Positions 1 to 64,000 of a stretch of 64,000 bases of DNA are shown piece after piece. How positions within the stretch are numbered: the stretch's first letter is position 1; every line of letters begins with the position of its first letter. The notes under the pieces were generated by a model. The model saw only the letters and a list, made by a program, of their open reading frames with translations. It did not search any database and had not been told where the DNA came from. The position numbers and the translations under genes are program-made. Where the stretch lies: positions 12,911,253-12,975,252 of the forward strand of contig CM057161.1 in assembly GCA_029962745.1 (NCBI GenBank). The letters run 5' to 3'. The stretch comes from Echinometra lucunter (taxonomy: Eukaryota > Echinodermata > Echinoidea > Camarodonta > Echinometridae).

Positions 1-345
1 TATGGTCAGTTCCAGAAAGCAGTTTATCCATATTGTTCCTTCTCAGCCCTTTTCAGAGCTCTTTTATAGCATGACGGAGTTTAACCAATCTTGATAATGA
101 TTTTGAAATATTAACTGTATTTCTTTGCTTATTCTTGGAGGTACATGTATGTTCGGTTCCAGAGAGCAGTTTATCCATATTGTTCCTGCTCAACCCTTTT
201 CAGAGCTCTTTTAGAGCATGCGTGACGGAGCTAAACCAATCTTTGCTCTCATGCATTATTTTTCACCAATTAATGTCACCATTAGCACATTCTCATTTTC
301 TTGTTACCTTTTGGACATGTACATGTTATTTCAAATGTTAGTGCC
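1..345. repeat. Diverged tandem duplication, about 87 bp, two copies
   Basis: Bases 8-94 and 158-244 are near-identical. Both begin GTTCCAGA(A/G)AGCAGTTTATC and run through a shared CTTTTCAGAGCTCTTTTA to a shared ACCAATCTT. The period is about 150 bp. No coding potential is visible, and the short open frame across the second copy has no gene-like features. The rest of the interval holds nothing I can name. Confidence 0.7.
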
Positions 346-910
346 TTTAAAGGCAAAGTCCACCCCAGAAGTTTCACTGTTTCAATAAATGGAGTTAAAT
401 TTTAACAGCATTTTAAAAACAGAAATGAGCAAAATCGGTCAAAGAATAAGAAAATTACACTCATTTACATTTTCTAGTAAATTACTCTTGGCTCTGCAAA
501 TTGGCAACACTGATGACATCTTTTTTGAGCAGCTCTCCATTCACTTTGTAAATGAAACTTCACATTTTCTCAATTTTCTTGGAAGTTACACATTTTCTAA
601 CCCCTATAGTATGTTCAGAAGAATTGCTTTTTACATAACATACTTTGACTACGTGGCGAGAAAATGTGTAACTTCCAAGAAAATTGAAAAAATGTGAAAT
701 TTCATGTACAAAGTGAATGGAGAGCTACTTGCATATGATGTCATCAGTGTTGCCAATTTGCCAAGCCAAGAGTGATTTACTAAAAAATGTAAATGAGTGT
801 AATTTTCTTATTCTTTGACCGATTTTGCTCATTTCTTTTTGAAAATGCTGTTCAAATTCATCTCCTTTTATTGAAACGGTAAAACTTCTGGGGTGGACTT
901 TCCCTTTAAA
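346..910. mobile_element. Foldback element with about 250-bp inverted arms
   Basis: The left arm starts TTTAAAGGCAAAGTCCACCC and the right arm ends with the near complement of this. The arms match with scattered differences for roughly 250 bp each, leaving a loop of about 50 bp near 600-655. The transcript of either strand would form a long hairpin. A fragment of the same end occurs at about 13818-13857, so this is a dispersed family. The 102-codon open frame inside is part of the arm and is not treated as a gene. Confidence 0.85.
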
Positions 911-1247
911 TTGACAATCCAAGCTTGATCCGACTCGCTAGCTTTCCTCTGTGGATGCAATCTATTCCTCACCGTTTGTCTGAGGCTTCTTCCTTTCCTA
1001 TTCTTTGGCGTCATCCACTTATGCGATGATTTATGACCTCCTAGTCCTAGCTTCGTCATCTGAATTTTTTTCTCCGCTCTGCGCACAAACTTCGTCTCTT
1101 CTTCTTTCTCATTATCTACAGTGTATCTTTTCCTCTTTCTCTTTTTGTTTCTCTGTCTTTCTATCTTCCCTTATCTTGCCTAGTCTCCCTATCCTCTCTC
1201 TCTCTCCTCTGCACAAACTTTGTATTATCCTCTCTTCTTCTATCTCT
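911..1247. other. Unannotated, pyrimidine-rich toward the right
   Basis: From about 1070 the sequence is rich in CT and TTC runs. The block at 1112-1200 resembles the block at 1636-1720 on the other side of the adjoining MITE. The MITE therefore seems to sit within or between copies of an older pyrimidine-rich repeat. No gene is seen. Confidence 0.5.
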
Positions 1248-1635
1248 TTAACCCATTCGTGACAGAGGGTCCACATTTTGTGGTTTGGCCTAATATCTTT
1301 TGATGCAAAGCCCTAAAAATCTTACCAAATACATGAGCAAAAAGAGCAAAAAATTCTATACAAACTGTGCCCATTTTTAATGCGTCAATATTCGTTGCTT
1401 GATGCTGAAATTGTTTTAAAGGAAAATAAGCATTAAAATCCTTAAATTGGCAATGTGATAGAAAGTCTAAAATCACTGTTTTCCCCTGCAAATTTGCTGC
1501 TTTTTATATTCATTTCAGATACATGATGTTTTATAAGAAAAATGTAGCAATAAAATAAAAATGTTGTGTTGCCAATTTGAAGAATGAAAGCTGATCAAAT
1601 AAGGCTTTAGATAATTCCTGTCACGAATGGGTTAA
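1248..1635. mobile_element. TTAA-ended MITE, family A, copy 1
   Basis: Starts TTAACCCATTCGTGACAG and ends with the exact reverse complement, an 18-bp perfect terminal inverted repeat. The 388-bp interior carries no open frame of note. Two more copies lie at 15022-15435 and 19483-19893. TTAA at both borders is what piggyBac and Kolobok transposases leave, so I infer a non-autonomous element of that type. Confidence 0.85.
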
Positions 1636-1885
1636 ATGCATCTTTCCTCTTTCTCTTTTTCTTTCTCCGTCTTTCCATCTCCCCTTATCGTGGCTGGTCT
1701 CCCTATTGTCTACTTTCTTGTATGTATTCTTTTATTTGCCCTCTCTGTTTCTCATCCTCTCTCTCTCCCCTTTTCCTTCTCCACTACTCATGCTTTATGT
1801 TACTCAATTTTGTATGCTCATGTCTGGAAAATTGGATTGAAATTTACTGGATGCTTAGTGTCTGAGTTAGTGATTTGGACTCCTT
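1636..1885. other. Pyrimidine-rich spacer, no gene
   Basis: CT-rich to about 1800, resembling 1112-1200, then unique-looking sequence. Nothing else was recognised. Confidence 0.4.
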
Positions 1886-2774
1886 GGCCCCGTTGCGTAA
1901 AACTTACCATTGATGGTAACTTTGCCATCAGTGGTAACTACCATGGTAACATTGCTCAACAGCCAATCACATTCAAGGTTTCAGTGGAACATGTAGTTAC
2001 CGTTAGGGAGGTTCAGACACAAGGTAGAAAGTGAGATTAAAAAATTGATTTTCCAGTCGCGATTAGAATTTTGATTTTATTTTGTGTGTGGACAGAATAA
2101 TCTCACTAATAATCGCAATTCATGTCGCAGTTATACGTGCGATTTTTCAGAATAATCGCAATTATTTGCTGTGCATTGTGTGTGAATGGAATCGCAATTA
2201 GATAATCGGTTTCATCTATCCCATCATTCTTTACGCTTGTGCGATCGATGCACTATGCATGCTGTGTATGCGTATGCAGTGTATGGAGTGTTTGTTACGT
2301 AAAGAATGCATGCACTATATGCATAAGCATGTACTGTATGCACTGCACACTATCTTGGCGCTGTTGATCTCTTATAGTAAACAAATGTTTTGTATAATAC
2401 TATTAGTACATAGTTATTTAGTATATAATTGAGTTTTTTGCAGTATACTTTCTGTAGCCCTTTTACTGTCAATGTGTATTTTCCCCCGTCCAGATCGTGT
2501 ATAACAGAAGTTTAAGCGGAGAAGTTTGTGGGCTCTCCTGCCTGTTTCCATTGATTCTTCTTGTGTGTGAATAGTCAAAAACAAAATTGAAATTTGAATC
2601 GCGATTAGCATCGCGATCCAAATTTCGATTTCTCCTTGCGTGTGAAAGATAGAAGTAAAACTGAAATTTGGATCGCGATTTGAATCTTGATTCAAATTTC
2701 AATTCCTCTTGTGTGTGAATGCGCCTAATGATGGCAAAGTTACCATCAATCATAAGTTTGATGCAACGGGTCCC
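1886..2774. mobile_element. About 890-bp inverted-repeat element
   Basis: The left end (1886-1930, CCCGTTGCGTAAAACTTACC onward) matches the complement of the right end (2731-2774) over about 43 bp with a few mismatches. Both ends share TGATGGTAACTTTGCCATCA. The interior holds further internal inverted segments built on ATCGCGATT and on GTGTGTGAATG-like words. No transposase frame is visible, so it is non-autonomous. Confidence 0.7.
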
Positions 2775-3291
2775 TGCTAACTTTCACCTTGAAAGCTGCA
2801 TGTATTAAAGCAACGAGCTGTTACAAGTGCATTTTGATGGACAGTGAGGATGAAGAATGAAATTGAGCTCGGCTTCGGTTGACAAGGAGCCAGTTTCTGT
2901 TTGCTGATTGCCAACTGCAGCTGAATCAATACCAGACCATGATCAAATTAACTAGAGAACTGATGTTTAGAAATCATGATTCATGATGTATGTATTTCAT
3001 GAAATATTGATCATATGATGTATATTCCCATGTGATTGTGATGTGTTGGCTATGTAGACAATGCATATTTACATAAACCTGCAGGCTATTCTCATATCTA
3101 TCAAAGGTCCCTCCTATTTGGCGATGGTCAACATCAACATCAGCATCACTATCATCATTTGCGGCATCATTGTCATTATCGTTTTTGTTGTTTTTATAAT
3201 TATCATGATTTTTATTATCATCACCATTCATTGCTGTTATTTATTTGTTTGATTGAATTTTTTTTCTTTTTACAACTGATAGTAAACTGAA
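2775..3291. other. No gene; ATC-rich low complexity
   Basis: Mostly unique-looking sequence. A run of ATC/ATT triplets at about 3130-3235 keeps short frames open on both strands but has no protein-like composition. Confidence 0.5.
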
Positions 3292-3494
3292 TGTGAATCA
3301 GGGGAAAAAAAATACATGGGGGCTGAGGGCGAATTCGCCCCCGAAATGCCAAAAAGAGCCCTGGAAAACTAAAAAAGAACCCCTGAAATTCTCATAGGGT
3401 CCAATGTTAACTGTAATACAATGTAGAAAATTTGGGCCGGTGGGCTCAAAAAGTAGCCCCGGATAAAAATTAATTATTTTTTTCCCTGATGTGA
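3292..3494. mobile_element. Short inverted-repeat element, about 200 bp
   Basis: TGAATCAGGGGAAAAAAAAT at the left is complementary, with small differences, to ATTTTTTTCCCTGATGTGA at the right. The interior is G/C-run rich (GGGCGAATTCGCCCCC). It looks like a small MITE. Confidence 0.55.
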
Positions 3495-5759
3495 ATTGTC
3501 ATATTGTAGCTGTTATTATTCAAGAAATCCTTTTCAAAGACAAAAATATTATAAACGATAGTTGTCTTATTTAGAGCAAAGATATTTCAGTTACATGGAT
3601 ATACTTTAAACAAGATGACAAAATACATTTTTTTTGTAAGTCTTGTAACTGTAATTGATATTATATCAAAAATAGGGAAATAAGCTTTATTCATCAGAAA
3701 TCGACTTTTCGGCTGAGCAGAACAGTGCGACAGACCATAAAACTTGCTCTAATGAGAGTATAGTGTGGCAGTAATGAGTGCTCGAATATGAAACGATGAT
3801 TGATATTGTGTGGACATTTATAGGTGTGTAAAATGTTCCAATCCACCTGCATATTAGCCATGCATTCAAGATGCCCTCACCATCAAAAAACCATTCATGA
3901 AAAAGCCATCAATTTGTCTCTTTTGAAATCATAGTCTGTTATGACAGTCCCTTTTGATTGAAAGCTGTAGATATCTGTTTAAAAAACACTGTAGAAAATG
4001 GTTGGTAAATTGTGTGCCTCTTGAAAATTGGGGTGTAACTAACACCGCAATATACTGTAAAGTGACTTATATGGTTAAATTAAGAAATGATTAATTTTGA
4101 AGGAATTGAATGACTTTTTAATTTTACATAATTTTACATGAAGGTTTTACAAATCTTGTCTGGTGGCTGAAAAAATTCTTTATTTCCGATGTGATATATA
4201 TGAGAGGGATAACTCTTGAAGTGAGTGGTTTTTTTTTTTATATATATATTTCAATCTTCACTTCGACTTCAAAGTACTCTGAATTCTTCTGCCTATACGC
4301 TTGTATCTCTTTATCTATCTAAACATTCCTATACATGAACAGCAAATGAATAAAGATTCCAATTTATGACTCCAAACCCCAAAGAACGTATAGACACCTA
4401 CATGTATTCTCAAAATGCAATTTCAAGTTGGACACTCAGTAATATCTCAATTGTGCACACCATTGAAAGTGGCAGAAAATCAGTTGGTCAGAACAGGTAG
4501 ACTATACAGTTCTTTGCTCGTTCCAGTGCCTCCTGAATCTCGCAGCAAGGTAAAAATGGCTGTTCTGAGAAATTACTCAACAAACGAGAAATGAAAGTGA
4601 AAAGGATAATAAATTTCTCACTGGGACAACAAGGATTTATGGGTATAGGTAGGGAAGAAGAGGGGGCAAAAATGCTCTTCCCATTTTTATGCTACTGGAA
4701 CTATTACATGTAGGTTTTTGCAGGTTATGAATGTACTGGATGTAGCGGAAAAGAGTTAAAATGGGCAAAAACTAAACTGGAATGGAAATATGGTTGGAGC
4801 CATAATGTACATTGTATCTCAACATTGTTGCATGTACTGTAGGTCAGTAACATCTGCACAATTTACAAAACATTATTACCAATACATTAGGGCAATTCCG
4901 CGTTGGAAAAACAGTCACCTTGCTTCACATTTATAGTAAAAACAATCACTTTGATAGCCCTGAATAGCCAAATCTTTGAATTGAAAAAAGCTGAAACAAT
5001 AAAGAATTCCACAATCTTAGCCTGTGTTGGTATAATGTTTGAAGTTTGAAATTGGCACTTTTTTATGGTAATTCCATTACCGAGGTGTCATACCACAATA
5101 TTATGAATGTAAGAATAAAATGGTTGGAATGAAAGAGCTCGTATGAAAGAATGGGCATATTTACTGAGTATTAAATTATGAGAAGGGAGGCAGAGTACAA
5201 AAGAGGCACAGAAAGTAAAAAAATGCTGGTAACGGAATTACATCCTTGCCGTGGAATTGCCCATTAACCATTAATGCAGGTGACACCTACACATAATTTT
5301 GTAACCTTGATTATATGCATGATTGATCAGCTAACAACAGTAGCTTTTTGGTGTCTTTTTAGAGCATACAGTGTAAATAGAGAATGTGGTTAATTCATTT
5401 CAATAATTCAATTCAATTCAACTCAATTGTATGATTACATGTATTTCAACAATGCTTTGCAGACCTGAAGGCTAAATTATGCATTTTTACAATTTGTTGT
5501 CAATATTAAATCAGAATACATCTACATCTTTAAATGTTGTCTAAAAAAAGAAATAAATCACAACAGTTAGAATACAATGGTTCAAATATTTGTAATAGTC
5601 TTATCCTCCGTAAAGCTGTATATGGAATATTAAATTGACAGAAATATAAATTATTAAGATATGTCCTAAATGGAGAATGAAAATGAGAATGAGAAGGAGA
5701 ATAGAATGATGGATGAACTGTAGATAATTCTGACAACAGTATCCTATTGTAATGAACAG
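3495..5759. other. No gene recognised
   Basis: AT-rich sequence without long open frames, convincing splice-bounded frames or clear repeats. There is a short TATA run at about 4240. Confidence 0.4.
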
Positions 5760-6142
5760 CCAGTTTTTCTGGTATGGTGGCCCTGAAGTACGCTCGACAA
5801 CAGGTCACATGTGACATGAAATTCGCGGCCAACTTTGTGACCCAGTCGCGAAGTTCGCGAGTTCGCGACCTGTGACACGAACTTTGCATCCCAGTCGTGA
5901 ATTTTGCATCCCAGGTCATGAATTTCGCATCCCGGGTCATGAATTTTTTCATCCTGGGTCATGAATTTTGCATCCCCGGTCATGAATTTCGCATCACCTG
6001 TCATGAATTTCATGACTGGGATGCAAAGTTTGCATCAGGGGTCATGAATTTTGCGACTGGGATGCAAAGTTGACCGCGAAATGCACGTCGCACATGACCT
6101 GCTGTCGAGCGTACTTCAGGACCACCTTATTCCAGAGAATAA
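5760..6142. mobile_element. Inverted-repeat element with internal CATGAATTT minisatellite
   Basis: The two ends are complementary over about 75 bp (GGTGGYCCTGAAGTACGCTC at each end). Between them, at about 5870-6060, a unit of 17-20 bp containing CATGAATTTYGCATCC repeats at least seven times with small changes. The overlapping 89- and 140-codon minus-strand frames only follow this repeat. Confidence 0.8.
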
Positions 6143-7603
6143 ATTGCAGGGTATGCCACTTCTGCCTACGTGTACATGTATTCAGATTAATGTGTGCTTC
6201 CAGCTCATGGGGAGAATTATTGCAAATGGACCCTAAACATAAGAAGTGGCTTTTTAGAAGGTGGTTGAAAGCCCAACCGATATCAGTGAATGATTGAATG
6301 AATGGATTGAAATATGACCGGGATATTTGCTGGATGTATTGTTGGGAGAGGGGAACTACATGTACATACATGTACAGGATGATTCATGAAACTATATGTA
6401 CAGAACGAAACATAGAGAACTGATGCCTTCAAAACCAACCATTTTTTTGTTCTCCATTTTAAGGTAGATGATGTATACTGCATGGATGTGTAAAGTGTGA
6501 TTTGTTTTCTTTTCTTATGCAGTGTGGGGGCATCAATCCATTTCGTAATGGGGGGGGGGGGACACTATCCAGAAAAATACAAGCTTAAAATTGGGTGGGG
6601 GGCATACCCCACATGTTTGCTGAAAAGAAAAAAAAAGTGAAAAATTAGGGAGGGGGCATACCCTCATACCCCTTTGTGTCTCCCACCCATAAGTATTGGA
6701 GGGGGTGGGGATGTGTCCCTCTATCACCCCTGATTGATGCCCAGATTTTTCATTTTCCTTTTTTATTTTATTTCTTAATCTTTCTTTCAGTGAAAGAAAA
6801 GCAGGAAAAGGACCAGTTATATCTAATTACATTGTTAGTTAGCTAAGATTCAGTATGAAGTGATTTACATGTGATTGTAATTTATTTGCTATGTTTGTAC
6901 ATATTAATGTCTCTGACAGAAAAGAATAAAAGAATATTTTTTAAAAAAAAGTGATGCAGTGATGTGCTGCACCCAACATACAGTATGTAGCCTGGTTACA
7001 GGTAATGAAAAAGGCACCTAGGAGATCAAGTCACTATTACAAATGTATTTATTATGTATGCATTTCCTACAGAGCTCTGTTTCTTTGTCATTTAAAAATT
7101 TCCACCACTTATGAAATCAATGTTTTCATAACACCTGTAGTCATGGAAAGTTGATGTACTGTAAAGGAAAATAAAAACCACTGTTCCACCTGTGATATAA
7201 TTATTCCCATTCTGATAAGTATTCCTTTAATACTTTACAGTATATCAGTCACATGAACAAATAAAATGTGTACAGTTAGTACGTATATGTGAAATACCCC
7301 CCCAAAAAACAACAACAACAAAACAAAAAACAAAACAAAAAATACCCGGCATTCTAGGGGTTAACGGTTAAGGAGTTGAAGAAAATAAAGGATAACATAA
7401 GACAACAAAATAGGAGCATTTATTGAATCAAATTGCTGTTAGATTCCGTACTTGTAAACATCCGCTCATGCTCATACATTTGCTATTCTACACATACCTC
7501 TTAAGTAGCTTGTATGTTAAGTGAGATGGAAGCCCAATATCTCTTCATAGAAGTAATATTTAAAGCTCATATTTGGGAAATAGTATAGGGACATTGAATC
7601 CCC
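6143..7603. other. No gene; possible G-rich hairpin element at 6526-6742
   Basis: GGGCATCAATCC at about 6528 and GATTGATGCCC near 6742 face each other around G-rich sequence, which suggests a decayed short inverted-repeat element. Elsewhere there are A-rich runs (7300-7340) and nothing recognisable. Confidence 0.35.
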
Positions 7604-7743
7604 AGGGGGGCATTTCATCAAGTGTCTTGTCCGTGATTTTTTACTGACAAATTTGCTCTCAGCCACTCAGATGCATGGATTTCAGTAGCTTATAACAGTT
7701 GTCGGTAAAAATCACTGACAAGACACTTGATGAAATGCTCCCT
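7604..7743. mobile_element. Hairpin MITE, about 140 bp
   Basis: GGGGGCATTTCATCAAGTG at the left is complementary to CACTTGATGAAATGCTCCC at the right, and the pairing continues through TCTTGTC and GTGATTTTT. The loop contains TCTCAGCCACTCAGATGCA, a segment also found in related hairpins at about 12953, 13372 and 16315. Confidence 0.85.
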
Positions 7744-8929
7744 AGAACACAGAGCAAAATATCTTTTGGTGATTGGTACACTTTGATAGATTGTATTGTA
7801 TTGTGGATCAGAAATTAATCCTTTAGTGATGGCCTTCATGTGATCATATGTATTTTCAACTATTTCAAACTGTCGTCTGCAAATCATTCTATTTGAAAAG
7901 TGATGTCACTTTTTTATGTTGACATTTTCCAAATGGTACACTGTATGTTTGTGTGAAATGATGTCACAATATGTGAAAGGAAGTATTCAGTGGGCATACA
8001 AGAGCTGGAGTGCTCACCACGGGCAACTCTCGTGTGTCATGGCTACTGCGTTTCTCAATTTCTGATCACTTTGAAGTTTATCCGTATACCGTTCAGTGTC
8101 ATGGAGCTATCGATAAGACATAAATTTGAAATAAGGAATATGAGTACAAGACCACAAAAAATGGCAAGAGAGAATAAAAAGTTAGCCATCGTAATATTTC
8201 ATTTTTTAGTTTAATTTTTTTATCCAAAGTATAAAACAAATATACTTTGCCATAATTTTTAATTTCTGGTTAAAACTATGAGCTTCAGTGCCTCCAATAG
8301 TACCCCATTCACTTTGGGGCTGCGCCCCTCAGTGAATAATAGTATTTCGCCTCAGGAACGTTCGTCTTTGGTGGCAGAGGCATGAAGATTCACTGCCACA
8401 TGCGTGGATATGTTCTTGCAATTAAAGCTGGGAATTGAATTGGACAGGTGGGCTAATGCATGAAGTTCGTCTGTGATAGGCTGAGAGCCAGAGAGAAAGG
8501 GATGGAGAGAGCTGAGAGAAGATAGGTTTTCTTTAACCAAAGAAATTAGCCAGATCAAAAGTAGCTTTGCAGTGAGGGGGAAAAATATGAAAAAATAGGG
8601 GGTTGCTTCACACTGGCCCATGGCATATTTGGTTGAGCTATCGTTTCGTGAAGAAGACTATGATTTGTATGTGAAATAAACCTGTTATGTGTGGTTAATT
8701 AGTCGGCTAATTCTCTGGCGAAGACACACTCTGATGAAAACCGTTGGGCATGATTTGATTTTAGCCTAACACACATTTTCCATAGACCCGGGTTAAGATG
8801 TGGTATGAAAAATTGTCTAATTCCTTGAGCTATTGGTCATTGCCTGACTCGAGTTACTGCATGCAGACAGGGAACTTCACATTCAGAGTAAGAGCTCTGA
8901 AGTCTGGATTCAGAGTTGTAGGGATTGTG
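7744..8929. other. No gene recognised
   Basis: Short open frames only, none with domain-like sequence or matching splice sites. No clear repeat. Confidence 0.4.
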
Positions 8930-9186
8930 TGAATGGTTACAGCTCGTTATTCCAAAGGTTCGTTATTGCAAAGGAAATAAGGTTTGTTAATTCATTAGTT
9001 ATTTTTGGACTAATGAACCTTATTTCATTTTTGGACTAACAAACCTTTGGAATAATGCTACAAATGTTCGGATTAACGAACCCTTTTTCATTTTCAGATT
9101 AATGAACATCTAGGTATATGCAATTTACATGTTTCGGAATAACGAACCTTCGGGAAAACGAACCTTTGGTATAACGAACATCGGCC
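8930..9186. repeat. Array of degenerate ATAACGAACCTTT words
   Basis: The motif (A/T)TAACGAACCTTTGG and its complement, separated by TTTCATTTTTGGACTAAT-like spacers, recur about ten times in both orientations. No open frame. It reads as a small foldback or tandem repeat. Confidence 0.65.
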
Positions 9187-9354
9187 GTATGAATGAGCTC
9201 TACAAATTTGGAAATTTAGGAGCTTGCACCTAGATTTGAGTCACCTGTGCATTTCGATCACCTGTTCGTTGTCTAGCCCGGAAGGACTTTATCCGGGGAA
9301 GCACTGATCAGTGTAATAACTCAAGCCTGAGCTTGTTTGGGCTAATGGGAATGC

Positions 9355-9369
9355 ACAGAGAGAGAGAGA

Positions 9370-9412
<43 letters not shown>

Positions 9413-11745
9413 AGAGAGAGACAGACAGACAGAGACAGACAGAGACGGACAGAAACAAGAGACAGAGAGAGACAGAAAGAGATAGAGAGCACGAGGAGGA
9501 AAATGAGAGAGATAGAGAGGCAGAGAGGGACAGAGATAGAAAGAGATAGAGAACACGAGGAGGAAAATGAGAGATAGACAGAGAGGCAGAGAGAGACAGA
9601 CAGGAAGAGATAGAGAGCAGAGGAGGTAAATGAGAGAGATAGAGAGGCAGAGAGAGACAGATGGAAAGAGATAGAGAGCACGAGGAGGTAAATGAGAGAG
9701 AGACAGAGAGACGGAGATACAGAGATACAGAGATAGAGAGCATGAGGAGGAAAATGAAAGAGATAGACAGAGAGGCAGAGAGATACAGAGATAGAAAGAG
9801 ATAGAGAACACGAGGAGGTAAATGAGAAAGATAGACAGAGAGGCAGAGAGAGACAGAGATAGAAAGAGATAGAGAACACGAGGAGGAAAATGAGAGAGAT
9901 AGACAGAGAGGCAGAGAGAGACAGAGATAGAGACAGAGAACATGAGGAGGTAAATGAGAGAGATAGACAGAGAGGCAGAGAGAGACAGAGATAGAAAGAG
10001 ATAGAGAACACGAGGAGGAAAATGAGAGATAGACAGAGAGACAGAGAGATACAGAGATAGAAAGAGATAGAGAACACGAGGAGGTAAATGAGAGAGAGAC
10101 AGAGAGAGAGAGATACAGAGATAGAGAGCATGAGGAGGAAAATGAGAGAGATAGACAGAGAGGCAGAGAGATACAGAGATAGAAAGAGATAGAGAACACG
10201 AGGAGGAAAATGAGAGAGATAGAGAGGCAGAGAGATACAGAGATAGAGAGCATGAGGAGGAAAATGAGAGAGATAGACAGAGAGGCAGAGAGAGACAGAT
10301 AGAAAGAGATAGAGAGCACGAGGAGGTAAATGAGAGAGATAGACAGAGAGGCAGAGAGAGATAGAGATAGAAAGAGATAGAGAACATGAGGAGGTAAATG
10401 AGAGAGATAGACAGAGAGGCAGAGAGATACAGAGATAGAAAGAGATAGAGAACACGAGGAGGTAAATGAGAGATAGACAGAGAGACAGAGAGAGACAGAC
10501 AGGAAGAGATAGAGAGCACAAGGAGGTAAATGAGAGAGATAGACAGAGAGGCAGAGAGAGACAGAGATAGAAAGAGAGAGAGCACGAGGAGGTAAATAAG
10601 AGAGAGAGATAGAGAGGCAGAGAGATACAGAGATAGAGAGAGAACACGAGGAGGTAAATGAGAGAGATAGACAGAGGCAGAGAGAGACAGAGATGGAAAG
10701 AGATAGAGAACACGAGGAGGTAAATGAGAGAGAGAGACAGAGAGGCAGAGAGAGATACAGAGATAGAAAGAGAGAACATGAGGAGGTAAATGAGAGAGAT
10801 AGACAGAGAGGCAGAGAGAGAGACAGATGGAAAGAGATAGAGAACACGAGGTAAATGAGAGAGAGAGACAGAGAGGCAGAGAGAGAGACAGAGATAGAAA
10901 GAGATAGAGAGCACGAGGAGGTAAATAAGAGAGAGATAGAGAGGCAGAGAGATACAGAGATAGAAAGAGAGAGAACATGAGGAGGTAAATGAGAGATAGA
11001 CAGAGAGGCAGAGAGATACAGAGATAGAAAGAGAGAGAACATGAGGAGGTAAATGAGAGAGATAGACAGAGAGGCAGAGAGAGACAGAGATAGAAAGAGA
11101 TAGAGAACACGAGGAGGTAAATGAGAGAGAGAGAGAGACAGAGAGGCAGAGAGAGAGACAGAGAAAGAAAGAGATAGAGAGCACGAGGAGGTAAATAAGA
11201 GAGAGATAGAGAGGCAGAGAGATACAGAGATAGAAAGAGAGAGAACATGAGGAGGTAAATGAGAGAGATAGACAGAGAGGCAGAGAGAGACAGAGATAGA
11301 AAGAGAGAGAACATGAGGAGGTAAATGAGAGAGATAGACAGAGAGGCAGAGAGAGACAGACAGGAAGAGACAGAGAGCATGAGGAGGTAAATGAGAGAGA
11401 TAGACAGAGAGGCAGAGAGAGACAGAGATAGAAAGAGATAGAGAGCATGAGGAGGTAAATGAGAGAGATAGACAGACGGACAGAGAGAGACAGAGATAGA
11501 AAGAGATAGCACGAGGAGGTAAATGAGAGAGATAGAGAGGCAGAGAGAGACAGAGATAGAAAGAGAGAGAGCACGAGGAGGTAAATGAGAGAGATAGATA
11601 GAGAGGCAGAGAGAGACAGAGATAAAAAGAGATAGAGAGCACGAGGAGGTAAATGAGAGATAGACAGAGAGGCAGAGAGAGACAGAGATAGAAAGAGATA
11701 GAGAACATGAGGAGGAAAATGAAAGAGAGAAAGAGGGAGAAAGCA
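9355..11745. repeat. Purine-rich minisatellite, about 2.4 kb
   Basis: About 35 imperfect copies of a unit of roughly 60-75 bp. Each contains GAACACGAGGAGGTAAATG or the AGCATGAGGAGG variant, followed by GAGATAGACAGAGAGGCAGA and GAAAGAGATAGAG. The left end grades into plain (GA)n at 9355-9420. On the minus strand all three frames stay open for 788-834 codons because the unit lacks stops. The translations are only Leu/Ser/Cys/Tyr repeats, so I do not call a gene. The strand asymmetry would favour triplex formation. Confidence 0.95.
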
Positions 11746-12680
11746 CGTAGATATCAGGCATGTCTTATTAGACGACGAGATGTTCTTTGGCATGTATCTT
11801 CTGACATGTGTCTAGCCTCACATGGTGTGGTAATTGAATTACTCATGTTACCGCAGCGGCAGAGACACATCTGACAAGGTACCATATTGTGCTGCTCTGT
11901 TGAACTCCTAGCTTTTTGTTTTCAACATTATGTACCCTACAAATTCATCTCCTGCAGTTAATTTGTGTTTTCCACAGTCACTTAAAGATCGCATCCGAAG
12001 ATTTCTCAGTATACTATCAGTGAAAGAAATTGTGTAGTCTGTGGCAGTGGAAAGGCTTTTCAAAAATGATCAGGTTGAAGGTTATTGTTAAAGCAGTACT
12101 TCTACAACTGTTGTTTGGACCAGTATAAGGATACGAGGAAAAAGAATTGTTGAAAGACATTTAAACTGTAAAGCAACAAATATCTACATGTACATGTGTG
12201 GGACTGCATTTTTTTTCTTTTTTTGACCCAATAGCCGCTCATCATTCTTGCTTATTACTCAGCTACCCTCTAAAATTTCAGATGTCTTTCTTAAACACCA
12301 ATTATTATATTTGAATAAATGTTCAGTGTGAACTATTTTAGATAGAAAGAGCATTTTATTTGTCATTTCCAAACCTCCAGACTATAAACTTCCACAGACA
12401 TTTTTTGATACACCTTCACAATTCCAAGTAAATCTTTTGAAATTGAATTAGGATTGTACTTTGCCAGTCTATGGCTGTGTCAAGAGCAGCTACGGCACAA
12501 GGAAATATGGTAGTCTTACAGTTCAGACTTCTGTTATGCATTTGGATTGATAAGGATTTGAGTCTGCAAAACTATTCCAATATGGGCGTGGACCACTGGC
12601 TTGTAATCGTTGTTTTGGTCTTGTATGAACCCTTCTCCTTGTGTAACCCCCTCCTGTTTAAGGTTTCACTAACTTCAAAA
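11746..12680. other. No gene recognised
   Basis: Unique-looking AT-rich sequence without a convincing exon or repeat. Confidence 0.4.
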
Positions 12681-13516
12681 TTTCTAAACTATGATGGCCC
12701 GTGTGAACATGCATGTAGCTGTTGAAAAAAATCCAACTGGTATTTGACCTTGAACTTCAATGTACAGTAATTCAGATTATCCATTTCCTATATCCATACC
12801 ATTTTAAACCATTAGAAAGACTGGAAAATAGATCATGTTGCTCCCCTTTTGCCCTAGCCGAAAGCCAAATCCACTTAACAATAGATTTCAGAATGGCCGG
12901 CTGTGAAGTTAATTGAATTGAATTGAATATAAGCCGTTGCCCAGAGAAACCTGGGTCCCGTTTCATAAAACATGTTATCAGTAACAACTGCCACATTTCT
13001 ATGACAAATTTGCTCTTACATGTAGCCAATTAGATTTAAGGATTTCAGTAGCTTATAACAGTTATTGCAACTTGCTATTGATAACAAGTTTTTATGAAAT
13101 TTCTAAACTATGATGGCCCGTGTGAACATGCATGTAACTGTAGAAAAAATTCCAACTGGTATTTGACCTTGAACTTCCATGTACAGTAATTCAGATTACC
13201 CATTTCCTATATCCATTGTATTTTAAACCATTAGAAAGACTGGAAAATAGATCATGTTGCTCCCCTTTTGCCTTAGCCGAAAGCGAAATGCACTTAACAA
13301 TAGATTTCAGAATGGCCGGCCGTGAAGTAAATTGAATTGAATTGAATATAACCCGTTGCCCAGAGAAACCTGGGTCCCATTTCATAAAACATGTTATCAG
13401 TAACAACTGCCACATTTCTGTGACAAATTTGCTCTTAGCCAATTAGATTTAAGGATTTCAGTAGCTTATAACAGTTATTGCAACTTGCTATTGATACAAG
13501 TTTTATAAAATGGGGC
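12681..13516. repeat. Tandem segmental duplication, period about 419 bp
   Basis: 12681-13099 and 13100-13516 are two copies, both beginning TTTCTAAACTATGATGGCCC, with a few percent differences. Each copy ends with a hairpin element (12953-13097 and 13372-13516) beginning GGGTCCC(G/A)TTTCATAAAA and sharing words with the MITE at 7604. The parallel 85- and 83-codon minus-strand frames arise from the duplication and are not called. Confidence 0.9.
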
Positions 13517-15021
13517 CCTGGTGGCCATTGTATTAAACCTATGGGAATTAGAGAATTCAGTAGTCAACAGATTAAGACTGTCCCCGACATCCCCTCAGAT
13601 AAAAAATCATATGCTGCCATGATTAAGCTCATAGCCTGAAGAAATATCCCCCCCAGAAAAAAATGCTATGGACAATGACATTGTACATGTATATTAAGGG
13701 AATATTAAAAGTCTCAAAATTGCCCCTGAAAATTTTTTTTCTTGAACCTTATGCTGGCATAATTGATTGAATGTTTAATGAGAAACAATTGAATTGTATG
13801 ATAATTTTTGCAAATTCAAACAGAGAAACTTCTGGGGTGGACTTTGCCTTTAAGGTTGCTCTTTTACTTCATCACCTGTCAAATTCTGTTTACAGACTTT
13901 GTAACTTGTATTCATAACTACCTTATAAGGGCAGTATTGGACCCTCCCACATCCAACCCCCTGACTTCCTTTGTATATAAAAAAAAAGCAGCTCTCCACA
14001 TTCCCAGAGCCCTGTTCAGACATACAGAATTTAATGCTCTAAAATACTACTCAGGCACAATAAGATTTGCCTGAAAAAGAAAATTGTTTGCAGATATGTG
14101 GTTCCTACTTATACTTTTTAATCTTTCTGTTGATTATCCATACTATGTTGGAAGCATTTTATTTTGCCTCAGCCTTTTTTTAAAGCCAGTTTTTCAACCG
14201 GTTTTTTAAGTGAAGTGTGAACAAGGCTTTATGAGCTTGTACCATGATAATGAGACAGCAGGAATCCCCATTGTTTCATGGAAAGGAAATTAGGTTTGGG
14301 TCATTCTTGGTATGAGGTATTATGAGCAAAGCAAGGTTACAGGATAATAGATAATAGAAAGTGTGTCCTGTTATCTGCTACCTGCTCCAGTCAACTAATT
14401 CACTTTGTTATCTTAAAGGAACTTCAGTTGGTCGTTTTTGTTTTTTGCTCAGTTTCATGTCCAAGTTTGGTAATTTCTTAAACATCCCTAAGCATGCCAT
14501 GTGTACAAAAAAAAAATTGTGGGAATAATTATTATATGCAATTTTGGCTTCTATCAACCTAAAAGGTAATAAGCAGTAGTGGGAAAGGTGGCGCTTTGAA
14601 TATTTAACTACTTTGTTGGGTGGAATGAAAATTAATAGATGAACTGATGTAGAATGACTCATTTCGAACATATCTGACATCTTTTTGAGAAATATTTGTT
14701 TAGAAATGGCTAAAATATCAACGGAAGATACGTCGAGTTATCAGCGCAGGCCCGCGTCGAAAATTCACATACGTGTAAACAGTGTGTGCGAACCGTTGAG
14801 CTGAGAGCGTCGGGGTAGGTGGTTTGTAGCGAGGGTATGAGGTAATGGTTAATATACGATCATTGGAATTATTTTACTGAAAATCACTGGAAATCGTGAA
14901 TAGTATGACTAGATTATCTCACTCATGTAACTTCATGCAAGCCAAACAATATGAGACTATATTTGAGCAGTGTTTTTGAGCATGCCAACTTTCATTTTGC
15001 TACCACTACTGTTTATTCCCT
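13517..15021. other. No gene; one MITE fragment
   Basis: About 13818-13857 (AAACTTCTGGGGTGGACTTT) matches the end of the foldback element at 346-910. The remainder is unannotated. Confidence 0.45.
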
Positions 15022-15435
15022 TTAACCCATTTGTGACGGAGGGTCCACATTATGTGGTTTCGCCTAATAAATTTTGATGCTGAGCCCTAAAAATCATACC
15101 ATATACAGGAGCAGAAAGAGAAAAATATTCTACATATGCTGTGCCCATTTTGGTTGCATCAATATATGTTGTTTGATGCTGAGATTTTTTAAAAAGGAAA
15201 ATAAACATTTAAATCCTTATATTGGCAATGCGATGGAAAGTTGAAAATCACTGTTGTTCCCTGCAAATTGGCAACTTATTGACTTCTTATCGTACTTTCT
15301 GTCAACTTATATTTATTTCAGATACATGACGTTTTATAAGAAAAATGTAGCATTAAAAGAAAAATGTTGGCGTTGCCAATTTGAAGAATAAATGCTGATC
15401 AAATTATGCTTTGAATAATCCCTGTCATGAATGGG
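15022..15435. mobile_element. TTAA-ended MITE, family A, copy 2
   Basis: Begins TTAACCCATTTGTGACGGAG and closely follows the copies at 1248 and 19483. The right end, CTGTCATGAATGGGAAG, has lost the final TTAA, so this copy is slightly decayed. Confidence 0.85.
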
Positions 15436-16314
15436 AAGCATGTCATTAAATGTTTCAGATTGTTCAGAGTAAAAGTTGTTAACTATCCCTCAACATGGTA
15501 TAATAGGTAATATTTGTATTTGTAATTTTTAGTGGAAATTCTGTTTTTAATCAAGTCCAAGGAATTTTCTACAATATGTTACAAATCAAAACCTTTTCAT
15601 TAATATTCACTGATCATGATAAGTTAAGGCTGTATTAGGACACTGACCCACCCAAATATCTAGTGAAATGATACATTTCGGCTGTAATTTGGTAAAACCA
15701 AGTATCTCATATTTGGACCGGTCTTTCCAGTTCGTGTCACTTTCCTTAGGAAGTCACATGGTCTTGAGCAAGGGAAATCACATGATCTTGAAGAATGGAA
15801 ATCAAGTATGAAATTACATACATATAGGTTTGGAAGAGAAAGTGGATTAATCATTAACTTAGAATGTGAGAGAAGCACACATGGTATAGCATAGCGCATG
15901 ACAGTGATTGATCAGGGAGGAATGCAAAGTTGGGTTTAATACCAGTATTCTGAGAATGTATTTGTAATAATGGATGCTACTGCGTCGACTTGGCAGAAGA
16001 GTGTACATGTACTGTACATGTATGTCTATGAGCAGTGGTGTTACTATGGGGTAGAGGAGCATTGCTCCCCCCCCCCCCCCCCATCAGCTGGTAAAAAAGG
16101 AATGAAAAAAAGAAGGGGATAAATAGGGAAAGGACATGGGAAGAAGAGGAGAGAAATGGGGAAAATAGGGCAAGAAAAAAGGAGAAAAAGTAACAGCTTC
16201 CCCTCCTGCCCTGCTGAAACCTGCGAGTTAATGGCTATTTGAATTTAGATTTCATTAACTGGGCATAACAGACTACTGCAACCCTTCCTCCCTCCCCCCC
16301 CCCCCCCATTGCCA
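15436..16314. other. No gene; homopolymer and purine runs
   Basis: Poly-C runs occur at about 16065-16083 and 16295-16308, with an AG-rich stretch between. Nothing else is seen. Confidence 0.45.
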
Positions 16315-16432
16315 ACAGCCACATTTCTATGACAAATTGCTCTCAGCCAATCAGATGCAAGGATTTCATTAGCTCATAACAGTTATTGCAACTCGTTCTT
16401 GATAACAAGTTTTATAAAACAGGACCCTGGGC
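16315..16432. mobile_element. Partial hairpin MITE
   Basis: Shares CACATTTCTATGACAAATT, CTCAGCCAATCAGATGCA and TTGATAACAAGTTTTATAAA with the hairpins at about 12953 and 13372. The left terminal arm is missing or replaced by the poly-C run. Confidence 0.6.
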
Positions 16433-17509
16433 CATAATGTATGAATGCCAAAGATTCCTTTTATCATAATCAACTTTGTAGGAAAGTGCACCATGTATTT
16501 GAATCACCAAGGGATTTCATGGCCGAGAATCATTCAAATTACCAGCATCTCGAAACGTTCGTTATAATTTCTTATCTAAATGCAGACTAGGTATTTGAAT
16601 GTATTCAGCCAATTCATCACAAATGACCTTCGCTTTCATATTTTTGTGTTGTGCCTGTCTGCATGAGGTATGGACATCTTTGACACTTCAAGGACATTCC
16701 TGGTAGGGGTCTAGGGGCTATATCGCAGGGTTCACATGGATAGATCACCTATCTTCAACACCCTACATGTAGTATTCAATAACATGTGTATAGTTTATGA
16801 GAATTACTTTCCTAAAAGATATTTCTTTCAGAAATAAAGAAACTGTAGAATATGCAAGCACATCTTGTTTGTTCCAACTGAGAATTGTGTGATGTGCATG
16901 TGTTTCATAAATTTCAACGAAACATATGTATGAACATGTAAATGATGACCTTATACAAGCATTTGAGGGCTTAAAACCCTATTATCTACTCTAAATGTAC
17001 ATGCATATGTGTCTCATTCACAATTCACAAATGTGAACGTGACAGAAGTATGAGCAGAGAGTAATATTATGCTATTTTCCGGGTGCAGTCTTGGGAATTA
17101 CCTATTTATACTGTGTATGTAGTAGAACTTGTTGGACTGTGCATAGCTACATTGCGAAAATATGTTGACAGTTATATGAGTGCTGAGGAGGAGATGATGG
17201 GTCGTTAAACTGTGATCATGAATGAGCAACTTACTATCAGTGAATGGAGTCTAGTGATGGACTAGGCAAGAGGACGTGTCTAAACATTTAGCAGAGGGAT
17301 ATGAAAGAGACGGAGGAAGACGAGAGGAGGAGATGAAGAAGAATGAGAAATTTGGAAGAGGAAAAGGGAAAGGAGAAGGGAGGAGTAAGAGGAGGAAAAA
17401 GGGGCTGTAAAAGTAACCAATTTAAAGAAAAGTTATTGCACAGGAGAAAAGAGTAATTATGACAAAAGTAGGGGTAACTGTGCAGAAGTAGATGGCTCTG
17501 GTTATAGCA
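16433..17509. other. No gene recognised
   Basis: AT-rich, with an AG-rich patch at about 17280-17400. Confidence 0.4.
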
Positions 17510-18080
17510 CGCATTGCTTTTCTGTCGCTAATAATGTTTTGAATGTAGACCTCATAGTTCTAGGACCACCGCTCTAGCCACTGAGCCACATCCAACTTCT
17601 TGTACACCATTAGATCCCTGTCATGCCATTGCTGTGCAGTCTTCAAGATAAACAGGCAGGTCTTGAAGCACCAAGTACATGAAGCAGGTGGATCTGTTAA
17701 TAGCATTAGTTGCTTTTCTGTCACTAACAATGTTTTGAACATAGGACCTCATAGTGCTAGAACCACTGCCCTAGCCAGTGAGTCACATCTTCATTTTGTC
17801 ATAGATCTCTATCATGCCATTGCTGCGCAGTCTTCAAGAAAAACGGGCAGTTCTTGAAGCACAACAGACCCATGTGCATGTACGTGTATGCGTTGCCTTT
17901 CTGTTGCCAACAATGTTTTGAACATAGGACCTCATAGTGCTAGGTCCTCTACTCAAACCACCAATCCACGGCACACTGCTGTAGGTAATGTGAGCCTGAT
18001 CATGCAATTGCTGTACACAGTATTCAAGATATACAGGCGGCTCCTGAAGCCCCCCTATCGTATATGAAGTGGATGCATAG
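17510..18080. repeat. Three diverged tandem repeats of about 185-195 bp, tRNA-like words
   Basis: Units start near 17517, 17713 and 17897 with CTTTCTGT(C/T)(G/A)C(T/C)AA(T/C)AATG, then share ACCTCATAGT(T/G)CTAG and TCTTCAAGA(T/A)A. The words CTAGCCACTGAGCCACAT resemble the complement of a tRNA-type A box, as in the minus-strand SINE at 21795. The array may be amplified SINE-related sequence. Confidence 0.7.
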
Positions 18081-18869
18081 ATCTATTAGCATGCGTGGGT
18101 TTATGCTGTCATTTGGCAGGTCCCAAACAATTGCTCCCGGTGAGATGAGTTGTTGCTTCCGCTCATCGATGATGCGATTGGACTCCGTTCCGTGCAGAGA
18201 CTGCAGATGGAACAATGCTAAGTCTTAGTCTTACCCTCAGCCCCATTCATTTTGCCTTCCCAACCACTTGTAAGAACAGTGTCTTAACAGTGTGTGCTCA
18301 GTGGCGTGTTGTGTTGACATCAGGATGCAATAAATCAGAACGTGAATTGCATTGATTTTTAAAAGAAAAATCACTGATGTAAACAATCCCTCCCTCTCCC
18401 ATAACAACAACAAAGAAGTATACTTCAGAGACTTGGTTGTTGAATTTGTTCATAAAAAGAAATCTGAAAATCATTTGATTCTTTTTTGTTGTCGCTAAAA
18501 TTCATCCAAGTGAGAGTTTCTTCTACTTCAAATATTGTCTGATTACACCTGCCAAATAATCTGTTTCTTTTCTCTAGGATCAAGATTCAACTTGCAAAAA
18601 TTGCATAAATCAAAATGTACATCAAAGTGTGATTCTTTTAATATGATTGAAAAATGTCCTCCTTTGTCAAAATGTTTTCACATCTTGGGTAGATAAAAAC
18701 CTAATCACATGAAAGGTTATTGAACTCAAGATAAACATTCTCTGAATTGTAATAGAACAGGTCACTGTTCAAGTGTCAAGAATTCAAGTCTAATACTTTC
18801 TCTGTATCTATTACTGCAAGTCCCACCAAATACAATCCGGGTGGTGCGGTGCTGTAGAATGTTAATTCA
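18081..18869. other. No gene recognised
   Basis: Unique-looking sequence without long frames or repeats. Confidence 0.4.
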
Positions 18870-19020
18870 AATAGCGAAAGAGAGTGAGAGAGAGACAGGG
18901 AGAGAGACAGAGGGAGAGAGAGAGAGAGAGAGAGAGAGGGGGAGAGAGTGAGGGAGAGAGATAGAGGGGAGGGGTAGAGAGAGAGAGAGGGAGAGAGAAG
19001 GAGGGAAGGAGGGATGAAGC
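18870..19020. repeat. GA-rich microsatellite
   Basis: Near-continuous (GA)n with GGGA interruptions. The complementary CT frames translate to Ser/Leu repeats only. Confidence 0.9.
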
Positions 19021-19482
19021 GGGGAGAATAAATTCTGTAAATTATCTGGGTCATCTTGGCAGCGATAACTCATACTCCTTAAAAGCAATGCATTATGTAT
19101 GACAACGCCACAGCTTGCATTACGGACTTTGTGTTACAGTCATTTATTCAGTGTGTCCACAAAATATCCTGTGGAATCACAGATATTGTAATGTACTTTA
19201 TTTGGTCTCAGCTTTATTTTTTGATAAATGTTAGGACTATAAATCAAGTTGGCGATTGGAAATTCATCTGTAGGTGAAATGATAAGTCTGTGAGAATGGA
19301 TTTTTAATAGTGTATATATTACAAGCACTTTAGGTGTATAGTGTGGCCTTGACCTTGTCAAGGGATGCATGAATTAATCATTACGAAAAGATAACATTGT
19401 GTACTGTTTTAGGCAATTGGGCAAGGGCTATATAAAGGCCATGCTATTCATACATTTAGTCTTTTTGGTACACGTGTACATG
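19021..19482. other. No gene recognised
   Basis: Unique-looking sequence between a GA tract and a MITE. Confidence 0.4.
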
Positions 19483-19893
19483 TTAACCCATTTGTGACAG
19501 AGGTCCACATTTTGTGGTTTGGCCTAATATCTTTTGATGCAAAGCCCTAAAAATCATACCAAATACATGAGCAGAAAGAGTGCAAAATTCTACACAAACT
19601 GTGCCCATTTTGGTTGCGTCAATATTTGTTGTTTGATGCAGAAATTTTTTAAAATGAAAATAAGCATTAAAATCCTTAAATTGGCAATGTGATAGAAGGT
19701 TTAAAATCACAATTTTCCCCTGCAAATTGGCAACGTTTTGACTTCTCATCATAATTTCTGTCAATTTATATTCATTTCAGATACATGACGTTTTATAAGA
19801 GAAATGAAGCAATAAAATAAGAATGTTTGTGTTGCCAATTTGAAGAATAAAAGCTGATCAAATTAGGCTTTAAATAATTCCTGAATGGGTTAA
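19483..19893. mobile_element. TTAA-ended MITE, family A, copy 3
   Basis: Begins TTAACCCATTTGTGACAGAG and ends CTGAATGGGTTAA. The interior aligns throughout with the copies at 1248 and 15022. The right inverted repeat has lost a few bases (TCACG). Confidence 0.85.
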
Positions 19894-20104
19894 AGTGCTT
19901 CCTACCAATGCTGTGTTGCAAATGTAAGAACAGACACTGGACTTCTAAGTAGAATAATTTGTGTACATGTATGTTGTCTACTGCTTGGGTTGCTTTATGC
20001 CACAAGCTGAACTGTATGTAAATGATAGTCTCTTTCATGGAGAATTTTCTGTCACCCTATCATTGTTTTTTTAATTAGGAGAGGAACTAATTGAGAAACT
20101 AATG
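19894..20104. other. Short spacer, no gene
   Basis: Nothing recognised. Confidence 0.4.
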
Positions 20105-20198
20105 AAGAGAGAGAGAGAGAGAGAGAGATGGATAGAGAGATATAAATAGAGATAGCTGGGTAGAGGGAGAGATAGCTGGGTAGAGGATTGAAGAGGAT

Positions 20199-20245
<47 letters not shown>

Positions 20246-20260
20246 CTGACACAGAGAGCA
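20105..20260. repeat. GA-rich microsatellite with GATA/GCTGGGTA insert
   Basis: Two (GA)n blocks flank a tandem TAGAGGGAGAGATAGCTGGG segment. Low complexity. Confidence 0.9.
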
Positions 20261-21321
20261 TGAAAGACATGGAAAGATATCATTCTCAGAACAAGACAAC
20301 CGCTTTGATAAATGAAATAAACAGAGTCAGATAAAACAGACAGATATGGGGAGAACAAGGTAGGGAGACAGGATTAAAGGGGGGGGGGGAAGGCCAAACC
20401 CAGAATAGCAAACATCACGTTGAAATTGCATAATTCACGGTTTGCGCTGACTTCCAAACTCTGCAGAGTCAGCTGGATTGTAAAGCTCCTGCGCATGTGA
20501 CAGTTGCCAACTCTCGGTAAGTTGGATTCACATTGAAAAACTCGTGAGCAATGCACTCATGAAAATACTGCCAGTTTGTTCTCAAGCTTTTGTGCAATTT
20601 TTTTATCCTCCATAAAAAAATCTGCACAAAACTCTGCAAAGTTTTGATGTAAGTGAGAATGGCTTTACAGATAGAGACAGAGACGGACAGACGGAGGGGC
20701 AGGGGTGGAGAGAAATCACCCTGATGACAAGCCAATTCTTCGATTGAAGAAACATCCCCTACCTTTGTCAAACACAATCTTGCATTACTCCAAATATGCT
20801 GATCATATTTTCCCACTCCTTTTGAGAACCTCTACACATTATAAAGACAAAAGGCTCAATTTTATTTCCACCCCTTCTCATTTTTCTCTTATCTTGTTCT
20901 GTTCCGGCTTTCTCCTTGAATGATAGGAGCTCTAATCAAAAGTCTATTGAATCAGGGGCAAGTTCAAATAGAATCGGTGGTGTGGGACTCGTGAGACGAT
21001 TGAATTAGAAGGTGCTAGCCAGTTTAGTATTGGGAGCACAACCTTCGTGAAGTTTATGCAGGGAGAAATGTACATCTTCCTTGAAAAATGCATCTCGGTA
21101 GACTAGAGATATTTCGGGCATGTAAAAATACACAGAGGATGCAAAGTTGTATGAAAAGGTTCTTCATGAATATGCATACGCCAACTTCAGCAATGATGAT
21201 GATTGTGTACATATATTTGGAAGTATTCTGATATATGAATGCTGTTATTGTCATTTTATTGCGGAAGTAACAAGTTTTCAGCTGTTGACTTAGAAGGTGT
21301 ACAGCTTAGAATTTAGAATTT
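20261..21321. other. No gene recognised
   Basis: Contains a G-run at 20380-20389 and short frames without support. Confidence 0.4.
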
Positions 21322-21408
21322 GATATCATCTGTTTGGAGCCAGAAGGGCGTTAAGTCTGTATAAAATGATATGAGTAAACACCCTTCTGGCTCTGAATAG
21401 ATGATATC
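21322..21408. repeat. Short imperfect hairpin, about 87 bp
   Basis: GATATCATCTGTTTGGAGCC and its near complement GGCTCTGAATAGATGATATC enclose CAGAAGGGCG/ACCCTTCTG arms. The arm word GCAGAAGGG-like resembles the subterminal repeat of the large transposon but is too short to link them. Confidence 0.65.
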
Positions 21409-21794
21409 TTCTTGATATTTTTTTTTTTCAAATGATGAACAGATCTATTCTTGATGTGGTCCAAAAATCTAGTGAACCTTCAAATATTTAAAGGTAAAAA
21501 TGGGGCATTCATGAGTATGTTGACAAATGAGAGTAAGCTCTGCCCCATCTGTGGCATGCTTCAATTACAATGTGCAAAGTGCATGGTGTCTCAGGCATGT
21601 TTACACAAAGTAGTATGTTATTGATTTATCAGTGATTACATTTCGTGATAACATGCTTGGATTAGATATGCCTGAGATTTATGTGCAAAATTATTATTAA
21701 TTCATCAATGCATGCACAACTTGATGTTTTGTACTGTGCATGCTTTAGTGCTTATCTACAGTTTATTCATGGTGTATGCACATGCAGTTAAATG
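21409..21794. other. No gene recognised
   Basis: AT-rich spacer. Confidence 0.4.
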
Positions 21795-22014
21795 GTTAAA
21801 TGGTTGGTTATATCACCCGACTGCTAAGGAAGCATATGCCTTGCAGTAAGCAACCAGGGGACCGATGGCTTTAAGTCCCCTCCGAAGGACTTGGTAATGA
21901 GGATTAATACCTTACCAAAGGGCATTAGCGCATCTGCTTGGTTTCAAACTCGGGTACTCCCGGTTACAAGACCACTGCTCTACCACTGAGCCACAGCGCC
22001 TCCTCATGTAAGGT
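21795..22014 (-). mobile_element. tRNA-derived SINE, minus strand
   Basis: Read on the minus strand it begins GGAGGCGCTGTGGCTCAGTG, continues with an A-box-like TGGCTCAGTGG and a B-box-like GAGTTTGAAACC about 40 bp later, then a body with GGACTTAAAGCC and CCCCTGGTTGC. The plus-strand copy at 53385 aligns along its whole length. No target-site duplication was established. Confidence 0.85.
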
Positions 22015-24621
22015 AGCATGTTACTAACATGAAACGTATGCTCTTGGCGCTTTAAAATAATATTCCATTTTGTCAGACAGCAAAATTGTTGATATCTCTA
22101 GGTTGGATAGATTCCAGACAAAAGACACACTAATATTTGCTCTATGTTCCTGTGTATCTTTCATGGTGTACAGTAGGAGTGTACCATCAACATTTCACAG
22201 CCATAATTATTGCAAGTAGTGATTACTTGTGCAAATTTAAACGTGAAAGCTGTATTTTTGTCAAAGACGTGTTTAGAAATCACACTACCACACCACAACA
22301 TCTATCATATCCAGCCGTATTGATTCTGAGCATATGGACTAATCACCTGCATTCATTCATCACATTTTTTTTTAGAGACCTTTCCCAGAGAGACAAATGT
22401 CAGTGTACTATTTCCCATATGATAGTGTACTATTTCACAGATGATGTGCATGTACTATTGATTCTCTAATTATGGGGCAGGGGAGCTTAATCTACAGCGA
22501 TTGTTTTGTAATAGGTGGCATTGTTTTACAAAGAGAAGGAGGAGACGACGTCGTTCATGGACCCGAGTTGGTCTAAATTAAGTCATTAGCCTGTTTGGGA
22601 TGGTTGGTCAATTTAGCCAATTCCTACCAAATTTTCCTCCCCTCCCCCATATTATCTCTCCATACCATATTCAGAGAAATGTTGTTAGATATATTAAGCA
22701 TGATAATACTGCTCTGTTTTGTCTGTAACTCATATCTGGGCCACCAAATTGTTGAAAATGGTATGAAATCAACTTCTAAAAGTGAAAATATTGAATTGAA
22801 GTGTTCTGTATCATTCATAAATAATTGGAATATATAAAATATCTTTTATGGAGAACTTCACAATATGGATGACTCTCACTAGACTGTAAGATAAAGGTAA
22901 ATTGTGCGAGGAAGATATTTTCATCTGTTGGAAACATTGCCTAGATTTGATGCCCAAGCCATGGGAAAGTGTTACAAATTCTTCTGTTAAACTGCTGAAG
23001 ATCAGATTTATTTTGATAAGTCTTGTGGACGTGGAAATTCATGGTTCTCGCCAGTACATAACACCCATGGTTCCAGTACCATGCGTAAAGGGTTTCAGAC
23101 AAGGAAGAACCATGTGTGAAATTGCTGCACCATGCGTAGCAACAAGGGTAAAAAAATATTGGAGTATATATTCCTAACTATAATGATAAATGTCACAGAT
23201 TGTTTTGCTTTTTGGCAATGTATTTTTACTTTTATTCCATTAGCAGACAACTCCTGCTTACCAAGAAGTATATTTCATCCTTTTACTATAGCATATACTG
23301 CTGCCACACCTAACTTTAGGTGTTATTCCGTAAAACTTCCGAAACTTCCAAGCTTTGTGCAGAGTGGGAACCGTGTGTGGATTTTTTTCTAGTGAGAACC
23401 CTGCGTGGAATATTTCTATATATTGAAAGGAGTACAGGAGATTTCCCTTTTCTGTCCAAGTTACTGGGTGAAAGGTATACCCCGGTTGTGTGAATATCAC
23501 ATAGATGGAATGATACAAATATATACAACTATGAGAGGGTCTGGTTGGAAACTGTTGTACCTGAAGTGACCTGAATGCATCTATTTTGGAAAATAGTTGC
23601 ATTCCAGTTACTGAGGGCTCCATTGAAACTCAGACAGAGTCAGTATATATTTGGTTTATCTTCGTCCTTTTTTATAAATGCACAAAGCATAGGCATATTT
23701 AACTCAAACAAATAAGAAATGCAGGCAGTGATGATTCTTTAGCGGGAATACGAAATTACCAAAATGATGACATTGTCACACCCAAGACAATTGATTGACA
23801 CTAATATTTTCTTCACATACGTCTCCCTATGGAAGGTGAGATATGTTGTTATGAGAACATTTGTAAATACGGAATACCTTCGCAAGTTGTCACGTACAGT
23901 ATGTGGTATGATCCTCATCCACTCTTATTTTCCCCATTTCTTTGATTTCTTTGTTTCTTCAAGCTCCATTGGTATTTTCAGTACAATTAAAGAATCAACT
24001 GTCCCTGGGATTTGGGTAGAACATTTGTGTATTCTTCCTATTTTTGTTTGTTTCTTTATCATGTTCACGTGTCATACATGGGATTATTATTTTGATTGTA
24101 GATCTTTTGAATAAATTGATTCTATAAGACCATGCTTGATTTACACTGGAACAATTGCCATTCAAGGGTGTTTAATGCATGGAGTCTGTAGAATGTATTC
24201 ACCATTTAGAGTTCACACTAGGACTTCATACCTTTTTTTCTAGAGTACATGTAGGAACAAATCGCAGTGATGGGCATTTTTTCAGTTTTTTTATTTGCCG
24301 GTATTGGATAAAGTTTTGGAAAGTATGAGATGAAACAAACTTCATCACTATGTAAAGGAATGTAGTAACTCACTTCATACAGGCCAGTGACAAAAATGCT
24401 CCTGGAAATAAGACTAGAACTCCAGAAAAAAGGGCAGTAACAACATCGAAATAGAATTGTCATAAAGACCCTCCCTCCCTCACGTGTACACCGTTCATCT
24501 AGTAATTTCTAAAAGAGCTTTCGTGAATGAAAACATAGCTTTATTCTGTACAGATGTATGTACATAGCATATGCACATTAACGTGTAATCTCCACGCTGT
24601 CATTTTCAGCCAGCACCAATC
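22015..24621. other. No gene recognised
   Basis: Several frames of 80-120 codons are open (for example 23764-24114) but show neither domain-like sequence nor a start context and splice arrangement I could support. No clear repeats apart from short CCATG-rich words at about 23040-23130. Confidence 0.35.
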
Positions 24622-25000
24622 AAACAACATTCCTGATGAGTATGCCTAATACATTTTAATGTGTTTGCCTCTTTGCAGACCATTGTAAAATCTATTGATC
24701 CCAAATCGACATTTCTAACTCTGTATAACATGATCCTTTAAAAACAAAACATTCCGATATGTTGCTGTAATGCATTGTAATGTGTTCACTTCTGTTTGGA
24801 TTGGTGTAAAATCTATTGATCTGAAAATGAATGTTAGAAGGTTGAATGTCATGATCTTCTGTCAACATTTCCGATGTTGGTATGGAATGCATAATGCATT
24901 TTAATGTGTTCGCCTCGTTTTAGATCATTGGAGAAACTATCGATCTCATATCAACGTTGAGAATGCTATATGTCACGATCCCGTAGTGTTCATGTCACGA
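24622..25000. repeat. Three diverged tandem repeats of about 120 bp
   Basis: Units begin near 24627, 24746 and 24863 with AACATT(T)CC, followed by AATACATTTTAATGTGTT-like words and then TAAAATCTATTGATC-like words and CATGATC. Each unit is roughly 75-80% like its neighbours by eye. Confidence 0.7.
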
Positions 25001-25364
25001 TCCATAACCGTACAGGTCACTTGGGACATTCATTCATGTTTGGACAGTATTAAAGCGAGTTAGCTGCCAATCGGTAATATTCATGCAGGGCTCCATCTGG
25101 CCCGTGGAGTGATGCTAATGTATGCGAGGGCATGTTTCTTCATCGCAGGAGTTGGTTGATTTGGGTAAGGCGATTTCAGCTGCGGTGAAACTGGTTGAGA
25201 TGTGCCATGTATACCTACAGGTCCCCTGTCTCCCGTTCTCTTCCTCTCGGACTAATACGCTCTGACTTGACATAATCCCATTTGCATATTTAGGTCTTGC
25301 ATACGCATGCTTTCTTCTTACTAACTCTGCTATTAGTGCTAATGCTCATTTCATTTGTATTTCC
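25001..25364. other. No gene recognised
   Basis: Unique-looking sequence. Confidence 0.4.
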
Positions 25365-25965
25365 ATTCATTACCTCTCTTGCTCCTTTTCCGTCCCCATC
25401 TCATCATCCACTCTCTTTCTCATCCTCTCTTTCTCATTTGTTTTGCTCTCTCTATCTCCGCCTGTTTCTTCTTTTCCCCGTTTCTCTCGACCTCTCTGTG
25501 TTTCTTTTGACCCTCTCTGTCTGTCTCTCTCTGTCTCTTGCTCTCTTTCCCCTCCAAAGAGCTTACTTTGTATCCTCTGTATTTTGCATTGACTGGTATA
25601 CATATATCTGTCTGTCTGTGTCTGTCTTTGTCTACATGTATTTTCCCTTCTATCTCCCCTTTCTGTCTTCCTCTGTTGCTGTCTCTCTGTCTCAGATCTG
25701 TCTGTCTGTCTGTCTGTCTGTCTCTGTCTCTCTTTCTCTCTCTCCAGTGAGCTTTCTGTTGCATCATCAGTATCTTGCATAGATGTTATCTGCCTCTCTG
25801 CCTCTGTATCTTTCTTTGTCTGTTTTATTTCCGCTGGCTATTCTTCCCTCTCTCCCTATCTCTTACTCTCCCCCTCTCTCTCTTTCATTCTCTTCTTTTA
25901 TCTCTCTCACTCTCTCTCTCTCTCTCTTTCTCTCCAGTGAGCTCACCATTACATCTTCTGCATTC
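25365..25965. repeat. Pyrimidine-rich tract with TCTG and TC repeats
   Basis: CT-rich with (TCTG)n at about 25696-25725 and (TC)n at 25900-25935. The words CTCCAGTGAGCT recur at about 25743 and 25934, so a longer unit of about 190 bp may underlie it. Open frames on both strands are composition artefacts. Confidence 0.85.
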
Positions 25966-27197
25966 TACATCCATAGGTATGCATATAGCAGGAGCAGTGC
26001 ATAATTAAAAGGTAGAACCTTGCGCATATTGGTAGGAATGAGTTTGTCAGGTGTGTTTGGTTTAAAGGTGGCAAACCGGTTTGTTTGATTTTGAATCAGA
26101 TGTGCCGCCAGTCGGTGTGTGTATAGGGAACAAATATTGTAATTGATATGACAGAGGGGTGAGGAATTCTAGTCATTGCTTAAATGTCAAACAACCAGAT
26201 GTGCCCTTTTATGCCTCTTTTTTGGATGTACCCTCATGAGAAACAATGGAAACACATTTGATAGTGCATAATACTCTGATGCTAAATAATAAGAAAACTT
26301 TAAAGTGATTACACAATGGTAAATTTTTTTTTTTGATATATGATCGAGAATAGAATTCTAAGGAGAATAACATTAAAAATTGGATGATTTTCAATTGAAA
26401 TCAATGCATTTTGGCCAATTTTCTCATAAAAAGTCAAGAGTTGACCAAAAAATTTGAGTATGAGGTATGACGTGAAAGTGGGTACCCAGCTTCGCGCATT
26501 GCAGTTGTGCTGCGCGCTAGACTGTACAATATATATTATACGTTGTGCGCATTTTGCTAGAATTGCGCGACAAGGTACCCATTTTGATGTCATTTTGACA
26601 TCAAAGTGGGCACCCAGTTGAAACTGGGTCACAGCTGAGGGGTCAAAAATATCCTGAAATCTTACCACATTTGGGGGTTTCCTTGGCAACATGACTTTTT
26701 AAAAAACTTTAGGCAGATGATTTTCTAAAAATCATTTTCATAAAATCATGCTCTTTTAAATGAACTAACATTGTTTCAGCATTGGGTACCCCCTTTAAGC
26801 CGTCTGATTTATAGACTGTCCATTTTTCCATGAAGTTCTCATAGGTTTTGAAAGTGAAGGCAAAGTAAGGAAGTTTCCATGGTAAAATAGTATTTTGTGT
26901 ATATTTTGAAATTAGATTATCCTCTGTACTATTTAAATGTAGAATAAATAATAGTAAGTGAAATCTGTCAAAAAAAACCATGAACATTCATGATGATGTA
27001 GACTCAGGACCATTGATTCTTCTTATTCATCTTTTTCATTTCTTGTCAGAAATCACCTGCTCAGTCTAACATTAATGTATGAAATCAAATTTACGCATGC
27101 TGCAGAATTTTAGAATGAAGTCTCCCACCAGACAAAATGATATTGAATTCATGTTTTTCTTTACACAAAGTTTTTTTTCTGTTTATTTCTCTTGCAG
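25966..27197. other. No confident gene; inverted GTGGGTACCC words
   Basis: Around 26475-26620, GTGGGTACCCAG and GTGGGCACCCAG and their near complements recur with several GCGC words, suggesting a decayed inverted-repeat element. The 127- and 92-codon minus-strand frames were considered and not accepted. Confidence 0.35.
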
Positions 27198-27290
27198 ATT
27201 TTGCTTTACTCAGCACTACTGTCTGGCCTTGCTGAGGAGCTTTTACTTGGGCAACGGCCTTTTTACGTGATTACTCACAACTGCTTGTTG
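27198..27290 (+). CDS. Candidate internal exon of an unidentified host gene
   Basis: A 93-nt open stretch is preceded by a strong pyrimidine tract ending TTTCTCTTGCAG and followed by the consensus donor GTAAGT. Frame 1 codes 31 residues including SGLAEELLLGQRPFY. The two other frames contain stops or read poorly. I do not recognise the protein. No partner exon could be placed with confidence inside the window, so the gene is probably spread over long introns. The main alternative is a chance exon-like stretch. Confidence 0.4.
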
Positions 27291-28045
27291 GTAAGTTTAT
27301 TTTATTTTATATTTTCTTTAATATTCTTTCCCCCCTTCTCCTTGATCATTTCAATTAATTTTCCTTTGTGTATCTTTAAATCTACTTTCCAATGATGAAT
27401 GGATGTATCAGAATTATTCCACTCTCATAAATGGAATGGCTGCGGAATATTGAAGATAACACCTGACTGTCCAACGATCACCCAGTTACTTGTCATTCAT
27501 TGAACTGTTCGGGGCGTCAAAGTTATTCTACCCACTACGCCATTTTGTTGCATGATTAATGCTCCTAAATTGGCAACACCCCTCCCGGGCCTCCTCCTCC
27601 TTCGTGCCGCCAGCACAACGGAGTGAGGCAATGTAGTTCAATTATTTTTACATTTGCACCAGGCAATCCTAGCAGAATTGGCAGCCTGAAAGACCTCTCC
27701 AAGAACTAATTTTGTTGATGATGCAGAGGCTGCTTTCGTTACGGCCACTCTCTCGCTCCTCGCATTTTAAGTGTACATGCAAAACAAACTGACGTTTGGA
27801 ATCATGCTTGCTTACGTTCAGAATGGAAATATCATCTTCCAAATCGGGCACATGCAATAAGGAATGTAATCTCTAAATTACTCCAGACAGGTTATTCTAA
27901 TTCCAATTTGGAAACCTTTTGACAATATTTAAGGATATGGTTTGGGAACCATGCATGCATGCATTCAGAAATATCATCTGTCATTTTTGATTGAGAGAAG
28001 TTTAGCTACCACATACCCCGACATGCAGAATTATTAAAGCTGTTC
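27291..28045. other. No gene recognised
   Basis: If 27198-27290 is an exon, this is intron sequence. Nothing else is seen. Confidence 0.4.
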
Positions 28046-28196
28046 TGGGGCCCGTAACACAAATGTTTGCGATCAATTGTAAATTTAAAACAACCATTCT
28101 GATTGGTCCAGGGTCGCCTTATTGAACAAGACAATGGTCTTAATTGGCTGTTACAACTTTGCGATTGATTGCAGATCTTTGTGTTACTGGGCCCAG
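28046..28196. mobile_element. Hairpin MITE, about 150 bp
   Basis: TGGGGCCCGTAACACAAATG at the left pairs with CTTTGTGTTACTGGGCCCA at the right. The pairing continues through GCGATCAATTG and CGATTGATTGC. The arms flank a loop with TGATTGGTCCAGG. Confidence 0.8.
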
Positions 28197-29106
28197 GTAT
28201 TATTTTTCAAATTGTTACTTGTAAGACATTTTTCTTTCTTGGTCATCTGACATTTGCTTTTCAACAATTTTTCTCCATTTTATTTCATTAAAAGTTATGG
28301 GGTGAGGATTAGAGTTGCAATTACATGTAGGTGTATTTTGTTGCTTGTTTTTAACATTAAAAAGTAAGTACATCTGTGATGATTAAAAAATGTTTTGATG
28401 TAAAAACAGGTATTTTTCAAGGATGGCTGTTTAAGCATTCTTTCCTGGGTTTTTAGTATGTTCACATCTGGAGTAGATAGCGGCATATGGCTTAACATTT
28501 TTCTTTGAGCCTGCAAACTTTTATCTGTAAACCTAGTGAATCATAATAGAAGCAGTGACTTTGTGTTTCACCAAGCTAAAGTATCAACTCCCAAGACCCA
28601 CATTTTTTACGTTATGAAGGTGACATCTTTGAAACAGCATGATTTTAAGCATTCTGCAATATTTCTAATTGAATGTGTGTGAAATACATCACTGTAAAAG
28701 ATAAATGCATGCATGGTATAGTTTTATGAATTCATAAAAAAAAAAAAGATATTGCAGAAGTGAAGTGAATTTTTTTTTTGCATAAACATTTTTGAATTTG
28801 CCCATACTCCCCATCTTTTCCTGTCTCGTTTTTTTTTTTTTTGGGGGGGGGTGGGGGTCTTGCTTTACTGAAAATTATGAAATGTAACAGTTCCTCTCTA
28901 CAATATGGACTATGCCACTTGACCAACTTGTTAGCATATCTTGTAATAAAAAAAAGAGTAATTGATATTAGTGCTGTAACATCACGGTTATTTTCAATTC
29001 TGTTTAACAGGGAGTCAAAACTGAACGGTTTTCGGATAAACGAAAACATCACACCTTTGCCAAAGTTGCCGCCTATTGAAAGTAGTGCTGTCAGCCGGTC
29101 CGGAAT
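28197..29106. other. Left flank of the large transposon, no gene called
   Basis: A- and T-runs surround 28735-28855. A plus-strand frame across 28841-29100 and its minus-strand shadow look mildly protein-like (for example SKLNGFRINENITPLPKLPP), but neither has a start, a splice signal or a known motif that I could support. Confidence 0.35.
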
Positions 29107-29116
29107 CGGGATCAAA

Positions 29117-29138
29117 TCGTCGTGCCGCTGGCAGAAGG
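29117..29138 (+). repeat. Left terminal inverted repeat core
   Basis: 22 bp identical to the complement of 41882-41903. Its inner end GCAGAAGG is also the start of the subterminal repeat word GCAGAAGGGCG, so the terminus and the array share a probable transposase-binding word. Confidence 0.9.
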
Positions 29139-29242
29139 GCTTAAAAATGATTTTCGGCCCCAAAATCGATTTTCGATTTTACATGCCATCTGATAAAGTT
29201 TTCCAAGCTCTATCAGATGATGTTATCAGAATCACCCAATAT

Positions 29243-29262
29243 TACGTAATTATTACGTAATA
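29243..29262. repeat. Tandem ATTACGTAAT palindrome
   Basis: ATTACGTAATTATTACGTAA is two copies of a self-complementary 10-mer just outside the left subterminal array. It could be a protein-binding site, and that is only inference. Confidence 0.5.
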
Positions 29263-29385
29263 CCCAAAAGTAAAAGGGCGTAAGCACGGAGCTCGTACTT
29301 TTGTACCAAGCAGAAGGGCGCATAGCGCCTAGCGCCCTTTTCACTTTCGCGCGCAGCACAAAATTGTGTTAAGCAGAAGGGCGGA
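29263..29385 (+). repeat. Left subterminal repeat array, about 62-bp period
   Basis: GCAGAAGGGCG occurs at 29310 and AGCAGAAGGGCG at 29372, 62 bp apart. A degenerate AAAAGGGCG copy lies near 29271. Each unit holds the complementary word GCGCCCTTTT (29332-29341), so each can form a stem-loop. The second half of each unit has alternating GCGC words and CAAAATTGTGTTA or its variant. Matching units form the right array at about 41435-41690 in the same plus-strand orientation. Confidence 0.85.
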
Positions 29386-29417
29386 ATTCAGAAAGTATCG
29401 TGTGATCCGTCGCTACG
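29386..29417 (+). promoter_or_regulatory. Probable 5' untranslated exon end and splice donor
   Basis: CGCTACG followed by GTGAGT at 29418 is a near-consensus donor. The next acceptor, TTTTGTTTACAG, ends at 30814, six bases before the strong-context ATG at 30820. Transcription could therefore begin in the subterminal array and splice a short leader onto coding exon 1. I see no TATA box. Confidence 0.45.
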
Positions 29418-29639
29418 GTGAGTTTATTTTCTTTTTAGTGACACCTTTGGCTTCTTGACATTTAATATCTAAACCCATATTGGTCACCAGAATAGCGAAC
29501 AATATATTTTGAATCTGATTATCCCCGGAATCGTAATTTAATCAATTAAAATTCAAATAAACAAGAAGCGATACAAAGTACAGTCCCTTGTATAGGTTTT
29601 TATGCTGCCTTATCAATAACGATGTATCTCAGTGTCGTA

Positions 29640-29980
29640 CACGTTTCTATGAGACATGTTAAGATCTACCTTAGATTAAGCAATGCAATATGTCTGTTCT
29701 TTCATCTTGGCTTCATCCAATTTGAACAACTTTTGTCCCGTTCACACCATAAATTACACGTTTCTATGACTAGTATGAGTATGAGATAGACTACAGATAG
29801 GCCTAGGTCTAGATCTAGATCTACTCTAGATCTAGTCTTGGCTTCATCCAAATTTGAACAACCATAAGTTACACGTTTCGATGAGATATGTCAAGATCTA
29901 GGCCTACCTTACCTTAGATTAAGCAATGTAATATGTCTGTTCTTTCATTTTTGGGCTTCATCCAAATTTGAACAACTAGA
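29640..29980. repeat. Internal duplication, period about 232 bp
   Basis: 29640-29732 and 29872-29978 share CACGTTTC(T/G)ATGAGA, CTTAGATTAAGCAATG, AATATGTCTGTTCTTTCAT and GGCTTCATCCAA. The copy separation is about 232 bp. It lies in the first intron of the transposase gene. Confidence 0.75.
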
Positions 29981-30310
29981 TCTAGTGGAGTAAACACTAA
30001 ATCTCTAAATCTAGACCTTATATAAAATTATCTAGATCTAGACATTAGGCCCTATTCAATAGATCTAGACCTAAATAATCTAGATCTCTCTGGAGCCAAT
30101 TTTAGTACCATTCATCCCAAGAATTCCTTACAAAAATGGTTTAAAGTTTAATCAATTATTCGAGAGACCTTGTTCCTCAGTACCAGACAAGTTTTTTTTT
30201 AGTCTATGTGCATGAGAGTAGTTTTAGAGATTAAGAATTACTTTTAGTTCTAATCTAGTTCTACTTTTAGAGGACGATCTAGAAAATCTAGAAATATAGA
30301 CTCTAGTCTA
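29790..30310. repeat. Dense TCTAGATC-type palindromic words
   Basis: TAGATCTAG, CTAGATCTAGA and relatives recur more than fifteen times between about 29790 and 30310, with scattered copies to about 30610. The words are self-complementary. This may be a simple low-complexity expansion or a cluster of binding sites. Confidence 0.6.
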
Positions 30311-30814
30311 AAACTTTGAATAAAGCAAAAGATAAACAAAGACTAAAACTTAGTCTTACCCTTTACGTACAATGATTTATAAATTAGAGTGTCGCACAGC
30401 CTATATACAGATATACTATCTCATGAGTGAAAGTAAGACTAACATTTAGATCTATATGTCAACAATATCTTTGGTTTCATTAGAATTGTTAAGGTTATAC
30501 TAAATATTAGTTGATCCATGGAGTGTACTGTGTAGCATGGTCATGGCTAAATCACATACTCTAGATCTCGGCCTAAGTCTAAGACCAAGACTCTTGTTAG
30601 GCTAGATAGATCTACATGTGAAGTAAATAAACACTTAAAAGGCATTGCATTCAGAACATAGTGATACATTCACAAGTTTTAATTAGAATCCGAAAGTAAA
30701 TTATTAAAAAATAAAAATACTAAACCTAGTTAGTTGTATTCAGCCTATAACTGAAACAATTTTGCAATGAGCTTTTAATTCATTATCATTTCACATGTCA
30801 TATTTTGTTTACAG

Positions 30815-31008
30815 GTAGGATGGAGAAAAACGAAGAAAGGCTGATGATTGTCAAATGGAAGAAGGATGGATCCTTCAATACCGTCTCTTCAAACGAGGTT
30901 TGGCACGGGAAGAGAAGCTACAGCCAGGCGGAACTGTCAAGATGAGAGACGAGAGAGGGAGGTGGTGGGCAGGAAAAATTGTCCGCATCCTGTCTCATGC
31001 TGCAAATG
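30815..31008 (+). CDS. Transposase-like gene, coding exon 1 (frame conflict)
   Basis: The acceptor TTTACAG ends at 30814 and the donor GTAAGT starts at 31009. The ATG at 30820 has a good context (A at -3, G at +4) and reads 41 codons, including LMIVKWKKDGSFNTVSSNEV, before TGA at 30943-30945. The frame that joins exon 2 in phase is the -1 frame. It is closed upstream by TAG at 30816 and has its first ATG at 30855, and it contains the conserved-looking GGTVKMRDERGRWWAGKIVR. Both halves look like parts of one small Trp-rich module, so I infer a 1-nt loss at about 30895-30930. Translation from 30855 or a programmed -1 shift would be alternatives. Confidence 0.7.
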
Positions 31009-31778
31009 GTAAGTAATTTCCTTGAGTAGTAAGTAAGCTTTAGGTTCATTTGAGTAAGTTAGCTCTGCAAACTTGACCCCCCCCCCCCCCCGAAAAAGTA
31101 AGAAAATATTTGATTCACTGGATACAATTTGCCTCATTTAGAGTGCATACAATATTAATAAATATATATATATAAAAGAGGAAGCTAAGATTTAGCTAAA
31201 ATTAATATGTTTTTACCTCTTGGCTCACTTTTCTCCTTAAAAATTCATATTTACATAATTGGTCACAGAAATTCTAGAAATAAAATCAAGACCATGGAAA
31301 TTAATCCATTCAACTTCAGAATCAAAGACTACGTCAATAATGCACAAAAGATACATCAAACACAAATCCCAAGAATTTAGTAATACAAATCAAACTTTTG
31401 GGACTTGCACAAAATCTCAAACTATACCTTTTGAATTAAGCTGTTGTGCAATGGGACATCTTTATCATCCGAATTGCATTTCTTTTGAAACCTAAGGTCA
31501 CAGAGCTATTGTTTCCGGGATACTCTCAATTTGGAATAATAGTCTTCAGTCTAATAAAAAAGGGAAATGGGGTTAGTTTCTAATATAACTTTCTATTATA
31601 ATCCGTTACATCTTATATTCCGATGTATTTTAAAATAGTGTGTAATATGCTTAAAGAAATCACTGTACAATATATAAACACATGTATTCGTATTTTATCA
31701 CTACTTCAAGTAATTGTCTTGAGAACTACCACCTGTGCTGGTATTTCCTAATGATTAGTAATATTTTCTCTCATTTAG

Positions 31779-31895
31779 ATGAAAGTTCTGTTCTTGGTGT
31801 TGGAGATGATGATGAAGGTGGTGATGATGGCATTAATGATGGTGAAGATTCTGATGAGAGCGATGGCATCCCCTTAACAGAACTGATGTACAAAG
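31779..31895 (+). CDS. Transposase-like gene, coding exon 2 (acidic linker)
   Basis: The acceptor TCTCTCATTTAG ends at 31778. The donor GTGATT is the weakest in the gene. At 117 nt it keeps phase 1, entering and leaving after the first base of a codon. It codes an Asp/Glu/Gly-rich segment beginning DESSVLGVGDDDEGG and ending LTELMYK. Such acidic stretches usually link folded domains. If not spliced, the frame would stop two codons later (TGA), and the good match to exon 3 argues for splicing. Confidence 0.75.
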
Positions 31896-32292
31896 GTGAT
31901 TGATAACCATATGGACCTTATTAGAGTAATTGGTTAGGTCTGACACGAAATATTTCTAAACACGACTCTTTCTGTGTTTCATTTCCTTTATAATTCATAA
32001 ACCAAATAGTTATTATAAGTATTGAAATCGGATGTTTTTCTGAGTGATAATAATCGCTATTCTAAATGGAATATTAAAATAATGATGTTTACATTTATTG
32101 ATATTGGTTTATTTCCGAAGACTGATAATTGACCAAGTTGGCAAATAATGGTAAGTCACTGGAAACAGTTGATTCCTGGTGATTGTACATTGGTCCAGAC
32201 GGCACATGGTGGTAATCTTTTGGCACTTTTGTAGACTATTAATAATTACTGGATGTTCATTGATCTATATACTTTTCTCTCTTCTCTATTAG

Positions 32293-32379
32293 GTAAGAGC
32301 AACCCTGATCCTGCTCCCATTGGTCATCAGCCAACTCTTATCACCCCTGAGAGTTCACGGGTGCAGACAGCACACGATG
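32293..32379 (+). CDS. Transposase-like gene, coding exon 3 (duplicated exon, copy 1)
   Basis: 87 nt, acceptor CTTCTCTATTAG, donor GTAAGT, phase 1 on both sides. It codes a Pro/Gln/His linker with NPDPAPIGHQPT and ends VQTAHD. It belongs to a set of three related exons (with 32550 and 32987). A degenerate further copy of its 3' end, CCAGACGGCACATGGTGGTAA, lies upstream near 32192-32212 and is not likely to be used. Confidence 0.75.
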
Positions 32380-32549
32380 GTAAGTTTTTTGGTCCTTCTG
32401 GAAGCTAATGATGCATTTTTATGTGAATCAAATGGTCTGGTGAACTATAGCTTAGCATGCAGGAAGTTAGTTTATGTTTCAAATGGTTATTACAATTTGT
32501 TGGATGTTTAGCTTCAGGAATCCACATACTTTTCTCTAATCTCTATTAG

Positions 32550-32648
32550 GTGAGAGGAACCCTGATCCTGCTCCCGCTCCCTTTGGTCATCAAGATCAGC
32601 CAACTGTTATTGCCACTGAGAATTCACAGGTCCAGACAGCACACTATG
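32550..32648 (+). CDS. Transposase-like gene, coding exon 4 (duplicated exon, copy 2)
   Basis: 99 nt, acceptor CTCTATTAG, donor GTAAGC, phase 1 on both sides. It codes NPDPAPAPFGHQ, then an Ile/Thr/Glu segment and VQTAHY. It differs from exon 3 by a 12-nt insertion and substitutions. The downstream intron also resembles the one after exon 3 (TGATGCATTTTT(A/T)TGT words), so exon and intron were duplicated together. Confidence 0.75.
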
Positions 32649-32986
32649 GTAAGCCCTTTTACTGTTTTACTAGTCCTGTAATCTAGTGATGCATTTTTTG
32701 TAAGTCAAATGGGCTGCTGAACTATACATTTTTTTACAAACAGAAATTAAATCAAGGTTTTAGATTATTATGACACTTTTTAGGATGTGTATCTTCATGG
32801 AACTATAGTTAACTCTGCGAAAGTGGAAGTCAAATTAGTTCAAATAATCGTCTAAGTCAAAAGCCAATCCTGGTTCCTTTTCTTTGTTTTCTTTTGTTTT
32901 GGACCCCTCATAAGTCAATTTTTATGTAAGTCAAAGCTATTTCTTCAGTCCCCACAGATTCAACTGTTTTTACTTTTCTCTATAAG

Positions 32987-33049
32987 GTGAGAGCAATCTT
33001 GATCCTGCTCCCATTGGTCATCAGCCTACTGTCCAGACAGCAGATGATG
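32987..33049 (+). CDS. Transposase-like gene, coding exon 5 (duplicated exon, copy 3)
   Basis: 63 nt, acceptor CTTTTCTCTATAAG, donor GTAAGA, phase 1 on both sides. It codes ESNLDPAPIGHQPTVQTADD, a shortened version of exons 3 and 4 that lacks the middle segment. Because all three are symmetric phase-1 exons, any of them could be skipped without changing the frame. Confidence 0.7.
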
Positions 33050-33842
33050 GTAAGATAGTTTCACCATTTTGTAATGTACTGAATCTCAGCATGCCAATTT
33101 TTTCCATGAAAATGTGCATCCACTTCAGGATGAATAATTAAATAATATAAATGTATTATTATGTTGGTAACATTTCATTTTACAGTCCATCCTCTTACTT
33201 CACTCTGCTTCAATCGAAAGTTTTATTAATATTATTTGATATTAAATCAACAAACTAACAAGCATCATCATCATACAGGTATAATTTTGTTAATCTCTTA
33301 TAATTTGATTGTAGGTACTTAATTGTTTAATAGCTGGGTTACAATTCTGTTATTTTTCATAAATATGATCAATATACCTAAAGCAATGGTTGATGATGAC
33401 CAAACAATGATTCCAAGAAGTATCTTGTTCTACTTTTCTCATAATAATAAACAAAACATTTGATGCTCTCCCCTATCTCCACCTATGACCATCCTCTGTG
33501 AATTGTTTGCAATAAGTATATTATATTTAGAAACAGTTAATGCTGCAATATAAAATAATGAGGATTACTTGTAGCTACTTAGAGGGTCAGTTAAATGCAT
33601 CAGATATTGCTTATGGACACCGTCAAGTGTCCCAATGATAGCTTAATATTTAAAAAGCAGCAAATTCACTTAAACAATGGAATGGTCATAATTAAGTTTC
33701 AATTGCATTGTTAATTATATTGAATTAATATGAGATGTATTAGAATGCTGAAGTGAATAGACGTATCCCCTTTTTTTTTAACCTTATTTATTTTGAGTAT
33801 TCTTTTCATAACACACAGTACAAAAACACTGCATGCATACAG

Positions 33843-33946
33843 GCTGCAAAGAAGAGATTTTTGCAGCATGTGTGAGATGTACATCTCTACTGTGCTGGGT
33901 CCACTTTGATGCTGATGACCCATGTGGAGACCACATCGAACTTCTG
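33843..33946 (+). CDS. Transposase-like gene, coding exon 6 (Cys/His zinc-binding type)
   Basis: The acceptor CATGCATACAG ends at 33842 and the donor GTAATT starts at 33947. 104 nt take the gene from phase 1 to phase 0. The translation has a C-x7-C-x2-C-x4-CWVHF-x5-C-x2-H spacing (CVRCTSLLCWVHFD, then CGDH). Four or more Cys and two His in 35 residues suggest a compact zinc-binding fold, probably for DNA or protein contact. The zinc-binding role is inference from spacing. Confidence 0.8.
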
Positions 33947-34561
33947 GTAATTACTTCATTTTCAGATTTCCTAAAGTAACTAAGGAACTAAGGACTAGGG
34001 AACATTTAGGTCAGGCCAGGCTGTTACAGCTAATGTATACAGGGCTGATTTTTAAAAAAAAAGTTCAGGTGCGGAGTTTACACACATATGACAAATTCAT
34101 AAGTGATAAGCAAAATCTAAATTGCAGCTAAGTTATTGTTTCGTATTATAATATATAAATAAATATCTGCTATCTTAAACCTTTACAGCAAGAACGATTT
34201 GCTTCTTGTTCCACGAATCTTTACTAGAAGAAGGATGCGATCAAAGCCTTTCCCATGCTGCACCGACTTTTAAGGAAAGTTTCCTCAGGCTATTTGACTT
34301 AGATGTGTCAGTTCAGTCTATGAAATCTTGAAGTCTGCTTCAAAATTCTACCCTTTTGAAACCTATTTAATATTTTTCAATAAACTGCTTACTGACAGTT
34401 CATGTCAGTTACCTAACTTTTCTTAATATAGAAATGACTCTGACATTTTAACAGTTATGTGCTTTATCAGAATACTGAGAATAGATAGTTCTTGTTACCC
34501 TTAGAAGTAGTATTATGTAATGCAGGATGACTGTCATATATGTGCTACAAATTTATTGTCA

Positions 34562-34727
34562 GGGGCCTGTTGCATGAAGCGTTTTTAACTGATAAACCTT
34601 AGGCTCCCCCCCCCCCCGGAGTTTTTTTTTTATTCCTGTGTTAAAGTTAATGGTGAAAGTCAGAATAAGGTGAATACTTAATGTTTACCATTTTTTATCA
34701 GGTAAAAAGTTTTACGCAGCACGCCCC
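34562..34727. mobile_element. Hairpin MITE nested in a transposase intron
   Basis: GGGGCCTGTTGCATGAAGCG at the left pairs with the complement of AAAGTTTTACGCAGCACGCCCC at the right, and TTTTAACTGATAAA pairs with TTTATCAGGTAAAA. It lies between coding exons 6 and 7, so it entered after the large element formed. Its end resembles that of the element at 1886-2774. Confidence 0.7.
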
Positions 34728-34794
34728 AGTAGTGTGACAGCAAGAAAAACAGTTTGAGTGATATTCAACATTATTTTTGTTTTTCTAATTACAG

Positions 34795-34872
34795 AATGAC
34801 CCCCAGCTAGCCATGCTAGTGAGGCAGATACAGGAAGAAGGAGTGACCATAGAGCCGAATACTGTTTCATTG
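34795..34872 (+). CDS. Transposase-like gene, coding exon 7
   Basis: 78 nt in phase 0, acceptor TTTTTCTAATTACAG, donor GTTAGT. It codes NDPQLAMLVRQIQEEG and then VTIEPNTVSL, likely a short helix followed by a linker. It joins exon 6 and exon 8 without breaking the frame. No motif is recognised. Confidence 0.75.
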
Positions 34873-35681
34873 GTTAGTAATATAATTTATTGATTGTGGG
34901 GGCCTTCTTTATGGATAAAAACTAATTGTCCCGGGGTTGCTGTCCTTTGATTAGTTATTCGTATAATTGCACAGAGAGTAATTTTAAAGGCCTTCTGAAG
35001 TATCGGTAATGGAAGAAAAATCTTTCGAAAGATTTTCTATCTCATGGTAATCCCACCTTAAAGCATTTTATGTTAAACATTGCTTCATGAAAATAATTCA
35101 GCTTAAATGTGCTAAATATTTGTAGAATATGAAGTTAAAACATGGCTTTAATCATTGTGTTCGCCACTCGGCATATATAATTATTTTATTGCAGTCCTGT
35201 ATAGGCTCTACTTTGTTGGTAATTTCCAACATGACTTATTTTGAAATTTCTGTAAATGAAAACATGTTATCCAGCTCTCAGCAAGACCGTTTTTCTACCA
35301 TAATGTTATTTTCTGGGAGATAAACAATACTGATTTCTAGGCAGTTTTTGTAAAAAACATATTGTAATGAATTCAAGTACTCCTGATAACGGATAAAGGT
35401 TTAATGTTGAACAGAGTAATACGGTCAATTGTGGCAAATTTAAAGTTTTTTGTTGAATATGTACCGGATTCAATATCTTTAATAACTGAAAAAGCTTGAA
35501 ACTGATTTAGTTGAAATTTACACTAGATGCCTAATAGTGTAGACATTTCTATGTTTTAATGCAGCTGTTTAGAGGTTGAGCATTGATTCATGTCTGCTGC
35601 AGACTGGCAGTCCATAAATATATGAAATTGGCACCATGAAATCCAAATAGTTGACAATTATTTATTTGTATACTCATACAG

Positions 35682-35762
35682 ACAGAACTGATGCCTATCC
35701 ATGTTGATGATTCTGGGGATGCACATACGAGTGCCCTGCCAGCCACTCCTCAACAATGTGAG
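35682..35762 (+). CDS. Transposase-like gene, coding exon 8
   Basis: 81 nt in phase 0, acceptor TACTCATACAG, donor GTAAGT. It codes TELMPIHVDDSGDAHTSALP and then a Gln-rich end. It is an acidic/polar linker between the zinc-type exon and the catalytic exon. No motif is recognised. Confidence 0.75.
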
Positions 35763-36363
35763 GTAAGTCATGTCCATGTGAGATTGTAACCAGATAATAT
35801 TTAATTTTTAAGATGTAGCTTATAAGATATATACAGTGTTACAGTATATAATTATATGTATAATATATATCAAGATCAATGTTTAATGTTTGTATAGACT
35901 TTGTGTGATTAAAAGTGCATTATTTTCTTTTTTTTTTGGGGGGGGGGCGATTGTGATATTCAAACTGTCCTTGACTCGACACTAAAGCGACAATTTTGTT
36001 TATTGGTGATTTTAATAATCACCCAATCACGGTCATTTTTCCGGTTGCATGAATCTCTATGAATGATTTGTCTTGGACCTAGACATATTGTCAGAAACAC
36101 TTTATACTAAACTTTCCAATATAAGTATGATTAAACTTCTATCACTGAATATGAACTTAGAAAATTATATCTATAATCTTCATGAATTCAATGAGTCTTA
36201 GAAAATGTCTTAGAAACGTCTTAGAAACCTAAACATACTTGACATGGTAATTTTAGGTGGATTTCATATTCTTCCATGATGATTTCCTGTCATTTCATTT
36301 TATTCTTTATTTTTCTCTTTCCTTCACCTTTGCCCTCTCCCCATTTTTATGAAAACTGCACAG

Positions 36364-38082
36364 AATAAGAAAGCAAAGAAAAGAATTGCAAGTCCAGATG
36401 AATGGAAGCAAAACGTTCAAAGAAAGCGACGAAACCTAGGACTTCCATATACTTCCAGAGACGGTAAGAAGAGAACTGCAAGGCAGATGGGGAAGCCATG
36501 TCCAGACAACTGCAGATTTAAATGCACTGAAAACATCTCGGAGCAAGAGAGAGAACATATCTTCTTGCAGTACTGGGGCACAGGCAGCTATGAAAGACAG
36601 CATGATTTTATTTGTCAGCATGCCCATAAGAACCATAAGAAACATGACAATCAAAAAAGGGTCAATACAGACTACTTTCTTCCTGTAAGGGGCCAAGTTA
36701 AAAGGGTTTGTCACTTTTTCTTCATCAACACCCTTGGCATAACACAAAAATCTGTACGGTACACACTTGAGAAACATGATCACTTTTCCAGTGATCAACG
36801 TGGTAGACATCCACCCAAAAACAAGGCTGATGAGAGTGATCTTGATCACATCAGGGCCCACATCAAAAAGTTCCCAGTTGTTCCATCCCACTACTGTAGG
36901 AGCTCAAGTACTCGACAATACTTGTCTAGTAATTTGAGTATCAGGAAAATGTACGACTTGTACAAAGATGAGACTCAAAATCCGAAGTCCCTTTCTCTGT
37001 ACAATAAAATCTTCAATACACAGTTCAACCTTGGCTTCCATCATCCCAAAAAGGATGAATGTAAAAAGTGCATTGAATACAATAACTCAACAGCACAAAC
37101 AAAAGAGAGTCTCAAGGAAGAACATGAAACCCATCTCAACAATAAGAAAATGGCAAGGCAAGAAAAAGACATTGACAAACAAAAAGCACTGAAGGATGAA
37201 TCATTCCACTCATATACCTTTGATTTGCAGCAAGTTCTACCTTGCCCCAAAACAAATGCCTCACTGTTGTTTTACAAGAGACAACTCTCTGTGTACAATC
37301 TTTGCTTGTACAACCAAGGCAATGGAGATGGTCACTGCTACATCTGGAGCGAGGTAGAAGGGGGAAGAGGTTCTGTAGAGATAGGGACATGCCTGCTCTG
37401 CCACCTTCAAAATCTCAGGGGTGTTGACCATGTTACACTTTACAGTGATGGATGCGGTGGACAGAACCGAAATCGGTTTGTGGTAGCAGCATTGCTCTAT
37501 GCTGTAAGGACGACGAATATCAAGACGATCGAGCACAAATTTCTGGAGTCGGGGCACACGCAAATGGAGGTCGACTCCATGCACAGTGCCATTGAATCTG
37601 TGCAGAAGAACATTGCCATATTCCACCCTGATCAATGGGCAGCTGCTGCAGCTCTGGCAAGACGCAGCAGGCCATATATGGTACGACAACTACATCATCG
37701 TGAGTTTGTCGACCTGAAGAAGCTGGCTGCAGACATTCTGCAGAACAGTGCCAAGGATGTGGATGGCAACAAAATCTTCTGGTCTCGCATGCGACATGTC
37801 AAGTGTGAGAAGAAGTCTCCTCACCTCATGCAGTTCAGATATTCCTTTGATGAGGAACTTCGTGAACTGCGAGTGGCCAGTGCCAGGAAGATGCCCCAGG
37901 TCAAGCTTCAATCTGCGTATGATTGTCCTCTGAAGATCGCTGCAAAGAAGAAGGCGGACCTGCTTGACCTGTGTGAGCACAATGTCATCCCACTTTCTCA
38001 CCAAGCTTACTATCGATCACTAATGTCAAAGAAAGATGAAGCAAATGAAAGTGAGGAGAGTGAGGATAATGGTGATGAGTAA
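36364..38082 (+). CDS. Transposase-like gene, terminal exon: RNase H-like catalytic region
   Basis: The acceptor (pyrimidine tract, then ACTGCACAG) ends at 36363. The open frame continues 5' to an ATG at 36349, but the five residues before 36364 are intron in the spliced model. It codes 572 residues to TAA at 38080. Numbering from that upstream Met: a basic N-terminus, CPDNCRFKC at 51-59, a helix-turn-helix-like stretch at 116-140, HHPKKDECKKC at 231-241, TFDLQQVLPCP with Asp292, FYKRQLSVYNL at 308-318, YSDGCGGQNRN with Asp367, GHTQMEVDSMHSAIE with His403, Asp409 and Glu416, and an acidic tail. Asp292, Asp367 and Glu416 are the best candidate DDE triad. I recognise the pattern as a widespread invertebrate family (DUF7869-like, from memory), which I infer to be transposase-derived. 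This exon shows no stop or frameshift. Confidence 0.85.
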   Translation, partial: NKKAKKRIASPDEWKQNVQRKRRNLGLPYTSRDGKKRTARQMGKPCPDNCRFKCTENISEQEREHIFLQYWGTGSYERQHDFICQHAHKNHKKHDNQKRVNTDYFLPVRGQVKRVCHFFFINTLGITQKSVRYTLEKHDHFSSDQRGRHPPKNKADESDLDHIRAHIKKFPVVPSHYCRSSSTRQYLSSNLSIRKMYDLYKDETQNPKSLSLYNKIFNTQFNLGFHHPKKDECKKCIEYNNSTAQTKESLKEEHETHLNNKKMARQEKDIDKQKALKDESFHSYTFDLQQVLPCPKTNASLLFYKRQLSVYNLCLYNQGNGDGHCYIWSEVEGGRGSVEIGTCLLCHLQNLRGVDHVTLYSDGCGGQNRNRFVVAALLYAVRTTNIKTIEHKFLESGHTQMEVDSMHSAIESVQKNIAIFHPDQWAAAAALARRSRPYMVRQLHHREFVDLKKLAADILQNSAKDVDGNKIFWSRMRHVKCEKKSPHLMQFRYSFDEELRELRVASARKMPQVKLQSAYDCPLKIAAKKKADLLDLCEHNVIPLSHQAYYRSLMSKKDEANESEESEDNGDE

Positions 38083-41000
38083 TGACAGTTGTTTATGTGA
38101 GGTAATGTGATCTATCAGGATCTTCATTCAGTTAAGCTGTATTAATTGACAATGGGATATATTATGCAAAACTATACTGTCAATATTCTTAAATCCTATT
38201 CCACTCAGTGTGAGGAACTGATGAAAGGATAAAAAACCTGAACTCACATAGTTGTGTTGAAGATCATACATTATTTATTAAATCCTATTTAATGAAAAGT
38301 CCAGGAGTGAAATCACACTTATACTGGAATAATAACCAGTACCTTCATGGGAACAGTTATGCAGCAAAAAAATATATCTCCATTCTGTGCTAATTAGTTT
38401 ACCAGTGAACAGAAGTGTGATCTGCTTGGGAGAACTTCATAGATTCTAAGATGTACTCTCTCCCCCAAATTAAATGCACCTGTTCGCAAACATATACACT
38501 TAAATTCCTACATTAAAAATAACTTGTAACACAATAAGACTGTCGACTCTTAACAAGCTAAAAATTATTTGACATTGCTATATCATAGATTTACAATTGA
38601 CGTAATCTATTTTTATTCGAGATAATGTCAACGACAATACATTGAATATTCTAGGGCTTGGGCATTTACAGTAATAGATATGTGATTATTGGGATTTTTT
38701 TTAATTTTACCTGGTTGCTAAAAGACGGAAAGTTATCTATGAACAGGCTACCAAGGGACCGACAGCTTGAAGTCTTGAAGTTTCTTAAGATCTTACTTAA
38801 TGATGATGAACCATGTCATTTGTTTGAGACAGTGTAAAATATTAGGGTTTTTAATTCAGAACTGAGGCTGAATTGTATTCCTTCACAATAGGAAATATGC
38901 AAAAATATATTTATTCTTAAATCCCATTCTACTCAATGTGAGAGAATGATCAAACGATAAGCTGCATGTGCTTAAAATTCTGTGTGTGTTTGTTTTTAGC
39001 TCACTTCTTTTTCTATTTTGTCGCTTCAATTGATAAACATTTTTTTTTGTTGTTGATTTATGAACTAATAGCAGAAAAGAAGAAAAAGCAGTATTGCTGA
39101 AAATATGCACAATGTTTAATACTCATCACAGATCAACATCATTATCTTTGTGTAATTTATGAACTTATGTACAGAAGGGTTTTTGATAATGGTTCTTATG
39201 TGTATCATAATGTTCTTGTTTTAAAGTTCTTTGGGGGTAATATATTGTTTAATACACATGTAAATGAATCTTAGTTAAGAAATTTGAATGTATACCAGAG
39301 AAATATGACAATTTAATTGTATTGTTGAAGTCATGTGAGGATAGGAATGAATGGACACTTTCTGCTATGTAGACTTTCGTCGTTTGTGTGAATTTTTTTC
39401 TACATTAATAGGAAAAAATATATACATGTGTAAATATTTTACCAAAATAAAATGATATTTGGATATATTTCTTGCAGGCATAATGCTAAATCAGTTTTCA
39501 GACATAAAGTACGCTGATCAATGAATATTTTGTCAAGTACAGCAATATAAATGAATTTTAAATGAGACACCTTACAATATTTATACAATGCCTGTCTTCA
39601 TGTGTATATTTGGGAAAAATTACAAATATGATTTCATATCAAGCTAATTCTAAAATAAACTTAATAGATGAATTACCAGACATAGAGTATTAAATTTTAT
39701 TCCTTATAATATATTTGTAAATTATGTGTGGTTTTTATAAGTGAACCAGTATAATATATATACAATTTGTGAGAAATAATTATGATATATCAGTATTTCA
39801 TTATTTGAAATATGAACATCCAATCAATTTAAATAATTAACAGATTATAATTCTTACAATATTTCAATTGAATAAGTGCTGTATCTGCTGTTACTCATAT
39901 GGTATTTTCATCAAGATAATGCTAGGTCTACTGCTAATGCCTTTGATAACAAGTTCGAAATACCCCTATTCATTTTAGATTAATATTATACGTATAAGTA
40001 TGCTATTTCATCAGTCAGTGTTGATAAATGAAAGTTCATTAAGTCCAGAGATGATCAGTTGTACACTATGTGTGTTTACAAACTTTAATCTTAGAGGGAA
40101 TCTTAGAAAATGAAAGTATTACCAACCTTCCAATTGACACTGAAGTTTGGTTTTTATCTTTGTATAAATTTGATATTTATATAGATTTGTGTGAAATATC
40201 ACAACTGGGTTGCTCACCATATTAAAGTGTATGTTTGTGAAATCAGAACATGTTTTTACCTGATATTTCAAATGCTTATGATAAGTTTAATTGATGTGAA
40301 AAATGTATGTGCTTTTTATTCCACCAAAGTCTTGCCACTGTTCAGAAAAAACATGATAAATGGTTATTATGAAATAAATATCAAATGTTTGAAACGTGAA
40401 ACGTTCACACCTCTATGCCTCTTTGATAATTACTCATTTGAGTGAATTATGACAATTATTGCAATATATTTTGAAAATCAATCTTTTTTTCTCGTTTTCT
40501 CTTCTCTCTTTACTCTCTTTAAAAAAACTAACCCAATACATGAGGAAATATAAGGTACACTTTCTAGCTATAAATGCTAATTTAATGACACTGATAATGA
40601 TAGTGATGCTGCTGCTGATTATGATGGAAATGATGATGTGGAGAAGTAGGATTATTAACTGGACATACCGTTTGGCTATACAAATCATGGCATAAAATAA
40701 GAATACATGATTTAAAGGGGACGTTTCCTTCTGGGTTGGAGGGTGCTATAGCAGTAATATAAAATCATTTGACAAGTTTTAATGACAACATAAATAATAA
40801 TTGATCGTGATGCCTAAAATTCATTTGTTTTTATGTTTATTAATTATATTTGGGAAGTCTTTTGTTTATAGGAGCACCAGGAATATAAGAAAAAAGGAAT
40901 TTTTTAACAAAAAAATAGGATTATGAATGCTTTATGCAAATTCATGATAAAGATAGTGTTTTGAATCCAATCTGCCGGAATAAAAAAATAGGATCTAAAG

Positions 41001-41434
41001 GACTCGTGCAATGACTGAATATTACTGAAAACATTTATCAAGGTATAATTTGCGTTGCAAATAGCAGTGTTCAGTCTTTGTCTCGTTTTCTAAAGTCTAG
41101 CACAGTCATTTATATTAGAAACTTAAATGATGCATCACTCTCGCCTAGTCAAGAATGATTAGGGTGGCAGAGGGAGGCAAAAGTAGCATAATTTTGAAGA
41201 AAAAAACACAACAATAACTTCTTAGAAAAATTATCTTGTAATCGAAACGCTAGTACGAACATTTGATTATCATGGTATAGAATAACACATGAAGTGTTTC
41301 CTATCCAATTCTGTAAAAAATAGTCCTGCTTAGTCATTTATGTCTTTGTAATTAAATATAAGTTTTGTAGCACTTTCTGGACCACCCTGTATACACGAAT
41401 CAATGTGAACTTTAATGCATACGAATATGCTTTA
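38083..41434. other. Transposon 3' region, no further gene
   Basis: Very AT-rich. The first canonical AATAAA that I see downstream of the stop is at 39446-39451, so the 3' untranslated region may be about 1.4 kb. A duplicated segment sits at 38165-38240 and 38888-38960 (CTTAAATCC(T/C)ATTC(C/T)ACTCA). A possible decayed SINE piece lies at 38746-38812 (CTACCAAGGGACCGACAGCT). No second open frame looks protein-like. Confidence 0.6.
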
Positions 41435-41695
41435 CGCCCTTTTACAAGCTCTTTTTACTCGTAGCACTAATTTTTCATTTAAGCAGAAGGACGCAACACG
41501 CATGCGCCCTTCTTTTACAGTATGCGCATGGCCAATGTGAATTAAGCAGAAGGGCGCAACATGCTATGCGCCCTTCCTTTACAGTATGCGCACGTTAATG
41601 TGATTTAAGCAGGAGGGCGCAAAGAGCTATTCGCCCTTTTGCTTAGAGCGCGCGCACAGTAGTGTGATTTAAGCAGAAAGGCACAGGCAATAAAT
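41435..41695 (+). repeat. Right subterminal repeat array, 63-64-bp period
   Basis: AGCAGAAGG(G/A)CGC or close variants start at 41482, 41545, 41608 and 41672, spaced 63, 63 and 64 bp. A degenerate copy with CGCCCTTTT lies at 41435. Each unit includes the complement (GCGCCCTTCTTT at 41504, GCGCCCTTCCTTT in the next unit), then ACAGTATGCGCA and AATGTGATTTA. These match the left array at 29263-29385 in the same orientation. Confidence 0.9.
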
Positions 41696-41881
41696 TGCGT
41701 TTATCTTTAAAAGTATTAATTCATATGACACAAAAATTTGAAGAGTCTAACTTTATGAGTACTCTTATAAACATGTGCATTTTCAAAGTAATTCAACGTA
41801 TTTTCGCGGAGACAAATAACTTTTACCCTTTAAATGCGATTTTCTCAAAAGTGTGTTTTACAGGCGCTCGCGTGCTTACGA

Positions 41882-41903
41882 CCTTCTGCCAGCGGCACGA
41901 CGA
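41882..41903 (-). repeat. Right terminal inverted repeat core
   Basis: Perfect complement of 29117-29138. It is followed outward by AATCCCG, matching the complement of the left CGGGAT with a 3-bp length difference. Confidence 0.9.
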
Positions 41904-41909
41904 AATCCC

Positions 41910-41976
41910 GGCGGTCTCAGGCCCCGAGACGGTTCCGGTATCAATCGATTGAGACCGTATCCCGGCAGAAAAAATA
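41910..41976. repeat. Palindromes outside the right terminal repeat
   Basis: GGTCTC...GAGACGG (41912-41932) and CGGTATCAATCGATTGAGAC (41937 onward) are each nearly self-complementary and end in CCCGGCAG. The left side has only a partial counterpart, CCGGTCCGGAATCGGG at 29095-29110. They may be the true outer tip of the element or part of the target. Confidence 0.5.
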
Positions 41977-42025
41977 AATAAACAACTTCTTTATTTAGGT
42001 TGTGAACTTTAGTAATTGTACTTAC

Positions 42026-42193
42026 AAAAGGGGTCCGCCCACTTGACCAAAGGCCCTCATCTTCGATTCGTGCAATATTGGCCCTAATTCGTGGAATATT
42101 CTCTGGTATCCCATTCAGAGCCATCCAATATAATATAAATACTGCACGGCAAATTTTGTACATGAGCCTATTCGGCGTTTTATACAATATGCT
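42026..42193 (-). CDS. Candidate internal exon, unidentified protein, minus strand
   Basis: On the minus strand the acceptor TTTTTTCCTG...AATATCAG ends at 42194 and the consensus donor GTAAGT begins at 42025. The 168 nt between are open in phase 0 and code 56 residues, including KTPNRLMYKICRAVF and ENIPRIRANIARIEDEGLWS. The composition is protein-like. It lies 120 bp outside the right transposon terminus, so it belongs either to a host gene whose intron received the transposon or to an older neighbouring element. I do not recognise the family. Confidence 0.45.
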
Positions 42194-42604
42194 CTGATAT
42201 TGTACAGACAAATCATACAGGAAAAAAATATGTGTTTTTAATGCGCCGCAAAAATGCCCTATATAGATAATAATATGTCATATTCACCAGATATATACTT
42301 TTGATACATTTACTTTCTTGTGATTAACTTGGCCCAGGTTAAGCGACAATGTTCAATTAATATTGCAACATTCCAAGAGCTGAAGAATATTGAATAACGA
42401 GAAATCAACATGCATTGCAACATGCTAGAGTGAATCTCCTTGTTCATTCACTCCCTCATGATAAAATTTTGGCCGTTGAACCACCAATTTTCAATAAATA
42501 TTGCAGCATTCCAAGAACTGGAGAAAATAAATAATGAAGGGATGATTGAGCTCTAATAGTAAATGTGCTTTGTTTAAAGAATAAAAAAGGGGAAAAAAGA
42601 AATT

Positions 42605-42890
42605 CTAACTCCCTTGATACCATTGTTTTAAAAGGGCATGCCCCATTTGTCCGATGGAGCCCAAATTTTCCATTAGCTCCGGCAATGCACATGATGCATT
42701 AGCTCTCCCCCGTGTCGCAAACCCATCGGATACTAAATAATTGACTATGTCTATAAGCCAGGGTTGAGAAGCAGCTGTACGCCAAACGTCCATGGCAGAA
42801 CGCCGTAACTCAAGAATCTGTGTAATTTTCTCAAGTGCAGTTTTTTCTTTAATATAGGTTACTTCATTCTGTCCTATAGTGTTGAATAGG
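42605..42890 (-). CDS. Candidate coding block, unidentified protein, minus strand
   Basis: An open frame runs from about 42890 down to TAG at 42605 and is protein-like: EKITQILELRRSAMDVWRTA, then QPWLIDIVNYLVSDGFATRG, then PELMENLGSIGQMGHALLKQ. A possible acceptor (CACTATAG) ends at 42874 and a possible donor (GTTAGA) begins at 42609, but that donor's phase does not fit the acceptor of the block at 42026-42193. The two blocks may be exons of one minus-strand gene with an unseen exon or a different splice site, or fragments of a decayed gene. Family not recognised. Confidence 0.4.
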
Positions 42891-43579
42891 TCCAGAAAAA
42901 AATGAATTCAATTTTTTTTTTTCAGAAATGAGAAGTTTTATTTGGTAATTAATGTTTCTTTTGCTTGAATACGAAAATTGTATGAGGTCAATTTCAACAC
43001 AAATTTTTTAAAACAGAATTATATTTGTCTCTACAATGGAGGGGCTTGAAACAAGCTAAATTTGCAATTTTTATTACTTTTCTATTACTTAATTACTTAT
43101 ATTTCCAAATGTTTTACATTTTATTGTACCAATACTTTCAGCCAAGAATATCATAAAAACTGAAAAAATAAATTGATTCAGCCTGAAAAAGGGGAAGCAG
43201 GAGTGAACAACAAACTAAGAATCAATTTTGCTTGTCCTTGATATCCCGGATGTTTGAATGCATTTGGTTTTAACTCAAGTAGCCATTTTCATTAAATCTC
43301 CTTGGCAGAACTCGCAAAAGTGATTGCCTCCTTGGGAAGTCGTTGGACTTGAAACCTTTTTGCTACCGTGATGCACGACTCCCGATGAGGCAATTGTTGC
43401 GTGGTTTCATGCGGGAAAATCAATTTACAGATCAGATGCTGGTTCCTAGTCATTTGTTTGGGGTGCAGACATTGTTTACAGTCATAGGCATTTCTGTTCT
43501 GTTCCGAAGATAAAGATGACGCTGATGTATGCATGTATACCCATGCAGTCAGGCAGGGCAGATAATGGAAGGTGAGATG
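42891..43579. other. No confident gene
   Basis: A minus-strand frame at about 43292-43500 contains CKQCLHPKQM and HLICKLIFP but has no supporting splice signals, so I leave it uncalled. The rest is AT-rich. Confidence 0.35.
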
Positions 43580-43742
43580 GAAAAGGAATGAGAGAGAGAG
43601 AGGGAGAAAGAGAGAGAGAGAGAGAGAGAGCAATAGGGGAGACAGAGAGAGAGGGAGAGCAAGCAGAGGAAAGAGAGGGTGTGAAGCAGATATAGAAGAG
43701 ATATATACATGTATTCTAGATAGAGTTAAAGACAGTAAAAAA

Positions 43743-43781
<39 letters not shown>

Positions 43782-43790
43782 TGTTGGATG
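43580..43790. repeat. GA-rich microsatellites
   Basis: (GA)n at 43590-43632 and 43748-43780 with purine-rich sequence between. Confidence 0.9.
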
Positions 43791-44379
43791 GATGTTGCAT
43801 TCTTTTTGGATAAATGAGATACTCGATAGAGTATGCATATATCTAGAGGAATATTTACAAAAATTACATAATTAAAAATTACGTTTGGAAAGAGGGAGTG
43901 AGTGAAAGAGAGATAGAGACAGAGAGACCCCGAGGAAGAACAGGTTAGCTATGTTAGTTAATCTGAAGGGGGTCATCCCTCGATCTTAATTTCATTCTTT
44001 TCTATTGTAGGCCTATTGTACCATTGCTATATTTGTATTGTTATATAATCTGATGTTTACATTTTAACCTGTACTGTTTTTATGATCCTAAATAAAACCA
44101 AAACCAGAGAGAGAGAGAGAGAGAGAGAATCAGGAGCATAAAAATGGGTCGAGTAAAAGACTGAAGAAGGTACCGCAGTACATTGAAATGTTACTAGCAC
44201 TTTCTGTGGAAGGGAAGGAAAGACGTATATTATGCATGAATGGATAAGATGAAAAATATAGTGGAGAAGTGGAAGTGAAATGGCAACAAAATGAGAGTGG
44301 CAAGAGACAGGGAGGAAGTGGAAGAGACTGAGATGAGAGGTTAAGCTGAAGAGATTTGAACTTGTGCTGAGAGGGCAGT
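43791..44379. other. No gene; short (GA)n at 44105-44129
   Basis: Unique-looking sequence with one short microsatellite. Confidence 0.4.
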
Positions 44380-44440
44380 AAAGAGGAGAGAGAGGCAGAG
44401 AGAGAGAGAGAGAGAGAGAGAGGCAGAGAGATTGCGACAG
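44380..44440. repeat. GA-rich microsatellite
   Basis: (GA)n with GGCAGAGA interruptions, similar in wording to the minisatellite at 9355. Confidence 0.85.
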
Positions 44441-44559
44441 ATGAAATGAAAGATGGCATGTCTATGTGAGTGAGGTGCATAGAAATGAATTGAATACGGA
44501 GAGCCCACCAATCTATCACCCTGACATATGTCTGTCGCCTCTGGTTTATGAATGTCGGT

Positions 44560-45190
44560 AATTCTGTCTCCTCCATCCTGTCTCGTTCTCTCCATCCGTC
44601 TCTTCTCTCGTCCTCTCTTTCTCCTCATTTCTTTCTCTTCAAAGTTCTTTCATTCTCTCTCTCTCTCTCTTTATACCATGATCATCTCTCTGTATATCTC
44701 TCTTACACAATTATCTTCTGGTATCTATATTTGGCTTTTTAAAAAAATGTACTTTCTTCTTAATGCCTGATCTCTGGTGTGTGTAAAGGAAGAAATCATC
44801 GAATAATCAGAGTGAAATGCATGATAATGCATCCTTGCATCCATTGCAATTTCTCTTTCTCCTTTCCCTTTTTCTCATGTTTTTTTCACCTTTTATTTCT
44901 GGGCCTCTTTCCCCCTTCCCCTTGTTGCACAATTTTCTATCCATTCTCATTCTGTGCAATTCCTTCTCTATTCTCTATCTCCTTATCCTTCTCCCTCCTC
45001 CCTTATCTCTTTCTCTCTCTTCCTCTCTTCCTCTTTTTATACCTCTATATTTTGTGGCTTTTTTCCACTCCTCGTCATAATTTTCTATCCATTCTCTCTG
45101 CAATTCTATCTCTTTTCTTCATCTCTCTCTCCTTCTCCCTCCTTTTTTCTCTCTCTCTCTCTCTCTCTCTCCCTCTCTTGCTTTCATCTC
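44560..45190. repeat. Pyrimidine-rich tract with internal duplication
   Basis: CT-rich throughout. A unit of about 140 bp containing ATAATTTTCTATCCATTCTC-like words and TGCAATTC recurs at about 44930 and 45078. Overlapping Ser/Leu/Phe-rich frames are composition artefacts. Confidence 0.8.
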
Positions 45191-45229
45191 ATCTCTCATG
45201 CCACCCTTTCATGTGTTGTCAGTGATCAG

Positions 45230-45840
45230 CTGCATCTCTCTCCAATGCTCAGTGGTTATGAGTACATGCATGTGCTGCCATTCTTCTCCATACCTCAGCT
45301 TCTCGACCATGTTTCTTCATATCTGCCTCATAAGGCTTCATTCATATATGAAACAGTTAACCACATCTAATAACCACCATCAGTAATGAAATGACGATAT
45401 GACAAAAGCACAAGTGTGCTTCACTGTATCTTATAACCCACCGATACATGTAAGTGAGTATGCTCTGGGGCTTTTGTTTCACATTTACTCCTTACTACAT
45501 ATACCCACTTGCTATTCATGTGTAAGTAAAATGGTCATAATTATTCTGTGGCATTTTAAGGCAGTTTGAATGGGGTATCATTGTCATGAGTACATGTGCT
45601 CTTATCTTTTCCATGCTCTTGCTTCTTCTAGGTCATGTTTCATGGTGTCTGCTCTGTAAAGCTTCATTCACGCATGAATTCGTAAACTGCCTCAAACAAG
45701 CCGCTTTGTGGCATTTTCGTGGTGACCTGCACATGTGTGAACAAGGCATTATGGTCATGAGTACAAATGCTCCTATTTTGTTCATGCTTTTGCTTCTCCT
45801 CAATCATGTTCCTTGGTTTCAACCATGCCAAGGATGATGG
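45230..45840. repeat. Diverged tandem repeats with TCATGAGTACA words
   Basis: Blocks near 45255, 45583 and 45755 share (C/T)ATGAGTACA, then CTTCTC and CATGTTTC-like words. The first two also share GCTTCATTCA and GAA(T/A)C(G/A)(G/T)TTAA-like words. The copies are diverged and the unit boundaries uncertain. Confidence 0.55.
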
Positions 45841-46094
45841 GGGTGTTCAGGAAGCCATGAATGCCCTCCTGGCTTTTCCTTCTCCTTTCATTTCCTTTCC
45901 TTTTCGCGTTCTCTCCTTTCATTCTCACGTTCTTCCTTTCACACCACCATCTTGTGACGGTGTCATGTGGCGCCGTTGAGTAGCTCCTTCATGTTTAATG
46001 TACTGCTTATATGTTTTCATGATTACTCATACTGGTTTTATATTGCTTGATGGAGGTGTTGGTGTCAACATTGGTTTGAATACCAGGTAATATT
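45841..46094. other. No gene recognised
   Basis: TTCC-rich at about 45870-45950, otherwise unremarkable. Confidence 0.4.
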
Positions 46095-46400
46095 CAGTCT
46101 CGCTCTCTCTCTCTCTCTCTCTCTCCTTGATGTTTACTCTTGTTTGTTTTTTCACTTTCCCTATCCACCCACCTCTCATATGTTTTCTCTCTCCCCTCTC
46201 TCTCTCCCCCTCTCCTCCCCTCTCTCCCCTCTCTCCCCCCTCTCTCCCCCTCTCTCTCTCTCCCCCTCTCCTCCCCTCTCTCTCCCTCTCTCCCCCTCTC
46301 TCTCTCCCCTCTCTCCCCTCTCCCTCTCTCCCCCTCTCTCCCCCTCTCTCTCCCCCTCTCTCCCCCTCTCTCCTTCTCTCTCTTTCTCTTCTATCATCCT
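46095..46400. repeat. CT/CCCCT microsatellite
   Basis: CTCTCCCCCTCTCTC-type repeats. Open frames on both strands are artefacts of the repeat. Confidence 0.95.
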
Positions 46401-46467
46401 CTATCACTCTCTTTTTCTTGTCAGTGTCTGTCTGCTCCTCTTCCTTTCCTCCTTTGTCATCACTCTG

Positions 46468-46959
46468 TTAAAGACATTGGTTAATATTGTTATGATTTTA
46501 AAAAATCTTTTGTTACTTAAAAATGGGATAAACATAAGGGTTATAGTGTAAAAATACCAGTCTGAAAGTTTCAAAGTATACTATCCACAGGAAGTATTTT
46601 TAAATATAAAATATGTGAGCCAATGTTTGAAAAATATACGAGGGTCGGTTGCACAGAATAGACATAAGGAGTGCGCATGCGCGTATGACTCGCCTTACCG
46701 TACTGTGTGTATTGGCGTATCACGCGGCGGGAGGCACATAACGGCATTTTCAAATTCAAGCAAAGTGGTCCTCTTAGTGATTGTCTCGTGAGACGAAGGA
46801 TAATAAAATCGCCGTTTGCGTCCAACTTACACTTTTTCATTCCAAATTATGGTTGGTTTCAGGGTTTTTGAGTACAAATATAAGTACTCATACACATGTT
46901 TCATCTTAGTTTGAGAATTTTTTAAATCAGCTACTCACAAAGTTAGCCAATGCCTTTAA
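46468..46959. mobile_element. TTAA-ended MITE, family B, copy 1
   Basis: Begins TTAAAGACATTGGTTAATAT and ends AGTTAGCCAATGCCTTTAA, a terminal inverted repeat with TTAA at each tip. The interior (TGCGCATGCGCG, ACGCGGCG, TTTCATCTTAGTTTGAGAA) aligns in reverse orientation with the copy at 60171-60666. No coding frame. Confidence 0.9.
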
Positions 46960-47150
46960 TTTCGACTTACTCTTTTTTGTCTCTCCCTACCTTTGTTTCT
47001 ATCTCTCTGTCTTCTTGTCTGTCTGTCTGTCTGTCTCACTTTTTTCTTTCTCTCCCCTCCATTCATTCCTCCTCTTCTTTCCTCCCTCCTTTCCTTCCTC
47101 CCTCCCTCCTTCCCTCACTCCTTTTTCTTTGTCCTCATTTATCCCTTTCA
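46960..47150. repeat. CT-rich tract with TCTG and TTCC repeats
   Basis: (GTCT)n at about 47014-47035 followed by CCTCCCTCC runs. Confidence 0.85.
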
Positions 47151-47560
47151 CTTGTTTATGTTATGAAATTCAAATTATGTCTTGTTTGAAAAAAAAAAAA
47201 TCAATGCTTATTCACTTTGAGTATCCCCTGTATCAATGTCTGTCTGCCCCCGCCTCCAGCTCTCTCGTGCACCCCACTCTTTTTTGTTGCCGCTACAAAT
47301 GGATTTTTCTATTATGCAGTATTATTTTATCGCATTACTCTGTTATTATTTCTCTCTATGAACTGCCATTGATGACAGCTTGGTATTGTCTTTTGGTGAT
47401 GTGTCTTGTATCTCAGGGCTCTCTTCCTCTCTCTATTTTTCAGCGTTTCTTTACTTCTCTGCCATTCTTCCATTACTTTTACGATATATTTCAACATTTC
47501 CCGTGCTTTTCTCTTTTTTATGTTTCATATTTTGCCAGCATCCCTGTCTCTTTTCCCATT
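47151..47560. other. No gene recognised
   Basis: T-rich sequence. The 224-codon plus-strand frame through here starts in the CT tract and is Phe/Ser/Leu-rich throughout. Confidence 0.4.
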
Positions 47561-47835
47561 AATGCAGAACTTTCTCCCTTCTTCACACTCCACACTCTCT
47601 CTCTCTTTTCTCTTTCCCTCATACAACATGCGCACACACGCCTACACCACCTCTCCCTCTCTCCCACACTCCTTTTCTCTATTTCTTAATTCCTCTCCCT
47701 CCTTCCCTTCCTCCCTCCCTCTCTCGTTCTCTTTCTATATTTGCCATGCCTTTCTCTCTCCTTCACTCTCCCTCTCTCACTCACACACACCCTCTCTCAC
47801 TCACTCTCCATCTCACCCATCCTCTCCAATCCATA
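47561..47835. repeat. CT-rich tract with CACACA and CTCACT runs
   Basis: Low-complexity pyrimidine-rich sequence with ACACACAC at about 47782. Confidence 0.85.
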
Positions 47836-50800
47836 TCTCCGCCGTGTCTCCGATGAGCAGTGGCTCATCTGATGTGTGTGGATGTACATGTATGTATGCA
47901 TGCAAGATTCTTGCCAAGTTATCCCCTCTCCCGGAGTGCATATTTACTCGCGTATGGATGCTGGCGTGCATTCCACCCAGCTCCCAAGGTTTCAACCGGT
48001 GGCCACGGAGCAGTGCATGATCTACATCTAGGTGCATGCATCCTCACAGCGGTATAGGGCCGTACGTGTGACACAGCCAATGCGACTACGTTGGCTACCT
48101 GCCGTGGCAAGCGTTTGGATGTATTATCGGAGCTCAAGAGGATAGAAGGTGGAAATACTTCAGACCGGAGGAGCAAAAAGGGCACTCTTTTATTCCATCC
48201 TGAACAGATAGGATAGAGAATTGTACCAAGGCAGAGCACTGCTAGGTCCTGTGAGAGATTTGTAAGTCATTACATTGTGTGTCTGTGCATGCATTTTGTT
48301 TGGAAGCTAATGAAAGTGTGCGTGCATTTCGAATGTGTGTGGTTTTTTAAAGGGAGATAAGGTTTACCTGGTGAATGTCACGGACAGTTTATCTTCTTGA
48401 GTTGGTCATAACAAAGGTGATGGACACCGAGTCTTGGGCAAGATTTGTAACTTCCTTTTTTCTCCCTGTGTATGCATTTTTTCATGGATGAAAGTGTGTA
48501 TACATTGAATGCATGCATTTTTTAAAAGGGGGATAAGTTTGGCAGTCATACTGTGAAAGCCTGTGAAGATGGTATAGCCAGGTTTCAATTTATCTTTATG
48601 AGTATAAAACAGGATCAACATACAGTAAGATTGTGTCAAATTTGGAAGTCTATCTGTATAATCTTTGAATGGTAAAAGAATATTATAAGATTTTATCATG
48701 ATCATGTTTTTTGATATTGACTTTGTTCCAAGGTAAAAAAGAAAGGAGAGATCAAAAAGAAAAGCAATATGAAATAGATATGAAAGAGGTTTGTTCTACA
48801 GAAACAAAACAAAAACAAAAACAAACAAACCCTGTCATATTCACCCTTGGCAGTGTATTCTCTCATATCACACACAGTCAGTTTCTTATCACTTATTCAG
48901 TTTAATGCATATGCATCACTTCACCTTTTATCCATTTAGAAATGGAGTCAGATTAAAGGTTCAACATCAAAGAAATGAAGATTCTATTTTTACTGTCACT
49001 ATATGAAAAATGAATTTGCTTTTTCACTGGTATTAGCAACACTACCCTGGAGAATCATATACATAGAAAATGATTTTTTTCTTCTTCAAAAGTATAATGA
49101 TTGTTTTGAACAAGATGAGGAACACTAAAGGATGGTAATGAAATACATCTAGTGATTAAAACAACTTAAAATTACATGTGAGTGTCACAGCATTGAAATT
49201 GGGATATGGAATAAACGGAAATGATAGTTTTGTAGAAATTAAAGATTGAATTATATTGATGAAATGATGATTAAAATGCTAACACATATTAACACCCATA
49301 AGGAAGCATTGAACATGCTGTACGGAATATGAAAATAAAGTTTTGAAAAAAGAAATGATTATTTTGTAGATGATGAACACTGAAGCATGTTAATGAAATG
49401 ACGAAAATGCCAAAAGATATCCGCTCTCAAAAAAGGCTGCAAGCTGTTTCTTCCCCGCGTCGTTGTAGCAGCACATTTTTTTTTTTTGCGAACCTGTTCC
49501 CTCGTTTATTACCACTCCGTCTTGTTGTCTCACGTTATTGTGGCATGATAATGATTGAAATTAAATGTGTGCATGTTGACGCATGAAGTCCTTGGAGTGC
49601 AGCATCTGACAGGCACAAGGGCCTTGTTTGCCGTCGTCACCGCACGGGGCAGAAGAAAGATGAATGGTTTTGAGATGAGGGTACAGGGACATGGGGAAAA
49701 GAGAGAGAGAGAGAGATCTAGTTTTGATACTACATTTAAAGGATGAACTCCCCTCAGTATAACTACCGGTATCATGAAAATTCATGAACTTGTTTATCTA
49801 TTTTTCTATTTTGCTCTCATATGAAAAGTATTTGATAGCACAATGAGAGTGCCATAATTTCTTTGCATTGAATAGACATATACATACTTCCTTTATTGAT
49901 TGACTTTATGTCAAAGTATTTCTAATTTCCTTTTACTGTCGGTCATATGAATGCAAAAAAAATGTGGTGTAATGTAAATACATGTAATTTAGGTTGACTT
50001 GTCTGTTCTTAAAAATCAAACAAATAGCTGGTTCAGATTCTGATTAGTATATCAAATAAATGTCATATGAAGAAGACCTGCTCTCATGGGGCATGAAAAG
50101 GAAACATTCTTTTTTTAAAGAAAAAGTTTGTGCAGTAGATATTTATCTTTCCCTTTTATACTTTTATCATTACTTCATATTTCAGAACTACACTAACAAC
50201 AAAAGCTTTTGGTTGTATTTAATGTGACATAGACAGCAGGCAATGAAATTCTTCACGTTTGAAGTAAAATATCAGCAATCCATTTTTGCACTGTCCTTTC
50301 CTACATTGTCAATGTGATTTACAGTGACTTGGCGATTGATGCAACAAACTCAATTTTTCACATGGCTAACTTTACATATCTTATCATTTGATTGAGAGAG
50401 TCCTTGCTCTGATTCATGTACAAATTTGGAAATTTGGAGTCAGACAAGATGGCTCAATATTCATTACCAGTAAACCCAGTTCAGATTTAAACAACCAAAA
50501 AACAAATAGGAAGAAATAAAAAATGAAAATGGATGCATGATGATGAATATATGTAGAAAAAAATTGCAAAAAACTCTAAGTGGAAGTGAATTGCATAATG
50601 AAAAATTTTTTTTTTCATTTATTTATTCATTTCATTTCGTAAAAACAATACAATCATATATACATATATACAATCATATGACATAAACATGCAGATAAAA
50701 TATAACAATTCTCAAAAATGAAATGGGAAACTCAAATGAAAAGCCTGGAGTGGCTTGTAAAACAAAGTTTCCCTTCAGATAAATAATGAAAGTTTGGGAG

Positions 50801-51510
50801 CAGATCAAAAGAAATTCAAATGATACAAAGGCAGAAGCAAAACAACCGAGAAAACGACAAAAACAGGACATACAGTGTAAAACGATATCAAAATCTAGGG
50901 TAACAGGCACCAGGGACAAATGGGCCACTAAAATTTAGGTCCAGATCTCGAAAACTGAACAGTTTTAACATATGGTTCAAAACATATACTAGGCCCGGAA
51001 TTTCGATACGAACCCCCTTCCAAAAAGTTAATATAGAGCCCTGGTAGTCCTGTCTGTTTGTTTGTTTTCTTGTGTTTAAATGAACTTGTGTGTAGTATAT
51101 TTTTACTGGAAAGGCAATAACCTCTGATATTGATATTCAGCGAAGGTAGAAGAAAAACCCTTTTCTGCACTCTAAATTTCATAGACATGAATCTGAAAAT
51201 CCAAAATTTGATTAAAAATCTTAATCTAATAGATTTAGAAATCACTCTTATTAATCATAAATTCTTGCTCTGATTTTTGAGTCGTCCCTAGTAACAATCG
51301 ACTCATAGTAGCAATCGACTCAGATTAACATAAAATTTAAGCAATTTAGAGTGTGACTTTGCTAAGATATAGAAACACAAGTTTGATGGGAACAAATTGT
51401 TTGTTGACATGAAAACCATAGGCCTGTACAGAAATGAACTTGACTGTGCCACTGGGGTGGTTACTGTACATTTTTTTGATGATGATACACTAATTATAGA
51501 TAAACTGGAG
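47836..51510. other. No confident gene in 3.7 kb
   Basis: GC is somewhat higher at 47840-48240, where frames are open on both strands without exon signals or recognisable motifs. The rest is AT-rich. There is a short (GA)n at 49700 and a T-run at 49479-49487. I see nothing else I can support. Confidence 0.35.
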
Positions 51511-51862
51511 TAATACTGCTTTCACACCAAGGTACGGTCGCTGCGACCGATGAAATCATAATGTGAAAGCATTTCATCGGTCGCTGAGTACGGTCGATGA
51601 GGTACTTCAGCGACCGATCGCGACCGATGCAAGCTAGATGTGAAAGCACATCGTATTCAGCGACCGATCGAAATGCAATGACCCCCATACATGCCTACGC
51701 ACTATCTCTACTTCCGCTTCCGGCTAGGTCAGCTATAAAGCGACTGATCGCTCTGGGCCTGACCAAATTTTGACGGAGGTGTGAAAGCACGTCCGATCGG
51801 TCGCTGGGTACGGTCGCAGCGACCGGTCGCAGCGACCGTACCTTGATGTGAAAGCAGTATTA
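51511..51862. mobile_element. MITE with CGGTCGC iterons, about 352 bp
   Basis: TAATACTGCTTTCACACCAA at the left and its near complement TTGATGTGAAAGCAGTATTA at the right make terminal repeats of about 39 bp that continue into GGTACGGTCGCTGCGACCG. Inside, CAGCGACCG and CGGTCGCTG recur about ten times in both orientations, and the word ATGTGAAAGCA recurs too. The TA/TTA tips suggest Tc1/mariner or a similar insertion preference, and that is inference. Confidence 0.9.
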
Positions 51863-53384
51863 GTTATGCAATTACAATGTGAAAGAAACCCTTTCAAGGC
51901 AATGAGGGAAGGTTGATTGATTAGGAAATAAAAAGTGATAAATGTATACCCTAAGGTTTGAATTCATCACATTGTTAAGAAATCAACTCAGTGTTTTTAA
52001 AAAGTGCATGGGCTCCACACAAAAATAGGTATGTGGGATTACACAAATATTCCGACTGAACACTATTTCTTGTCATATTTATCATATGGGTCCATTTGAA
52101 AAGTATACTCCAGGGGACATTTCTACTATGATATTTTTCCAAAGTGACATCAAAAGAATGAGAAAGCTCACAAATTTATCTCCCCTTTCTTCCAAAACGT
52201 CATCTTCTCTTAAATAATAAGACTGCACTTCTTAACCTATGTCTCTGTTTTCCATTGCAGTCAGTGATATTGCACTTCTAGCCTCCTTTCCCTGTATGAG
52301 ACAGTTGTAGTATTCATGTTTTTTATCGTGCTTCATTTTCATAGAGTACTGTTCCCCTCATGTAATAATGCACATCGGTTAAAAGAATCAAAAGATAACT
52401 ACGAATTGGGATTGCATGTGAGTACGGTGACATTTCAACACATGAATGAATAAGTTGAAAAACAACCTCGTTATGAGCAGCTATAACAGTTTATGACATA
52501 TGCAGAAGCATGTAATGACCATCTGTTACGCAGTAAATATATTACCCCACTACATTGCATAAATTGGAACATAAGGCAGTTAGAATGATGCTTGCTATAC
52601 CCCCAGATATAATTTTATATCTGTACAGTCATGAATTTTTTTTTGAAATTGCACATTTGACCTTCATTTACTTGTAAGGAAGAAGGCTGGTGAAAATTTG
52701 GGCACTTGAGAAGCAGCTCAGAATTTTGACTTAGTGTATGCCGTTATAAGATATTGCACTTCAAAACCCATAAGCACTGAAAATTTAGGCACTGTATAAA
52801 TGGGAAAATAGAGTCAGATATGTAATTCATCATTTCATGATGATAATAATGCCTATCTTTCGTCTTGTGCAGTCTTCCTCCCCTTCTCATAACATTTCTA
52901 TCGAAATACTGATCCCTACCTGTCTGCTCCATTCCCTTTCCCATTTCCGTATGCATCTCTAGCTACATGTAATTTTTCTTAAATAAAAAAAAAATCCCTT
53001 TAACTGTAGCCCCCTCCATCCTCAGGGACCCCTCCCATACATCACTGTCGCTTCCCCTTCTTCACCAGTTTTGAGTAAAATTGTCTAATTGAAATAATGA
53101 TATCTCTATCTGTACCCCCACCCCCTGTGTATAAATCTAATCAAAATAATCATCTATACCTGTAGACTCCCCGATCTTTTTTCCCCCCAAGGACCCCCCT
53201 CCATCCATCAATATCGCAAGAATCATCATTCACTCATTGCCAGGATATCAATTCATCTCCTCTATTGCTTGTCTTTCTGTCATTTCTCATATCCTGATTC
53301 TATTACAGCTACATGTGTCATGTCCCTGAGAGATGTCTAATTTATTTTTGGAAGTGCCTGTATCAGGGTGACTAAAGTTCTAAT
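51863..53384. other. No gene recognised
   Basis: C-rich runs at about 53020 and 53120 and AT-rich sequence elsewhere. Confidence 0.4.
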
Positions 53385-53620
53385 GGGAGGCGCAGTGGCT
53401 CAGTGGTAGAGCAGTGGTGTCATAACCGGGAGTAACTGGGAGTACCCCGGTTCGAAACCAAGTTGATGTGCTAATGCACTTTGCTTTGTATTAATCCTCA
53501 TTCCCATGTCCTTCAGAATCCTTCAGACTTAAGCCATTGGTCCCCTAGTTGCTTACTAAAAAGCATACACATGCTTTCTTAGCAGTCAGGTAAAATAACC
53601 AACCATTTTTATTTTTATTT
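53385..53620 (+). mobile_element. tRNA-derived SINE, plus strand
   Basis: Begins GGGAGGCGCAGTGGCTCAGT. The A-box-like TGGCTCAGTGG is followed by the B-box-like GGTTCGAAACC, then the body seen inverted at 21795-22014. It ends near AACCAACCATTTTTATTTTT, so an AT-rich tail is plausible. Polymerase III promoter boxes look intact. Confidence 0.9.
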
Positions 53621-54222
53621 AATAAGCGATCCAAGTTCCTGACCAGCTTACCTGTTACCCTTGATAAACACGACAGGACTAGGTTACCTGATTAGTGTCG
53701 CGGACTTGGGTTCCACAAAATAAGGGGATTCGATTAGCGGTTGAACCAGATCGGTGACTTGAGGTTGCGGCAATAAACGCAATGCCATTTGAGTTGTGTG
53801 TATCCATAGTCATCTGCACTATGCAGCTAAATAGAGGCAACAGGCTCAGGCAAGGTTTCGGGAACTCAAAATCACACCGATAAACACAACATCCAGAGAC
53901 TGCCTGATGTAAACCTGATTTGTGTTCGCGACTAAAGTACCTTATTCTAATTTCTAAAAAATTAGTTGCCTCGATAAGCACACCTAATGATATCCTTCTC
54001 TCTTATCGTGATCTTGTCCCAAATACATGGAATGTCTTCTCTTCACCTGTATTTCTTGATTCGATCTTTGCCAAAAGTCACTTCCTGTAGTCTCATCACA
54101 CGTAAACTAGTGGAGAAAAAAATAATATATTTGGATGTTTGCGGGTTAATCCGTCCAGGACAGAACCAAGAAGTTATTTTGTACCATATCCAAGAAAATT
54201 GCAAAAAAAAAAAAAAATTACA
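53621..54222. other. No gene recognised
   Basis: Contains several ACCTGATTAGTG/GATAAACACGAC words repeated around 53665-53990, possibly decayed repeats. An A-run lies at 54204-54217. Confidence 0.4.
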
Positions 54223-54460
54223 TACAGTATCCAACAAAAGTGAGTTTACACCCTTGAGGGTGTGCTTAACTTTTGTTGCCACAAATTTAGACAAAATCCT
54301 TCAGCTATTACATTACTGTTATGGAAGAGATAATTCGTATCAATACACGAGTCACAGAATTTCGTTCTTCTCTATTATAGTTGTAATACATATATGTAAG
54401 AATTTACATTTGAATTTTAACATTTTGTAAAAGGTGTACTCACTTCTGTTGGATACTGTA
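54223..54460. mobile_element. Tc1/mariner-like MITE, about 238 bp
   Basis: TACAGTATCCAACAAAAGTG at the left faces the complement of CACTTCTGTTGGATACTGTA at the right. Pairing extends through AGTTTACACCCTT and AAGGTGTACT. The TACAGT tips and short length are typical of Tc1/mariner derivatives. No transposase frame remains. Confidence 0.85.
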
Positions 54461-56736
54461 TTTGTGTGGAATATTGGAATGTGTATTAGTATGATCATAG
54501 TTTCTTGTAAAGCTTTTTTGTGTTGAAAAGCAAACTTTGACATTTAGAGATAAGGGAGGTTGTTACATCCCCCCTTTTTGTATATTTATGAAAAATCACC
54601 CCAAAAGAAATGAAATGATCCTTTTCTGAGTTTAATTTAATGGTTTGAAAGTCAAATTTATGCATGAATATTTCATTTGTTGGTTTCTTCAAAACTATTA
54701 ACTAACTTTTACATCATATCATCCTGTTAATACGGTTGACTTCTATAAAGTTCTTTTCCTATCACATCTCTCGGCTTCATCACTTTAAATTAGCTAGTGT
54801 CAGCCTGAATGTAAATGTACTTTTGTAACAAGATCTTGGTGTCATCTTGATTTAATTTGCAGGCCATTTGCTTTATATCCTTCCAAACCATCAAGGATTT
54901 TCTGCTGTTAAGCCCTTCCTTTATTTCTATGAAATTATTAGTTGTGTCTTTAAGGCCCTTTTGAATCTCATGCCTCAGTATCATCTTATTCATTCATGCC
55001 TTGTCTGCAAACCCTCCAAAGCCCTTCTGCATCTCATGCTTTCCTTATTATCATGCTGATTGAAACTAATGTCTTCCTGTGTGCCCAAAAGCTTACCAAG
55101 CAAAACCTCTATGTCTTTTAAAGGCCAATCCGGGTTTCACTAATGAGCAGATTATGTGGCATACGTCATGTTTGTATGTGGAATATGGATGTCACACCTA
55201 ATATTGATGCAATTAGCGAATCCATTATGAGAGTTCTAACTTAATTGGATTCCCTCACGCATGAGTGTGCATCCACATTCTCTTAACCCATTTTGCCTTT
55301 CAATTAGAGTCGTTTTATCTCCCATCATGCTCTACTCCATGCCGCACCTGGTTCATGAACTCCTTCCAATTAATTTTTTTTTCTTCATTCTCTTTGAGCT
55401 GTGACATTGGCTTCAGTCCCATGTACTGCTGAAGATGTTGCCTGTGCTTTACTACCAAATCCATGCATGTTCCAAGTTCTGCATGATCAGGAAAGGAAAT
55501 CATGCTTATGGCTATGTCCCATCTGCCCAAAAACAAGGGTAACCTATGATAACCTATGATATGGGTTTTGTAGAGGAAAGGTTCACAGAGTAGGTGGGGT
55601 TTTTTTTTGTGGGGGATGGGGAAAAGGGTTGTGGAGGACATTATTGTTGTATACCTCAAGTGTTGTGAAGTATTACACTGAGATTTTATTTGAACAGGAG
55701 AATATGGATCTTGCGTCTTTGCGGATATGTCCTAAAAAAATCTGCCCCTCAGCCAAATTCCTTAGAGTGATCAAACATGGCTCGCAATCGGCAATATGCT
55801 CTCCTTTCCAGCGGTAAGCACCAGTGGCAATGTTCTAACTGGCCCCCTTACAATTCCCAAGGCTCATATCGGATTATAAAAATGCAGATACATCCACAAT
55901 TTAACACCAGAATGCGTAAATAGGAGGCAGGGCGGGGGGAAAGTTTGCCTGGCACATGACTTTTGCGAGGAGATTTCGACGTTCTGTCGGAATATTCCTT
56001 GGGAGTCCTTTGCCTATCATGTCCCAGAGACATGCCGCAGATTGGGTTACGTTCCACCTGAGAGAGTGTTCTTCAGAGGTGATAAAAAAGGATCTTACTA
56101 GAAGAAAACCTCAAAGGCACTGTTCACACAGTGACTATCTTCTCAAAAAATTAAGTTTGCGAAGATACGTATTTTTCTGGTAATGCCCTGTATATTTTCA
56201 AGCAAAAATATATGAAGTGTATCTTAGAGATGGCATTGCTTATCCTCTAAGAGAATGCAAGATATTAGGAGAATATTGAGATATCTGAAAATATCAAACA
56301 AGAATACCATATAAGTAATGATTGTTTCTTAAATTTTACATTTGGAGTAAGTGTAAATTAAAAAGAAATCTATTTGGACTATCTTGGTAAGATGTAGAAT
56401 TAAGATATATCTTTCATGTGGAGAATGTAACTTTTTAAATTTCTGGGAATATTGACACATAAGTAGTGCAGATGCTTGCTTAAATTTTCATGCAAAAAGA
56501 CATTTTACAACTGCTCCTGGTGGTATGTCAGCTAATGCTGAGGGATTTGAAATATAAGCAATATAGCAGAGCTCAAAACTAACAGGGGCCCAGGACCCCC
56601 CCCTCCCATCTTGGTCCGTACCCCCGAAATCTAATAATTTCACATAGGGCACAATGCAAATGGACCCTTGAGTTTTAATCTGGATATCCTTTCATGGAGC
56701 CCAGAGTATAATTATGATCGTCTTGTGTGGTCATTG
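54461..56736. other. No confident gene in 2.3 kb
   Basis: Short open frames only. AT-rich, with a C-run at 56597. No clear repeat units. Confidence 0.4.
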
Positions 56737-56929
56737 GCCCGAATTCACGAAAGAGGTTTTAAAACCATAGTTTATGAACCTCCATAAGCATAGTACACGT
56801 CATGTCCTCTTGTCTAATGAGTGGACAGTATTATGCTTGTATATGCTTGTATTTGCTTATTTATACTTATTTACACTTATTTTAGTCCACAGTGGAGGTT
56901 TAAAATAAACTTCTTTTGTGAATTCGGGC
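56737..56929. mobile_element. Hairpin MITE, about 193 bp
   Basis: GCCCGAATTCACGAAAGAGG pairs with the complement of ACTTCTTTTGTGAATTCGGGC, continuing through TTTTAAAACC and GGTTTAAAATAA. Inside, TATGCTTGTAT and TTATTTACACTTA words repeat. Confidence 0.85.
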
Positions 56930-58079
56930 ATTGCGTTTGAACAGGGATTGTCTCTGACCTGTTTGACAAATTATTTTCCATGAAGATGCAGGATCGCATC
57001 ATGGGAACACGGTTGTGGAAGGCACGAGAGCCTTGAGGGTAAGACATGCCCGTAGTGCTGTGAAGCTCATTCAGATCATCAGGCTAGATGGGTTGTTATG
57101 AGCCTCCCAAGAAAAGGAGATGAAGAGGCCTTCACATCCACCTCAACTTGACAGAGCGCCAGCATTCCACCCATTTCAAGCCCGTCTTGCGGTCTGCTGA
57201 CGTCGAGTGAAATTGCCTCATTATGTCTCCCCGCAGAAATTGACATATCTGCACAATATCTGAAATTCACTTCAACTTTTCATTGAAATAAGTGGGAGTA
57301 TTTTCCTTTGAGTTTTATTACATGAGTATATATATATTCCAAGACAAGATTTGGATGCAACTTTTGAATGACAAGCTGTGACCTTGTTGCATATGATGTG
57401 GCAAACGTATATGCACTATAAGATATGCAAATCATTTTGAATGATCATATCTTACATCTTTTGTAACTCCTACTTATAGCCATGTTGAAAACGATTTATC
57501 CACCAAGTGGGTGTTTAAAAAATGATGATGAAAATTTTGAATATCCTTATCACCTTCCTTTCCTGAGAGAGATTCAAGTACTGTAAATGCGGAAATATTC
57601 GTGGTACACTCATTTTCGCGGATTTCACGCTATTCTCGATAAGTGCAAATTCTAGAACTATCGAAAATACTTGTATTAGCACAATTTCATATGCATTGAA
57701 ATATCAAATCTTGCACTTATGCGAGTGAGCAATATGTGCAGCGGGTACTTAAGAACCTGCGAATATGTTCTTGGGTCGCTCAGCGCAAAAATTTAATTTA
57801 GTATATACCTATTTCGCCCTGTGCAGTGTACATGTACATCTCTCAATTGTATGTTGATTGGTTAATGCATGTGATTGGATTTAGGGGGAATATGGCGTGA
57901 CTTTTGACTCGTGTGGACGCAGTCATGAATGAGAATGACATCCCTTCTCCTTCTCCTTGTCATCTCGGTCTTTTTTTGTTTTCCGTCCGCCCCAAATGAG
58001 ATTGGCGCTCTTTAAAAAAGCTGCTCAAATGTTTATCCTGCAAGTACCCTTCGAGTGTTTTTGGCAATGATGTCAGGGG
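56930..58079. other. No gene recognised
   Basis: The stretch at 57580-57780 (TACTGTAAATGCGGAAATAT, TTTTCGCGGATTTCACG) has the look of a dispersed repeat but no second copy is in the window. Confidence 0.4.
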
Positions 58080-58445
58080 TGAGGGATCGGGGAGAAGAAA
58101 GTAGGGGAGAGGTGAGAGGGATATGGATGAGGTGGGGGACTGCGAGAGGGGAGAAAGAGGAAGGATGAGGATGTGATGAGGTGGTGCATGCAGGTGGAGA
58201 GGGAAAAGTAAAGAAAAACAAAGGGAAAATGAAAGAAACTGAATATGTACATGTCAGTGAAGGAGGGATGAGGGGAGAAGAAAGTAGGGGAGAGGTGAGA
58301 GGGATATGGAGAAGGTGGGGGACTGCGAGAGGGGAGAAAGAGGAAGGATGAGGATGTGATGAGGTGGTACATGCAGGTGGAGAGGGAAAAGTAAGGAAAA
58401 ACAAAGGGAAAGTGAAAGAAACTGAATATGTACATGTCAGAGAAG
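58080..58445. repeat. Tandem duplication, period about 184 bp, purine-rich
   Basis: Two copies of a unit containing GGGGAGAAGAAAGTAGGGGA (58089 and 58273), GGGGGACTGCGAGAGGGGAG and GAATATGTACATGTCAG. They differ at only a few positions, so this is recent. The paired minus-strand Ser/Pro-rich frames reflect the duplication. Confidence 0.9.
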
Positions 58446-58465
58446 AGTGAAGGGAACGCTCTAGG

Positions 58466-58672
58466 AACTAAAATGTTGAATGACAATTTCAAAGGATGGA
58501 GGAGTGACTACATTTTCAAAATGTTAGATTAACACTTTGAAAATGCTGGATTCAACACTATACATGCTGGATTCCAACCTTAATAATGGTGAATCCAGCA
58601 TGTTCAAAGTGTTTAATCTACCATTTTGAAAATGAAGTCACTCCTCCACCTAATGTAATTTAACATTTTAGC
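58466..58672. mobile_element. Hairpin MITE, about 207 bp
   Basis: CTAAAATGTTGAATGACAA...GGAGGAGTGACTACATTTTC at the left pairs with the complement of GAAGTCACTCCTCCACC...TAACATTTTAG at the right, continuing through AACACTTTGAAAATGCTGGA. A stem of about 90 bp with a short loop. Confidence 0.85.
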
Positions 58673-60170
58673 TTTTGGAGTGAATGACTGGGGGTGTGGT
58701 GAAAAGAGGACAAGATGAAGAATGAAGGAAAATTAAAGGAATGGGGAAGAGAAGGGGAAAGTGAGATTGGGAGTGAGGGATTTGGGACTTGAGATGGAAT
58801 GATTGATGGAGAGCGAAGGAAAAGGGAAAAGAGTTCCAAAGAGATGAAAGAATGTAAGAGATAATTGATGGAGACATTGGAAAGTTGATGAATTAATTTG
58901 ATGATTTGAGATATTAGAACAAGGTGGACTTAACTCTTTATGAGTCATGCAAAGGCTTTTCCTTGTGCCACAATGTATTTCTCATGGGAAAGACTTGCCA
59001 TAGGCTTTGAGATTATCACTGTTTCAAGTGCAACATGAATCTGCTTTAATGGTGTCCACAAGATTGCCATGCAGCTAATCAATCCCAGAAATGGATGATT
59101 TTGCAGAGCTTCTGCATTGAACAGAGCAATCCTTCCACCAATTTATAGGCATTTTTTTGTGCTTATCGGCAAGTGTGGCCAGTGTGTGACTGTGCCAATC
59201 AGCACTCTTGGCAAATGAAAGGTTAAGAAGAAAAGGGTGAGGAGAGAAGGGAGAGGAGAGGAGAGGAGTGAAAAAGCATCATTGGAAGAAATATGAAGAT
59301 GGGATTAGAGTGGAAGGAAGCAAAGTGAAAGGAGCTCAGAAATGGAGGAGAGATTGAGAAGTATGGAAGAGATGGTAGAAGAAGACAAGATGGGAAAAGA
59401 GGTGAAGTGAATTAAGAGAAAAGGAAAGATGAAGGCAGAGAAGAAGGGTGAAAGGAATTAGGAGAGAAGGGATATGAATGGAAAGTGGAGGAGTAAACAG
59501 AGGAGATGAGATAGGAGTTTGGGGGAGTGAAGGGAGATGAAGAAGTTCAATTTGCTTTGGTAATTACAGCGTTAGGAGATGGAAGAAGCGTTCAGGAGGG
59601 ATGTAACATTGTAGAAGTAATTACTTTGAGGTTAGGCCCAAGGAACATGTTTAGGGAGGCTTAGAGGTATTTACAAACGCTTACCTAAATCTCTATCTCC
59701 AAGACAATTCTGGCTTATGACCACCTCACCGCTTTCTGCCGAAGTAATTGCTTGGTATTTGCCAGGCAAGATGAGATGTGCATTTGTCATTGTGTTATTT
59801 ACAAAAGCGCCTTATGAATGAAGAGTTTGAAAAGAGTGCGCATGTTTGAGATCGAGTTTCATGTGGTATTTTCCAAGAAGTTCCATTACATGTTTGTGAA
59901 GGGAGAATTTTCAGTACTATCTTTCAAAGGCTGTTTTCAAATAAAGCATGGCATTTATTTTTATTTCCATGCATTGCAACACATTGGTAAAACATTCATC
60001 TGATGAGGTGGCTAAGTTTGAAGTAATTTTGATGTGAATGTGCCCCAGTCACCTTTGCATTTAAAAAAAACTGAAGTACATGTATGGTATCAGCTGTATT
60101 ATATCAGTGTCTTGGAAAAATCACATTGAGCAAACACAATTACTCATTTTTGTGTAGAGTACTCTCTATC
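58673..60170. other. No gene; purine-rich stretch 58680-59560
   Basis: GGAGA/GAAGA-rich without a clear unit length to about 59560, then AT-rich sequence with nothing recognisable. Confidence 0.5.
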
Positions 60171-60666
60171 TTAAAGGCATTGGCTAACTTTGTGAGCAGC
60201 TGATTTAAAAAATTCTCAAACTAAGATGAAACATGTGTATGAGTACTTGTATTTATACTCAAAACCCCTGAAACCAACCATAATTTGGAAGGAAAAACTG
60301 TAAGCTGGACGCAAACCGCAATTTTATTAGCTTTCGTCTCGAGAGACACTGAACAAAGAGGACCGTTTGCGCGAATTCAAAAATACCGTTACTTGCCTTC
60401 CGCCGCGTGATACGTCAATACACACAGTGCAGTCCGTTGAGTCATGTGCGCATGCGCACTCCTTACGTTGGGTCTATGCAACTGACCCTAGTATATTTTT
60501 CAAACATTGGTTCACATTTCTAATATTTAAAAATACTTCCTGTGGATATTATGCTCTGAAACTTTCACACTGGTATTTTTACACTATAACCCTAATGTTT
60601 ATCCCATTTTTAAGTAATAAAATGAGATTTTTTTAAAATCATAACAATGTTAGCCAATGCCTTTAA
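60171..60666. mobile_element. TTAA-ended MITE, family B, copy 2
   Basis: Begins TTAAAGGCATTGGCTAAC and ends GTTAGCCAATGCCTTTAA, a perfect 18-bp terminal inverted repeat with TTAA tips. The interior (CTGGACGCAAAC, GCGCATGCGCAC) aligns in reverse with 46468-46959. The better preserved of the two copies. Confidence 0.9.
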
Positions 60667-63539
60667 GTAAATTAGTTCAGATTTTGATTTACTTTAACAC
60701 AATAACTTTGTATAAAAGCATGCTATCTGATTTTTATCATTATTTGTTGATTTTTCGATGGATAAGTCAGAGACTGATCCATACAAAGTTCACATAGAAA
60801 AAATAGATTATTCAAAAGTATGATTGACATAACATTATGATTATTTTGCAATGAAGAACTTAGAGATAAGATAACTCGGGAGGAAAAAGAGAGTAAACAT
60901 TTAAGACGTAGTATTTTCTCTTCAGTTCATTGACTTATGGCAAACAGTGTACCTATATGAAGTTCTCAGTTTTAAGAGTTTATTATTGTCCACCATTTAG
61001 TTGTGTATATGCTGGCTATTCATCTGGACCAGTGTGTAACTGTAACTTTGTACAAATAACCCTTTTTTGCCATCCTCTACTTGCTCCCCTCTTCAAGATG
61101 ATACACTTGTTACTTGTTACTTGTTGAGATAATCCCTGTTGCAGCTCACACTGGATGCTATACTGGGATGATTCTTTTATTTAATAATTAATATTGACGT
61201 GGTCATGTAGTACATAACTTTAAATTTAGATCAGAAATTATTGAATAATTAAATTCATATATCTCCCCCAGAATTATTTCATTTTTAAAAATTATCCAAT
61301 GAGTCTATTGACAGGTTGTGGGTTAAGTCCTTCTAGTTCTCACAATACTAGCAGGCTGAGATGATCATTGTATGTGTCCCTCTGCGTTCATATTATTCTT
61401 CAGTGCCGTTTTGCCATGCTATCTCCCACTGTCATGTCAACATGGAAAACACTTTGCTGTTTCTTGGCCTGTAATGTAAGCACCAGCCTGCTGGATATAA
61501 ACAAAACAAAGTGGTGGGGAGTCACTCCGTTGGGCAGCGAAAGAAGGTGATTCTGTTGCCATGGCGACAGAGGAAGCCCCAGTCTCTTCCCATCCACCCG
61601 ACGACCCATCATGATGGCAGGCCTAAAAGCCCTGAGATAATATACCCTGTATCATCTATGCTAATAACAGAGGGGAAAGTCTCTTTCTATATATTCCTCT
61701 CCCCAATCAAGTACCGCTGTGTACACACTGCTCCAAACTATAGGACATTAAGTTGAAATAAGGAAGAAAGATGGGGGGGGGGGGGGTGGGGGTGGGGGTG
61801 GACTGTTGGGATGCCTTAGAGCATTTTCGGAAACTAGGCAAACACTAATACCCATTCTCAATTGTATTCACATCTAATGCATACCTCTTGTGTAAAGCAG
61901 CTGTGCTTGAAAGATTGCCAAAAGCATACCTCTCTACAATGAATTGTATTGTGCTCAAGCTCATATGGAAGTTTATGAATACAATGTTTTATTTATGTAT
62001 GTGCCATGTGGAATATGATATTTTTAGCTTGCAACTATACATTTAGGGAAAGAATGTCCGCAGTGATAAGTTTCATCATGGCATTCCTTTGTTGCAAATG
62101 TAGGGCTGGAAGGGATGAATTGTGGAAATATAGACTTGAAAGGGTTTATTCTTTCTTCAATAATGCCTACAACTTATTTCATATGTTCTTTTCTGCTTTC
62201 ACTGAAATATTCTAGCCATGAAAGTAAGACAATAGATCGATTAGTCTTTAATTCATTCATTCAGCTTTTAAAGCATTGTGAGATAAATACTAGTCAGCTT
62301 TTGTCTCCAGTCTGAAAATTCTGATATTTTGACATATTATATCATCTTTTAACCCATTGAACGCTAAGGCTGAGGCTTGGGGTAGGGTTTGTGGAAAGTG
62401 TTTGTTATACTGAAATCAAATCGTGCTTAACAGGTTAAACTATCTCATGCATTTTTAATTATTCAAGGAAAAACCAGGCATCAGCATGTTGAAGTGTTAA
62501 AAATAATACAAGTAAGTAGAAAAGAGGGTTGTGAAAGACAAATCATCACTCATCTTTTTTACTCTTTCTGATTGTAATAAGTAATATCATCAGTCTGCCC
62601 TTCGGGTGTGCCCCACCCCATCCTCTCTCCCCCTTTCATTGCACTCACTGTATTGCAATGAATGGTCCATTAGTGCATTGTGTTCTCTGCATGTAGTGCT
62701 TGTGGTACATCCATCATCGCTCGTCACTTCATGGGGATTACGTCCATGTCTCCCGCCCCAGACGCTGTCCTGAGGATGCAAGGATCTGTCTTGTCAGCCC
62801 TCCAAACGGATTTCGAAATGGACTCTCCACTTGCCTTCAGTGGAGTGTTCATGTAGATTGTATAGATAGTCTATGGAATACATTTTTTACTGTGATCATA
62901 AGCTTACATACAGTCTGATGGCTATGGGTTGGAGAATGTGACATAGATCTCTTTGCTAAAGAGAGAGAAATCCTTTTAGGATCAAGCCTGAGAATGTGGA
63001 CGATTCACCAGTATGGTGAAGGTTGGAATATTTTGTAGTATCATGTACTTATCTTGGATAATCAGGAAAGATGATACTCTCTGAGTATATCCTTTCTATC
63101 TTAGTTTGATCGTGAAATCTTATTTGAGGATTCAAATTGGCATTCTTGAAAGGTAAGTCTCAACTTCTCTATTCGAACCGAATTTCTGTCTTTTTTTTTT
63201 TCGCACACTGTCTCTTTTGAATCCTTGTGTGTGTGTAGTTTTTTTTTCTTTTATGATTTTTGTATACTTTGATATGAGATTTTTTACGAAAGGAAAAAAA
63301 TTAATGTTCAGGAATTCATACATGAGTTTACAAAGTTACATCAGCTTGGCTTGCTTCTTAGAATATCCATGACTATCCCTAATACAAACTTTACAGGACT
63401 GTTTCCACATCTTCTGTAGATAAGATACTTCTTAATTTACCAGTATGGTATTCATCTCATTAACTATCTTAAGTTTTAGTTCCCAATTTTGCTCATGATA
63501 CAACAAAGGAGGAATATGATTTTGTAATGATAAGAATGA
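60667..63539. other. No confident gene; one X-box-like motif
   Basis: Mostly AT-rich. 61380-61650 is less AT-rich and has GTTGCCATGGCGAC at 61555-61568, one mismatch from a symmetric RFX-type X-box. A G-run lies at 61774-61800. No exon could be supported. Confidence 0.4.
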
Positions 63540-63885
63540 TAAGAACAATAAAATGAAGAACATTAATGATGATGAAAATAAACAATAATTATAATAGTAA
63601 TACAAATAATGATAACATTAATGATATTGGTAGTTAAAGTAATAATAATAATGGTAATGATGATAAGAGAAAAGAAACCCCAAACAAAACACAAACATAA
63701 AATAAACAAAACAATAAAATGAATGATGATGATAATGAAAATACTGCTGCTGCTGCTGCTGCTGCTGTTACTACTACTACTACTACTACTACTACTATTA
63801 CTACTACTACTACTACTACTACTACTGCTGCTACTGCTACTGCTGCTACTACTACTGCTTCTACTACTACTACTTGGGAAGCCTA
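63540..63885. repeat. AAT/GATA-rich stretch followed by CTG/CTA triplet array
   Basis: 63530-63735 is rich in AATAAT, GATGAT and AACAAA words. 63741-63875 is an uninterrupted triplet register of CTG, CTA, TTA and CTT codons, giving about 50 consecutive leucines in one frame. The mixed triplets suggest slippage and not coding. Confidence 0.95.
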
Positions 63886-64000
63886 TGTACTATGTATGTA
63901 CTATGTATACAGAGGGCCCTGCAGTTATATTATTACCCTGGCTGTAGCACTCAGTACATCCAAGGAAGAAATCCTACCAGGTTCCCGATCCATACACTTG
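63886..64000. other. Window end, no gene
   Basis: Nothing recognised. Confidence 0.4.

Follow-up and report, generated by a model that had tools for sequence, protein, structure and literature searches.

Sola transposases are DDD enzymes, the ends of EnSpm elements start with a CACTA-like sequence, and Ginger, Chapaev/EnSpm, and Academ elements generate 4-bp (or 3-4-bp) target-site duplications. Dictyostelid Sola2 elements (DFa and PPa), in the passages of PMC3627910 that deal with them, show 4-bp AT-rich duplications (AWWT; ATAT, AAAT, and ATTT), terminal inverted repeats (TIRs) of 12-21 bp, and identical stretches of 7 kb. Giant KDZ, EnSpm, and Sola-1 elements exceed 10 kb, as does the element described here, and the relevant part of PMC12477816 attributes nested insertions or accessory genes to most of them. 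The same part of that source also presents Gypsy-10_Ec32 of Ectocarpus, an LTR retrotransposon in which a C-terminal Tudor-type module is fused to an integrating enzyme.

We analyzed a stretch of 64,000 nucleotides of the Echinometra lucunter genome (hereafter the window), which contains a complete-ended, recently mobile giant DNA transposon (Table 1). The reading we prefer, with a probability of roughly 0.8, is that of a 12,785-bp DNA transposon whose DUF7869 gene likely encodes the DDD transposase that moves it, likely by cut and paste. The first-pass annotation had proposed a single large element at this locus, and its boundaries agree with the copies, duplications, and empty sites described below. 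It had given the inverted repeat as 22 bp; a perfect repeat is indeed present, but the TIR itself takes up 21 bp, and the 22nd base (T/A) comes from the AAAT duplication. The element ends begin with CGTCG. The length of 12.8 kb, previously thought of as unusual, is not so, because giant KDZ, EnSpm, and Sola-1 elements reach maxima of 15.2-30.3 kb in the part of PMC12477816 that lists them. Unlike in most of those giants as described there, the length of the present element is mostly made up of one intron-rich gene and non-coding DNA. When the joined flanks and the element ends were compared with the window by Blast, neither a second copy nor an empty site was found inside these 64 kb. The idea that the left flank might be a tRNA arm was also considered and was rejected after the window, scanned for tRNAs and Rfam families, gave nothing.

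Table 1. Features of the transposon and its gene, in positions of the window
Feature	Position	Strand	Remark
Whole element	29118..41902	+	12,785 bp; both end sequences recur in 6 copies with differing flanks
Left target-site duplication AAAT	29114..29117	.	identical 4 bp on the right side
Left 21-bp TIR	29118..29138	+	contains GCAGAAGG
Left subterminal repeat units (GCAGAAGGGCG)	29308..29386	+	two related units
Exon 1, Tudor/agenet-like module (predicted)	30820..31008	+	frame broken in the window copy
Exon 2, acidic stretch and IPLTEL	31779..31895	+	same order in P0002
Exon 3, repeat exon, 87 nt	32293..32379	+	
Exon 4, repeat exon, 99 nt	32550..32648	+	
Exon 5, repeat exon, 63 nt	32987..33049	+	
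Exon 6, zinc-finger-like Cys/His cluster (predicted)	33843..33946	+	Tc5_C-like match below cut-off
Exon 7, 78 nt	34795..34872	+	
Exon 8, 81 nt	35682..35762	+	single in the window copy
Exon 9, DUF7869 catalytic part (predicted)	36364..38082	+	open in the window copy
Asp291 codon, proposed first catalytic residue	37222..37224	+	kept in 118/120 homologues
Asp366 codon, proposed second catalytic residue	37447..37449	+	kept in 119/120 homologues
Asp408 codon, proposed third catalytic residue	37573..37575	+	kept in 119/120 homologues
Right subterminal repeat units	41479..41702	+	~63 bp apart
Right 21-bp TIR	41882..41902	-	
Right target-site duplication AAAT	41903..41906	.	

Copies were searched for in the species' own assembly (743 Mb). 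In this genome, 20 sequences match the left end, nine at 99-100%, counting the window, and 11 more at 69-73%, and the right end was detected at 12 places (13 rows) at 97-100%. Both ends are present in six of the nine near-identical left-end copies (the window and eight others examined), which measure 12,785 (window), 13,651, 13,556, 13,551, 12,216, and 15,336 bp. All six two-ended copies are flanked by perfect 4-bp duplications (AAAT, ATAT, CATT, ATTT, TATT, and AACT), and a T adjoins the left TIR in each of the nine left-end copies. The six complete copies differ from one another by 0.20-0.43% substitutions (15 pairs) and the nine left-end copies by 0.20-1.21% (36 pairs, aligning parts), while the first 420 bp show 0-1 substitutions relative to the window copy in all eight others. 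The small distance between complete copies (0.2-0.4%) therefore shows recent, and indeed very recent, movement of the family.

One of the copies, C13, was inserted in a high-copy repeat. After its flanks had been joined via one ATTT, 40 scored places (of 560 candidates) matched at 96-99% across the junction, and all ten sites inspected contained a single ATTT and no junction gap. Thus, with one ATTT in 10 of 10 paralogous empty sites, insertion accompanied by a 4-bp duplication is seen directly. The base preceding ATTT is C in all 10 of these sites and T in the C13 flank.

Some places carry one end of the element. Right ends were absent for three left ends (C427, C15, and C4) within the stretches examined; the contig of the C427 left end is short and stops within the element, and the alignments of C15 and C4 stop inside it. 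Six right ends (C12, C18, C21, C1044, C2226, and C61) have no partner among the left-end matches; some of them sit on short contigs. For C12, C18, and C21, no left partner was found in one 3-kb stretch each at the expected place; C12 aligns only from element position ~3685, and C21 from position ~5209, which is the start of the stretch examined. Such left-only and right-only places are what might be expected if the repeats and the gene were not one element and had been joined by chance or by host duplication, an explanation to which we attach almost no credence, since it is refuted by six two-ended copies with differing flanks, perfect 4-bp duplications, and, for one copy, clean empty sites. 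A lack of other copies sharing both ends had been named by the first-pass annotation as one observation that would speak against a single element; what the search returned is six two-ended copies, one of them with paralogous empty sites.

The gene carried by this single transposon was modelled from the sequence as nine exons with AG/GT borders, a consistent phase, and one frame. The nine-exon gene already noted at first inspection holds; its exons come in the order seen in sea-urchin homologues, and the model is supported by echinoid sequences. With exon 1 taken as in copy C16, the model yields 844 aa followed by a stop. The element had been called near-complete; both of its ends are complete, yet the frame of exon 1 is broken in the window, because this exon is 2 bp longer there than in all seven other copies compared. 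Exon 9 is open from end to end in the window alone (one of nine copies); it contains stops or frame breaks in seven of the eight other copies, and C4 has no match in the stretch examined. No copy with all exons open was found in this assembly. Many of the frame breaks consist of small indels, which may be errors of the assembly. Exon 8 is single in two of the nine copies (the window and C1) and double in the other seven. Because each of exons 2-5, 7, and 8 has a length divisible by three, an altered number of these exons would keep the frame. A zinc-finger-like cluster is predicted in exon 6.

The closest named homologues of the element protein are from sea urchins. The Strongylocentrotus purpuratus LOC105442032 protein (P0002) is 60% identical to it and contains, in the same order, a WKKDG..RRWEG module, an acidic IPLAQL stretch, repeats, a zinc-finger-like cluster, and DUF7869. 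More generally, homologues from S. purpuratus, Lytechinus, and Diadema resemble the element protein in having a WKKDG..W.G module, an acidic stretch, repeats, a zinc-finger-like cluster, and DUF7869 in this order, except that the cluster is missing from homologue P0005. All these echinoid homologues are annotated as uncharacterised proteins. Their peptide repeats differ from those of the element, with nine exact PMATPCEKSTE units in P0004 and six of another unit in P0002. In a homologue search started from divergent members and aimed at Sola2 hosts such as dictyostelids, the named homologues among the 120 of 305 matches listed are animals.

The protein part encoded by exon 9 scores 33.3 bits against the Pfam profile of DUF7869 (PF25273), above the cut-off of 26, which confirms the domain that had been suspected there. 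The structure predicted for this part matches those of retroviral integrases and transposases, the Foldseek result being weak by itself, and, among 120 homologues, at least 118 keep each Asp of the proposed triad; Glu406 (117/120) is an alternative third catalytic residue. On the basis of this model, exon 9 is predicted to form an RNase H-like catalytic core. NCBIfam returned no family for the exon-9 reading frame, and a sequence search of PDB with the catalytic part gave one unrelated match (E 0.12). A scan of viral contigs for relatives produced 40 pattern stretches, none of which encodes one, and the literature searched contains no mention of DUF7869.

We infer that the DUF7869 protein is the transposase of the element, an assignment that is well supported. 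It is quite improbable that the transposon is instead non-autonomous, with its ends moved by another transposase and a DUF7869 host gene captured as cargo. The disruption of exon 9 in seven of the eight other copies (the eighth being without a match) fits such a scenario, as most copies may rely on a protein made elsewhere, but the predicted RNase H-like core and the Asp triad conserved across 120 homologues speak against it, as do the unchanged order of modules in the echinoid homologues and the gene itself, which takes up the element and occurs in the complete copies.

With regard to exon 1, a Tudor/agenet-like module is predicted. In profile comparisons with PDB, an agenet domain (E 2.6e-4) and the KDM4C Tudor domain (0.12) came out on top; exon 1 alone reached E 0.3 against PDB, no Pfam Tudor model matches it, and the Tudor/agenet resemblance by structure is weak. 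A putative chromatin-reading function of this Tudor-like module is a good lead. Gypsy-10_Ec32, as presented in the part of PMC12477816 mentioned above, likewise has a Tudor-type module fused to its integrating enzyme; the two differ in that the Ectocarpus element is an LTR retrotransposon with the module at the C-terminus, whereas the present one is a TIR DNA transposon that has its Tudor-like module at the N-terminus.

The element combines the hallmarks of TIR DNA transposons, namely shared TIRs, a fixed 4-bp duplication, and a predicted RNase H-like fold with an acidic triad. Judged by its duplication and TIR length, it is probably Sola2-like. A 4-bp duplication was found in all six two-ended copies, and the TIR of 21 bp falls within the 12-21 bp given for Sola2 in the consulted passages of PMC3627910. 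AAAT, ATAT, and ATTT are common to both sets of duplications, and dictyostelid Sola2 elements also have TIRs that reach 21 bp and multi-kilobase lengths. The present element differs from those described in the same passages by the nine exons of its gene, the Tudor-like module predicted in it, and its subterminal arrays.

It is unlikely, although a serious contender, that the same element belongs to another superfamily (Ginger, Chapaev/EnSpm, or Academ) or to one not yet named. Three of the six duplications (AAAT, ATAT, and ATTT) fit AWWT, while AACT, CATT, and TATT fall outside it, and the retroviral integrase match of the predicted structure would likewise be in keeping with an integrase-like family. 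What speaks against this reading is the resemblance to dictyostelid Sola2 (PMC3627910, same passages) in 4-bp AT-rich duplications, AAAT, ATAT, and ATTT among them, and in TIRs reaching 21 bp, and for EnSpm in particular, the CGTCG start of the ends, which is not CACTA-like.

Movement might proceed as follows. The GCAGAAGG motif, common to the subterminal arrays and the two TIRs, would be bound by the protein, which would bring the two ends together and excise the element; this would then be inserted at AT-rich sites with a 4-base stagger; the Tudor-like module may bind modified histones and thereby bias the place of insertion. If this module is a reader, DNA transposons would have gained chromatin targeting by fusion, like chromodomain retrotransposons. 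DUF7869, a Pfam domain of unknown function that is present in many invertebrate annotations, is now tied to an exactly bounded mobile element, and thus many genes for an 'uncharacterised protein' are likely to be transposases or their descendants. A wider proposal, which we regard as tentative and somewhat short of even odds, is that this may be the first DNA transposon in which a transposase-borne Tudor-type histone reader directs elements of 12-15 kb to marked chromatin, that the frame-neutral repeat exons may provide an adjustable connection from the reader to the catalytic core, and that the invertebrate DUF7869 family may comprise DDD transposases and domesticated descendants.

Subterminal arrays had been noted at both ends and are present there, with two related units on the left and, on the right, a period of 63 bp (41479-41638; 2.5 copies, TRF score 220). 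Their description as hairpin arrays holds in part: the folding of four stretches gave z values of -0.86, -1.04, -3.43, and -2.90, so that only some go beyond the shuffles. Allowing at most one mismatch, GCAGAAGGGCG occurs 10 times in the 64-kb window versus 0.30 expected from shuffles. Each TIR contains one occurrence, with two further ones on the left, four on the right, and another two in other parts of the window, which places eight of the 10 at the element ends; for AAGGGCG, the figure is nine of 10. The 11 related left ends at 69-73% represent a second family, in which GCAGAAGG is found in the TIR of nine ends and another GCAGAAGG in all 11, located 166-182 bp inward of the TIR one where both occur. 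The whole left end of this family is just 67-72% like that of the element despite the kept GCAGAAGG, a conservation that is consistent with a putative transposase binding site.

Besides the left ends of the element, a second family of left ends was found in the E. lucunter genome, with a similarity of about 70% between the two. Its terminal inverted repeat resembles CGTCGCCTCGCCGGCAGAAGG. Copy C13, another near-identical copy of the element, is inserted into a repeat of about 160 bp; among 560 candidate sites across the genome, at least 40 are near-identical to this repeat. Copy C14 carries about 1.8 kb of foreign DNA at element position ~6080, in the interval between exons 7 and 8, which is likely a nested insertion.

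Within the element's gene, a short segment lying 5' of exon 3 resembles the ends of the repeat exons and may perhaps be a decayed repeat exon. Among the listed protein matches, six homologues (P0010, P0011, P0014, P0015, P0022, and P0027) have an OTU protease domain ahead of the DUF7869-type part, and PF04843 was found in other DUF7869-type relatives.

Two tandem repeats were also observed elsewhere in the window. The opposite strand of the minisatellite contains long reading frames, which are a product of chance.

Coordinates of the features in the window
Feature	Position	Description
Segment resembling repeat-exon ends	32192-32216	5' of exon 3
Minisatellite	9458-11728	66-bp units, ~35 copies, purine-rich
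Tandem repeat	58081-58445	183-bp unit, 2 repeats, 95% matches
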